Below, piece by piece: positions 1-64,000 of a stretch of 64,000 nt of DNA. The stretch lies in contig NC_077233.1 in the NCBI RefSeq assembly GCF_027887165.1, positions 228,432,872-228,496,871 of the forward strand. Reading direction: 5' to 3'. The position numbers and the translations under genes are program-made. Numbering within the stretch: position 1 is the first letter of the stretch; each line of letters begins with the position of its first letter. The stretch is from Monodelphis domestica (taxonomy: Eukaryota; Chordata; Mammalia; Didelphimorphia; Didelphidae). Below the pieces are notes generated by a model that saw nothing but the letters and a program-made list of their open reading frames with translations, ran no database searches and had not been told where the DNA came from.

Positions 1-153
1 CCATCTCTTGTGATCAAATCAGTATAGTTTACTAATTTGTTATTCTGATTGTCAACCCAAGTTTCTGCAAGGGATTTTTCTTTTTCTGAGTTTAAATCAG
101 CAAAAATAATGGATGAGCTACTACTTTCATCACTTTGAACAGGATACTGCTCT
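1..153 (-). CDS. EIF2AK1: EIF2AK1 exon 9, partial (kinase insert)
   Basis: Codes (R)[19 protein letters not shown] then [18 protein letters not shown] and [13 protein letters not shown], matching human [12 protein letters not shown] and NQNNKSVKYTTNLVIRESG. The acceptor AG is at 154-155. The exon continues beyond the left edge. Confidence 0.96.
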
Positions 154-3100
154 CTAAAGTAAAAGGGGGAAAAAAAAGAAAGACAATGTAAAATAAATGT
201 GAGAAAAGACTGTGTAACAGATAGTGCCCCCAGTCAGACGTCTCTAGTCACAATTGCTATTTAAATACTGATAGGGGATATCTGACAGACGAAAATAATT
301 TACATTTTAGAATAGAACTAAAAAGGAAGGTGTAGCAGTCCAGCCCATAGGTATTATGGAGAGACAAGGATTGTGAGTGAGCACATGGCCATCCTGTGCA
401 TGGCAATGAGCTCTATTCCCAGCGTGGCTGTAGTTTAGGCGCGAAACCTTGCTTCTCCTGTCTCACTCACCTGAGGATAATAACCCCACCTTCACCTTGT
501 CATAATTTGCAATTATCCAATGGCAATACACTAGGTAACTCATCCATATGTATTGAGGCATCATGTAACTGAAGCAAGGTTTCGCGCCTAAACTACAGCC
601 ACGCTGGGAATAGAGCTCATTGCCATGCACAGGATGGCCATGTGCTCACTCACAATCCTTGTCTCTCCATTGTATTGAGCTCATTTGTATATCAAAGAGA
701 ATAAAAGAAATGGGACACAGGAAGTGGACAGGTTTGCAAAGGAGCAACTTCTCCCCTTTCTCTCTCCTCTCTATCTTTCTCCCTCAGGCCTGGCCCTTCG
801 GTCAGGCCTTCCTGTCTCTCTCTCTTTTCCAATGCTAATACCTAGAGTTATCTACCTCCTTTAGTTTCTAATCTCCTTTCCTTCTGAGCTAGCCTTATCC
901 TCTGACCAGTGCAGTGTTAAATTGAGATCATTGGATGGAATAGACTGGATAGTAACTCCCAGTGGTTGGAGCAGGCTGTGGCTCCCAAATATCAATAATT
1001 TATTACTGACTCGTTTATTTACATCTCTAAAGCCGGCTCGTTCACACCCTTCGCGGAATCCAAAACTTCTATCCTGTTACTATCTTCCTTCCTTGAAACC
1101 TCTCGAGGGCCAGGAGGTTTTAGAAGGGAAGGCTTCATTAAGGTACTACTACTTGGTTCCTAATAGTAAAAAAATAATAGTGACAATGGGCAATACCTGA
1201 CATATTTACATATTTTTGGAAGTAAGTACTCTACCCATTCACCTGATCAAAATATTTAACCCTTTTAATACCTGTCCTCTGTCTCATCAGATACCAGCTG
1301 GAGAGATGGCAACTTGACCATAGAAAGTCTCTTATCTGTTGGTTAAAAAATAAAAATAAAATACACAGAGAAATGTAGTCTCAAAAAGATCTTGAATTTA
1401 AAAAAGCATACAGGACCATACATTTGCAGCTGTAAGGGATTATAAAAACCATCCAACCTAACACCTTCATTTTACAAATGAGAAATTTGAGGTCCAGAGA
1501 TCAAGCAGCCTTGCCTAAGTTCACAAAGGCAATACAAAATAACAAGTCTAGGATTCAAATGCAGGCCCTGTCAAAGCAAATCTGGTCATCTTTCCATCAC
1601 ACCTTTCTGCATTACATTAGAGGTTTTTGCTTTGCTCAAACTTGAAGTGAAAAAAAAATTCATTCACAAAGCTCAATTTACCAAATTATTGCTAAAAATA
1701 AGGCAAAAATGTTCATTTACAGTTGTGAAAATAGTACAGCATTAAAAAAGCCACACTTTTAGGAAGTGACCCAAAGAAAATCTTTAACTGTTACATCAAA
1801 TAAATGTTCACCTTGTGGCTGGGCTGAATGAACATGCTCTATCCAAGCTGTGTGATAACCTACAATGTTAGGATGTTGCAGACCCGCCAGCACCTTCACC
1901 TCCCGCAGTACCTGAAAAAGAAAATTGATAAGATTGGGCTTTAAACAGTTTCTTAAAAGTTCAAAGCATCAACTACTATTTATTCTAGGAAAAAACATAT
2001 GAAACTTTTAGTGATTTTGGAATCCTAATACCTGCAGTAACTGGAAAATTTTTTCTGCATTCTATCATGAAAAGGAGATAAATGGCAAGTTTTAATGGAC
2101 ATAACAAATATTATCTTCTATCTGTATATTATTCGAATTACTTTCATATAGTCTTCTCTGGTATCGTTAATCCTTTGAGATAAGGTAGGAGAGTTCAGCA
2201 TTACTCATCCCCATCTTACATGTTGGGAAACCAAAACAATAAGGATAAATGACTAGTCTAATGCTATGCAGCAAATCAGTGGGGAAATTTCTGGAGCTGA
2301 ACCCATCTTGAAATATCTACTGCTAAGCTCTTTGACAATATGCTGCATCCCTTTATTACAAAGTAATAAAATGACATTAGAATTTTTTTTTTATTTTCTA
2401 GTCATGACATTGAAGCACTGCTATATCATGAACTGCCTTCTAAATCTTTAAAAAATTAAACTGTGTTCTGTAGAGTTTAGTGTTAAAAGTATTTTATCAA
2501 AGTATTTGAAAACTGATCATTATGTCTATTATAAAATCAATTTGTACATATATAGACTATATATGTGCATATATAATTAGCTCAATTAGAAGATTAAATT
2601 ATACAGTGTTTTTCAAGAGGCTTAAAAATTCATACCTTCATACAATCCTTTCTAGTGGCTTTCTTGATCAGAATTTTTTTTATTGCATAAAACTGCCTAT
2701 CTAATTTGTTCTTGACCTGAAATTTACAGAAAAGATGAAAATTATCATATGTAAATGACACAAATACATTTATATATTTTGGAGAATTCAAACTTTCACA
2801 ATAGGGTGAATCCAAATTTTAATTCTCCACCTAATTTTTTTAGCCTATTTTAGGCTCTGTGTTCTAGAAGAAGTACGAAAATTCAGAACTGGAGCTGGTG
2901 CATTTCATGGTAATGAACGCTTTTCATGAATCCATTCAACTCAACATATATTTACTTGAAATTTTAATTTCAAAGGGAGTGGGGGGGGGAGGAAAAAATC
3001 AAGACACATTTCATGGAGAGGGTGGCACTAGAGTTTGGCCTAAGAATGAATTGAGATTCCCAAGTACTTGAAGCTTAGAAGCATATGACTTAAGAAGTTC

Positions 3101-6100
3101 CTTAGGAGGAACCTTGAAATTCCATCTAATCCAATGCCTTCATTTGACAGTTAGACTCCAAAAGGTTAAAGTGATACCTCTCCAAGTTAACAGTTAAGTG
3201 ACAGAGATAGTCCTGATGCACAAAGAGCCCCTTCAGTCACATCAAGCTACCCCTCCTTCCAGACTTCAAAAATGGTTACAAATACAGTCTCAGGAAGAGA
3301 GGCTCTAAGCCCAAAATAGCAAGGTACTGAAATTAGAGAACCCTGTTAGAAAATCACAAATTAATATCATCTATGCTGTACTGTTATTTTATTTATTTTG
3401 TTAAATATTTCCCAATTACATTTTCATTTGGTTAGAATATTGCAGCTGTATGTGGAACAATATGTGGGACAGCTGCAATATTCTGAATGAAATGAACAAA
3501 ATCTAAGGATGCTACCTGAAAAAATGAACCTGGGCAAAAGGAATCTCAATTCAAATTATTTAATTTCATCCAACAAATTTAACTGTCAGTATATTATGGA
3601 TCTTAACAAGGTCCTAATTCAAATTACTTTTGGAGGCTTCAATTTGAGTGTGCACTTTTAATAAAGATGTTATGAATTACTCTCAAAATTTAATCACCTT
3701 ATATACTTTCCCATACCCGCCCTTTCCTAGGACAGCAACTTCCTCAAATTCATTTAAATAACGAGATGTCTGTGCTTCAAAGATCACCTCTTTTGCTCTA
3801 TTAAAAAAAAAAAGCAAATTAATGTTAGATATATGCTTGTACTGTTCAAATTAAAATTATAGCAAAATCTGATTAATTTGGAATCTACTTCAAATAGGGA
3901 TCAAAGTTATGATTTTCTTCCTCCTCATACAGATCAGCAGCAAAGGAATCAATCAGCTAGTGGTGAAGTTTGGTTGCCATCAACACTGCCTACAAAATTT
4001 GGGGGCCCTGATTAAATTGTTTACTATTTATGATGATCAAAAAAGCACATTACCTAACTTTACGAATATGAGGGTATTCTTCATGCTGAGCCTGAAAAAA
4101 AAGTAAAAGAAAAAATCCATTTTAAAATTATAGAGAATAATTCTACCTTTTCTTTAAATAATTTCCACATAAAATGTAAATGCATCCATGCTAAATAACA
4201 CTGTCAACAAAGAAATCAAAGTACATTAAGCTACATGGGAGGAAAAAATCCAATAAGCTTTCAGTAACAGTAATAAGTTTCGTTAAAAGTAGGGCAGCTG
4301 TTTTACTCAAGAAAAAGTATTGGCAATGTTCCTGATTTCCTTTTATTTTTATAGCGTTATTATCTGCACATGGAGATTTCAAGGTATTTTGACACAAAAT
4401 TTTTACTTTAAATTCAAATAGTATAATTGAAAATAACCAAGAGGACAAGAATTACCTCAAGAACTCTCTGCTTAGCTATTCTCATTAATTCAGTAATAGC
4501 CTTGTTATGATGCAGCCTCAAAGAACTAAATTCTTCACTGCAGGCAAAAGAAGACAACAGTCCCATTTTGGTAAAAGTCTGGCAAAGTACTATAAAAAAT
4601 ATAGAAAAAATAATTATTTTAATAGAAAATGTGACAATAATGGCACAAAGAAACAAGACTACATTTTAAAATTATTTCTACATTGACAACCTCAAAAGGT
4701 AAGATGTACTTTATGTATTTTAAGGAGTTATATGAATGTAAACTATAACTTTTAAAGAACAGATAAAATTTGGATAAATATATATACTGTGACTGGATGT
4801 GCACATATACATACATGAGATAGTCACAAATACACATAAGTATATATTCACATACATATGTGTGTATACAAAAATATAAACATATTTTTATGACAGCTAA
4901 AAACACTTTTGGAACTATCATCTTTTAAGAGAAAGAACAATTAGTTCAATTAATTTGCTTTTATCAATATACAAAACTACTGCTTCAGTCTAATGATAGA
5001 CTATAAAATGTAAACAAAATTAAATACATTTATAGATTTTAAGATACATTATCATTCATTGACATTTATAACTATAATGAAGGCAAGCAAACTAAGTTTA
5101 AACAAATTAGTAGAAATGAGAGAATATTGTACTAATTATTCTTTTCTTTAGCCAATATAATATAAATTTTTTTAATAATGAGGGTGAGTGGTGAAGATTA
5201 AACCAAGATCTCAAATATACATACAATTTGGAGACTACAAGTTTCTAATAAGTCAACTTAACTTTCATCTGACAAAGACAGAGCATAATTAGTTTGGCTA
5301 GACTCATTTTAACAAATTATATTATGCTGCATATCTTTATATCAAAAGACTAATTTTACATATAGTAGAGAAGCCCTTATCAATATTATTTTTATGACAT
5401 CGGTACAGCAAATTTTATCAAAATTTACCAACTCCAGGGGCATCTGGGTGGCTCAGTGAATTGAGAGCCGGGCCTAGGGATGGGAGGTCCTAGGTTTAAA
5501 TCTGGCCTCAGACACGTCCTAGCTATATGACCCTGGGCAAGTCACTGGACCCTCATTGCCTAGCCCTTACCATTCTTCTGCCTTGGAACCAATAAGGTAT
5601 GGGTTTAAAAAAAAATTACCACCTGAAACAGTACCTCTCAGGGGCTTTGGGATCTGCAAAATGTTCCCTTTGAATGATCCACCTTCCCTACCTTAATTTG
5701 TCAGCATTTGCAATACAATAACAAGAGCATTTTTCTAAAAATAAATAATAGAGTATTTTTACTGTAGTTTCTAGTTTAAGAATTGATGTTTAAATTTCTT
5801 TAAAACAGGATTCCCTTTGTAAATGCAAAAGTGCTCACCTCTAAAACAACATGGCAAAACTATGACTTTCCTGGTAGTTTATCCTTTGTCTTTGGCCATT
5901 TCACTGAAACTGAATTTAAACTAGGAGACTGGAAACCTATCTGCTTTTTTCCCTCTATGTTCTATAGCTTCTACAAATGAAGTACTTGTAGTTCTACTAG
6001 AAACAAATTGCTTAGTTCTTTTTCATCTATTCTTATATATAAATATATAGCATATTTTTTTAACTGCCTCAGCATTCAGGTTTTTAAAAACATGCTCATT

Positions 6101-9100
6101 TCCTAATTCACAAGAGATGTCCTAGTAATAATGTATGAATATCAGTAGTACAGATACAAATGAAAAAATTTTGAGTATATATAGATAATACAGGATTTTG
6201 TGCAAGACTTTAAATACTCTTTTATATGTTACAAAAAGCATGCTAGGTCTTCACAATTATATATACTTTCTTAGCCCAGTCATATCTTTCTTAGATACCT
6301 ACTTCACATCAAATTATCTAAAACAAAAACTACTTATCGAACCTCCAACACAAAAACAACATATTAACTGGTTTTTACAAACTTTAGTTAACATGAAGTA
6401 CTAACATGTGAACACTTGTCTTGAACGACGGGGGTCTGATTCATGAACATGGCTCAAGTGTTCTAACAAAGAAACAAGCAATAGTTGGTTTGCAACTGCA
6501 GAGGGAAAAGTCGAGTGTGGTAGAGGTCCTCTCACAGCCTGGAGTTCTGCAGGAACATCAGATTCTAAAAATGTAAAAAAAGAATACCAATTTTAAATAA
6601 ACTGAAAATATTTTCTGTGATGATAAAAAAATACAAATGTGAACAAATAATAATGCACACATTATTAAACACTTAAGTCTGGAGATAAGAATAAAAGAAG
6701 TCAGAAGAAAGTGATGTTAAATAAGGGAAAATGTCCTTGCAAAAGATCTGAGGTGCATTGTAAAAGAAGAACACAACCTGAAGGAGAAGTAGGAGGGCAT
6801 GTGAGGGGGAGGGATGAAGAATTAAATTAACAGAGGCATGAGAATAGCAACAATTAAGTGAGAGATAATAAGCAGATTTGCTTAGCATAATTCCATGTTG
6901 AGAAATACATAAGAAATAAAGTTAGTGTGATTGGGGAGCATTTGGTAGAAAGCTTTGAACACTAAGCAGAGAAGTTTCTATTTCATATAATGAACTACAG
7001 AGAGCCACTGTCAACTGAAATAGAAGAGCTAAATAATAAAGTATACATAAGTACAAATGTTCTAATAACTAAGCTAAAAATGGTTTTGTGGGATTTGAGA
7101 CTAAACTGAGATACAAACTAGGAAACTATTGCAGTACATGTGGAAATAAAAATTCAAAAGATACATAAGAGGAAAACTCAAAGTCTTAGAAATGGATTAA
7201 CTAGAGAGAATGGGAGAGATAACACCAAGACTTCCCCAACCTTGGGAAACTTGCAAGATAGTAACACTGAGAAACTGGGAATCAATAACTTTGTAAGAAG
7301 ATGTACTCCACTTTCAAAATGTCAGGTGTCAGCGACAGTCAAGTAAAACTATCCTATAGCTTAGTGGCAAAACAAGAAAGGATCCCAGGTACAACAGTTA
7401 CATAGGATAGAAATTTTGGTATTTAAATACATTGATTAGTTGAAACCACAGTGACATACTTTATGGTTAAGTGTATCAAGAGAAAGAACAGAAGATCTAA
7501 GGGGAAATAAAGCAAACAGTAGCAGAAGGGAAAATGGGACAAATGTTAAAGAAAAAAAAGAAAGTTCAAGAAACCTGGCAGTCAATGAGATCAAATGCAG
7601 CTAAGAGGTTCAGAAACAAGAACTGCAAAGAGGGCACTGGATTTCACTTAGAGGTCACTGGAAACTTGGGGAGAGCAGTTTTTAATTCAAATCAACATCA
7701 TCATAGAGTGGAAAGAGTCCTGAGTTGGCCTTAGATTTGAGAACCAGGCTCAAATTCTGCCTCTGCCACTTACTGTCAATTTTAACTTGTAAGTCCCAAT
7801 TCCTCATCTGTAAAATAAAGGGGTTAACCTAGATTTACTTCTAAATTCTCTTTCAGCTCTGACATTTTATAACTATTACTGTAAGCATGTATATGTGTCT
7901 ACTGTGTATAGAGCACATCCTGAACAAAGAAAGGTTAAATTTAAAATTACCCTTGCTTTCAAAGAATAATAATTCAGTAGCAGAGAAATGATACACTAAA
8001 TAACAATATCAGCTGTTCACATCTACAGAGTGCCTATTTACTATACACTTTCCTTGTAAAGTCACTTTGAGATAGCTATAGCAAGTAAAATTATCTTCAT
8101 TTTGCAAATTAAAGTTCAAGGTTCCAAAGAATCTCAAGTCAAAAAGCTAGCAAGTGTCAGTCTGTGCTAAAGGCCAAGTCTTATGACTCCAAGTCCTGTG
8201 CCATTTATTAAATAAATCTCTTCAAACGAACAGTATCAGTATAAGGTACTGTGAAAGGACCCTGGCTCTCCTCTGGAGTCAGAGGCCCTAAGTTCAGAAC
8301 CTAACTCTGACACTACCTATGTGACCTAGGTCAAGTCCCTTAATCTTCCTGGGCTTCAATTTCCACATATAAAAAGTGTAGGGGTTAGACCAGATGGTCC
8401 CAGTGTCCCTGACATCTCTAGATCTATAAGCCTACTAATTAGGACCCATTGAAAGAAAAATAAATACTGAGAGTGGGTGAAGGGCTGGTGAAGGAATCAG
8501 GAAAATCTTCATGAAGTGGCATATGAGTATAGGTCTTGATGGATAGGTTAGACTTTGCCAAGATGAAATTTAGGAAGAAGGCACAGAAAGCATTCCATTC
8601 ATAGTAAAGGCATTGCCAGAAAAGTAGAGAGCAGGGATCATAGAAGTACAATTGGGGAAAAGATAATGTGGAAAATAGCAAGTGATAAGAATAAAAGGGC
8701 ATTGTTGTCTTAAATGACAGGCTAAAGAGTTTTATTGGACTTTATGGAAGAGTTTTAAGAATAGGCGTAACAAAATCAGATTTATACATAAGGAAGATTA
8801 AGCTGTTAACAATGTGAAGAAAGGATAGGAAGGATAAAGACTGAAAATAGAAAGGCTAAGTTCATTTATGGAGTCATAAAGGCAAAAAAGACATTGGCAG
8901 GATGTTAAGAAGAAACTAGTATCAAGGAAACGTAAGTAGTGGTAGATGACTCTCTTAACAATTGTTGAAAGGGAAGAGGAGACAGGTTTCCTTGTGATGT
9001 GGGAAAGAAGCAATACTAGTTAGTATTCTGCTTAATGTTATGAGTTTAAATTTTCTCATCTGAAATATGTTCATAGGGTGTTGTGAGAGCTAAATGAGTT

Positions 9101-11677
9101 CACAGAAAAGCACTAAATAAATGGAAGCTCTTATCATAAAACAAATTGTACTACAGTGGACAGAACACTAGATTTTAAATCTAAGGTCTTAGTTCAAGAC
9201 CCTGCAGCTATATTACTTACTACCTGTGTGACAGCAGGCAAGTCATTTAATCTCTATAAATCTAAGTTTTCTCATCTTTAAAAGAGGGGATAACTAAATT
9301 TAAATATGCCCATCTCACACAGTTTTGAGAAAAGTGTTTTGAAAGCCTGAAATGCTATATAAAATTGAGTTATTGCAGAAAGTTGATATTTTTACAAGCC
9401 ACTGTTATGGCTCTCAGAAGTTAATAAAGGCAGAACCACAGCACCTAATTTGCTGTAACTTGGGTAAACTTCTAGACTAGGCCAGCTAGACGATGCAAAT
9501 GAGGAAGGTGGCCTAGATTACCTCGTAAAATACTTTATAGCTCTAAATCTATGAGCTCCAACACAAATACAAGAAAGAATTTAGTACTGCTCTTGTGGAT
9601 ATTAACAACAATTCGTTACACAGTCTTTTTATTAAGAGTTGTGGTTGATAAAAAAAAAGTAGGAAAAGCTAATATTATTATGTATTACTCTCTTATTAAG
9701 GAACCTTGGATAAATTCTTGGCATTAGTTTCTTCATCTTAGAAAATAGAAAGACACTTTTGTATTTACTTTCTAGAGCATAAAATTTTAAAAGAATGTTT
9801 ATGCATACTCTGAGGAACATGAGGAATAGATTCTATGTAAATTCAACAGTACTATTAATAACCCTCACAAAATTTTTTTTTACAATTTTATCATAGTTCA
9901 CTACTTTCAGAAGTAATCTTAAGTGCACAGAAAACCTTATCACAAGACTACACACAAGGTATACTTACATGTTTACAGATGAACTGCTTTTTTGGATTAT
10001 CTAAAAGGCTTTACGTTTTTGGAAATTCATTTAAACTTGTCATCTTACTTGTCCATTAAAAATAAAGATAAATTTTGCAATTTTCCCTCTTACAAATGGA
10101 AATAATGAATTATAGATTTAGAGCTTTAAAGGTCATCCAGTTAGAATTTTACTTTTTAAGAAACCAAAACTCAGAGTAAGGTCACACAAGTTATTAAGCC
10201 AAACTCAAAATTCAAGTCTTCTGATTTCATAACCATTATTCTGTCCATTATACCATTCTGACTCTCCTTTAAAATACCAAGTATATACATATTCTCTTTT
10301 ATTTCCTTTCATAGGTGAAGAACTTATGTAAGGTGTCATATAAATACAACTAGACAATATTATTTTAAGATATACTCTTCTTATTAAATAACTCAGGGTA
10401 AGTCAATTTATGTTCCCTGCATTTACTGCTACAAGAGCATTAAAAAAAAACCCTGAATTTTTGATTATTATATTTGCAGTATACATTATGCCATTTACTA
10501 TACAGCTTAAACAAAAAAATCTTTTTTATAAATTCTATAAAGGCATTTTATTCAAACTCCAGTAAAACCTGGCCTGAATGTTCTTCATTTCAAATGCCAC
10601 CTAAAAGCATAGCAACTGTCAGTTGCTTATATGACATATTCCTTAACTAACAAATACTAAAATAATTGAACTTGTTCAATTTTTCAGCTGAGTTCTCCAA
10701 TCTGCCTCATGTTTTATATAGAATAGGTTTGTTGTACTACTTGATGATGTCATAACTGTGTTTGTCACCTTTCTCCTCTGGATTATAAACTTCTTAAGAT
10801 AAAGAGTTTACCAAAACTGTGAAAAAACCATAGCTCCTGGCACAAACTAATGCGTTTATTTGGGGGAATATTTTACAATTGATAAAGCTGAGTGGATTAT
10901 TTACTGCATCCCTCTAAGTAGTCTCTAGTTACATCATTGTCAAGGAAGCAAACGAAAACATGAACTGAACAGTAAAGCTAAATAGCTGTTGTGACTGTCC
11001 AAAGATAACTCTGGCATGAACTTTTCAGTATAAATACCCTAGAGCACAATAAAAAACTCTATTTTTTAAATGTTCAAATACCAAGGGCCTGGGGACAACA
11101 TCATTACTAAAAAAAATTCTTTATTTATCTTTGACCTCAGCAGTAAAAAATGTGTTTTCCTTCATTCCTTCATGCTGGAAGTATCTCCATTTCTTGGTCT
11201 CTGGGTTTTGCATAGGTCAATTTATCTGGTTCCTTTATCTCAAACTATCTTGAACCTCCTGGACAAACGCACAAAGTTCAAACAAGTCTAGCAAAAGAAC
11301 AGAAAGAGAAGTATGTCTGTTTGTATGGGGGTGGGGGGGTAAGGAGAACTGAGATTTGGAGGAAAAAAGCTTTTGGATCACCAAACTAAAATTAAGTTTC
11401 TACGGTGTGCCAGGAGAGAGGAGGTAAAGATCTGAGCTTCGGCTAACTAGGGTTTTGTTTTGCTTTATTCTGTTTTTATCTATTCCCACCACCAACCTTG
11501 TGGGACACAGGCGTCCTCAATGCCCGGGTACTCTGGCCTAAACAACCAAGTTCGCTCACCATCATATCGGATGTCCGATCCCTCCTGGGGGAAGTCTATG
11601 GCAGGTGGCGGTGGTAACCCCGTAGCTCCAGCGCCCTTTGCCTCACATTCCTGGGATTCAGAATCGTCCTCGAGCAT
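1..11677 (-). CDS. EIF2AK1: EIF2AK1 (heme-regulated eIF2alpha kinase, HRI), exons 1-9, 3' part outside window
   Basis: HRI is a cytosolic Ser/Thr kinase. It phosphorylates eIF2alpha at Ser51 when heme is short, or when DELE1 relays mitochondrial stress, and so lowers translation. Nine exons join in phase into about 315 codons that align with human HRI. From the chosen start, residues 24-33 read [10 protein letters not shown], and 94-137 carry the N-terminal heme region with HH at 119-120. [11 protein letters not shown] at 173-183 is the glycine loop, and K196 in the YAIKK stretch is the ATP-binding lysine. The kinase insert begins near residue 240 and contains a run of five serines; the window ends inside it. 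The HRD, DFG and C-terminal lobe are outside. All introns read here are GT-AG and no break is seen, so the gene looks intact. Human numbering fits exactly for the first 40 residues and at K196. Confidence 0.97.
331..1130. other. Possible inserted element around the inverted repeat (family unknown, LTR-like fossil at best)
   Basis: This stretch begins TGTAGCAGTCC and is richer in CpG than the surrounding intron (for example near 1034-1052 and 1100). Read on the minus strand, it has AATAAA-type signals near 1000-1025. That is compatible with an old LTR, but no paired ends or target duplication could be confirmed. The extent is a guess. Confidence 0.25.
356..670. repeat. Perfect 100-bp inverted repeat with 115-bp loop (EIF2AK1 intron 8)
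   Basis: The arms at 356-455 and 571-670 are exact reverse complements over all 100 bases by direct reading, with a spacer at 456-570. Both arms keep the CpG-containing core gcgcgaaacc, so the arms have not decayed independently. In the EIF2AK1 pre-mRNA this would fold into a long hairpin. It may be a palindromic mobile element, part of a longer insert, or an inverted duplication. Confidence 0.95.
1272..1335 (-). CDS. EIF2AK1: EIF2AK1 exon 8
   Basis: 64 nt coding (D)[20 protein letters not shown] plus two bases of Arg, aligning with human DRAAIELPSLEVLSDQEEDR. It begins the kinase insert. The acceptor CAG is at 1336-1338 and the donor GTATTA at 1266-1271. The following intron 8 contains the long inverted repeat at 356-670. 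Confidence 0.95.
1425..1620 (+). repeat. MIR/MAR1-like CORE-SINE fragment (intron 7)
   Basis: Carries the diagnostic run cattttacaaatgagaaatt followed by the degraded 'cttgcctaagttcacaaag' core of the MIR/MAR1 family. Confidence 0.6.
1812..1911 (-). CDS. EIF2AK1: EIF2AK1 exon 7
   Basis: 100 nt coding [20 protein letters not shown] then [13 protein letters not shown] plus one base. It contains the alphaC glutamate (LREV) and the [11 protein letters not shown] signature of eIF2alpha kinases. The acceptor CAG is at 1912-1914 and the donor GTGAAC at 1806-1811. Confidence 0.98.
2150..2345 (+). repeat. MIR-like fragment (intron 6)
   Basis: Shows 'ccccatcttacatgttgggaaacc' type spacing followed by an 'aatgacta' core, as in decayed MIRs. 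Weak. Confidence 0.35.
2636..2716 (-). CDS. EIF2AK1: EIF2AK1 exon 6 (catalytic lysine)
   Basis: 81 nt, 27 codons, phase 0 at both ends: [18 protein letters not shown] then KATRKDCMK. The AIK lysine is residue 196, which pairs with the alphaC glutamate and ATP phosphates. The acceptor CAG is at 2717-2719 and the donor GTATGA at 2630-2635. Confidence 0.98.
3095..3240 (+). repeat. MAR1/MIR-like fragment (intron 5)
   Basis: Resembles the MAR1 body 'ccttgaaattccatctaatcc...cttcatttgacag' and its downstream core. Decayed. Confidence 0.5.
3345..3433. repeat. Block shared with the hAT-like MITE at 53182-53359
   Basis: 'ttattttgttaaatatttcc' and its upstream AT-rich context match the internal part of the element at 53182-53359. 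No terminal inverted repeats are visible here, so this is a fragment. Confidence 0.45.
3434..3484. repeat. Short hairpin, 16-bp perfect stem, 19-nt loop
   Basis: Arms agaatattgcagctgt (3434-3449) and its reverse complement (3469-3484). It lies at the edge of the MITE-like block in EIF2AK1 intron 5. It could fold in DNA or RNA; the stem is shorter than a typical pre-miRNA. Confidence 0.8.
3698..3797 (-). CDS. EIF2AK1: EIF2AK1 exon 5 (kinase glycine loop)
   Basis: 100 nt coding (R)[20 protein letters not shown] then [13 protein letters not shown]. This is the start of the kinase N-lobe with the GxGxxG ATP loop. The acceptor AG is at 3798-3799 and the donor GTGATT at 3692-3697. It is nearly identical to human [20 protein letters not shown]. 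Confidence 0.98.
4054..4091 (-). CDS. EIF2AK1: EIF2AK1 exon 4 (38-nt small exon)
   Basis: Codes [12 protein letters not shown] plus two bases of an Arg codon, matching human QDPCEDISRIQKIRSR in place but poorly in sequence. The acceptor CAG is at 4092-4094 and the donor GTAATG at 4048-4053. Its placement is secured by phase on both sides. This linker between the heme domain and the kinase lobe is the least conserved part of the exons seen. Confidence 0.9.
4456..4589 (-). CDS. EIF2AK1: EIF2AK1 exon 3 (heme-ligand histidines)
   Basis: 134 nt coding [20 protein letters not shown] then [15 protein letters not shown] and AKQRVLE. The HH pair falls at residues 119-120, the positions reported as heme-contacting in mammalian HRI. 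The acceptor AG is at 4590-4591 and the donor GTAATT at 4450-4455. The reading frame closes exactly at the donor (phase 0). Confidence 0.97.
5437..5615 (+). mobile_element. Marsupial tRNA-derived SINE (WSINE1/MON1-like), intron 2
   Basis: Head ggggcatctgggtggctcag, the 'ccctgggcaagtcact' core, the 'ctgccttggaaccaat' tail and an A-run end. The 3' part carries a small internal deletion. Confidence 0.9.
6406..6564 (-). CDS. EIF2AK1: EIF2AK1 exon 2
   Basis: 159 nt, entering at phase 1 and leaving with one base. It codes SDVPAELQ...[20 protein letters not shown]...RSRQVFT, close to human SDVPAEIQ...RSRQVFK. The acceptor AG is at 6565-6566 and the donor GTTAGT at 6400-6405. This is the first half of the N-terminal heme-binding region. 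Intron 1 upstream is about 5 kb and filled with MIR and L2 remnants. Confidence 0.96.
6670..7690 (-). repeat. Decayed L2 (CR1-clade LINE) remnants in intron 1
   Basis: The segment around 7565-7680 parallels 14780-14900, which itself lies next to recognisable L2. 'agagccactgtcaactga' near 7002 matches the L2 minus-strand 'gggagccactgg' motif. Heavily mutated; edges uncertain. Confidence 0.45.
7692..7875 (+). repeat. MIR SINE
   Basis: Full MIR-like layout: 'gaaagagtcctgagttggcc' head, 'ctgcctctgccacttact' and 'cctcatctgtaaaataaagg' tail. Confidence 0.75.
8245..8430 (+). repeat. MIR SINE
   Basis: Shows 'actctgacactacctatgtg', 'gacctaggtcaagtccctta' and the 'cagatggtccc' tail typical of MIR. 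Confidence 0.75.
8440..9010 (-). repeat. Decayed L2 3' region
   Basis: Order of degraded motifs as in the minus-strand L2 copies at 13.4-14.6 and 22 kb (attcca...gccag..., agtttt..ggac..., aaaatcagatttat). Edges approximate. Confidence 0.4.
9152..9375 (+). repeat. MIR SINE
   Basis: 'cttactacctgtgtgacagc', 'aggcaagtcatttaatctct' and the 'tttctcatctttaaaagagg' tail. Confidence 0.75.
9376..10104. other. Intron 1 sequence without recognisable content
   Basis: AT-rich intronic sequence. I see no exon, RNA gene or clear repeat. Confidence 0.5.
10105..10262 (+). repeat. MAR1/MIR-like fragment
   Basis: 'gagctttaaaggtcatccag' followed by 'ggtcacacaagttatt' and 'caagtcttctgatttc' fits the MAR1 body. 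Confidence 0.6.
10263..11553. other. Proximal intron 1 of EIF2AK1, no recognisable repeat
   Basis: Intronic sequence running up to the exon 1 donor. Open reading frames here (for example 11070-11291) show no similarity I know. Confidence 0.5.
11560..11677 (-). CDS. EIF2AK1: EIF2AK1 exon 1, coding part
   Basis: Codes MLEDDSES...[12 protein letters not shown]...RYD plus the first base of codon 40. The donor is G/GTGAGC at 11554-11559. The ATG at 11675-11677 is preferred because it gives exactly 39 full codons, as in human HRI, and puts the key histidines and lysine at their known numbers. Two further in-frame ATGs lie upstream (11686 and 11779) with no stop between, so a longer N-terminus is possible. 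Both ATGs at 11686 and 11677 have G at -3. Confidence 0.9.
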
Positions 11678-11685
11678 CGCCCGCA

Positions 11686-12350
11686 TCGCAGGGGCAGAGG
11701 CCGCCCCATCCAAAGGATCTGTGAGGTCCTTAGCCCCGAGCCGCGGCAGCCGATCTGCAGGGATTACCAGTCTCTCCAAGGCGGCGCAACGAGCCCCCGG
11801 AAGTGACTGCTAGAGGACCGGAAATCGACTCAGTGCAGAAGAGAAGTAAGCCACCCAGAGCCTTAGCCGAAGGAGCACCACCGTGCGCCCCCTTCCGGGA
11901 TGAGGGAGAAGCGTTGACGCTACGACCCCTGTCGGTGAGTGTGTGGAATCGCTCTCCTTTAGACGAGGCATGACCCCAAGTCTTTCCCTCAACCCCGCCC
12001 CCGAAAAAAAAAATATGGAGGCTCTGGGTTCCGGGAATCTATTCCTCCGTCGTCTTCTTTCCTGCCGCACTACCCTACCCTCCATCCATCTGGTGGAATA
12101 AGTTAGTGCCACCGCATCCCTAACTCTCCCAAGGAATAGAGCGTGCCACCGCATCCCTAACTCTCCCACGGAATAGAGCTCCTTTAGGGAAGGACTATAA
12201 TGCGAGGCCGAAGGCAAGAGGATGTGCCCTCCCAGTGTATGTGGTCCAAAACCTGATGAGATAGCCCCTCCTCGGGGGTGGAGGGTGAAATCTGACCTGC
12301 CTCCATTTGTCTACAGCCCGGCCTCTTCCGGAAGTCCGAGAAGAGGATTA
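11686..12350. promoter_or_regulatory. EIF2AK1 CpG-rich promoter and 5' UTR
   Basis: This is the only strongly GC- and CpG-rich stretch in the window and it sits just upstream of the EIF2AK1 start codon. ETS-family type motifs (CCGGAAG core, either strand) occur at 11797-11805, 11818-11825, 11892-11898 and, as a palindrome, 12324-12334. No TATA box is evident, as expected for a housekeeping promoter. The transcription start is inferred to lie about 11750-11850. Factor identity (for example GABPA) is inference from the motif only. Confidence 0.75.
12106..12179. repeat. 37-bp tandem duplication in promoter region
   Basis: Two copies of a 37-bp unit beginning gtgccaccgcatccctaact, at 12106-12142 and 12143-12179. 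They differ at a single base, which suggests a recent duplication. Confidence 0.95.
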
Positions 12351-12464
12351 TGGGTAGTAAGGAAAGCTTCCCACTCCTCATCTGCCCCTGCTCTTTTTCC
12401 TTCATCAGGGTTTTGGGCCAGTGGGCTTTTCATCCCCTCCAATTGTGGTGGATTCCACCCGTGA

Positions 12465-12632
12465 ACTTTGGGGTGTCACAATAGTGTCTTAAATATATAA
12501 ATTAAAATACATAGGATTACAAAGGAAACCAGTTATGTTGAAATAAACATGTAACATTTCCCATCCAAGTTCAAGGACACCACTCCCTTGAATTCGATTC
12601 CACAGATCCCAGGTTAAGAATCCCTGCTTTAA
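12465..12632 (-). mobile_element. hAT-Charlie-type nonautonomous DNA element fragment
   Basis: Read on the minus strand it starts ggattcttaacctgggatct and contains 'ttacatgtttatttcaac', as in the widespread mammalian hAT family whose ends read 'ggttcttaacctggggtcc'. The far end is degraded and no target duplication was confirmed. Confidence 0.5.
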
Positions 12633-12639
12633 GCTATAT

Positions 12640-13150
12640 GGGAACTGAAAACCCCAAACCCCAAAAGGAATGGTGTTGATAGCCCTAAAGCCTAGAGAAA
12701 TCTCTTTTGGGGGAAGGAGGAAAACTTCTACTCCTCAACTGTAAACTGTTAAAACTAGTGTAAATAGAAAGAAACTGACATTTTCAATAACTTCATAATC
12801 AAATCTATATTAGGATAGTCCCCTACCTGTATATAAGTGAAGCAATATTTAATTTGATTTGATTCCATAATTTTAACATTTTTAAGTAATATTTTTGCTC
12901 TCTTTTCAGAGGGAAACAAAGACTTCTAGGCCTTCTTTCCTAGAATAGTCTCAGGAGAGATCTCTCTCATCTATGTGGTAATGATATCATGTATATACAT
13001 ACACATAAATGTTTATATACCAGTATGTTTATATACATAAATATATCTGTAAGCCCATGTTTATATGGAAAGGAATAAATTTGTGTGCCTGGGTAATTAG
13101 TTAAGACTTAAGATTTTATTGCTGTAATGAATGAGGAGACTCTATCACTG
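12640..13150. other. Intergenic sequence, no recognisable feature
   Basis: AT-rich with a short TATA-like microsatellite near 12985-13050. Nothing else seen. Confidence 0.5.
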
Positions 13151-13172
13151 CAGATAAGCAACAATATATTCT

Positions 13173-13378
13173 TTTTTTTTTTTTAAACCCTTACCTTCCG
13201 TCTTGGAGTCAATACTGTGTATTGGCTCCAAGGCAGAAGAGTGGTAAGGGCTAGGCAATGGGGGTCAAGTGACTTGCCCAGGGTCACACAGCTAGGAAGT
13301 GGCTGAGGCCGGATTTGAACCTAGGACCTCCCGTCTCTAGGCCTGGTTCTCAATCCACTGAGCTACCCAGCTGCCCCC
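13173..13378 (-). mobile_element. Marsupial SINE (WSINE1/MON1-like), intact with target duplication
   Basis: Nearly complete copy with a poly-T start on the plus strand. Flanked by the exact 16-bp duplication agcaacaatatattct (13157-13172 and 13379-13394). This makes it one of the younger insertions. Confidence 0.97.
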
Positions 13379-13434
13379 AGCAACAATATATTCTGCAACT
13401 TACTGTCTTAAAAACTTGCCAGGGACAATCACAG

Positions 13435-14560
13435 TCAATAAGTATTTATTAAGATCCTGCCAAGGCACTTTGCTAGGCTGAGAATATAAATATAAATATT
13501 GAAATAATCCCTACACACACAAAGCAGTTTATATACTATGAAGGGAAATAACAAGAATACACACATTCATTCATACATATGTGCATATAACACACATGTA
13601 TTATACACACATACACATGTGACAATATATAACAAACATAAAGTAAATAACTACAAATGTATACAAAGTAGTTGAAACAAGGGATTTGGGGAAGAAGGAC
13701 AATAGCAATTGGCAGAATTAGAAAAGGTTTCATGCAGAAGACCATGCTTGAGTTGTATCTTAAAGAGAGGGATTGTAAGAAGTGAAAAAAGTAGGGTAAG
13801 GGACATATAAGGCTATCTGAGGGGGTATGAATTCCGGGGACACAATTTGGGTGGATCCTCTGATGTGGAAGGGAAGTAATGTATGAGTCTGGAAACAGCA
13901 ATAGAGATCGGGTTGTAGAGGGCTTTAAGTGCAAAATAAAGGAGTTTGAATTTTATTCTAGAGGCAATAGGAAGCTACTGTAGAGTTAGAAGACTTGAGG
14001 AGTCACCTGAGGAGGAATCATAAATCTGTGCTTAAGTAGAATTACTTGGACAGCAATGTATGGAATGAACTGGAGTGTGGAGAGAATTGAGGCAGAGAAA
14101 AGAGTAAGGAGACCTGAAATGTAGCTTTCTGAGTAGAGGAGGGGTCTGATGAGACAGATGTTGTGAAGGTAAAAATGGCAAGATTGGCAACTACTGGATA
14201 TGAGTGATGAGAGAGAGTAGGATATTGCTATGGTTACAAACCTGGAAACCTGGAAGGATGGTGGTGGCTTCACCAGAAATAGGGAAGTTTGTAAGTGAGG
14301 AAGGCTTAAAGGAAAAGATAAATTCAGGTTTAGACATGCTGAGTTTGAAATGTCTCTGGGCTGTCCAGTTTGAAATTCCCAATAGGCAATTGGCGGTGTA
14401 GGATTAAAACTCAGAGGGGAATTAGGGCTGGATATATAAATCTGGCAGTTACCTGCATAGATATGGCAGTTAAACTCATGACAGCCAATGAGGTTACCAA
14501 GAGTGTTGAGAGAGAAGAAGGCCCAGGACAGAATCATGGGGAATATTCACAATTAGGGAG
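13435..14560 (-). repeat. L2 LINE 3' region (decayed)
   Basis: Begins with the L2 tail in reverse ('gtcaataagtatttattaag...gctagg') and runs through the motif series seen in mammalian L2: 'gggctttaagtgcaaaataa', 'aggcaataggaagctactgt' and 'gaccagg'-like remnants. Long open frames on either strand here are accidental. Confidence 0.75.
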
Positions 14561-14595
14561 GCATTGTGTTGATAAATATACCTTTATAAATGTTA

Positions 14596-14700
14596 ACATA
14601 AGATTTTCTTTGTCCTAACTTTTCTCCTAATTTGATTCTTATCATATAAAGACATATACTTTAGTCCTTCATTTGTAAAATGCTATATGAGAATGCAGCA
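14596..14700. repeat. 105-bp block duplicated at 16114-16218, copy 1
   Basis: Shares 'ataagattttctttg', 'aacttttctcctaat' and 'atatgagaatgca' in the same order with the second copy, with scattered differences. Flanked on both sides by L2 remnants. Confidence 0.85.
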
Positions 14701-15060
14701 AAGGAAAATGAAAAGTAGTCAGACAGGAAGGAGAAGAACCTGGGGAGTGTAATGTCACAAAAACCCAAAGAGCAGAGTAAACAGGAAGTAAAAGTGGTCA
14801 GTCAACAGTGTCATATGCAGCAAAGAGGTTAAAAGAGATTAGGACTGAAAAGACGCCACAGGATTTGGAAATTGGGAAAAGAATTAACTTTGGCAAGAGC
14901 AGTTTGAGTTATCAATGAGGTCGGAAGCCACATTGTAGAGTGAGTGAGGATTTGAGACAGTAGAAAAGGATAATCTATTTGATGGGAAGAAGTTGAAAAT
15001 TTGAGAGAGTTTGATTAAAAGTACAATTAATACAATTTCAATTTTTAAAAACAATGTGTA
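14700..15060 (-). repeat. L2 LINE remnant
   Basis: Continues the L2 motif order after the duplicated block; 14780-14900 parallels 7565-7680. Confidence 0.5.
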
Positions 15061-15126
15061 TTGGCCCCATCCAAATATGCCTGTGTTCCGTTTGGGGTTT
15101 TTTTGGTTTGTTTTTGTTGTTGTTGT

Positions 15127-15327
15127 TTTTTGTAAACTCTTACCTTCCATCTTGGAATCAATACTGTGTATTGGTTCCAAGGCAGAAGAATGGTAAGGGC
15201 TAGGCAATGGGGTTTAAGTGACTTGCCCAGGGGCACACAGCTGGGAAGTGTCTGAGGTCACCTTTGAACCCAGAACCTCCCTTCTCTAGACCTGGCTTTC
15301 AATCCACTGAACTACCCAGCTGCCCCC
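15127..15327 (-). mobile_element. Marsupial SINE (WSINE1/MON1-like)
   Basis: Reverse-oriented full copy from 'ttgtaaactcttaccttcca' to 'actacccagctgcccc', preceded by a T/GTT-rich tail. Confidence 0.93.
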
Positions 15328-15659
15328 TCTTTTGTTTTTTTTTAAATAGAATTGTAAACAATGTTTATGATAGTTCTTATTACTCTAACCTCACTTTCAT
15401 AATTTTGCGTGTCAACATATTTAATTCTGATCCTCATGTATATCCTTTATTAGGAGATCATATTATTATGGTACATTAATATAGCATAATTGACTCAGGT
15501 ATTCATCAATCATTAGCCACACTGGTTATTTATAGTTTTTAATGATTAAAAATAAAGTTTTTATTACTTTTTCCACAGGTAAGGTTTTTTTTCTTTTTCA
15601 TACTTTGGGCTTTGGAATATCATTGGGATTTCTGATATGATCAATTTTGTGATGTATTT

Positions 15660-15975
15660 ACTTCTTAAAAAAAAGTCTGATGAGAGCCTTAACTGGGGTC
15701 ATGGACTTTGAGTGGGGTGGAAAAATTAATATGAGAATTGTCATCAAGGTAAAATTGACAAGACTTGTCAACTTATTAGCTATTTGGATTGAAGGAGAGG
15801 GAGGAGTTAAGTATGACTTTAAGATTCAAGGTCATGAATTTGGGAGACTAAAAGACTAGTGGTTCCTTTAATAGATACAGAAAAGTTTGAAAAAAAGGTA
15901 AGGTTAGGGTGTGGTGTGTAAGAGGGAAGATAAAAAGTTCTATTTTGTGTATGTTGAGTTTTTCAGTGTCTACAG
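15660..15975 (-). repeat. L2 LINE fragment
   Basis: 'ggaggagttaagtatgactt' followed by 'aagattcaaggtcatgaatt' corresponds to the L2 segment 'gaggagtcaaggatgactcc'. Confidence 0.7.
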
Positions 15976-16113
15976 ACACATCTGAGAAAAACAAGCAATT
16001 GAATTCAGATACTAATTAATCACTCTGAAAATGAATACACTATTCTACCTTGCCTTGCTTTAATTTGTCCCTTCCAAATTCATCCTATACATTTATGCCT
16101 TTTTTTAAACTGT

Positions 16114-16218
16114 AATATAAGATTTTCTTTGTTCTAACTTTTCTCCTAATCTTGAGTCTGACACTTATAAAGACATACTTTAGTCCCTCTTATGTAAAAT
16201 GTCATATGAGAATGCATT
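16114..16218. repeat. 105-bp duplicated block, copy 2
   Basis: Second copy of 14596-14700, same orientation, about 1.5 kb away, followed directly by a SINE. Confidence 0.85.
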
Positions 16219-16251
16219 CTGACACAGATTCATTAATAAAATATCAACTTC

Positions 16252-16460
16252 AGGGGCAACTAGATGGCTCAATGGATAGAGAACCAGGTCTGGAGTCAGG
16301 AAGACCTGTCCAAATAGGGCCTCAGACCCTTCCTGTGTGACCCTGGGCGAGTCACTTAATCCCAGTTACCTAGTTCTTACCACTTTTCTGTCTTGGAATC
16401 TATACTTAGTGTCATTTCTAAGATAGAAAAGTTTAGAGGGTTTTAAAATAAATAAATAAA
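16252..16460 (+). mobile_element. Marsupial SINE, diverged subfamily
   Basis: Head 'ggggcaactagatggctcaa', body 'gtctggagtcaggaagacct', and an (AAAT)n tail. The 'ggagtcaggaagacctg' variant differs from the 'gagatgggaggtcctagg' copies, so two SINE subfamilies are present. Confidence 0.85.
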
Positions 16461-16869
16461 ATATTAATTTCTATGATGTACTAATAAGACATTTATACTT
16501 TTTTTAAGTTGCATTCTCTTTGCATACAGATATATTTTACCCTGACACTTACAACCTTCTCTTTCCCTTATTTATCCATAGTAGGAGACTTCTTAAAAAT
16601 AGCCCCAAAAGTAGATTAAGTCCTCTGGGATACTTTTTAGAGGAACTTTCAAACAAGATAATGTAGCCTGAGTTGTGGACCATTTGTTTGTCAATCAGTG
16701 ATTAGTGAGCCAATCAGGTAGTACTAAAATAGATAAGGACAATTCATTGTCAGACCTTGCCATATCGATGAGCCAAAACCCAGTGACTAGTGATGAATAT
16801 CATTACATTCAGTCAACTGCTAATAGTCTTAGCATAGGCTATAATTAAAGTGACAAATCCAGTATAACT

Positions 16870-16995
16870 GTGAGGATTCTTGGTTCTGAACCTCTGAAAG
16901 CTTGGTCACTTAACCTCAGTTTCCTATTCTATAAAATAATGGGAATAGACTTTATTTACAAGGACCCTTTTGAGTTCTCAATCTTATGATCTTAT
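16870..16995 (+). repeat. MIR fragment
   Basis: 'ggtcacttaacctcagtttc' then 'ctataaaataatgggaatag', the 3' half of a MIR. Confidence 0.65.
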
Positions 16996-17237
16996 TTGTA
17001 TATTTTCCTCTTAAACTTTAGACTAGTTATTTGATGTTAAATTTTTGGATCATTGTAACCCATGAAACAAAGAAAAATACAAAATGTTCTATGGTTGTGT
17101 GCAGACCCTATTCGATTTCTATAGTACCTCGGCCAGAGGAATAGAAAAGGGGGCATACAGTGCCCAGAACAGCACAGGTTTTAGATTGTAACTGCCTGCA
17201 GCTACAAATTAATATCTTCTCAGGTGGACACCTGAGA

Positions 17238-17955
<718 letters not shown>

Positions 17956-17959
17956 ACAT

Positions 17960-18110
17960 AACGAACATAGAATTGCAAAGATACAGCTGGAAAGAACCTT
18001 AGAAGTCATCTAATCCAAAATTCTCATTTTACAGATGAGGAAACTGAGGCCTACAAAGCTTAAGTGACTTGTCCAAGATTACACAGGTATTTAGTAATAG
18101 AACTATCCTA
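17960..18110 (+). repeat. MAR1/MIR-family SINE
   Basis: Well-preserved 'cattttacagatgaggaaac', 'tgaggcctacaaagct' and 'gtgacttgtccaagattaca' core. Confidence 0.85.
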
Positions 18111-19017
18111 CAATTCCAATTTTTTTTTCTGCTGCATGACTTCAGGTTCTCCTTAGAAAAGCATGGGAAACTGTTATGTTGGCTTTCAATAACTTTGATA
18201 AACTTTTGCAACCAGGACTATGAAAATGATTGCAGCTCATGTTGCAGAGCATTCTAAATTAAATCAGCATATACTTTAAAACTCTTTGACTTCAGTGCAA
18301 ACATAAGTATAGTGAAAGATGGCTCATGGCTCAGAAAGGACTAAGGAATGAAAGAGGATAAAGAACTATAGTTGATTCCAAAGTCTTTCAATAATATATC
18401 ATGAACACTTTCTTCAAGAGGAGATTTTAGAATCTTAGTGAATGTTTAATAACATAACAAAAATGACAATAATTATTTTTTAACTCTCAGAAAATAACTC
18501 ATTTCCAATAGTCACTTCCCAATTTGCTGTGTACAACAGACCACCAAACTTCTTAAAGCAATGATAAAAATTAATAATAAGTTAGAATAGTTTTTTAAAA
18601 GAAAGACAGTGAGAGATTGAGGTGATGTAAATTTGACTAAGTTGATGATATTTTTTAATGAGAAATGGGTAGGAAAGCAGACATCAATACAGAAGATCCA
18701 CATTTACTGTAGAAGTTTAACTGGTGTATATATATGAATTGCCACATTTTAGTCAGCAAACACTTGCTCTCCTTACTAAGCAGAAAATTATGGCAGCCAA
18801 GGTCAACAACAGTTTAGAATAAATTTTTTATTTGTACAAATATTCTGGATGGCAATGACAAGAGAATGAAATAAGCTAGATAATCCCAAAGACATTTTAG
18901 TGTAAAACAAGATAGAAAAATGAAAAAAATGGAAAATGTCAAAGATCTGTCAAGATTTTTTAATACCAAATTATTTTCTCCTTCAATGACAGTAGAACTA
19001 CCACATTTGAACTGTTA
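18111..19017. other. Intergenic sequence, nothing recognised
   Basis: AT-rich. No credible exon, RNA gene or repeat noted. Confidence 0.5.
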
Positions 19018-19032
19018 ATATTACAATCTCAA

Positions 19033-19237
19033 GGGGGCAGCTGGGTAGTTCAGTGGATTGAGAGCCAGTCCTAGAGATGGGAGGTCCTAGGTTCAAATCT
19101 GGCCTCAGACACTTCCCAGCTGTGTGACCCTGGGCAAGTCACTTGACCCCCATTGCCTAGCCCTTACCACTCTTCTGCCTTGGAGCCAATACACAGTATT
19201 GACTCCAAGACGGAAGGTAAGGGTTTTAAAAAAATAT
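19033..19237 (+). mobile_element. Marsupial SINE (WSINE1/MON1-like), intact with target duplication
   Basis: Full-length copy flanked by the exact 15-bp duplication atattacaatctcaa (19018-19032 and 19238-19252). Confidence 0.97.
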
Positions 19238-19399
19238 ATATTACAATCTCAAATGTGCTGCATGCGTAAAATTTGCACTAAAGAAAAAATAAGGACAAGA
19301 GTAGTTGGGCTATATAAAGTATACTCAAGAGAAGATTCATGCTAAAAGTGACTAGTTCTGGATTGATCACTGGTGTAACAGAATGATTCTTTAGACATA

Positions 19400-19605
19400 C
19401 TCTAAAGTGGTACAATTGATTGAGTACAGGACTTGGAGTAAGGAATACCTTAGTTTTACTTCCTGCCACAGACAGTAGCCTTGCCACCTTCAATAAAGCA
19501 CCTAATCTTTCCCAATCTCAGTTTTCCCATTTGTAAAAATGGGAAAAATAACATTTTCCATATCACAGAGTTACTATGAGAATTAAATGAGATAATATAT
19601 GTATA
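19400..19605 (+). repeat. MIR SINE
   Basis: 'cagttttcccatttgtaaaa' and the 'ttactatgagaattaaatga' tail of MIR. Confidence 0.75.
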
Positions 19606-19654
19606 GCTATCAACCCATATGCCTACTCCCCTATCTCCACAAAATCCTTCTTGG

Positions 19655-19738
19655 AAATATATATATTTGTATATATATACACATGCATATATATATATAT
19701 GTATGTACATATATATGTGTGTGTATATATATATATAT
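19655..19738. repeat. (TA)n/(TG)n microsatellite
   Basis: Alternating TA with a few TG and CA steps. Confidence 0.9.
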
Positions 19739-19879
19739 CAAAGGTGGCCTTGATTGAAGATTTGAATAGAGAGCAGGCAAGATTTTGTAAATGATGTTGT
19801 ATAGTGAGTTAAAGAATAGTACCCTGTGATCTGAGAAGTGATGTCTCTCCTGTCTATTATCTGTTATTCAGATTTCTGT

Positions 19880-19965
19880 CACAGATGTTATAGAATCATA
19901 TACTTAGAATTGTGAAGCAGCATTGAACTTCCCCATTTTACAGATGAAAAAACAAGATTTCCTAT
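19880..19965 (+). repeat. MAR1/MIR fragment
   Basis: 'tatagaatcatatacttaga' then 'cccattttacagatgaaaaa'. Confidence 0.6.
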
Positions 19966-20602
19966 GCTAACATCAATTACCAACATCTGTTGTAGGGAAA
20001 AAATGGGTTTTACTAGTTTCAGTTAAAATACATGAGATAGGTTTATTGATTTTTATAAGCAACTGAAAGGAAAGAGATTTTGATCAATTTGCCCTTCTAA
20101 TCCTTGAACTCAGTTTCTCAGATGTTTTCCAACTAACTTTTTAATAGTAATCAGAAATCAGTCAATCTGCAGGCATTTATTAAGCTACTATTATGTGCCA
20201 GGCACTGTGCTTTTGTTGTTGTTGGGAATAGAAATACAACGAATAAAAAAGAAAACCCTATCCACACTGAGTTTAGGGTTTGGGGGGAGATACAAAGAAT
20301 AAATGCAAACAAATACAAAGAATTTAAATATACTTACAGTTCGAAAAATCAAGAAAGGATTCACGTGGAAGGTGATCCTAAAGCTCCATATTGAAGGATG
20401 GTATTCTATAAAGCAGAAATACAGAGGACATACAGAGGGCCTCAGACCTTTCAATGGAAAGACATGAAGGAAATAGGTGAAGGATTGAGGATTAAGAACA
20501 GAGGGAGGTGATCATGGAGTGTAGGAGTAGGGAGCAGTGTATGGAAAGTTTAGAAAGATAGATTGGGACCAAGTTGTGAAGAACTTTTAAAAAGTAAACA
20601 GA

Positions 20603-20775
20603 AGGGGTAGTTAGGTGGCTCAGTTGATAGAGTGCCAGACCTGCCCTCAGGAGGACTTGGGTTCAAATTTAGATTCAGATACTTGCTAACTGTATGACTC
20701 TGGGCAAGTCACTTAGCTCCCTTTGCCTTGCCCTTAGAGTTGTTATTAAGACAGAAGATAAAAGTTAAGAAAAAA
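20603..20775 (+). mobile_element. Marsupial SINE, diverged, with target duplication
   Basis: 'ggggtagttaggtggctcag' head and a shortened 3' half. Flanked by aaagtaaacaga (20591-20602 and 20776-20787). Confidence 0.88.
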
Positions 20776-21002
20776 AAAGTAAACAGAGAAGTTTATATTA
20801 TATCCTAGAGACAATAGGGAGCCACTGGAGTTTATTGAGTAGGGGAGAAAAATGATCTGATCTGCAAGAAAATTGCTTTGCCAGCAGTAACAAAGAAACT
20901 AATTAATAGACTTGCAATAGCTTGGGGAAAAGATCAAGGAAGTTAAGGGGGGAAGGTTGGGATAGGTTAATGTGTGGTAGATTGTGAATAAAGAATGATG
21001 TC

Positions 21003-21510
21003 AGGGACAGCTAGTATCTTAGTGGATTGAGAGTCAGGCCTAGAGATGGGAGGTCCTGGGTTCAAATGTGACCTCAGATACTTCCTAGCTGTGTGATCCT
21101 GGGCAAGTCACATAATCCCCATTGCCTAGCCCTTCTGCCTTGGAACTGTTTCTTACAGGATCAATTGGCAAACACCCACTCTACCAGAAACAGACCTGTT
21201 TCTGAACCTTTGAATGAGGAAATTTCCTTCCCTGAAATAGAGATGGAAAAACACCTTCCCTATAGCCCAGTTAACAGACTGCTTCTCTCGTGCAGTGCAA
21301 ATCTTGACTGAATTTAATCCCCAAAACCCTTCCCCTGCAATCCCAGTTTCTCATGTTCCCTCTCCTACAGAAAACCAAATTCCCTACAAGTATGAAACCT
21401 TCCAATGGTGAAATTTCCAATATTCACAAGTCTAAGAAATTTTAAGGTTTACAGAACCAATATATAACATTGATTCTAAGATGGAAGGTAAGGATTTTTT
21501 TAAAAAGAAT
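21003..21510 (+). mobile_element. Marsupial SINE split by a 307-bp insertion
   Basis: The SINE body runs 21003-21146 and resumes at 21458 exactly where it stopped ('cttggaac' then 'caatatataacattgattct'), ending in 'ggaaggtaaggattt'. Confidence 0.9.
21147..21453. mobile_element. 307-bp insertion inside a SINE, LTR-like (fossil)
   Basis: Begins TG and ends CA, and is flanked by the exact 4-bp duplication gaac (21143-21146 and 21454-21457). TG...CA ends with a 4-bp target duplication suggest a short solo LTR of a retrovirus-like element. I do not recognise the family and no coding part is present. Confidence 0.55.
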
Positions 21511-21949
21511 GTGTCAAATTAGAAATAACAATATTGGGCAACTGACTAAATATGCGGGATGTCACATAATAAGGTATCAAGGATAATGCTGAAGTTACTA
21601 ATATGAGAGCAGGGAAGAATGGTGCCTTGGACAAAAATAGCTAAGCTTGGAAAAGGGATGTTTGATAGAAAAGCTAAATTCTGTTTTGTACACATTGAAT
21701 TTTAGATGTCCCTAGGATATATAGTGTGTGTATATGTGTGTACATGCACACATATTAGTTAGTCATCTGCCTAGAGATGATAATTTAAACTGAAGGGAGC
21801 TAATGAGATCATCAAGAGAGTATAGAGAGAAAAGGGCCCAAGACAGCCTTGGGGAACACCCAAAATTAGGGATTATGTCATGGTTAATGAGCTGGCAAAA
21901 TATAATGAGAAGGATTGGTTAGACAGGTAGGAATAGAACCATCTAGTTA

Positions 21950-22795
21950 ATCAGTCAGTAAACATTTATTGTGTTTGCTATGTGCTAGGCACTGTGCTAA
22001 GCCTGGGAATATAAAGAATGGCTAGACAATTCCTATCCTTGAGGAATTCACAATCTAATGAATCTAAATGTAAATAAATATGTACAAACAATCTACATAC
22101 AGAAGAAATAAGGAAATATTCAACAGAGGGAAGACACTGGGATTAAAAGGGTTTGGGAAAGGCTTCTTGAAGAAGATAAGGTTTTAACTGGGACTTAAAG
22201 GAAGCTAGAGAAGTCAGAAGGCAGGGTTGAGGAGGGAGAACTTTCCAGGCATTGGGGGATAGCCAAATAAAATGTCCAGAGCTGAGTGATGGAGTGTCCT
22301 GTTCAACGAAGAAACAAGAGGCCAATGTCTCTAGATGGAAGAGTGCTTGGGAGGTAGAAGGTATAAGGAGTCTGGAAAGGTTTGGACAAGGGTCATGAAA
22401 AACTTAGCATGATAGAAGATTTTGTATTTGATCCTGGAGATGATAGGGAACCACTGGAGTTAACTGAGTAGAGAGATGGGATTGGACCTTCAATTTAGGG
22501 AAATCACTTTAGGAGTTGAAGGGAGAATGGTCTGGAGGGGACAGACTTTAATAAGGCAAGCTGAACCAATGATAGGATATGGCAACAGTCCAGGTATGAG
22601 ATGATGAGGCCTATACCAGAGTGGAGGCAGTATAAGAGGAGAAAATGGTGTATATTCAAAAGATGTTGGAAAGGTAAAATTAACAGGCCTTTGAAACAGA
22701 TTGGATACGGAGGGAGTGAGAAATAGGAACTGAGGATATCATCTAGGTTGGGAGCCTGGGGAACTAAGAGGGTGACAGGGTCTTCAGTAATAATA
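21950..22795 (-). repeat. L2 LINE 3' region, best-preserved copy
   Basis: Runs from the reversed tail 'aaacatttattgtgtttgct' through 'gtgctaggcactgtgctaag', 'gaggaattcacaatcta', 'gaactttccaggcattggg' and 'gggaaccactggagttaac' to 'ggcaacagtccaggtatgag'. This is the motif order of mammalian L2 read backwards. Confidence 0.88.
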
Positions 22796-22804
22796 AGGAA
22801 TGAG

Positions 22805-22985
22805 GCCTAGGCAGCAGAGTAGATAGAGCATTAAACCTGGAGGCAGGAAGACCTGGGTTCAGTTTGGCCCAGGTATTTCCTAGTTGTGTGATGCTGGGCA
22901 AGTTACTTTTAAGCCCAATTGCCTAGCCCTTTCTGTTCTTCTGTCTTAAACTTAATACTAAAGTTGAAAGTAAAAAAAAAACAAC
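22805..22985 (+). mobile_element. Marsupial SINE, diverged subfamily
   Basis: 'gcagcagagtagatagagca', 'ggaggcaggaagacctgggt' and an A/CAA-rich tail. Confidence 0.82.
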
Positions 22986-23252
22986 AAAAAAACTGTAATA
23001 AGGAAGTGTGTTGTAGTGTTTTTATACTTTAACTTGCTGTACTTCTTACATTATCCTTAGTTTCTCCCTTTTCTACCTCTCTTTTAAGCATTCTAAGTGT
23101 CTTTTTGCTTAATTTTTTTAATGATGTCCCTTTTAAAATAACATTTATTTCCAAATATATCCTGTCTCTTGTATCTACCAAACTCTACCTAATAGGTTTT
23201 AAAAGACAGAAAAAATAGCTCGGCAAAACCAACCAAAATATTGATTATGCTT

Positions 23253-23255
<3 letters not shown>

Positions 23256-23314
<59 letters not shown>
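23256..23314. repeat. (TA)n microsatellite
   Basis: About 29 uninterrupted TA units, inside the old L1 3' UTR. Confidence 0.97.
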
Positions 23315-23319
<5 letters not shown>

Positions 23320-23594
23320 CACATTCTAGTTTCCCACCTCTGCAGGAAAGGAAAACAGGATATTTTTTAGTGCAATCTTTTTTTTTTTTTGGAGAGGTAC
23401 TGATCCTTATCTATTCTCTGGGACCAAGCCTGGCCATTATAGTTCCAAAGTATTCCATTTTCTTTCATTGTAATCTTCCATTTACATTGCTATGGTCATT
23501 GTGAATATTGTTTTCCTGATTCTGTTTATTTCACTTTGCATGAGTTCCCATGTTTTGCCAAGTTCCTCTAAATTGTTTATGATTGTTGATTTTT

Positions 23595-24599
23595 TTTAAA
23601 CATTATTTTATTTGGTCATTTCCAAACATTATTCATTAGAAACAAAGATCATTTTCTTTTCCTCCCCCCCCATCTCTCCCATAGACAACATGTGATTTCA
23701 CTGGGTATCACATGTGTCCCTGATTCGAACCCATTTCCATTGTTGTTGATATTTGCATTAGAGTGTTCATTTAGAGTCTCTCCTCAGTCATATCCCCTTA
23801 ATCCCTGTAGTCAAGCAGTTGCTTTTTATCGGTGTTTTTACTCCCAGTTTATCCTCTGCTTGTGGATAGTGTTTTTTAGATCCTTGCAGATTGTTCAGTG
23901 ACATTGCATTGACACTAATGGAGAAGTCCATTACCTTCGATTGTACCACAGTGTATCAGTCTCTGTGTATAATGTTTTCCTGGTTCTGCTCCTTTCGCTC
24001 TGCATCACTTCCTGGAGGTTGTTCCAGTCTCCATGGAATTCCTCCACTTTATTATTCCTTTGAGCACAATAGTATTCCATCACCAACATATACCACAATT
24101 TGTTCAGCCATTCCCCAATTAAAGAGCATCCCCTCATTTTCCAATTTTTGGCCACCACAAAGAGTGTACCTATGAATATTCTTGTACAAGTCTTTTTCCT
24201 TATTATCTCTTTGGGGTACAAACCCAGCAGTGCTATGGCTGGATCAAAGGGCAGACAGTCTTTTATCGCCCTTTGGGCATAGTTCCAAATTGCCCTCCAG
24301 AATGGTTGGATCAATTCACAACTCCACCAGCAATGCATTAATGTCCCTACTTTGTCACATCCCCTCCAGCATTCATATTTCCATAGCTGTCATGTTAGCC
24401 AATCTGCTAGGTGTGAGGTGATACCTCAGAGTTGTTTTGATTTGCATCTCTCTGATTATAAGAGATGTAGAGCACTTTTTCTTGTGCTTATTAATAGTTT
24501 TGATTTCTTTGGCTGAGAACTGCCTGTTCATGTCCCTTGCCCATTTATCAATTGGAGAATAGCTTGATTTTTTGTACAATTGACTTAGCTCTTTGTAAA
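23595..24599 (-). mobile_element. 5'-truncated young L1 (3' end) inside an older L1
   Basis: The plus strand starts with a T-run and 'aaacattattttatttgg', the 3' end type shared with 33775 and 50747. Flanked by the exact 16-bp duplication atgattgttgattttt (23579-23594 and 24600-24615). It codes the C-terminus of ORF2 (CWWSCELIQPFWRAIWNYAQ) with breaks. Confidence 0.95.
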
Positions 24600-25024
24600 A
24601 TGATTGTTGATTTTTAATGATTCTTAAATCTGATTATATTTAAAGACCACAGTTTGTTAAAAGGTCCAATAATTAATGGACACTTGCTGAGTTGTTTGAT
24701 CCTACAAAAAAAGGTGCTATGAATTTATGATAGATGGGACCTTTCTTTCTGTCTTTTAACTTGGTGGGGGTGCCTCCCTGAGAGATCTCTGGATCAAAAA
24801 ATATGGACATTTTTTGCCACATTTTCCAAACTGCTTTCCAGAACAGTTGAGCCAATTCACTCATAGCTACCTAGACTTGTTTTTATTTGCATTTCCCTTC
24901 TTATCTGTTAGGGATTTCATATGCTTTCTCCTTTGGAGTTCTAGAGCAGACCTTTCATTTCATCAGTATAAGGAACTCCCTGTGAGGAAATTCTCCTCTA
25001 CCAATGCAGATCTGTACCTTATCT

Positions 25025-25165
25025 ATATAACTTGCATTCTTTAGAGCACCCAGAGGTTAAATGACTTAACTGGTATCATGAAGTCAACATACCAGAAACA
25101 GGACTTGAATCTGAATCTTCTCAGTTCTAAGGACAGTTTTCTATCTACTACAATATGCTGCCTCT
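25025..25165 (+). repeat. MIR/MAR1 3' fragment
   Basis: 'cccagaggttaaatgactta' and 'caggacttgaatctgaatct' as in MIR/MAR1 3' halves. Confidence 0.65.
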
Positions 25166-25184
25166 GCTAGAACATGTGTTTTGT

Positions 25185-25375
25185 ATGGTTTATGTTTTAA
25201 ATAACTTTTATTATCTTTTTTTATATCACCTCTATTTCCAAGTGTATCTCTTTCCCTCTCCCAAAAAAATCTCATAACAAAGAATTAAGAGAAAACAATT
25301 CAATAAAACTAAGCAATATGTCAAAAAAGTTTTATCTGTTCCCATATATAGTTCTCCACTCCTGCAAAAAAACAA
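25185..25375 (-). mobile_element. Old L1 3' UTR fragment
   Basis: Resembles the 3' UTR block at 23130-23340 ('tatttccaa.tatatc..tctc', 'ctccactcctgcaaaaaa'). Confidence 0.5.
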
Positions 25376-25384
25376 AAAGGAGGG

Positions 25385-26319
25385 GATAGAACCAAAATGG
25401 AGAACATACAAGGACCAGCCTGATATCTATCAAATTACCCTTCAAACAGCTTTGATATAACCCCTCAAAATGAATTCTGGAGCAACAAAACCCATGAAAA
25501 CTACTGCTCCAGATTCTGAATCTGGTCCCAAGCCAACTTCAAAACCCTGAGATCCTGCTTAAGACAACCGCAACACCCTTTGAAGTTCCAGGTGAAACAA
25601 TTTTTTAGCCCTAACCAACTTAGAAGGTCAATATGAAATGTGTGTGGTGCCAGAGCAGGAGTAGAGTGCAGACCAGCACACAAAAGCAGGCTGTACCTCC
25701 CCAAGCCAACACAGAACTTGGCAGTAGTTGAGTCAATGTAAAATCTTCCAGAACTCTCAACCACAGATGATAAGGGGGTCTGACAACTGCTCAGAAGATT
25801 ACAGGGGTCCCTTTGGTGGCTCTGGATGCAGGATTCTATTGCATTGCCTATGTGTAGATTTAGGCCACAGCCCCAAGGAAGCAAGAAACCCTCGTCACAA
25901 TTCCAACGCAGAAAAGAATGCTTGTGGTCATTCACTGACCTGACCACAGGCCAAGAGAGTATTAAACATACCTCTCCTTAGATCATTTCTCCTTAGAAAA
26001 ACTGAAATCTTATATTTTCCAGGAGTTACCTCTGAAGGTTGCTACACAAAGAACCTGAAGATTGAGACAATGCCTCTTTCACCAGAGGAACAGAGCCAAA
26101 CTTTAACACTAGTTAAAGTTAAAGACAAGAAAAAGGCTGGAAATGAGCAAACAAACAAAAAAAAATAAGAAACTCAACATAGAAAATTACTTTTGTCACA
26201 GGGAAGACCAAAACACAAACTCAGTGGAAGACAGCAAAGCCAATACTGCTGCATCCAAAGCTTGAAAGGAAAATATGAATTGGTCCCAAGCCCAAGAAGA
26301 ATTTCTGGAAGAGAAATTA

Positions 26320-26383
<64 letters not shown>

Positions 26384-26690
26384 GGGGGGGGGGGGGAATT
26401 TTGAAAAAGAAATGAGAGTGATATAAGAAAATCATGAAAAAAAGAGTCAAGAACTTGGTAAAGGAAGCACAGGAAAAGAAGACACAGTAATATCTTAAAA
26501 AACAGAATGGGCCAATTAACATAAAAATACACTGAGGAGAAGTCCTTAAAAAGTAGTATTAGCCAAATGTAAAAAAGGTATACAAAAATTCACTGACAAG
26601 AAGAAATCCTAAAAAGGCAGTGTTGGCCACATGGGAAAAGATATATGAAAATTCATTGAGGAAAAGAATTTCTTAAAAACTAAAATTGAA
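25385..26690 (+). mobile_element. L1-A: 5' part of a plus-strand L1 (5' UTR and ORF1 N-terminus)
   Basis: Starts 'ggggatagaaccaaaatgga', an L1 5' end, and goes through a long 5' UTR. It then enters ORF1 coiled-coil coding sequence, where a unit of about 66 bp ('aattggccaaatggaaaa...cactgaagaaaa') repeats around 26500-26690. It stops where a second L1 5' end begins, so its remainder is displaced or lost. All frames are broken. Confidence 0.75.
26322..26396. repeat. (GA)n microsatellite with trailing G-run
   Basis: About 29 GA units then a G-run near 26385-26395. Open frames across it are artefacts. Confidence 0.95.
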
Positions 26691-27835
26691 AGGGAGTAGA
26701 GCCAAAAGAGTAGAGTAGAAACATGGAAAGCTGGAACTGCAGTGAGAATCCTGTCAAATCAAATTCAAATAATGCCTCAAAATGATATTGAAGGAACAGA
26801 ACCAACAAGGGGACAGAGTGAAGAAACTCTCCAACAAAAAACAAATTGGAAGGTAGGTAGAGAGGGTCTATTTCACTTGGGTGAACGGGAAGTACAGCTG
26901 AAAGCAAAGCCTTTGACTAAGGAGTATAAGCTGCCCAACCCCTAACTACTGCTCCCAAATCAACTTCAGAACCCTGAGACCCTGCTTAAGACAACAGCAA
27001 AATACCCTATCTACACAGCTATCCCTTGAAGTTCCAGGCCACAGCACAAGACTCCAGTGAGGCCTAAAACTGTAGCACAAAGCCTAAGGAGAGGCCCTAA
27101 TCTTGTCACACGGCAATTGACAGTGCATAAGGCTGGGGTAAGCCTAGAGTGAGGCTCTAAGCCTCTGCCCAACCCTGCAGTGAAGACCTGAACCCCAAAG
27201 GAACCCCAACACAAGGCAGTCTAAGGATAGGCCCAGAGCCCTTTCCAAGCCTGCAGTGAAGCCCCAAGCCCAGGGCAAGTCAGTCTACAGTGCACCTGAC
27301 CTGTGTAAGCCCAGACTAAGATCCAGAGCCTCTGCTTGAACTTGAGGTGAGGCCCTGAGCCAAAGTACAAGGTAGCTCACAGTGCTCTGAGCCCTGTAAG
27401 TCATTGGCAGTCTCTAGATGAGACTAAATCAGCAGTGGTAGATGGCTTTCAGTTCCCACCCCATAATCCATCATGTCAACTTGGAAGAACTGACACTTGC
27501 AGAAACCTAGAACTAGATCTGAGGATAGCAACAAAGAAAAACTAAAATTTAAGAGAGTGCCCCTTCTACCCTGAGAAAAGAGCTCATCATTTTAAAAAAT
27601 TTCATTTTTGTTATCATGTAAAACATACCTCCATGTAAAGAGCACATCTTTAAGATAAAAGTAAAAGTTAGAGGGGGAAAAAAGCTGGGAAAATGAGCAA
27701 ACAGTTAAAAAAAAAACTAGCCATAAAAAATTATTGTGGAGACACAGAAGAGAAAGACATAGAGTTAGAAGGTGACAGTGAAATCAAAACAGTTACTCAT
27801 AAAACTTCAAAGAAAAAAGGGAATCGCTCTCAGGC

Positions 27836-28012
27836 TCTGGAAGAGCCTGGGTCTTGATCAATGACACATGTAAAACCTAGTGGGATTGCGCATCAGCTAT
27901 GGGAGGGGATTGGCGGGAAGGGAGAGAAAGAACATGAATCTTGTAACCATGGAAAAGTATTCTAAATTAACTAATTAAATAAAATTTAAAAGCAAATAAA
28001 TAAATAAATAAA
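27836..28012 (+). mobile_element. Short element with an L1-type 3' end, inserted in L1-B ORF1
   Basis: About 60 bp of unrelated 5' sequence, then 'tgggattgcgcatcagctat' and 'gaatcttgtaaccatgg', matching the 3' UTR of the L1 at 56964-57589, then an (AAAT)n tail. It looks like a nonautonomous L1-mobilised element or a 5'-rearranged L1 tail. Confidence 0.65.
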
Positions 28013-31000
28013 AGGGGGGGGAGAGCTCAAAAAGGAATTGAAAAATCAAATAATAGACGCAGAAGAAAAATGGGAAATAGAAATGAAAATAATGGGGTGA
28101 AAAAGCTTAAAAATTAGAATTAACCAAATGGAAAATGAGACACAAAAATCCAATGAAAAGAGTTTCTTAAGGAGTAGAATTGACTGGAAAAGGAGGCTCA
28201 AAAGTTCATAGAAGATAATCATTCTTTAAAAATTAGAATTAGACAAATAGAAACTAATGACCTATGAGACATCAAGAAATAATAAAACAAAATTCAAAGA
28301 ATGAAAAAAATAGAAAATATGAAATGGCTCATTGAAAAAACAACTGATCTAGAAAATAGATCCAAGAGAGAGAATCTAAGAATTATTGGACTATGTGAAA
28401 GTCACAATAAAAAAAAAACCTAGATATTATATTACAAGAAATTATCAAAGAAAACTGTTTAAAAGAATCCACCTATATCTCCTGAAATAAATCCCTAAAT
28501 GACACCTCCCAGGGATAGTGTACCCAAATTCAAGAGCTCCTGAGCTAAGAAGAAAATACTGCAAACAGCTAGTAAAAAAAAACAATTTGGATATCATGGA
28601 GCCACAGGCAGGATTACACAAGTCTTAGCAGGTTCTACATTAAAGGATCAGAAGAATTGGAATATGATATTCTGGAAGACAAAGGAACTATTTTTACAAC
28701 CAAGAATCACCTACCCAGCAAAAATAAATATATTCTTTGGGGGGAGGAAATGGTCATTTAATAAAATAGATTTCTGATGAAAAGACCAGAATTAAGCAGA
28801 AAATTTGGTAACCAAATACAAGACTCAAGAGAAGCAATAAAAGGGAAATAATAAAGAGGAAATTTTATAGGATTCCATAAGATTGAACTGTTTATATTCC
28901 TACATGGAAAGTTAATATTTGTTACTTTCAATTTTTTTTTACCATTAGAAGATTTTGAAGGAATATACATAGACAAAGGGTGAAGGAGTAACCTGTTTAG
29001 GATCACATGATATGCAAAAAAAAATTCAAGAGGAAAAAAGAGGATTGCACTGAAAGAAAAGAAGAAGAAAAGAGGTAAAATGAGGTAAATTATATCACCT
29101 AAAGGTGTGCAAAAAATATTATAGTGGAGGAGAGGATGAGGGTGGTGATGAGCAATGCTTAAACCTTACCCTCATTCAAATTGATTCAGAGAAGGAGTAA
29201 TAACCATACTCATAGGGGCATAGAATCCTATCTTACCCTATAGAAGTAGGAGATGAATAATATAGGGATGGGGTGGGAAAGGGAGAAATATAAGGGATGG
29301 AAAATTGGGGGTGGGTGATAAAAAGCAGTATACATGTGAGGAAGGGCAGAGTGAAAGGAGGTGGGGGGACAAAAGAGGAAAATAAAATGACAGGGAATAT
29401 GCAGATGGTAATCATAACTGTGAATGTGAATGGGATGAACTCACCCATAAAACAGAAGCAAATAGAGTGGATTTAAAACAAGAATCCTATGATATGTTGT
29501 TTATAAGAAACACATTTGAGTCAGAGAAGCACACACATAGTAAAGGTAAGGGGATGGAACAGAATCTATTGTGCTTCAGCTGAAGTTAATAAAAGCAGGA
29601 ATAGCAATCATGATCTCAGACAAAGCTACAACAAAAATAGATCTAATGAAAAGAGATAAGGAAGGAAATTACATCTTGTTAAAAGGTACAATAGAAAATG
29701 AAGTAATGTCAGTACTAAACATAAACCAAATGATATAGTCTCCAACTTTTTAAGAGAAATTAAATAAACTTCAAGAGGAACTAGACAGTAAAACTATTCT
29801 AGTGGGGACCGACTCAGAACTAGATAAATCTAGCCAAAAAAATAAACAAGAAAGAAATAGGTAAATAAAGGAAATTTTAGAAAAGTTAGATTTAATAGAT
29901 TGCTGGGGAAAATTGAATGGGAATTTAAAAAAAGGAATATATCTTCTTTTCAGCAGCACATGGCACATACACCAAAAAAATGACCATGTACTAGGACATA
30001 AAAACTTCACAAACAAATATAGAAAAGCAGAAATAATTCCTCCTTTTCAGATAAAGATGCAATAAAAATTATAATCAATAAGGGTCAATGGAATGGCAAA
30101 TTAAAAATTAATTGGAAACTAAATAATCTAATTCTAAAAAAGGATAGATCAAAGAACAAGTTATAGAAACAATAATTTCATTTAAGGAGAATGACAATGA
30201 GGAGACAACATAATCTCAATTTATGAGATATAGCCATAGCAGTATTTAGGAGAAAATGTGTGTCTCTGAATTTTATATCAATAGAATAGAGAAAAATCAG
30301 ATAAATAAATTGGGCATGCAACTAAAAAAACTAGAATAAGAACAAATTAAAAATTCCCAATTGAAGACTAAATTGAAAATCCTAACTATCAAAGGATAAA
30401 TTAATAAAATTTAAAGTAAGAGAACTATTGAACTAATTGATAAGATTAGGAGTGGGTTTTAGGAAAAATAAAATAGAGCATTGATTAATTTGATTTAAAA
30501 AAGAAAGAACATCAAATTACCAGTATCAAAAACGAAAGGGGTGAATTCACAACCAATGAAGAGGAAATTAAAGCAATCACTAGGAGCTATTTTGCCTAAT
30601 TACATAATAATGAATCTGCCAATCTAAGTGAAATCAATATTTACAAAAATATAAATTGCCCAGATTAACAAAAGAGGAAATAGAATACTTAAGTAATCCC
30701 ATCTCAGAAAAAGAAATTGAACAAGCTGTCAAAGAACTCTCTAAGAAAAAATCCTCAAGGCCAAATGGATTCACAATTGAATTTTATCAAACAATTAAAG
30801 AACAATTAATCCTAATACTATTTAACCTATTAAGCAAAATGGGCAAAAGAGTCTTACCAAATTCTTTTTATGACACAAATATGGTACTAATACACTAAGC
30901 CAGGAAGACCAAAAACAGGGAAAGACCAATTTTTTTAATTAATATAAATAAAATACTAGCAAAGAGAGCATAGCAAAATATCACAAGGATTATTTACTAT

Positions 31001-31172
31001 GCCCATGTGGAATTTATACCAGGAATGGAAGACTGGTTTAATATTAGGAAAACTATCAGTATAATTGGCCATATCAATAACAAAACTAACAGAAATCACA
31101 AGATTATCTCAATAGATTCAGAAAAGCCTTCTACAAAATACAACACCCATTCTTATTAAAAACACTAGGAAG

Positions 31173-31365
31173 GGGGGCAGCTGGGTAGCTCAGTGGATTG
31201 AGAGCCAGGCCTAGAGACGGGAGGTCCTAGGTTCAAATCTGGCCTCAGATTCCCAGCTGTGTGACCCTGGCTAGGTCACTTAAACCCCATTGCCTAGCCC
31301 TTACCACTCTTCTGCCTTGGAACCAATGCACAGTATTGATTCCAAGATGGAAGGTAAGGGTTTAA
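31173..31365 (+). mobile_element. Marsupial SINE inside L1-B ORF2
   Basis: Full copy with a small internal deletion. The flanking duplication is about 'aaaacactag(g)aag' on both sides, one base different. It therefore postdates L1-B. Confidence 0.93.
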
Positions 31366-33649
31366 AAAAAAAACACTAGAAAGCATAGGAATAAAAGGGC
31401 CTTTCCTTAAAAAGAAAAGTAGTATTCATATTAAAACCAAGTATCATCTGCAACGGGGAAAGGACGGAAGCTTTCTCAATAAGATCGGGGTTGAAGCAAG
31501 GATGCCCATTATCATCACTATTATTTAATATTGTATTAAAAATGCTAGCTTAGCAATAAGAAAAGAAAAAGAAATTGAAGGAGTTAAAAAATAGGCAATG
31601 AGGAAATTAAACTATCACTCTTTGCAAATGATATGATGGTATACTTAGAGAATCTTACATAATCAACTAAAAACCTAAATCAACTAAAAAATGTTGGAAT
31701 AATAACAAGCATAGTTACTGGATAAAAAATAAATGCACACAAATCATCAGCATTTCTATATATTACCAACAAAGTTCAGCAACAAGAGAAAGAAAGAAGA
31801 ATTCCATTTAAAATAAATTTAGACAATATAAAATACTTGGGTATCTACTTGCTAAGACAAACACAAGAATTATATTAACACAATTACAAAACACTTTTCA
31901 CACAAAGTCAGATTTAAATAACTGGAAAAACATGAATTGCTCATAATAAAAATTATGGTACTACCTAAATTAATTTATTTATTCAGTGCCATACCAGTCA
32001 AACTACCAAAAAATTTTTTGTAGAACTAGAAAAATAATAACAAAATTCAACTGTAATAGCAAAAGGTCAAGAATATCAAGAGAACTAATGAAAAAAAAAT
32101 GTGAAGGACGGTGGCTTACCAGTACCAGAGCTCACACTGTACTATAAAGCAATAATCATCAAAACAATTTGTTACTGGCTAAGAAATAGAATGGTGGATT
32201 AGATTAGACATAAATGATGTTATCAATCTGGTGTTTGATAAACCTAAAGATCCCAGCTTTTAGGATAGGAACTCACTATTTAAGAAAAACTGCTAAGAAA
32301 TCTGGAAAACGGTATGGCAGAAACTAAGTATTAACCAATATCTCACACTAATATACCAAGGTAAGGTCAAAATAGGAGAAGGGAAGAATTTATGACCAAA
32401 CAAGATAGGGAACATCACAAGATGTAAAATGATTTATTTTGCCTATAGTAAATTTAAAAGTTTTTTTTTTTTTTACAAACCAAACTAATATAACCAAGAT
32501 TAAAAGGGAAGCAACAAACTCTGGGGAAATTTTGTAACAAATTTTTCTGTTATAGATTTCATTTCTCAAATAAATAAAGATCTAAGTCAAATTTTTATTT
32601 AAAAGAATACAAGCCATTTCCCAATTGACAAATAAATGATCAAAGGATATGAACAAGCAGTTTTCAGATGAAGAAATCAAAGCTTTCAATAAACTTATGA
32701 AGAAATGGTCTAAGTCATTCTTGATTAGGTGAAGTGCAAATTAAAATAACTCTGAGGCACCACCTCACACCTATCTGATTGGTTAATATGATAGTAAAGG
32801 GAAATAATAAGTGTTGGAGAAGATATAGCAAAATTGAGACATTAATGCATTGTCAGTGTCATTGTGAACTGATCCAACCATTCTGGAGGACAATTTGGAA
32901 CTATGCTCAAAGGGCTATAAAAAGTACATACCCTTTGATCCAACAATACCACTACTAGGTCTATATCCCAAAGAGATAAAAGGTGTTGGAGGGATGGACC
33001 TACTTATACAAAAATATTTATAGCAGGTCTTTTTGTGGTGGCAAAGAATTGGAAATTGAGGGGATGCCCATCAATTGGGGAATGGCTGAACAAATTGTGG
33101 CTTTTGATGGTGATGAAATACTATTGTGCTACAAGAACAGGATGATTTCAGAAAGAGCTGAAAAGACCTACATGAACTGATGCAGAGTGAAATAGGCAGA
33201 CCCAAGATAGCATCACACACAGTAACAGCAATATTGTGGAATGATCAACTATGAAAAATTTAGCTACTCTCACAGCAATACGACGATTCAGGACAATTCT
33301 GAAGGACTTATGACAAGGAATGTTAGCCACCTCCAGAGAAAGAACTGTTGGAGTCAGAATGCAGAAGTATACTATTTTACACTTTAGTTTAGTTGAGTCT
33401 TTATTTGGGGGTCTGGGTTTTATATGAATATATTCTTACAAAAATGAACAATATGGAAATGTTTTGTATGATAATACATATATAAACAAGATCAAATTGC
33501 TCATCATCTCCAGAAAGGGGGAGGGAAGGAAGAGAGTGAGATCATTTGGATCATATAACTTTAAAAAACTTACATGGAAAATTGTTATTGCAGGCAACTG
33601 ACAAAATAAAATGTCTTTACAAAAATAATAAACTGGCAAACAGATAAAA

Positions 33650-33774
33650 ATAAAGTAAAATATAATGGAATATTAAATTAACTTAAACAAATCTCCCCTC
33701 CCTCCCAGCAATAAAAGTAGAATTGGCCAAATGGAAAAGGAGATACAAGAGCTCACTGAAGAAAATAATTTCTT
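33650..33774 (+). mobile_element. L1 ORF1 coiled-coil fragment
   Basis: 'agtagaattggccaaatgga' and 'gctcactgaagaaaataatt' repeat the unit seen in L1-A ORF1. It may be the continuation of L1-A after L1-B inserted into it. Confidence 0.6.
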
Positions 33775-34149
33775 TTTTTTTTTACTTTTTAAACATTATT
33801 TTATTTGGTTTTTTTTATTTGGTTATTTACAAATATTATTCATTGGAAACAATGATCATTATCTTTTCCTCCCCCCGCCCAACTCCCACCACTTCTCCCA
33901 TAGCTGGAGCACAATTCCACTGGGTTTCACATGTGTTCTTGGTTCGAACCCATTTCCATGTTGTTGGTATTTGCACTAGAGTGTTCATTTAGAGTCTCTC
34001 CTCAATCATTTCCTCTCAGCCCCTATAGTCAAGCGGTTGCTTTTCATCGGTGTTTTTACTCCCAGTTTATCCTCTGCTTGTGGATAGTGTTTTTTAGATC
34101 CCTGCAGATTGTTCAGGGACATTGCATTGTCCCTAGTGGAGGAGTCCAT

Positions 34150-37100
34150 TTACCTTCGATTGTACCACAGTGTATCAGTCTCTGTGTACAATGTTCTCCT
34201 GGTTCTGCTCCTCTCACTCTGCATCACTTCCTGGAGGTTGTTTCAGTCTCCATGGAATTCCTCCACTTTATTATTCCTTTGAGCACAATAGTATTCCATC
34301 ACTAACATATACCACAATTTGTTCAGCCATTCCCCAATTGAAGGGCATCCCCTCATTTTCCAATTTTTGGCCATCACAAAGAGCATAGCTATAAATATTC
34401 TTGTACAAGTCTTTTTCCTTATTATCTCTTTGGGGTACAAACCCAGCAGGGCTATGGCTGGATCAAAGGGCAGACAGTTTTTTATCGCCCTTTGGGCATA
34501 GTTCCAAATTGCCCTCCAGAATGGTTGGATCAATTCACAACTCCACCAGCAATGAATTAGTATCCCCATTTTGCCACATCCCCATCAGCATTCATTACTT
34601 TCCATAGCTGTCATGTTAGCCAATCTGCTAGGTGTGAGGTGATACCTCAGAGTTGTTTTGATTTGCATCTCTCTGATTATAAGAGATGTAGAGCACTTTT
34701 TCATGTGCTTATTAATAGTTTTGATTTCTTTGGCTGAGAACTGCCTGTTCATGTCCCTTGCCCATTTATCAATTGGAGAATGGCTTGATTTTTTGTACAA
34801 TTGATTTAGCTCTTTGTAAATTTGAGTAATTAAACCTTTGTCAGAGGTTTTTATGAAGATTGCTTCCCAATTTGTTGCTTTCCTTCTGATTTTAGTTATA
34901 TTGGTTTTGTTTGTACAAAAGCTTTTTAATTTGATGTAGTCGAAATTATTTATTTTACATTTTGTGACTCTTTCTATGTCTTGCTTGGTTTTAAAGTCTT
35001 TCCCTTCCCAAAGGTCTGACATGTATACTATTCTGTGTTTACCTAATTTACTTATATTTTCCTTCTTTATGTTCATGTCAGTCACCCATTCTGAATTTAT
35101 CTTGGTGTAGGGTGTGAGGTGTTGATCTAATCCTAATCTCTCCCACACTGTCTTCCAGTTTTCCCAGCAGTTTTTATCGAATAGTGGATTTTTGACCAAA
35201 AAGCTGAGATCTTTGGGTTTATCATATATTGTCTTGCTGAAGTCACTTGCCCCAAGTCTATTCCACTGATCCTCCTTTCTGTCTCTTAGCCAGTACCAAA
35301 TTGTTTTGATGACTGCTGCTTTGTAATATAGTTTGAGATCTGGGACTGCAAGGCCACCTTCCTTTGTATTTTTTTTTCATTATTTCCCTGGATATCCTTG
35401 ATCCTTTGTTATTCCAAATGAACTTTGTTATGGTTTTTTCTAAATCAGTAAAGAAGTTTTTTGGAAGTTCTTTGGGTATGGCACTAAATAGATAGATAAG
35501 TTTGGGTAGGGTGGTCATTTTTACTATATTGGCTCGTCCTACCCATGAGCAGTTAATGTTTTTCCAATTGCTCAAGTCTAGTTTTAGTTGTGTGGAGAGT
35601 GTTTTGTAGTTGTGTTCATATAGTTCCTGTGTTTGTCTCGGGAGGTAGATTCCTAGGTATTTTATTTTGTCTAAGGTGATTTTGAATGGGATTTCGCTGC
35701 TGAACTATGTTGGAGATGTATAGAAATGCTGATGACTTATGCGGGTTTATTTTGTATCCTGCAACTTTGCTAAAGTTTTTGATTATTCCAATTAGCTTTT
35801 TGGTTGAATCTCTAGGATTCTTTAAGTAGACCATCATGTCATCTGCAAAGAGCAATAGCTTAGTCTCCTCCTTGCCTATTTTGATGCATTCAATTTCTTT
35901 TTCTTCTCTAATTGCTACTGCTAGCATTTCTAGTACAATGTCAAATAGTAGAGGTGATAATGGGCATCCTTGTTTCACTCCTGATCTTATTGGGAATGCA
36001 TTTAGTTTATCCCCATTGTAGATGATATTGGCTGATGGTTTTAGATATATACTGTTTATTATTTTTAGGAATGACCCTCCTATTCCTATACTTTCTAGTG
36101 TTTTCAATAGGAATGGATGTTGTATTTTATCAAAGGATTTTTCTGCATCTATTGAAATAATCATGTGATTCTTATTGATATGGTTGATTATGTGGATAGT
36201 TTTCCTAATATTGAACCACCCCTGCATCCCTGGTATAAATCCTACTTGATCATGGTGGATGACCCTTCTGATCACTTGATGATGGAGTCTTTTTGCTAGT
36301 ATCCTATTTAAGATTTTTACATCTATATTCATTAGGGAGATTGGTCTATAATTTTCTTTCTCTGTTTTTGATCTGCCTGGTTTTGGAATCAGTACCGTGT
36401 TTGTGTCATAAAAGGAGTTTGGTAGAATTCCCTCTTTGCTTATTATGTCAAATAGTTTGTATAGTATTGGGATTAACTGTTCTCTGAATGTTTGATAGAA
36501 TTCACTGGTGAATTCGTTGGGCCCTGAGGATTTTTTCTTAGGGAGTTCTTTGATGGCCTGTTGGATTTCATTTTCTGATATGGGGTTATTTAAGAATTCT
36601 ATTTCTTCTTCTGTTAGTCTAGGCAGTTTTTATTTTTGTATATATTCATCCATATCACCTAGATTGCTGTATTTATTGCCATATAATTGGGCAAAGTAAT
36701 TTTTAATGATTGCCTTGATTTCCTCTTCATTGGAGGTGATGTCCCCTTTTTATTCTTTGATGCTATTAATTTGCTTTTCTTCTTTCCTTTTTTTAATTAG
36801 ATTGACCAGTACTTTGTCTATTTTGTTTGTTTTTTCAAAGTACCAGCTTCTAGTCTTATTTATTAAATCAATAGTTCTATCACTTTCTATTTAATTAATT
36901 TCTCCCTTAATTTTTAGGATTTCTAGTTTGGTTTTCTGCTGGGGGTTTTTAATTTGTTCGCTTTTTTTTTTTGTTCAAGTTTTTTTATTTGCATTTCCAA
37001 TTGATTGATTTCTGCTCTCCCTAGTTTGTTAATATATGCACTCAGGGATATAAATTTACCTCTGATTACTGCTTTGGCTGCATCCCCAAAGGTTTGAAAG

Positions 37101-37946
37101 GATGTCTCACCATTGTCATTTTCCTCGATGAAATTATTAATTGTTTCTATGATTTCTTCTCTAACTAAACGATTTTGGAGTATCATATTGTTTAGTTTCC
37201 AATTAGTTTTTGATTTGGTTTTCCATGTACCATTAATGATCGTTATTTTTATTGCCTTTTGGTCTGAAAAGGCTGCATTTATTATTTCTGCTTTTCTGCA
37301 TTTGTGTGCCATGTTTCTGTGACCTAATGTATGGTCAATCTTTGTGAATGTGCCATGTGGTGCTGAGAAGAAGGTGTATTCCTTTTTATCCCTATTTACT
37401 TTTCTCCATATGCCTATTAATTCTAATTTTTCTAAGATTTCATTTACTTCTTTTACCTCTTTCTTATTTATTTTTTTATTTGATTTATCTAAATTTGATA
37501 ATGGTTGGTTCAAGTCTCCCACTAATATGGTTTTACTGTGTATTTCTTCCTTCAATTCTCCTAGTTTCTCCATTAGAAATTTGGGTGCTATATTATTTGG
37601 TGCATACATGTTGATTAGTGATATTTCCTCATTATCTAAAGTCCCTTTTAACAAAATATAATTACCTTCCCTGTCCCTTTTAATCAGGTCTATTTTTGCT
37701 TTGGCTTTATCAGATATCATGATTGCCACTCCTGCCTTCTTTCTGTCAGTTGAGACCCAGAAGGTCTTACTCCATCCTTTAATTCTGACCTTGTGGGTGT
37801 CTACCCACCTAATATGTGTTTCTTGGAGACAACATATGGTAGGGTTTTGGATTCTAATCCATTCTTCTATTCATCTACGTTTTATGGGGTGAGTTCATCC
37901 CATTCACGTTCAACGTTATGACTGTCACTTGTGGACTCCCTGGCAT
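34150..37946 (-). pseudogene. L1-C ORF2 (endonuclease and reverse transcriptase), broken
   Basis: The start codon at 37946 gives MPGSPQVTVITLNVNGMNSP. The endonuclease segment 36923-37729 shows GDLNQPLS, SAPHGTFTKIDHTLG and SDQKAIKI; the last has Gln where L1 endonucleases have the catalytic His (SDH). The RT segment 35616-36332 has [28 protein letters not shown] and the catalytic FADDMMVY. C-terminal pieces are at 35258-35575, 34585-35199 and 34243-34569 (CWWSCELIQPFW). About 1265 codons in total, split by several stops and frameshifts. Confidence 0.92.
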
Positions 37947-38661
37947 TTTGATATCCTTCCCTAATTCTAACCTTTCTTCTTCAGCTCTACCTTTTAGTCC
38001 AGTGATTTACTTTAAATCAGTCCCCCTTGTATTTCCCTTTCTACCCTCCTCCCTTCTTATTCCCTCCCTTATTTTCCCCTGTAGTCTTTTTAAAATTCCC
38101 CCCCACCCTCTCCCTCCCTTGTACTGCTTCCCTCCCCACCAGTCTGTTTTTTACCCTTCTACTCCCCTATAGGGCGCAAATCTATTCTCTTCCCCAATGG
38201 ATTGGATTGTTCTTCCCTCTTTGGGTCAGTTTCAAAGTACGTAAGAGTTGAGTATTTCCTATTTCCAACCTCTTTACCCTTCCAGTGTATCGATGTTCTC
38301 CCCCCTCCCGCCATGAGCTTCTTTGTGACATATAAATTTACCCCCGTTTGTTTCTTTTCCCATTTCTTTTAGTCATAACCTCTTTTCTTTTTTAGCTTTA
38401 GTCATGTATATATATATACATACACATGTATATGTATTTATGCATGCATATATCTATATACCTATTTATGTCTTGTCCTTTCATCCTATACAGTTTGTCA
38501 CTGTTCCCTCTCAGTGTAGTTCTTCTAGCTGCTTAGGTGATAGCAACAGTTTTTAAGAGTTGCCAATGACCTCTTTTCTTATAGGGATACATATCATTTT
38601 AACTTATTGAGTCTCTTAAAAAAATTGTTGTTGTTGTTGTTGTTTTTCCCCTCTTTTTTAA

Positions 38662-39782
38662 TTACCTTTTGATGATTATCTTGAGTTTCTGTGGTTGGAC
38701 TTCAAATTTTCTGTTCAGGTCTGGTCTTTTATTTATGAATGCTTGGAACTCTTCTGTTGTGTTAAATGACCATACTTTCCCCTGTAAGAATATAGTCAGT
38801 TTTGATGGGTATTTTATTCTTGGCTGTAGGCCTAGTTCCCTTGCTTTCCAGAATATCGTATTCCATGCCTTTTGGTCCTTCAGTGTGGATGCAGACAGAT
38901 CCTGTGTTATCCTCACCGTGTTTCCATAGTATCTGAATGGCTTCTTCTTGGCAGCTTGTAATACCTGTTCTTTCATCTGATTGTTTTTGAATTTGGCTAT
39001 AACATTTCTTGGTGTTGTCAGTTGAGGATTAAATACAGGGGATGATCTGGATTCTTTCAATCTCCACTTTCCCCTCTTGTTCTAGGATCTCGGGACAGTT
39101 TTCCTGGATAATTTCCTCTAGTATTATGTCCATGCTTTTTCTTTTGTCTTGGTCTTCTGGTAGTCCAATTATTCTTAAATTGTCTCTTCTTGAACGATTT
39201 TCTAAATCGTCTGTTTTGTGAATGAGATGCTTCACATTTTCCTCAATTTTTTTCATTCTTTTTGTTTTGTTTTATAGTATCCTGCTGCCTTGTGAGGTCA
39301 CTTGATTCTAGTTGTTTTACTCTGGTTCTTAAAGATTGGATTTCATCTCTGGCTTTTTGGTCATCTTTTTCCTTCTGGTCTGATTTTCTTTGAAGATCGT
39401 CTTTCATCCTCTTTATCTCGTCTTTCATCTCCTTTGCCTCATCTTTCATCTCCTTTGCCTCATTTTCCAGCTGGATGATTTTGGCTTTCAGGACACTATT
39501 TTCTTGTTTTAGTTCAAGTGCCTCTGTTTCCAGATGACTTATCTTAATTTTTAAGTTCTTTTCCCAATTGTCTTCAGCCTCTCTTAGTTGTGTTTTGAGT
39601 TCTTCCACAGCCTGTATCCAATTCGCTGGGGTTTCTGGTTTATCGTTTGCTGATCTCTCCCCCTCTGTTCCATTTGGTGAGTAGTAGCTGTCTATTGTAG
39701 TTTCTTTCTTCTGTTTCTGTTGTTTGTTCAAATTCACCCCTTCTTTCCTCCCTGTATTTGTCTGTGCTCTTGTTCCTCTCAT
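38662..39782 (-). pseudogene. L1-C ORF1 (RNA-binding chaperone), broken
   Basis: The Met start is at 39782. The N-terminal part is a long coiled coil (ELKTQLREAEDNWEKNLKIK) with the tandem repeat NEAKEMKDEAKEMKDEIKRM near residues 110-130. It is followed by the RRM (NLRIIGLPEDQDKRKSMDII) and the C-terminal domain (RNVIAKFKNNQMKEQVLQAA ... RITQDLSAST). The three domains fall into different frames (39243-39782, 39029-39256, 38662-39060), so at least two frameshifts are present. ORF1p trimerises and coats L1 RNA. Confidence 0.92.
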
Positions 39783-41032
39783 TTTTTTGTTTTTTTGGGG
39801 ACTTCTATCAGTCTCCCCTCTTGGAGCTTTAACAGAGGATCTCTTGGTGTAATCTCTGGGGGAGGGTTGTTGGGGGTTTGAGCTTTCCTGTCCTCTGGAA
39901 GCTTTTGATTGGCTTAAAGTCCAGCAGTCAATGAGGATGGATGGGGAGCCTGGGCTTCCCTGTGTTCTGGAGACTTTTGATGGGATTGAGTTCAGCTTAG
40001 TTGGGCTGGGTTTACTCTGAGTTTTAAACTTCCTGGACGGCTAGAGCAGATATGGAGGAACTCCAAAGCTCTGGCCAGACTGCCAGGTCTATGCTCCTTC
40101 TAGGCTGCCATCTTGACTTCGCCTCTAGGTTTCTGTTTTTTCAGAAGACCCTGCTCTCTAAGGGGGGAAGGGTTGTGGCTTGCCTGGGCTCTGAGGGCTC
40201 CTGATGGGATTAGATTCATCTGGTTTGGGCCGAATGAGCCCTGATGCAAAATACCTCCTCCTCCTCCACAATCTGTGTTGAATGCCTGGAGACTGGCCCA
40301 GGTTGTTTTTAAGGCAAGCCCTTCACTGGTCCTGAAGTTTTTGTTCTTTCAGAAGCTCTGAGGGCTCCTGATGGGATTAGGTTCAGGTGGTATGGGCTGA
40401 ATGATCCCCAAGCCAAAAAAAGGAAGCCCCCACCACCAAAAAAAAGCAGCAACCTCCTCCTCCACAGTCTGTGTTGAATGCCCGGAAACTGGTCCGGGTT
40501 ACTTTCAAGGTAAGCTCTTCGGAGCAACCCCTTTGCCAGCCCTGAGTTTTCTGTCCTTTCAGTAGCTCTGAGGGCTCCTGATGGGATTGGGTTCAGCTGG
40601 TGCCCTAAAGCTGGGACCTCCCTTGAGACTCAGATGGAAGGACCCAGTCAGGGGGCTACCGGCTTCCCCCTTCTCTCTATTTTTTCCTGCCGTCTGTGTT
40701 GGGCGCCCCAGAGACTGGCTCAGGTTGCTTTCAAGGTGAGTCCTCAGAGCCCTGAGGTTCCCGCTGCTGCCATGGGCTCAGCACTCTGGGTTGGGGGGGA
40801 TGGGTCCTGGGACCTTCTTTCTGTCTAACCCTTACATCCGAGTGATCTAGGGCTCTGGCTTTTGGGCTGCGTTACCTTTTAATCCAAGTCCAGGAGGAGG
40901 TTTCCCCACGTCTATCCTGTTGTTCAGCTTGAATTTCGGTGGCCTAGGAGCACTCTGTTTGCAATCGGTAAGGAAGGGTTTCCGAGGTCTTAACTTTCTC
41001 TGCTTCTACGCCGCCATCTTGACCGGAAGTCT
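39783..41032 (-). promoter_or_regulatory. L1-C 5' UTR with promoter monomers
   Basis: A GC-richer 1.25 kb. The signature 'ctgagggctcctgatgggat' recurs at 40191, 40358 and 40568, each followed by related sequence including 'ctgtgttgaatgcc', so it holds about three monomers of 170-210 bp. Degenerate copies lie near 39893 and 39970. The YY1-like 'caagatgg' motif (plus strand 'ccatcttg') occurs both at the outer end (41014-41021) and internally near 40110. Confidence 0.8.
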
Positions 41033-41250
41033 AGACTATTTTCCTCACTTTTTAAAAAATTAGATGAGCTAAAAGTTATTGGTTTTCTTATTCTTTTCAA
41101 AGGTCCAGCTTTTAGTTTTGCCATTTCTATGGTATTTTTGTTTTTCATTTCATTTATTTTCCTTTCATTTTTAATATTTCTTCTTGTGTGCTTATTTTGC
41201 ATTTCTTTGTTTCTTTTTAAAATTGTATACTCAGTTCATTAATCCTTTCC
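41033..41250 (-). mobile_element. Old L1 fragment flanking L1-C
   Basis: The minus strand codes NEMKNKNTIEMAKLKAGPLKRI, resembling the ORF2 linker between endonuclease and RT ('RSWYFEKTNK'). Short and decayed. Confidence 0.45.
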
Positions 41251-41492
41251 TTTTTTATTTTAAGTATGTTTTTAGAATTTCAGACTTGACACATAGCCTA
41301 GGCAGGGGACCAGAAGTTTATTATAATACCCTTAAGTAAAACAATCAACTGCTTCTTGGATCTCTCCAAAAAAGGGAGTAGAAAAGTACTCATTTTAGAA
41401 AGTTAATCAGGTTTAAGATAGCTAGTTATTTCCTTTGCTGGAAAAACTGCTTAAAATATAAACATATGCAAAGACTTAAACACAAAGAGAAA

Positions 41493-41497
<5 letters not shown>

Positions 41498-41568
<71 letters not shown>
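41498..41568. repeat. (TA)n microsatellite
   Basis: About 35 TA units. Confidence 0.97.
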
Positions 41569-41569
<1 letters not shown>

Positions 41570-41571
<2 letters not shown>

Positions 41572-44215
41572 AATACTATTATACTTTCCTGGAAGGTTGA
41601 CCTAAAACATTGATATACGAAGCACTTAATGGAACTGTTGAATAGACATTTCATCTAGACCTTGGCACTGAACAAATCCCTCAAAGTCCCTATTTTCTGA
41701 CATGCAATGTTGGGATCCACCTTATCCCTGTGTAGTCTCTTCTACGAAGTACTGTAGTACCTGAAGGAAGCACCTACCATAGTTTAGTCTTTACTGATGA
41801 AGGAATCCAGGAACTCAAATCCTGAAGCAGCCTGAAAAGTCCATCTCCCCTCATAACTTTTTGTCACCTATTGCAAGGATAATAAAGATAAAACAGCAGA
41901 GGCAGCCTAGGTCTAGGGCTCAAGCTCATTCAGACACAAACTGCTCCCTAGCTGTTCTATTCAGGCAATCTTGTTCCTCAGGAAGGTAGAAAGGGCAATA
42001 TCCCTCCCCATCCCTGACTCCCAGTACATGATGTCCTAGAAAGAGTTCCACACACATGTTCAAGAGAAAGGAAGGAAGAGTGAGAGCCAGAGGGTAAAGA
42101 CATTACTTTTAGGGTCTACTAATTGACTTGATAGCTGATCTATTTGATAATAGGGTGGGGCTTCGAATGAGAGGACAGAAAGGGTAAAGGTAGCATAAAG
42201 AACCCAACCCAGAAAGCTCTAGTTGCCCATGTTTCACAGGGCCCACCAGAAGAAGCCAGGGTAAAAATGTCACCTGCAGGAACCTAGCTTCAACAATAGT
42301 ACATGTGGCACTGGAAACCCTGATCTAAGCACAGCCCATTGGGTATCCTCTAGCCAAAGCTGATCAGTGAGGCTCCCCTGATTGTACCCACTTCACTCTA
42401 TATGGATATGTTGTCCATTCTCTCTCTATCCTTCCATAGAATATAAAATCCTTGTGGACAGGAACTCTTACTTCTGTCTTTGAATCTCCCATGCTTAGTG
42501 AAGGACTTGTTCAAAAAACTGCTCAGTGTTTTTAATCATGCCAAGTTCCACCCTGAAACAAAGCCCTACTTTTTCTCACAGTTACTGCCTGAACACCCAC
42601 AAGACACCTTAGAAACTTTCAGTTAGAGAGTTAAGGGAACTTTATAGATCATGGGAAGACTGGGTTTTTTCTTTTGTGGAAGTATCTCCTTCAGCTGACA
42701 GATAATTCTATTAAAACAAAAATTAAAATTAAATGGTTATATATAAAAATTCATACAACATAGAGAAGTACCTTGGCTAGTTTAGTTTTGGCCCAAGAAT
42801 CAAGCTTTTCCATACCCAATGCCAAATGTGAAGTCATGATTATGAACCAATTTTAACAGGACTGATCAAAATGTTTTCAAATGTGACCCATGGAGTTGTC
42901 ATTCCCTCAAAAAGTCCCCAAAAGTTCCTTTAAGTAACCCATTCAGAATTTTTAATACAATACTGGACATTTTGTAGGTACTCAGGCAATAATTGTCAGT
43001 TAAAAGGATGATGAGAGAAAGATCATGCTAAAGTGATTTTGTCTCATCTTAGAGCAGTGATGAAACTTCGACCAAGAATGTTCAGAGGTTCTGCTGATGC
43101 TGACATGGTAACCAGAGGGAGTTTATGATGTCAGCAGAATCATATCTGAGTTCTTGGTGGATTATTATCTACTACTTGGTGTAGACTAGACCAAAAAAGA
43201 CTCATCAGGTGAGCATTTTTACTCATATCATTATCTTTGTTTTGGACTATTTCCAAATAAAATACTAATTTATCCATGAGGAAATGACTAAAATAGCCCC
43301 TCAAAAAACAACCTGATAACCCCTTAATTCTTCCAAGTAGGACTATGTGAAGCAGAAATCCCCTGAGGGTACTGACAACTAGAATTGATTCTCTTGTTTC
43401 CCCAATCCCATACTTCTACAGCCCACTCCCTAAATGAGCTAGACTCATTTAGATATTAAAAGGACTCATGCTCAAACCAGATTGTCTTCTGTCAGACAGA
43501 AGGTGGACCGCTTGGCTATTTCTTCTTGATTTTGGTCCTATACATTTTAAGAATTATTGTATTTCTACTTCTATACCCAAGAAAGTTTCCATTTAAGTTA
43601 CCCTTCTGTTCATAATGAAGAATAACAAATATGTTGTGGGGTGGTTGGAGGGAGGAAGTGGTGACCAATCCATCAGAGCCTTGGACAAATTTGGACTAAA
43701 AATTGAGCTCTATTTAGATAGAGTTCAAAAACTATGATCTTGGAATTCTGTCATCTATGTTTTGGCTCTTCCCCTTTATCTAGTACAACACAGGTACGGT
43801 TAAAATATTTATGGTGGATGAGAACTCCAGAAATGGGAGAATAGGAGACTATAAGCTGACATACCTGTTATTCCAAATCTTGCATCCCCATCTAGTTACT
43901 GAAGTGTTCTTTTCTGAAGGAAAATGACAAATCTGTTGACCATTTCTAAAACATTTCCACCAATCATAGACACTGATAGTGTTTTTTTCTTGGAAGCAGA
44001 TAGGAAGACCCAACCTACAATCAAGTGGATTAAGCATTTTATTTTCCCAGCTGTGAGAAGTGATAGTTTATTGGGCAACTCAATTGACCAGGGTCTGCTC
44101 TTCCCTCGCTTTCCCCATGCTATATTGCTATTTATAATTTTGTAAATAAAACAGATGTCTTGATGAAAAGTCGTGTGTAAATCAGATTTGTAAATCAAAT
44201 TCTCTTTTCTCATTG
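41570..44215. other. Repeat-poor intergenic stretch, no gene recognised
   Basis: About 2.6 kb without recognisable repeats. Short open frames (for example 43896-44213 minus, 43924-44145 plus) overlap each other and show no known domain. This is the longest repeat-free block left of 58 kb. Confidence 0.55.
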
Positions 44216-44219
44216 ATTT

Positions 44220-44370
44220 ACATTATTCAATTCCATCCAATTCAACAAGCAGCTATTAAGCACTTCCTATGTACCAGGAACTTACTAGACTCTGTGGATA
44301 CAAAGGTAAAAATAAAACAGTCCCTATCCTCAGGACACTTACATTCAATAAATATAAATGTCAGCACAGC
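44220..44370 (-). repeat. L2 3' tail
   Basis: 'gcagctattaagcacttcct' and 'atgtaccaggaac', then 'cagtccctatcctcagg', the reversed L2 end. Confidence 0.7.
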
Positions 44371-44756
44371 ATTTCAGTCTAGGTCTCTTGACTCCAAGTC
44401 TAGACCTCTACTATATCTAGAGTTCATATGAAGCAATTCCATTTCAGGGCTTTCTAGCATGAGTACCTGCTATTCTTTACTTGTATGTGTATTTGCATGT
44501 TCACCCAGTAAAGTCCATTTTCATTGCCTATGGGGAGGGGTATTACTTGCTACAAGGGAAAGCCGGTGTAGCACCCTGAGCTATTAGTTTCAATCTCACT
44601 GGCTTCCTGAATGGACAGTTGCAAGCCTTAGTAGAACTAGTGGATAACTCACTTCTTACCCAGAGAGGTGATAAATTTAAAATGCAAAGAGAAACTGTTT
44701 TCAAGCATAGCCAGTATGGGAATTTATTTTCCTATGCATATTCATGATGAAAACTT

Positions 44757-44872
44757 GCTTCCCTTCTTTCTTCCTTCCTTCCTACCTTCCTTCCTTCCTT
44801 CCTTCCTTCCTTCCTTCCTTCCTTCCTTCCTTCCTTCCTTCCTTCCTTCCTTCCTTCCTTCCTTCCTTCCCT
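44757..44872. repeat. (CTTC)n microsatellite
   Basis: About 28 tetranucleotide units, polypyrimidine on the plus strand. The FLPSFLPS frames are artefacts. Confidence 0.97.
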
Positions 44873-44889
44873 CTCCTCTTCCCTTTCTC

Positions 44890-45280
44890 TTCCCTTTCTT
44901 CCCCTTTTTTTCAGTTCAATAGAGGGGTTAGGTGCAAAAACATATCATGTAACATAAATAACATTTTTTTAAAGAATCTTAATGTGGGAAAAATTGTTCT
45001 GATAAGTTTATCTTTGTTTTGGATTGGATTTCAACTATTCATTCTTCTTAACACTTCATTTTTATCTTTCTCTACCTTCTTGCCAAGAACATATTAATGA
45101 GTTGTTAATAAATATAAGTATCATGCCCAGGGAACTTCAATTTAAAAGAATACTTTTATAATTTCCTGGAGACTATTTTAATAGGTATACTCGTATTCTA
45201 ATTGGTCTCTTTGGATTTTCTTGAAAAATGAGAATGTGCATATGCTTAATTCTATGGTTATTTTTTAGTTCTATCTCATT
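44890..45280. other. Intergenic sequence, nothing recognised
   Basis: AT-rich. No feature seen. Confidence 0.5.
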
Positions 45281-45284
45281 TGAT

Positions 45285-45505
45285 AGAAGTGACATAGCAG
45301 ATAAGAGTTGGAGATCCTAACCTTGGACCAAATCTTGATCTTAACATTTATTAGCCATGTGACTCTGGGCAAGTCATTTTGCTTCCTTTGAGCCCTGGAT
45401 TCCTCATTTGTACAGTTGTATTAATATGGCCTGTACTACATACTTTAAAGAGTTGTTCTGTGAAGGATGGTTCGTAATATAATGTGCTTTATAAATGTAA
45501 GTTAT
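45285..45505 (+). repeat. MIR SINE
   Basis: 'tagccatgtgactctgggca', 'agtcattttgcttcctt' and 'ttcctcatttgtacag'. Confidence 0.78.
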
Positions 45506-45656
45506 TATTTAATTAAGCATTTTAATGAATTGTTTTTATGTGTCAATTTATGGATTTTAAAAAACAAATACAAAGAAAAAGTAAATTAAAGGAATTCCAA
45601 AATAAAGTTTTAAAATTCTCTGAGAAAATAAAATTTATTTGTTAAAGAATATATTT

Positions 45657-45859
45657 AGGGGGGCAGCTGGTTGGCTCAGTGGATTGAGAGTCAGGCCCAT
45701 AAATGGGAGGTATTAGGTTCAAATCTGGTCTCAGACACTTCCCAGCTGTGTGATCCTGGGCAAGTCACTTGACCCTCATTGTCTACCCCTTACCACTCTT
45801 CTGCCTTGGAACCAATACATAGTATTGATTCCAAGACAGAAGGTAAGGGTTTAAAAAAA
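45657..45859 (+). mobile_element. Marsupial SINE (WSINE1/MON1-like), with target duplication
   Basis: Full copy flanked by the exact 13-bp duplication aaagaatatattt (45644-45656 and 45860-45872). Confidence 0.96.
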
Positions 45860-45914
45860 AAAGAATATATTTGGTCAATCTGATGTTTTTATTCCAAATT
45901 TATAGTGATACTAG

Positions 45915-45975
45915 TCATTCAATCAATAAACACTTATAAAGCACCTACTATGTTTCAGAAACTACACTAAGTGAT
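45915..45975 (-). repeat. L2 3' tail
   Basis: 'caataaacacttataaagca' and 'cctactatgtttcag'. Confidence 0.6.
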
Positions 45976-46134
45976 GGTACCCCTTACATACCATTGCACT
46001 GGTGTTTACAAAGTGTTTTCCTCTGTAAATAGAACACTTAGTGAAAAGACTATAACACATAGAAAACACCGGACAGAAACCTAATTACCCTACGTAGTTC
46101 TCAGAATATTTAATTTTCCTAACTGTTGCCATGA

Positions 46135-46315
46135 TGATGTAGTAGAAAGAGCATTGCAATGAGAATCAGAGGAACAGGGTTCCAGCCTCAACTCTGCTAA
46201 CTAGCTTAGCCCTGAGCAAATTATTTAATTTCATTGGGTCTTAGTTTCCTTCTCTGTAAAATAAGAAAATTAGTCCAGATGATCAATCTCTAAGGGTATA
46301 GAATTCTATGATTCT
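46135..46315 (+). repeat. MIR SINE
   Basis: 'gtagaaagagcattgcaatg', 'cttagccctgagcaaattat' and 'tccttctctgtaaaataag'. Confidence 0.78.
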
Positions 46316-46319
46316 CTCC

Positions 46320-46790
46320 TCAAAAACCTTCAATATCCCTATGGCCCAAGGGAAAAGTCCAAACTCCTCAGTCTAACTGAGAAGTCCAGACCCTTCATAA
46401 TTGACCCTAGCTAACCTTGGCAGCCATACCTTTTCACAGCTCTCTTCCATGAACCATAAGTTCCTGCCAAAATTATCTGTTGTCTACAGTTACTATTCAT
46501 TGTGCTTTTACTCATGGCATTCTTTATTTCTCTTCATCTTTTGAAATGGACATTTTTCAAAGCTTAGTTCAAGTTTTACCTTTTTTATGAAAAGTTCAGA
46601 GATCAGTCCAGCCCACAGTATTCTACACTTCCTGAACTCACGTCATTGCACAAATCATTTATTTGGCAATTAAATTATATACTATCTTGTGGCATCTCAA
46701 ATATAGCCATTATATTGTTATTTAATTTAAAATTTACCTCCACTAAATAAAGCCTAGCTTTCTTAATATTTTCACCCATTAAGTATAAAC
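46320..46790 (+). repeat. L2 LINE 3' region
   Basis: 'aaaccttcaatatccctatg', 'gtccaaactcctcagtctaa' and 'agcttagttcaagttttacc' follow the plus-strand L2 order (kept: 'ccaaactcctcag', 'caagttttacc'). Confidence 0.85.
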
Positions 46791-46799
46791 CCTGGAAGG

Positions 46800-47530
46800 T
46801 TACTAAGCTGGCAAAGCTTTGAATAGAGCTCCAGTAATGAAATGTGTTTGCCATCTCACCAACAAAATAAATAAATCTGGGGATTCTCCTTTTTTCCGTA
46901 TCAGCTTCCAGTTAATAGATTTTTCAGTCACAGCTACTCTTGAAGATAATAGTTACAGAGAAGATGCAATCTGCATTTTTACAGGGAGTAACATTACTTA
47001 TAAAATTATAGATTCCTAGAGTATTAAAGTATTGTTATTTAGTTTTATTTTTAAGGTTTTTTATTGTTAGTCCATGTGTAAACTATGTCCCATAGTCATT
47101 CAGTCAATAAGCATTGTTAAGAACCTACTGTGCTAAGCACATTCAAATATGGAGGACAGCCTTTGCCTTCTACTATACTTAGTTCATAGTCAGGGACTGT
47201 TTTGGGGGAGCCTCCTGACATGAATATCTGCTGTTGTTATATGTTTATTCATGTTCACCTAGCAAAGTATACCTTGTACAGTATCCTTCTAATCACACCA
47301 TCTGTAGCAGCTGTGCCAAATTGAGAGTTCCTTAAGGGCAGTGTTTAATACAGAGGAAAATACACTAAATATGGAACCAGAGGACCAGTCTCTGCCATTT
47401 ATTACTTTAACTATTGGAAAGTCACTTAACTTAATCCCACAGCCTAAAGTTAAGAGGGAATTCAGCCCAGAACAACTACAAGGCTCATTTTCCTCTTTAT
47501 ATTGAATAACTACTCTATTATACTAAGCAA
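46800..47530. other. Intergenic sequence with small L2-tail and MIR fragments
   Basis: An L2 tail lies at about 47095-47140 ('cagtcaataagcattgttaa') and a MIR piece at about 47345-47450 ('ggaaagtcacttaacttaat'). Nothing else noted. Confidence 0.5.
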
Positions 47531-47534
47531 CTAT

Positions 47535-50500
47535 ATTTATTGTTTTGTAGTGTAGTTTGAAATCTGGTATTGCTAGGCCCCTTTCTTTTCTACTTTTTAA
47601 AAAAATTACATTTCATGAACTTTTTCATTTTTTATTCTTCCAGATGAATTTCATTATCTTTCCTAAATCCATAAATTAATCCTTTAGTCATATGATTGGT
47701 ATGAACAAGTAAGTTAAATTACTCAGTATTATAACTTTTATTATATTGGCTCAGCCTACTCATCCATATTTCTCTGAATTACTCTTATTTAATTATGTCT
47801 CTATTTCCATTAATACTTCTTGATAGTTGTATTCATAGAATTCCTGTTTTTGTCTTGGTAGATTCCCAGATACATTTTTGATGACATTTTATAGTTCTTC
47901 CTTCCTTTTTTTTTAAACCTTAACTTCTGTGTTGGAATTAATATTATGTATTGGTTCCAAGGCAGAAGAGTGGTAAGGGCTAGGCAATGAGGGTCAAGTG
48001 ACTTGCCCAGTGGGGTCACACAACTGGGAAGTGTCTGAGGCTAAATTTGAAAGTAGGACCTCCCATCGCTAAGCCTGGCTCTCCATCCACTGAGCCACTC
48101 CAATGCCCCTTGTAGCTATTTCTAAAATGTCTTCCTACTGGGTTTTGTTGGTAATATAAGGGGGGAAATGATGATTTATATGGGTTTATTTTGTATCTTG
48201 CAACTTTGATGAAATTATTGTGTCCATTTAATTTTTAGCTGACTTTCCAAAGTCAACTAAGTAAACCATCATATAATCTGCAAGAAGTGAAAATTCTTTC
48301 TTTTCTGCATATTTTTATTCCCTTGTTTTCTTGTCTTATTGCTATAGTTACCCATTTCTAGCACAATATCAAATAACAGTGGTGATAATGGATACCCTTG
48401 CTTTATTCTTGATCTATTCAGAAAGTTTATCCCCTTCTTGAATATCCCCATAACTTTTAATGTTAACTCCTGGTTTTACATAAGTACTACTTGCCATTTT
48501 AAGGAAATATGCATTTTTCCCCTTTAGTATTAGTAATTTTTGACAGACTAGGTGTATTTTGTCAAAAGTTTTTTCTATATTGATTAATCATATTTTGGTT
48601 ATGATTATAATTTTTTATGTTGAATTATTCCTGCATTCCTGGCATAAATTCATTGTGATCATAGTTTATAATCTTTTTGAAGTGTTAGTATAGCCCTTTT
48701 TGATAATATTTTATTTAAAATTTTTTGTATTGATATTAAGGATATTGGTCATACTTTTTTTTCCTTTACTTTGGCTTTTCCTTGTATAAGTATCAAGACC
48801 ACATTAATATCTTCAAAAGAATTTGGCAGGATCTCCCCAGTTTTTTTTTCAATGATTTCTATAATATTAGAATTAGTTTTCCTTTGAATGCTTGACAGAA
48901 TTCATTTGTAAATACATTATGTCCTGTTTTTCTTTTCATTCTTTAGAAGTTTATTAATGACAGCTTATTTTTCTAACGTTGTTTTATATAAATATCTTGT
49001 TCTTGTTCTGTTAGTCTGGCAATTTCCTATTCTGGTTAATATACACTTATTTTTTAGAAGCTATTGATTTTATTGGCATATGTGTTTGGGCAAAGAAGTT
49101 TCTAACAACTTCATTTTTTTCTTCATTTGCTGTGAATTATATTTTACCTATGTTATTTTTGTTTTCTTTGGAAAACCAAGTGCTTGACATTAATTCATTG
49201 GGTTTTCTTTGTTTTCAATTTTATTCATCTGTTCATTGATTTTTCAGAATTTTTATCTTAGTGTTTATTAAATTTTCTTTAATTTGTTGGTTTTCTAGTT
49301 GCAGTTTCTATTCAGTGATCTTTCTTTGAAGTGTTTAGAAAAATAAATTTTCCCCTAAAATCTTTGACTACACCCCCAAAACCATTATATTATTATGTTT
49401 TCTCTTTGTCTTTCTCTTTGATGAAATTACATATAATTTCTATGCTTTGTTTTTTTGGATAAAATAGCTTTTAGGGTTAAGTTACTTAGCCTTCAATTAA
49501 TTTACTTTTAGTCCTAAGTTACTAATTAATTTTACAAATTAATTTATTTCAAGTCAACTTACTTTCTTCAATAACCATTATTACCAGTAAAAGATGTGTT
49601 TAATAATCCTGCTTTTCTGCATTTTTATGATAGTTTTATGCCATCATACATTGTGGATTTTTATAAAGATGTCGTGCAATGTTGAGAAATATGTTCTATT
49701 CCAACTAGGCTAATTAACAGAGAGATCCATGACATAATAACTTTTCTAGAAAATTTTTAGGTCCTTCTTGTTTATTTTTTCCCCTCTAGATCTGAAAGGG
49801 GTCCATTAAAGTCTCCCCTTATTATAATTTTACTGTCTATTATTCCCTGTACTTTATCTAGCTTTTTCTTTAGCTATTAGAAGCTATGCCATTTGGCTGC
49901 ATATCTTTTAAGTACTGAAATTACTTCACTGTCTGTGGTGCCTTTCAGCATGATATAGTTTTACTATTTATACCTTTTAATCAAGTCTAATTTTCACCAT
50001 TGACTTTTCTGTAATTATGATTACTGCTACTGATTTTTTGGGTTCATCTGAAGCATAATAAATAATTTTCTAGCTTCTTATTTTTTAATTCTATATGAAT
50101 CTTTATATTTTATGTTTCTCTTCCAAATAACATATTGTTGGATTATTTTCTAAACTATTCTTCAATCCCCTTATGTTTTATGGGTGGGTTCATACCAATC
50201 ATATTCACAGTTTATGTTTGTTAATTGTCTTTCCCCTCCATCCTGTTCTCTTATACTTTTTCCCTGTTTGTTTCCTGACCTTCTCTTTACAAAAAAAGGT
50301 TGTAAGAGAGCAGAATTTTGCTCAGCACTAGTGCTGTATGCTTAATGCAATTCTACTACCCTTTCCTGCTCCTCTTTTTTTCCTTTGCCCAGACCCCAAT
50401 CACATTATTTTACTCTTTCTTTACAATCTACCTACTGTGGGGGTTTTTCCTTATGACTACTCCCTCCCTGAATCTACCTTCTCTCTTTTTCTCCATTCTC

Positions 50501-50731
50501 TTGGTTCCCTCCTATTTTCCTGCTGAATTAGATCTATTTCTAAAACAAACTCTGTATGTATTCTACCTTCCTTGGACTAGTGGAAGTTAAGAGTGAGGTT
50601 CAAGTGACATCTATGTCCTTCCCTCCCCTTCTCCTTATTTGTATAGTCTTCTACTTGTACACCACAATTATACAAGACAGGACATTCCTTTAATCCTTCC
50701 TCTCCCTTTCTTCCTACTTGATTCCCTTTTC
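47535..50731 (-). mobile_element. Old minus-strand L1 (ORF2 through endonuclease), decayed
   Basis: Follows the ORF2 of L1-C base by base at lower identity. 47550 ('gtagtttgaaatctggtatt') corresponds to 35325, 48340-48450 to the RT core ([15 protein letters not shown] is still readable), and 50170-50205 to the ORF2 start. The 3' end is missing on the left. It continues at 52215 after a younger L1 insertion. Confidence 0.88.
47907..48110 (-). mobile_element. Marsupial SINE inside the old L1
   Basis: Reverse-oriented full copy ('aaaccttaacttctgtgttg' to 'actccaatgcccct'), moderately diverged. Confidence 0.9.
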
Positions 50732-50746
50732 CCTATTTCCCTTCTT

Positions 50747-52197
50747 TTTTTTTTAAGTAATTTTAAAAAAATTTTAAACATTATTTTATTTGGTCATTTC
50801 CAAACATTATTCACTGAAAACAAAGATCATTTTCTTTTCCTCCCCACCCCCCTTTCCACCACCTTTCCCTCTCCCATAGCCGACGCATGATTCCACTGGT
50901 TCTCACATGTGGTCTTGACTCGAACCCATTTCCCTGTTGTTGGTATTTGCATTAGAGTGTTCATTTAGAGTCTCTCCTCAGTCATATCCCCTCCACCCCT
51001 GTAGTCAAGCAGTTGCTTTTCATCGGTGTTTTTACTCCCACAGTTTATCCTCTGCTTGTGGATAGTATTTTTTAGATCCCTGCAGATTGTTCAGGGACAT
51101 TGCATTGACACTAATGGAGAAGTCCATTACTTTCGATTGTACCACAGTGTATCAGTCTCTGTGTACAATGTTCTCCTGGTTCTGCTCCTCTCACTCTGCA
51201 TCACTTCCTGGAGGTTGTTCCAGTCTCCATGGAATTCCTCCACTTTATTATTCCTTTTAGCACAATAGTATTCCATCACCAACATATACCACAATTTGTT
51301 CAGCCATTCCCCAATTAAAGAGCATCCCCTCATTTTCCAATTTTTGGCCACCACAAAGAGCACAGCTATGAATATTCTTGTACAAGTCTTTTTCCTTATT
51401 ATCTCTTTGGGGTACAAACCCAGCAGTGCTATAGCTGGATCAAAGGGCAGACAGTTTTTTATCACCCTTTGGGCATAGTTCCAAATTGCCCTCCAGAATG
51501 GCTGGATCAATTCACAACTCCACCAGCAATGAATTAGTGTCCCCACTTTGCCACATCCCCATCAGCATTCATTACTTTCCTATGCTGTCATGTTAGCCAA
51601 TCTGCTAGGTGTGAGGTGATACCTCAGAGTTGTTTTGATTTGCATCTCTCTGATTATAAGAGATGTAGAGCACTTTTTCATGTGCTTATTAATAGTTTTG
51701 ATTTCTTTGGCTGAGAACTGCCTGTTCATGTCCCTTGCCCATTTATCAATTGGAGAATGGCTTGATTTTTTGTACAATTGATTTAATTCTTTGTAAATTT
51801 GAGTAATTAAACCTTTGTCAGAGGTTTTTATGAAGATTGTTTCCCAATTTGTTGCTACTCTTCTGATCTTAGTTACATTGGTTTTGTTTGTACAAAAACT
51901 TTTTAATTTGATGTATTCCAGATTATTTATTTTGCATTTTGTAACTCTTTCTAAGTCTTGCTTGGTTTTGAAGTCTTTCCCTTCCCAAAGGTCTGACATG
52001 TATGCTATTCTGTGTTCGCCTAATTTTCTTATAGTTTCCTTCTTTATGTTCAAGTCATTCACCCATTTTGAATTTATCTTGGTGTAGGGTGTGAGGTGTT
52101 GATCTAAACCTAATCTTTCCCACACTGTCCTCTAATTTTCCCAGCAGTTTTTATGAAATAGTGGATTTTTGTCCCCAAAGCTGGGATCTTTGGGTTT
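50747..52197 (-). mobile_element. 5'-truncated young L1 inside the old L1
   Basis: Same 3' family as L1-C. ORF2 C-terminal frames at 51580-52125 (RLGLDQHLTPYTKINSKW) and 51127-51546 (CWWSCELIQPFWRAIWNYAQ) are long but offset. Flanked by an imperfect duplication, 'cctatttcccttcttt' (about 50732) and 'cctattttccttccttt' (52198-52214). Confidence 0.93.
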
Positions 52198-52724
52198 CCT
52201 ATTTTCCTTCCTTTAAAATCATCAAAACATTATAAAACAATTCTTAGATCGCTGTCTTATTTAACTTCCTCTATCAATCTTAGATTTCTGAAGGGAAATT
52301 TGTATCATTTCTGTGTTATATAAAAATTTAGTTATTCTCTATTCTCTTATGATTGGTCAATTGTATTCAGTGTTTTTATATTTCTCTTCAATCCCATGTT
52401 TGATTTCCAAAGATTTCACTCAATTCTGTACTTTTTATCAGGAATGCTAAAAACATTCCATTTCATTAAAATCCATTTTTCTCCTGCAGAATTATACTCT
52501 GTTTTGTAAGGTAAGTTATTCTTGGATGTAAACCTATATCTTTTGCTTTTGGGAATATCATTTTCCAAGTTCTCAGCTTTCTTATCATTGTAGCCACTAA
52601 ATCTTGTATCATCCTTACTGTGGCTCCTTAGTACTTAGGATTATTGTTTTCTACTTTGTTCTCTGGTTCTAATAAATCTGTATACTTTTCACTCATGTTT
52701 TTTTGAAATATGATATCCAGATTC

Positions 52725-52725
<1 letters not shown>

Positions 52726-52782
<57 letters not shown>

Positions 52783-52906
52783 AAAGAGAGAGAGAGAGAG
52801 AGTATAAGAGAATGAGAGAGAACAAGAGAGAGAATGAGAGACAGAAAGAGAGACAATGAGAGGGAGAGGGAAAAAGAGAGAGAGACAGAGAGAGAGAGAG
52901 AGATTT
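52726..52906. repeat. (TG)n then (GA)n compound microsatellite
   Basis: About 27 TG units to 52779, then GA-rich sequence with scattered interruptions to about 52906. Confidence 0.95.
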
Positions 52907-53181
52907 AAGGTAGTCTGGTGCTTCTTTAATTCTCTTTCTTAAGCCTGTTTTTCAGGTCAGTCATTTTTTTTTTATGAGTTAGCTTACATTTTTTTTCCTA
53001 TCTTCAACTTTGTTTTTAACATTTCTTATTGTCTCAGAATCATAAACTTCACTTTGGTATGTTCTACTTTTCAAAGAGACTGTTACTTGAATAAGGTTTT
53101 GTACCTCTTGTTAGTAGAAAGGTTAGTTCCTTTCTAAGTCTTTCCTTTCACTCTTTCTTTTCCAGTTCTTTCCTCTAAGAG

Positions 53182-53359
53182 TAGTGGTATCAAACTCAAA
53201 TAGAAATAGATCCCCAGAGGCTGAATGTTGACTTAAAAATCACAAATTAACATTATGCTAAATTGAATTTTTATCTATTTTGTTAAACATTTCCCAATCA
53301 TTGGGGTCACTTTTGGTTGTTTTGTGAATAATATGTGGAGGGTAAATTTGACGCCTCTG
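53182..53359. mobile_element. hAT-type MITE (178 bp)
   Basis: The ends are inverted repeats of the hAT kind: 'tagtggtatcaaactc' and, reversed, 'cagaggcgtcaaattt'. Flanking 8-mers tctaagag (53174-53181) and atttagag (53360-53367) agree at 6 of 8 bases, fitting a decayed 8-bp duplication. No coding capacity. It lies within the old L1. Confidence 0.75.
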
Positions 53360-54135
53360 ATTTAGAGTTATTCTCTTTTTGGGGATTTGTGTCTTCAGTA
53401 TCCCTAACTACACAATAGCTCTTTATCATCAATGTCTTTTTTTGATTTGCTCATTTTTTCTAGCCTTATTTCCTGAATTGTGACTTTATATTAAGACCAG
53501 ACTCTATACAGTTTTGGAGGGAAAGTTGGTGTTAAATTCTTAATCTGAATTATCTGGAGACCTGTTACTGAGTTCACTTAAGTGCTTTGTTCTTCAAGCA
53601 TTTCAGAGGAGGCTCAAGCTGAGGTACAAACTTGAACAGGGTTATAAGTACTCTGACCTACAACATCTATTCATTGCCTACCTGATCTCAGCTGTTTGGG
53701 TTCCTGACCCTAGCCTGTATTTGAAGAACACAACCTGCAGGTTTGCTTGCTAGTTGGAGCTCCAGTAGACAGTTTCTGGCCTCAGCTCTGAACACTTACA
53801 TGGCTCCCAGTGGGTTCAGAGCAAAAGAATTGTGTCACCCTTAGTTCACAATTCTTATCTTTTTCACTAAATCCCATGTCCCAACACAGCCCTATGGGCT
53901 AAATCCTCTATTTTTCTGAGAAGCCTGAGCAACAGAACTGTAAATCCATCCTTGTTTCCCCTTGTCCTGGATACTTCCCTCTGGGTTCAATCTGTGATCT
54001 TAAACTAGAAAAATGATCATGTGTTTTCTCCTTAGATTTCCTGATCACCACTAAAGTCTGGTGCTCTTCTTTGATCTTGAAATAGTTGTGGGAGAGAGAT
54101 GGGCTACAGTGACTCCTCCTACTCCCTCATTTTTG

Positions 54136-54200
54136 TTACCTCTCCCTCTCCTCTCTCTCTCTTCTCTCTGTCTCTCTTTCCTCTCTCTCCTGCCTAAGAT
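54136..54200. repeat. (CT)n-rich low-complexity tract
   Basis: Imperfect CT repeats. Confidence 0.85.
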
Positions 54201-54639
54201 CCTTTATTTAAAAAGTTGATTGTCATTTCTATTTTTCAGGTAAATAAGTATTTTTAATCTGCCTTCCCACCAAACTCTGCCCCCTTGTTTGATTGAATTT
54301 TTAAAACCCTGGAAAACAAATCTTTCAATGTTTAATTGAATAATCCAGTAAAAACAAAACCCCCACATTAACTATGTCTTAAAATATATTCTTTCTGCAT
54401 TTTTATATTCATTAATGATGTCAAAAAGTCAGTGGCACATTTCATGTTCATTCTTTTGGACTATTAGTTTATCATCATGTTGATCATAGTTCAAGACATT
54501 CAGTTATTTTTTTCCCCCAGTCTCCCTCAAGGAATTCTGCATTCACCAGCTTTCTCTCCTTCCTAATTCCTATACCTATATTAGGGTATTTTTATAATTC
54601 CCTATCTCATACCATTCCAAGCAAAAAAAAAAATCACTA

Positions 54640-55690
54640 GATTCTACCATCCTCTAAAGCTATTGCCCTATATCTCTCCTCCATTTTTCAACCAAACTCC
54701 TAAAGAAAAAATAGTTATCTACACTCATTGCCTTCATTTCCCCTCACTCTTCAGCCCTTTATAGTTGGACTTTACTTCATGACTCAATTGAACTTGCTCT
54801 CTTCAAAGTTATCAGTGATCTCTTAGTTGTACAATCAAATGGTCTTTTTTCAGTCCTTGTCCTTCTTGAACTATTTGTTGGATTTGACACTGTCAAACAC
54901 TTTACTCCTGAATAATCTCTCTGGGTTGTGGCCCTGATCTCTCCTGGTTCTCTTTCTACCAGACTCCTCCTTAGTTTCATTTGCTGGATCATCATTTATA
55001 TTATGCTCCCTAATTGTGAGTATAGTCTGGAACCACTGTTCTGTCCTATGCTTCCTTCTTTTGATATACTTGTTATATGTATTATTATATATGTTATATA
55101 TATTTGTATACTATTGCTCTTGATAATTTCATCAGCTTTCAAGGGTCAATATTTGTAAATTAAATATATATGCATATATATTCACACATTTATTTATGTG
55201 TTTATCCTCCTCTAAGCTTCCCTATTTCTTATGAAGCTGTCCAGAATCTTGACATTTTATTACTGTACAGTCTTTCTCACCCCACATCTCCAAACAGTTG
55301 CCAAATCCAGTGATTTTCTAACCTTGTGTCTTTTTTTGCATCAGTTCCTTTCTGTCTACTCATACAACTACCACCTTAGTTCAATTCTCATCACCCCTCA
55401 CCTAGATTATTATTTTTTTTAAAAACTTACATTCCATCTTAGAATCAGTACTGTGTATTGGTTCCAAGGCAGAAGAGTGGTAATGGGAATTAAATGACTT
55501 GTCCAGGGTCACACAGCTACATATGTGAGGCCATATTTGAACCCAGGATCTCACCTAGATTATAATAGTCTCCTAATTAGGCTTTATCCCCCAAGTCTTT
55601 CAAGATTAAATCCTGGAACTTCACAATGTCCTCTTCTTCCCACTTACTCTCCTTCAAATGTAGATACACAGACTATTTTTAAAATTTTCA
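54640..55690 (+). repeat. L2 LINE, RT-proximal and 3' region, split by a SINE
   Basis: 'aagctattgccctatatctctcctcc' region, 'ttatcagtgatctcttagtt', 'gatttgacactgtcaaacac' and 'aatagtctcctaattaggct' follow the plus-strand L2 order. It is the longest coding-region part of L2 here; all frames are broken. Confidence 0.85.
55411..55550 (-). mobile_element. Marsupial SINE, partial, in L2, with target duplication
   Basis: Reverse copy lacking the 5' head. Flanked by the exact 13-bp duplication tcacctagattat (55398-55410 and 55551-55563). Confidence 0.95.
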
Positions 55691-56850
55691 AAATAATTTT
55701 CCCCAGTTCCATGTAAAAACATTTTAAACATTCATTCTCTAAAATGTTGAGTTCCAAATTGTCACCTTTCCTCTCTTTCCTCCCTTCCCTAAGATAATAA
55801 GCAGTTTTATATAGGTAATACATATGTGATCATGCAGACTCTATTTCCACATAGGTCATGTTGTGAAAGAAGACACATTTTTAAAAACTACAAAGAAAAC
55901 TAAGTGGAAAATAGTCTGCTTCGATCTGCATTCTGAATCCATCAATGCTTTTGTTGGAGGTGGAAAGCATTTTTCATCATCTTGTCTTTTGGAATTCTTA
56001 GATCACAGTATTGCTGAGAATAGTGAAGTCACTCACAGTTGATCATTGTACTATATTATTATTACTGTGTACAATGTTTTCCTGCTTACTTCACTTTGTA
56101 TTAGTTCATATAAGTCCAAGTTTTTCTGAAATGATCTTGTTCATCATTTCTTAAAGCATAATCACATTCCAACACAATAATAAATTATGGGACCAGCAAG
56201 GTATCACCAAACCTGGAGTTGGGAGGATCTTGCTTCAAATGTAGCCTCAGACATATCCTAATTGTTTGACCCTAGGCAAGTTACTTAACCATAATTGCCT
56301 AAAGGTATTGATAAAGGTATCATTCTTCTAATTTTAGACCTGATATTAAGACAAAAGGTAAGAATTTTTAAAAAAGAAATAAACAAACAAAAAAACAATT
56401 ACACAACTTGTTCATCCATTTCCCAATTAAAGGACAGCCCCTCAATTTCTAATTCTTTGGCACCACAAAAAGAGCTGCTATGAATATTTTTGTGCAAATA
56501 GGTCTTTTTCCTTTTTTTAAAATCTCTTTGGGATATAGACCTAGTAGTTTTATTATTGATGGCTCAAAAAGTATATACAGTTTTATAGTCTTTGGGGCAT
56601 AGTTCCAAATTGCTCTTCAGAATGGTTGGGTTTGTTCACAACTCCACCAGCATTAGTGTCTCAGTTTTACCACATTCCCTCCAACATTTATCATTTTCCT
56701 TTTCTGTCATATTAGCTAGTCTGATAGATGTGAGGTAGTACCTCAGAGGTATTTTAATTTTCCTTTCTTTAATCAATAGTGTAAACATCTTTAGAAAGAG
56801 ACATGGACAAAGAAAATGTTCCTTATTTGATTGGCAGTGGACAGACTTCA
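55665..56850 (-). mobile_element. Old L1 3' end (other 3' UTR type), decayed
   Basis: 3' UTR 'ccatgtaaaaacattttaaa', 'gttgagttccaaattgtcac', then the ORF2 C-terminus ('gttcatccatttcccaatta', 'ctctttgggatatagaccta'). Split by the SINE at 56187. Confidence 0.82.
56187..56398 (+). mobile_element. Marsupial SINE, diverged subfamily
   Basis: 'gaccagcaaggtatcaccaa', 'aacctggagttgggaggatc', 'gaccctaggcaagttactta' and an A-rich tail. Confidence 0.82.
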
Positions 56851-56854
56851 TATC

Positions 56855-56949
56855 TTATAATCACAGACTATCAAAACTGGGAAGAGACCTCAGAAGTCAT
56901 TTACTCCCCTCTATATCTGAAGTTTTTTTTAAACACATAGCCACCATTT
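56855..56949 (+). repeat. MAR1/MIR 5' fragment
   Basis: 'aatcacagactatcaaaact' and 'gggaagagacctcagaagtc', interrupted on the right by the L1 at 56964. Confidence 0.65.
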
Positions 56950-56963
56950 AAATACCTCTAAGG

Positions 56964-57589
56964 TTTGTACACCTAAGAGATAATAAGGAAAAATATTTGT
57001 ACAAAAACATCCATAGCCGTACTCTTTGTGGTGGCAAAAAATGGAAAATGAGAAGGTATCCCTCAATTGGGGAATGGCTGAACAAATTGTGGTATATGAT
57101 GGTGATGAAATACTATTGTGCTGTAAGGATTGATGATCTGGAGGATTTCTATATGAAATGGAAGAACCTCCATGAACTGATGCAGAGTAAAATGAGCAGA
57201 ACATTGTTCACAGAGACAGATACACTGTGGTACAATCTAATGTAATGGACTTTCCTAATAGTAGCAATGCAACAAGCCAGGATACTCCTGAAGGACCTAT
57301 GGGAAAGAATGTTAACCACATTGAAAGAAAGAACTATTGGAGTAGAAATGCAAAAGCAAAACATATGACATCACTTATCACATGTATATATAGGTATGCA
57401 ATTTGGGGTTTAGGCTTTAAAAGATTACTCTACAACAAAAATGAATACTATGGAAATAGGTATCAAGTGAAAACATTTTGTACAACCCAGTGGAATTGCC
57501 TATCAGCTCTGGGGGGGGGGGGGGGGAGAGGGAAGGAAGGAAAATGAATCATGTAAACATGGAAAAATATTTAAAAATAAAAATAAAAT
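56964..57589 (+). mobile_element. 5'-truncated plus-strand L1 with target duplication
   Basis: ORF2 C-terminus (WKMRRYPSIGEWLNKLWYMM) plus a 3' UTR with 'gtggaattgcctatcagctc', a G-run and an A-rich end. Flanked by the exact 14-bp duplication aaatacctctaagg (56950-56963 and 57590-57603). Confidence 0.95.
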
Positions 57590-57816
57590 AAATACCTCTA
57601 AGGACAAACCAAACAACTACATTAAAGGGTATTTAAATGTTAACATAAAATCACTTACTCTCCTATCATATTGGGACATGGAAACCAGAGCCAGGAAAAG
57701 GCATTTTATACATCAAAGGCACTATTTTAAAATTATGCTATTGTTATTGCTCATCAACTTTGACTTGTCACAAAATAAAATCTATGTGCCATGGAGAGAC
57801 ATTATAATCATGTATA

Positions 57817-57995
57817 GGGGCAACTAAGTGGCTCAGTGGATTGAGAGCCAGGAGGTCTTAGGTTCAAATCTGGACTCAAGTACTTCCTAGCTGTGGGACA
57901 CTGAGAAAGTCACTTAACCCCTATTGCCTAACCTTTACTGCTCTTCTGCCTTAGAACCGATACATAGTATTGATTCCAGAAAAGAGTTTTTAAAA
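57817..57995 (+). mobile_element. Marsupial SINE with internal deletion
   Basis: Head 'ggggcaactaagtggctcag'. The 'cctagagatgg' segment is missing before 'gaggtcttaggttcaaatct'. Confidence 0.9.
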
Positions 57996-57999
57996 AATT

Positions 58000-58148
58000 A
58001 TATATATTCTTTTACATTTAATTTTTTCTCAATTATAAGTAAAAAAATTTTAACATTCATTTTTTCTAAGCTTTTTGAGTTCCAAATTCTCTCCTTCCTT
58101 CCCTTCTCCTTTCCTTGAGAAGACAAGCAATTTGATATAAATTACAAT
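58000..58148 (-). mobile_element. Old L1 3' UTR fragment
   Basis: 'aaaaattttaacattcattttttctaagc' and 'gagttccaaattctctcctt' match the 3' UTR at 55690-55790. Confidence 0.7.
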
Positions 58149-58152
58149 ATTG

Positions 58153-58330
58153 AAGAGCGGTAGCTAGGTGACTCAGTGGATAAAAGAATATATCTGGAAA
58201 AGGAAGATCTGGGTTCAAATTCGACTTCAGACATTTCCTAGCTGTATGACCCTGGGCAAGTCACTAGACCTCAATTGTCTATCTCTTACTGCTCTGATTC
58301 TAAAACAGAAAGTAAGGATTTAAAATATTT
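58153..58330 (+). mobile_element. Marsupial SINE, diverged
   Basis: 'ggtagctaggtgactcagtg', 'tgaccctgggcaagtcacta' and 'gaaagtaaggattt'. Confidence 0.85.
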
Positions 58331-58339
58331 ATATATATT

Positions 58340-61060
58340 TAAGTGTTTTTCATCACACATATACCCAATCTACTCATTTGACTGTTGGCCAAGGCCCTTA
58401 ATAAAAAATTTAAACATCTAAAAACTTTTCCTCCCCCTTCTCTGACATACTTTTTTGAGTGAACACTTCATGCCTTGCAACTAAAAGGTAGGATCCCTCC
58501 TAATTTTTAGACATTGCCTAAATCTTCCTTTTTTCCCTTTAAACATTTATTGAGTTTCTACTATGTGCAAAGCTATAATATAATAGCCTTAGTAGGTAAA
58601 AGGCTTTTTGTTTCCCTAGGATATTAGTCTTTTGAGAAAGTTAATGGCTAGGAATTCAGAAGTAATTAATTATGAAACTGATTGTATCCAATCATTTCCC
58701 CTTTTTGTGATTGCCTTACTGGTTACATTTTAAGTTAAATCAGCAAACTCCTCCCTCCCCCCTTCACTTTAATATTCCTACATGGCAAAGTCTTTTTCTT
58801 TTGTCCTCTCAATAGTTTCATTTCTTTACTCAGAAAGCCTTGGATTTCAAGCTATGCACCTGCCATGTGTTATTTTTACTTTGAAAATTACTGTAATTTT
58901 AAAATCATAGAGTTTCAATCACCGGAGGGCTGCATGCGATTCTACAGATCAATATCGGAGCTTTTCAAAGCGTAAAGCCTGCTCCCCACCCCCACCCCTC
59001 ATAGGTTTGGGAGATATTCTCAAAAGAATGAGCGGATTCCCACCCCACACCTCCCTCATCCGCTCCCTTCCCCCCGCCCCCAACCAAATGTAGGCAGGGA
59101 ATTTTAAATACTGCTGCTGGCATATCCCTGTTTCCTATCTGCAGGCAGCACCACCGCTACGAAAACAAATAAAGCAACCCCGCAAACCAAGTTGTTGTGG
59201 ATAGCTTAGAAACCTCTAGTCAGTGTTTAAAATCAAATAATGATCTTTCTTAGGAGTAAGGTCTCTTTGGTGCAATTCACTCGCTGGCTGAATGCTGCCA
59301 GGTATAACAATACGGGACTGTTTCAAATGGAAATTTAGTGAGCATGCTCTCTTATAAACTCCTTTGTTGCCGGGTCTCATGGCTGCAAGCTAGGAGCTTA
59401 TTCCCCAAAGGAGTTTTTGTTAAAAGCAGGTACGCTGAAAGCCTGCATTGTGTACCAAATTCTGATTTTCAGGCTCTCGAGGAAATGGCGATTTCCTTGC
59501 TTTTGGAATCGGTGTCGCTTCGGAAGTGACCAGCACAATGTGGGATAGGGGGTGGGAGGCGGGAGCCAGAGGCGGGAGAAAGGGAAGGAAGGAATACAGA
59601 AATACTTTGAAGCTCACGCGTTCAGACCCAACATAATTCTAATCTTCAAGGAACGTTTACCCTTGCAGTTGAAGTTTGTCTTTTGTTTTTTTAATTTCTC
59701 GATGCAGTAGCTATTGTTACTCTCTTATTGAGAACCATTTTAACCTGATTAGACTGAAGTTTACAGTTTGGGGGACGATGTTATTCAGAAATTATTTTTA
59801 AAGAGTGTGAATTATATTGGAGCTTAAGTAATTGGGTTTAGTTGCCCATTTTTTAATAAAATCAGTACAGTTCTAGGCATGTGTGATAAGTTGTAGTTAG
59901 CAAGACATTGCTGTTGGTTTTTGAGAAAGATCTTTTTCCTTGCAGCTCAGCAGGTGTTCTAGGTTTAATTTAAGACTCCTCTTTCTCTCTCTCAGAAACC
60001 TACTTGGGGGTATTAGTAGGCTATAGGGGCTCAGCTTCAGAGGAGGAAAGGGAATTGCACACATTGTGTGATAATGCTCTCTTGACCCACTTAAAAAGCA
60101 AAATGGTAACTTCTTGTCTTTATAAGGACCATAAATAAAGTTATTTTACTGTATTTGAATCATTAATTTTATGTATAACTCCAGGGCTGCCAACCAGAGT
60201 TCTTGCTTTAGCTAGGCTTAAACTTGGAGGCTCTTTACTGATCATGCTTTTTGGCTTGTGCCCCTGTGAACATCAGAATTTGAGTTTTGTCCGAGTCCAC
60301 AAGAAAAGAGGTAAAGGGTCTTCAACTCCCATACAAATTACCCAAACTAACAACATATCAAATATGGGGCAGAAACTAATTGACCCAACGAGAAAAATGC
60401 AAGAAGTCTTAAATCAAAACATCTTTCTTTTCTTCTCTTCTTTGAGTCTCCACAAGTGTCCCCAAGATTTAAGAGCACTATCCAGAGTTTCATTCAGGTT
60501 ACTAAAGAGTGCTAAAGAGTTTTGCATACATTTGGGGAGTCCTAACTCTCTAACTCTTAATTTAACTTAAAGCAGTGCCCTGCAGGTCCAGCCTACCTTG
60601 AGGGGGAAAATAGAGTTGATAGAAAGTTGCCCAGTATTCCCTGAAAGCTCCATAGCTTTGGCTCCTGCCTAGCCTGAGAATTGTAATACTTTGTCCAGGA
60701 TCCAGAAATTTTTCCTTTGGGCTCCAGAGAGCATTTTCAAAACAAGGATCTTTATTGATCTGCCACTACCCCAGTGTGCTTTGATAATTCCCTTTTTATT
60801 CAAGGAACTCATTATTTCTTCATCCAGGAGATTTGGATCTCAAATTCCTCCACTTGTCCAAGATCCTCCATTGTTCCACAACTACTTTTCCACTGATGCT
60901 GGCTGGCAATGTCATGCATAGCTCCCAGTTTGCCCACTTCACTCTAGGGGTGCCTCTGCCTGTCATCTCTGAGGCCTCAGTATTCCTTCCTGTTCCAGGA
61001 GAAGCAGGATACATGTACCCCTAATGTATATAGTTCCCTGAAGAGACCATAGGACCATGG
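58340..61060. other. Repeat-poor intergenic block, gene content unresolved
   Basis: Apart from a short L2-like tail at about 58540-58580, I see no repeat for 2.7 kb. 58970-59100 and 59500-59590 are richer in G+C than their surroundings. The 63-aa frame at 59338-59529 starts MSMLSYKLLCCRVSWLQARS and resembles nothing I know. It could be a regulatory block or non-coding exon; nothing here proves a gene. Confidence 0.4.
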
Positions 61061-61061
61061 A

Positions 61062-61096
61062 GTTAGGTTTAGGGTTAGGGTTAGGTTAGGGTTAGG
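61062..61096 (+). repeat. Interstitial telomere-like repeat (TTAGGG)n
   Basis: Five to six TTAGGG/TTAGGTT-type units in a row, in an otherwise unremarkable region. Confidence 0.9.
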
Positions 61097-61099
61097 CAT

Positions 61100-61460
61100 G
61101 GGCTGTGCAAGAAGTCTTTGTGTATACAATTTGCATCATTCTGTCTGTCTCAGATTCTGTTCTTCCTAAGATCCCTTTTGCTATTCTGAAACTATCCATC
61201 TTCTTTAAGTGTGGTGAGAGTGAGTTAGTACCCAGAGAAAGGAGGCTCTACACATCCTGTATAATGCTGGAACAAAGTGTCAAATGTGGTCACAGGAAAT
61301 GTTTTCCCCTAAGATGCATGGATGGCTTCCATCAAAGAAAGGCCTCTTTGACTAAGTGCTTCCTGAACAACCCCAACATATCTACTATTTTGCTATGGTG
61401 TGTATACAACTATAGGAATCAAAGGCTAGAAGTAAGAAAACTTGTCCAGCTCAGAAAGAT
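61100..61460. other. Intergenic sequence, nothing recognised
   Basis: Contains a 121-aa open frame (61105-61470, plus) with no known domain. Composition is ordinary; a chance frame is most likely. Confidence 0.45.
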
Positions 61461-61464
61461 AGTT

Positions 61465-61680
61465 CTTTAGTCATTTTTCAGTCCTGTCAGACTTTAAAGC
61501 CCCATTTGGGGTTTTCTTGACAAATATAGTGGAGTGATTTGCCATTTCCTTCTTGGTAGAGTTAAATGAATGTCCTGGGTCACATAGCTAAGTGTCAGCA
61601 GCTAGATTTGAAATCTGGAAGATGATTCCAGGTCCAGCATTCTATCTATATCACCATCTAACTGCCCCTCAAAAAGGCAG
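61465..61680 (-). mobile_element. Marsupial SINE of a different family, reverse orientation
   Basis: 'ttggggttttcttgacaaat', 'gtgatttgccatttccttct', 'ctgggtcacatagctaag' and 'accatctaactgcccct' outline the second common marsupial SINE type, diverged. Confidence 0.8.
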
Positions 61681-61699
61681 AATCTTTGTCTTGACAGTT

Positions 61700-61920
61700 T
61701 TAGGTGTGGTTTGAGTTAGCACTATACACCTGGAAGCAGAAAGATATGAGTTCAGGTCTCCACTAAACAAGTAACTTGCCTTCAGTCTACCTTAGTTTCC
61801 TTATCTGTAAAATGGGAAATAGTACTCAGCTCTCTTCATTTTTGTGAAAATGTGATATTTATAGAGTGCTTTGCAAACCTTTAAGGGCTACATTCTTGCT
61901 ATTTATTGTTAGCTATTTGG
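61700..61920 (+). repeat. MIR SINE
   Basis: 'ctaccttagtttccttatct', 'gtaaaatgggaaatag' and 'tagagtgctttgcaaacctt'. Confidence 0.78.
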
Positions 61921-63371
61921 CTTGGGTAGAAACCTAGGAAAGGAAAGGAAAGTTGCCTGAAGCTAGTGCCTCCTATTGAGCTTACTCCTACTCAATGAGC
62001 AAACCACCCATTAGAAAACTACAGGTCCCCTCCACGACAGTCCAGACTGTCCCTTCTTTGAAGGAATTATAATAATATGTATCTATAAAATCTCTTTTGT
62101 TTAGCTCAAACCCCAGTTGATATTCACTGAGATTAGACAGTCTTTTCCTCTCTATCCCTCTGTATATCTGGACAACCATAGCCTCCTCAACTATATTCAG
62201 TTCCTTAAGAACACACCCAGTGAATGATATCTTAGAGAAACTAATTTCTTCCAAAAACATGCCAAATACAGAAAGAAAAGTCTAAAAGAAATGAAGGTTT
62301 AGGATACAGGTTTGGCATGAGAACCATATAGATTTAAGGGACATGGAAGTAGGAGCATCACCAGTTCCATTTTTTTTTTGCAAGCATGAATGGACAGATA
62401 TTCTTTATCATATTCCATGAAGCCTCCACTTAACTAAATTTAAACTACAGCATTTTCCAATGCCTAACTCTTAGAGTAGCAAAAGCAAAGGCAGTAGCAA
62501 GGAGCTAGATAGCCTCCCAGAGTGGTTAGGCTTCATTCCCATCACCTATCCCTCATTCAACATTCATTTCTCCAAGAAAGGTCTCTTCATGACCTCCCTT
62601 GGGTTCATTTGCTCACTTCTAACCTCAGGCAAGGTTTAAACTTTCCCACATTTCCCACAAAAATAGAAAGGATCCACCTTGTTGGTCACTGTCCTAAAAC
62701 CCCTATGAGCTTCAGTAGGCATTGAGAAATTTGTGTCTGCTAGAGGACATTGATTTGAGTCTTACTAGACTTTTAATAGATGAAGAGGGAGCTATAGATA
62801 TATGTAATTAAGGAGAATAAGTTAGGGACATTAGGTAAACATGTAGTTAGTGAGTTATGTCTTAGACCTCTTCCTCTCATGTACCTTCTATCTTATGGCA
62901 CTCACTGAATTCTGGCTATCATTAGATGACAGTGTATATATCTGGCCATTGTTTTTGGTATGAGCTATACCCTCATGCATTCCCTTAACTTCCTGGCCCA
63001 TGTGGGGAAGTCGGAATATTACTTGTTTCCCATTGCCACTTCTAGATTATCCCTTTATTACCATCACTCAGAAACCTTTCATGCTTTGAATATTACTTTA
63101 TCCAAATTTATCACTCAATCTAGATTCTACTGACTGTTTATCTTCTAACTTATTGGACATTCTCCCTGCATTACATTTTTTTTAAAAAAGAAGAACCTGT
63201 CCAAGCACACAACAAAACATAAAGATTAAATAAATAAAACTCTGAATTGCAATTTCATGCTTCTTGCTTTGGAAAAAAGAATATAATAAATGCTATATAT
63301 TACTTTCAAAACTGTCCTGCTTGTTTGTATTTCTTTATGAATTTCCTCTTCTATGCATTTTAAAATCTTTC
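61921..63371. other. Repeat-poor intergenic sequence
   Basis: No exon, RNA gene or clear repeat noted. Open frames at 61988-62260 (minus) and 62522-62725 (plus) have no recognisable domain. Confidence 0.5.
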
Positions 63372-63381
63372 ATTTTACCTT

Positions 63382-63571
63382 TTTTTTTAAACCCTTACCT
63401 ATCAATACTGTGTTTTGGTTCCAAGGCAAAAGAGTGGTAAGGGATAGGCAATGGGGGTCAAGTGACTTGCCCAGGGTCACACAGCTAGGAAGTATCTGAG
63501 GCCAGATTTTAACCTAGGACCTCCCATCTCTAGGCCTGGCTCTCAATCCTCTGAGCCACTCAGCTGTTCTC
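63382..63571 (-). mobile_element. Marsupial SINE (WSINE1/MON1-like)
   Basis: Reverse full copy with a short internal deletion near the 3' end. Flanked by tttacctt (63374-63381 and 63572-63579). Confidence 0.92.
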
Positions 63572-63589
63572 TTTACCTTATTTTTTAAT

Positions 63590-64000
63590 TAGCATGCATT
63601 TAAAAAAATGTTTCAATGGTCTTTTTATATTTGGCATCATTGTTACTAACTCTTCTCTCTTTAACTCATCTCTCCAATTAAAAGCTGGGAGAACAAAAGA
63701 AAATCCTTGTAATAAAATATCAAGAAAAATGAACCCCATAGTATCCATGTCAAGGAGTATCTCCTTTTCCATCTTGTGCCCATATTTCATCATAGGCATT
63801 CTGGAGACATGGTTGGTCCTTAACATTGATCAGAGTTGTTAATTGTATCTCCTGGCCCAGTTCACTCAGCATCAGCTCTTATTATTGCCCATGAGCCTTT
63901 GAAATTTATCTATTTCATTTCACATGATCCATTAATAGTTCATTATATTAATATATGTTTAATATATTAATATACCATTTTGTTCAGTCATTTCCCAGTT
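63590..64000 (-). mobile_element. Old L1 3' end, running off the right edge
   Basis: 'gttcagtcatttcccagtt' at the edge matches 'gttcagccattccccaatt' of the younger L1s. Preceded by a decayed 3' UTR with an AT palindrome near 63940-63975. Confidence 0.6.

Follow-up and report, generated by a model that had tools for sequence, protein, structure and literature searches.

In intron 8 of EIF2AK1 of Monodelphis domestica, a perfect inverted repeat of 100 bp lies within an LTR of a betaretrovirus-like ERV, and its second arm was probably written by one template switch in germ-line DNA replication after the integration of that LTR. The window analysed here is a stretch of 64,000 nucleotides, to which all positions below refer unless a contig is named. 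Although long, the repeat is most likely an ordinary instance of a type of mutation already described; it is also a clean case, in that the donor, the earlier state and the order of events could be read from paralogous LTR copies together with a single marker base.

The inverted repeat in EIF2AK1

The two arms pair at 100 of 100 bases around a spacer of 115 bases, and pairing stops at the first base outside and at the first base inside of both arms. Each arm holds three CpG sites and has a G+C content of 52 in 100, so that both the perfect inverted repeat and the intact CpGs reported in a preliminary description of this DNA are borne out. A chance origin is excluded, since in 39 other copies of this LTR the longest perfect self-inverted repeat of each measures only 9-12 bp, compared with 100 bp here. 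As an RNA of 430 nt in the sense of the gene, the region is predicted to fold with a 100-bp stem at -258.5 kcal/mol (z-score -22; -25 as DNA), and none of 100 shuffles was equally stable in either case. The long duplex that had been proposed for the pre-mRNA is thus upheld as a computed prediction. No described RNA family in Rfam was matched at gathering thresholds by any part of the window.

The gene call rests on the exon at 1812-1914, which matches PDB chain 9rhh_A (E 4.8e-16), listed as eukaryotic translation initiation factor 2-alpha kinase 1. For the exon map, a human EIF2AK1 sequence served as the query and exon 4 was placed by eye. The map and the splice sites put the inverted repeat in the intron that separates the 8th exon from the 9th, as had been described before, in a numbering that would shift with a possible additional non-coding 5' exon. 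The LTR is oriented antisense to EIF2AK1. The features of this part of the window are as follows.

1-153, reverse strand: EIF2AK1 exon 9, kinase insert, extending beyond the window (match E 1.4e-10, exon map)
154-1271, reverse strand: EIF2AK1 intron 8, with the LTR taking up 792 of its 1118 bp (exon map, splice sites)
326-330, no strand: left target-site duplication GAAGG (read at the LTR edge)
331-1122, forward strand: solo LTR of a betaretrovirus-like (class II) ERV, 792 bp, TGTAGCAG...TTTTA (ends common to related copies)
356-455, forward strand: arm 1, the source of the copy, made of ordinary LTR sequence, with point 3 at 356 and point 2 at 455 (in 39 of 39 other copies)
431, forward strand: A-to-T change found at this locus alone and mirrored at 595 (0 of 39 other copies)
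456-570, forward strand: spacer or hairpin loop, ordinary LTR sequence (comparison with other copies)
571-670, reverse strand: arm 2, an inverted copy of 356-455 inserted in place of TCAATA (not present in any of the 39 other copies)
595, reverse strand: mirror of the 431 change, within arm 2 (exact 19-base word)
700-705, forward strand: AATAAA, a possible LTR polyadenylation signal (read in the sequence, role inferred)
1123-1127, no strand: right target-site duplication GAAGG (read at the LTR edge)
1272-1335, reverse strand: EIF2AK1 exon 8 (weak match, E 0.20, backed by splice sites and reading frame)

The host LTR and its relatives

A genome search with a 315-base stretch gave 1385 first-look candidates, 40 of which were scored and then read with their flanks. 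These 40 LTR loci include the present copy and were chosen by similarity to it, not as a random sample, and wherever scoring was confined to the best candidates, the repeat counts from the search are minimum values. Similarity among the copies extends past 356-670 and delimits a common element spanning 331-1122; with these fixed ends and GAAGG on either side, the host element is the LTR of a betaretrovirus-like ERV, solo at this site, an identity established by sequence comparison. With the ends as placed, the LTR terminus is TA in 37 of the 40 copies, and a target-site duplication accompanies most of them, the present one included (exactly 5 bp in 28 copies, 4 bp in one, none in 11). One relative of 813 bp (L034) matches in its 3' part in two pieces with extra sequence between them, and in another (L016) the 3' part matches over about 50 bases only before the match stops. 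The earlier statement that the repeat matched no familiar family did not hold up, as arm 1 and the spacer are the 5' part of this LTR family, for which our literature searches gave no published name.

Relatives with internal sequence point to the kind of virus involved. Two same-strand LTR copies lie 8.7 kb apart on C2 (G000:C2:17419957-17428704, pieces L049-L051), and the interior between them contains frames with RNase H, integrase zinc-binding, integrase core and integrase DNA-binding domains. LTR sequence thus stands at both ends of this provirus, together with a polypurine tract immediately before the downstream LTR and a degenerate primer-binding site. The LTR end joined to a primer-site-like sequence, which we take to be a Lys-type tRNA site, occurs at three places in the genome when up to two mismatches are allowed; only the place on C4 (L030) is confirmed as an LTR, and no pol frame was recognisable by eye in the internal pieces at the three places (L041, L047 and L048). 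The longer pol frame of the C2 provirus best matches PDB entry 7sr6 (E 1.6e-49, listed as Polymerase), followed by 5cz2, 3jca and 7usf (E 4.6e-45 to 1.5e-44, listed as Pol polyprotein or Integrase). These are presumably HERV-K and MMTV proteins, which would place the pol of this one provirus closest to betaretroviruses and HERV-K by its best PDB matches.

The present element therefore resembles class II solo LTRs in its common ends and target duplication, and its relatives resemble betaretrovirus-like ERVs in the polypurine tract and, on our assignments, in the primer site and the nearest pol proteins. In contrast, the target duplication of HERV-K and MMTV is 6 bp, compared with 5 bp here, and the prevalent TA end and the internal inverted self-copy of this one copy set it further apart from class II solo LTRs. 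In the C2 provirus, the frames across RNase H and integrase, of 365 and 150 aa, are still uninterrupted, and given these intact frames, some members of the LTR family may be fairly young.

Origin of the second arm

Comparison with the paralogous copies identifies arm 2 as the extra piece. The check for other copies that had been proposed confirmed arm 1 and the spacer in many places, whereas the second arm, sought in the 39 other LTR copies, was found in none of them. Across the undisturbed junction the other copies read ...AACTGATCAATATGTATTGAGCTC..., and this arrangement is present at 283 places in the genome with at most one mismatch (134 forward, 149 reverse), so that the 39 paralogous copies and these junctions represent, as judged from sequence, the state before the event. 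With up to two mismatches allowed, the left new junction, where GA, the first two bases of arm 2, fit either side, occurs at one place in the 3.59-Gb genome. The right new junction has one exact place genome-wide and a second one on C5 at two mismatches, where no LTR match is present; the reversed pattern, used as a control, likewise gives one match. These junctions agree with the single-copy local inverted duplication that the preliminary description had offered as one outcome. Its rule that many copies would mean a hairpin mobile element would mislead, however, because arm and spacer are abundant as ordinary LTR sequence.

Two other identities for the repeat were rejected. Hairpin or foldback mobile elements (MITEs) have long inverted arms around a spacer, which is also the layout seen here, but the 39 other copies examined have a single arm, and the arms of the present repeat are not the ends of an element, nor do they have their own target duplication. 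A hairpin element should have many two-arm copies, whereas both new junctions are single in the genome, the C5 place being unrelated. A nested second inverted LTR fragment is ruled out by the six-base loss at a site where an insertion would gain a target duplication, and also by the 431 change in arm 2, the exact word of which is found at no other place.

This change also identifies the donor. At position 431 the present copy has T, compared with A in 38 of the 39 other copies and G in one, and the exact 19-base word around this T matches the genome at the two arms only, in a search that would miss any copy with 431 T plus another change inside the word. As both arms share this T and the word occurs nowhere else, arm 2 was evidently copied from arm 1 of this same copy, and thus was made, by this marker, when 431 T arose or afterwards. 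At 100 of 100 bases the inserted piece matches the reverse complement of the nearby sequence, as a template switch at the same locus would leave it.

The most probable course of events is the following. A betaretrovirus-like ERV would have inserted into intron 8 of EIF2AK1 and then been reduced to a solo LTR. During germ-line copying, the new strand would have departed from its template directly past ...AACTGA (point 1) and annealed again, to itself or to the other strand, some 115 bases back, at position 455 (point 2) by means of the 2-bp match GA; it would then have copied 98-100 bases in reverse as far as 356 (point 3) and returned to the normal template six bases past the start (point 4). 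The replication setting and the timing after integration are what we infer, whereas the order of the switch points along the sequence, 3-2-1-4, can be read from the alignment. The four-point model of Loytynoja and Goldman, as outlined in a great-ape survey (PMC7954356), accommodates this order, the short loss and the match of 2 bp at the junction, and the present case also shares with it an inverted insertion adjoining its source and a perfect repeat made in one step. The survey gives 1-4-3-2 and 3-2-1-4 as the majority patterns and notes that a point 2 lying before point 1 permits copying off the nascent strand itself (PMC7954356), and in a second article, a single template-switch event is described as able to create a perfect stem (PMC8794818). 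Under this one-event model, the perfect inverted repeat requires neither selection nor gene conversion.

Some features nevertheless count against the model. The copied length of about 100 bases far exceeds the median of 12 in the gold-standard set of the survey (n = 1503; maximum 128; PMC7954356), and our event is reconstructed from paralogous LTR copies rather than from orthologous genomes. In addition, the right junction has no shared bases, and the simple four-point model does not predict a 1-bp deletion after 454 that coincides with point 2. This deletion (454-455), at the inner edge of arm 1, is private to the present LTR, as is one of about 19 bases downstream of arm 2 (718-719).

The main rival to a switch after integration is a fold-back during reverse transcription, in which the enzyme, working in U3, used its own new strand as template before the altered LTR was integrated. 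We consider this unlikely on balance, though well ahead of the other alternatives. The resulting anatomy would be identical, the 431 change could be an error from the same cycle, and the informative partner LTR has been lost from what is now a solo LTR; however, other copies with these junctions or with the exact 431 word were not found genome-wide. The age of the arms bears on the same point. In a tree of 39 rows, the end branch of this LTR measures 0.031 changes per site, the median being likewise 0.031; L016, with its unmatched 3' part, and the columns of window positions 571-680 and 716-730 were omitted, as L016 and the insert columns distort the tree. Outside the arms, about 567 columns contain 5 changes that are strictly private. 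For arms of the same age as the LTR, the branch predicts about 6 differences between them and the private changes about 1.8, compared with none observed, and on the latter estimate zero has a probability near 0.17 and is still compatible with an origin by reverse transcription. The lack of arm differences therefore leans towards an event later than the LTR, short of proof, and is a weak argument when only strictly private changes are counted.

The absence of differences in 100 arm pairs also accords with the earlier statement that the arms are either young or kept identical by gene conversion, of which the first part fits and the second is unnecessary. Older arms held identical by gene conversion or repeated template switching would likewise show perfect identity and a shared private change, but one recent event suffices for both, and zero differences in 100 are not extreme on the lower age estimate, so that we regard such upkeep as very improbable. 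Inverted duplications also form a known class of sequencing and assembly artefact, here a chimeric read folded back upon itself. Against this, ordinary LTR sequence continues on either side of the repeat, six bases are missing at the join, the LTR ends and the target duplication are intact, and the window contains no N; an artefact appears just as improbable as the upkeep of older arms. A single template switch in germ-line replication is thus the reading that we prefer.

Possible consequences and other repeats

The likeliest reading of the repeat is a neutral scar with no present role. An effect of the intronic hairpin on RNA editing or splicing is possible, but it seems highly doubtful that an ADAR-edited duplex in the EIF2AK1 pre-mRNA would alter the splicing of the kinase-insert exon 9 in this species; if this were true, a regulatory hairpin would have arisen by a single mutational step in an intron that is mostly LTR. 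The case also advises caution, as a perfect intronic hairpin need not imply selection or upkeep by gene conversion. Multi-copy LTRs could, moreover, help to count template switches in genomes that have no close relative for comparison.

Other repeats were observed elsewhere in the window. A large and old inverted pair at 29376-33222 and 34182-37957, with about 960 bases between, aligns in three pieces at 71-73% identity. Parts of it also match 23963-24594 and 51159-51984, which suggests that a single interspersed repeat is probably present here twice, in opposite orientations. A short repeat, interspersed and about 200 bp long, is present in many copies and in both orientations, among them the following.

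13177-13378, 15126-15328, 19033-19234, 31173-31373: copies of the repeat of about 200 bp
45659-45861, 47906-48109, 63380-63566: further copies of the same repeat

The copies at 13177-13378 and 19033-19234 are inverted relative to each other at 96% identity, and this pair could possibly form an RNA duplex as well.
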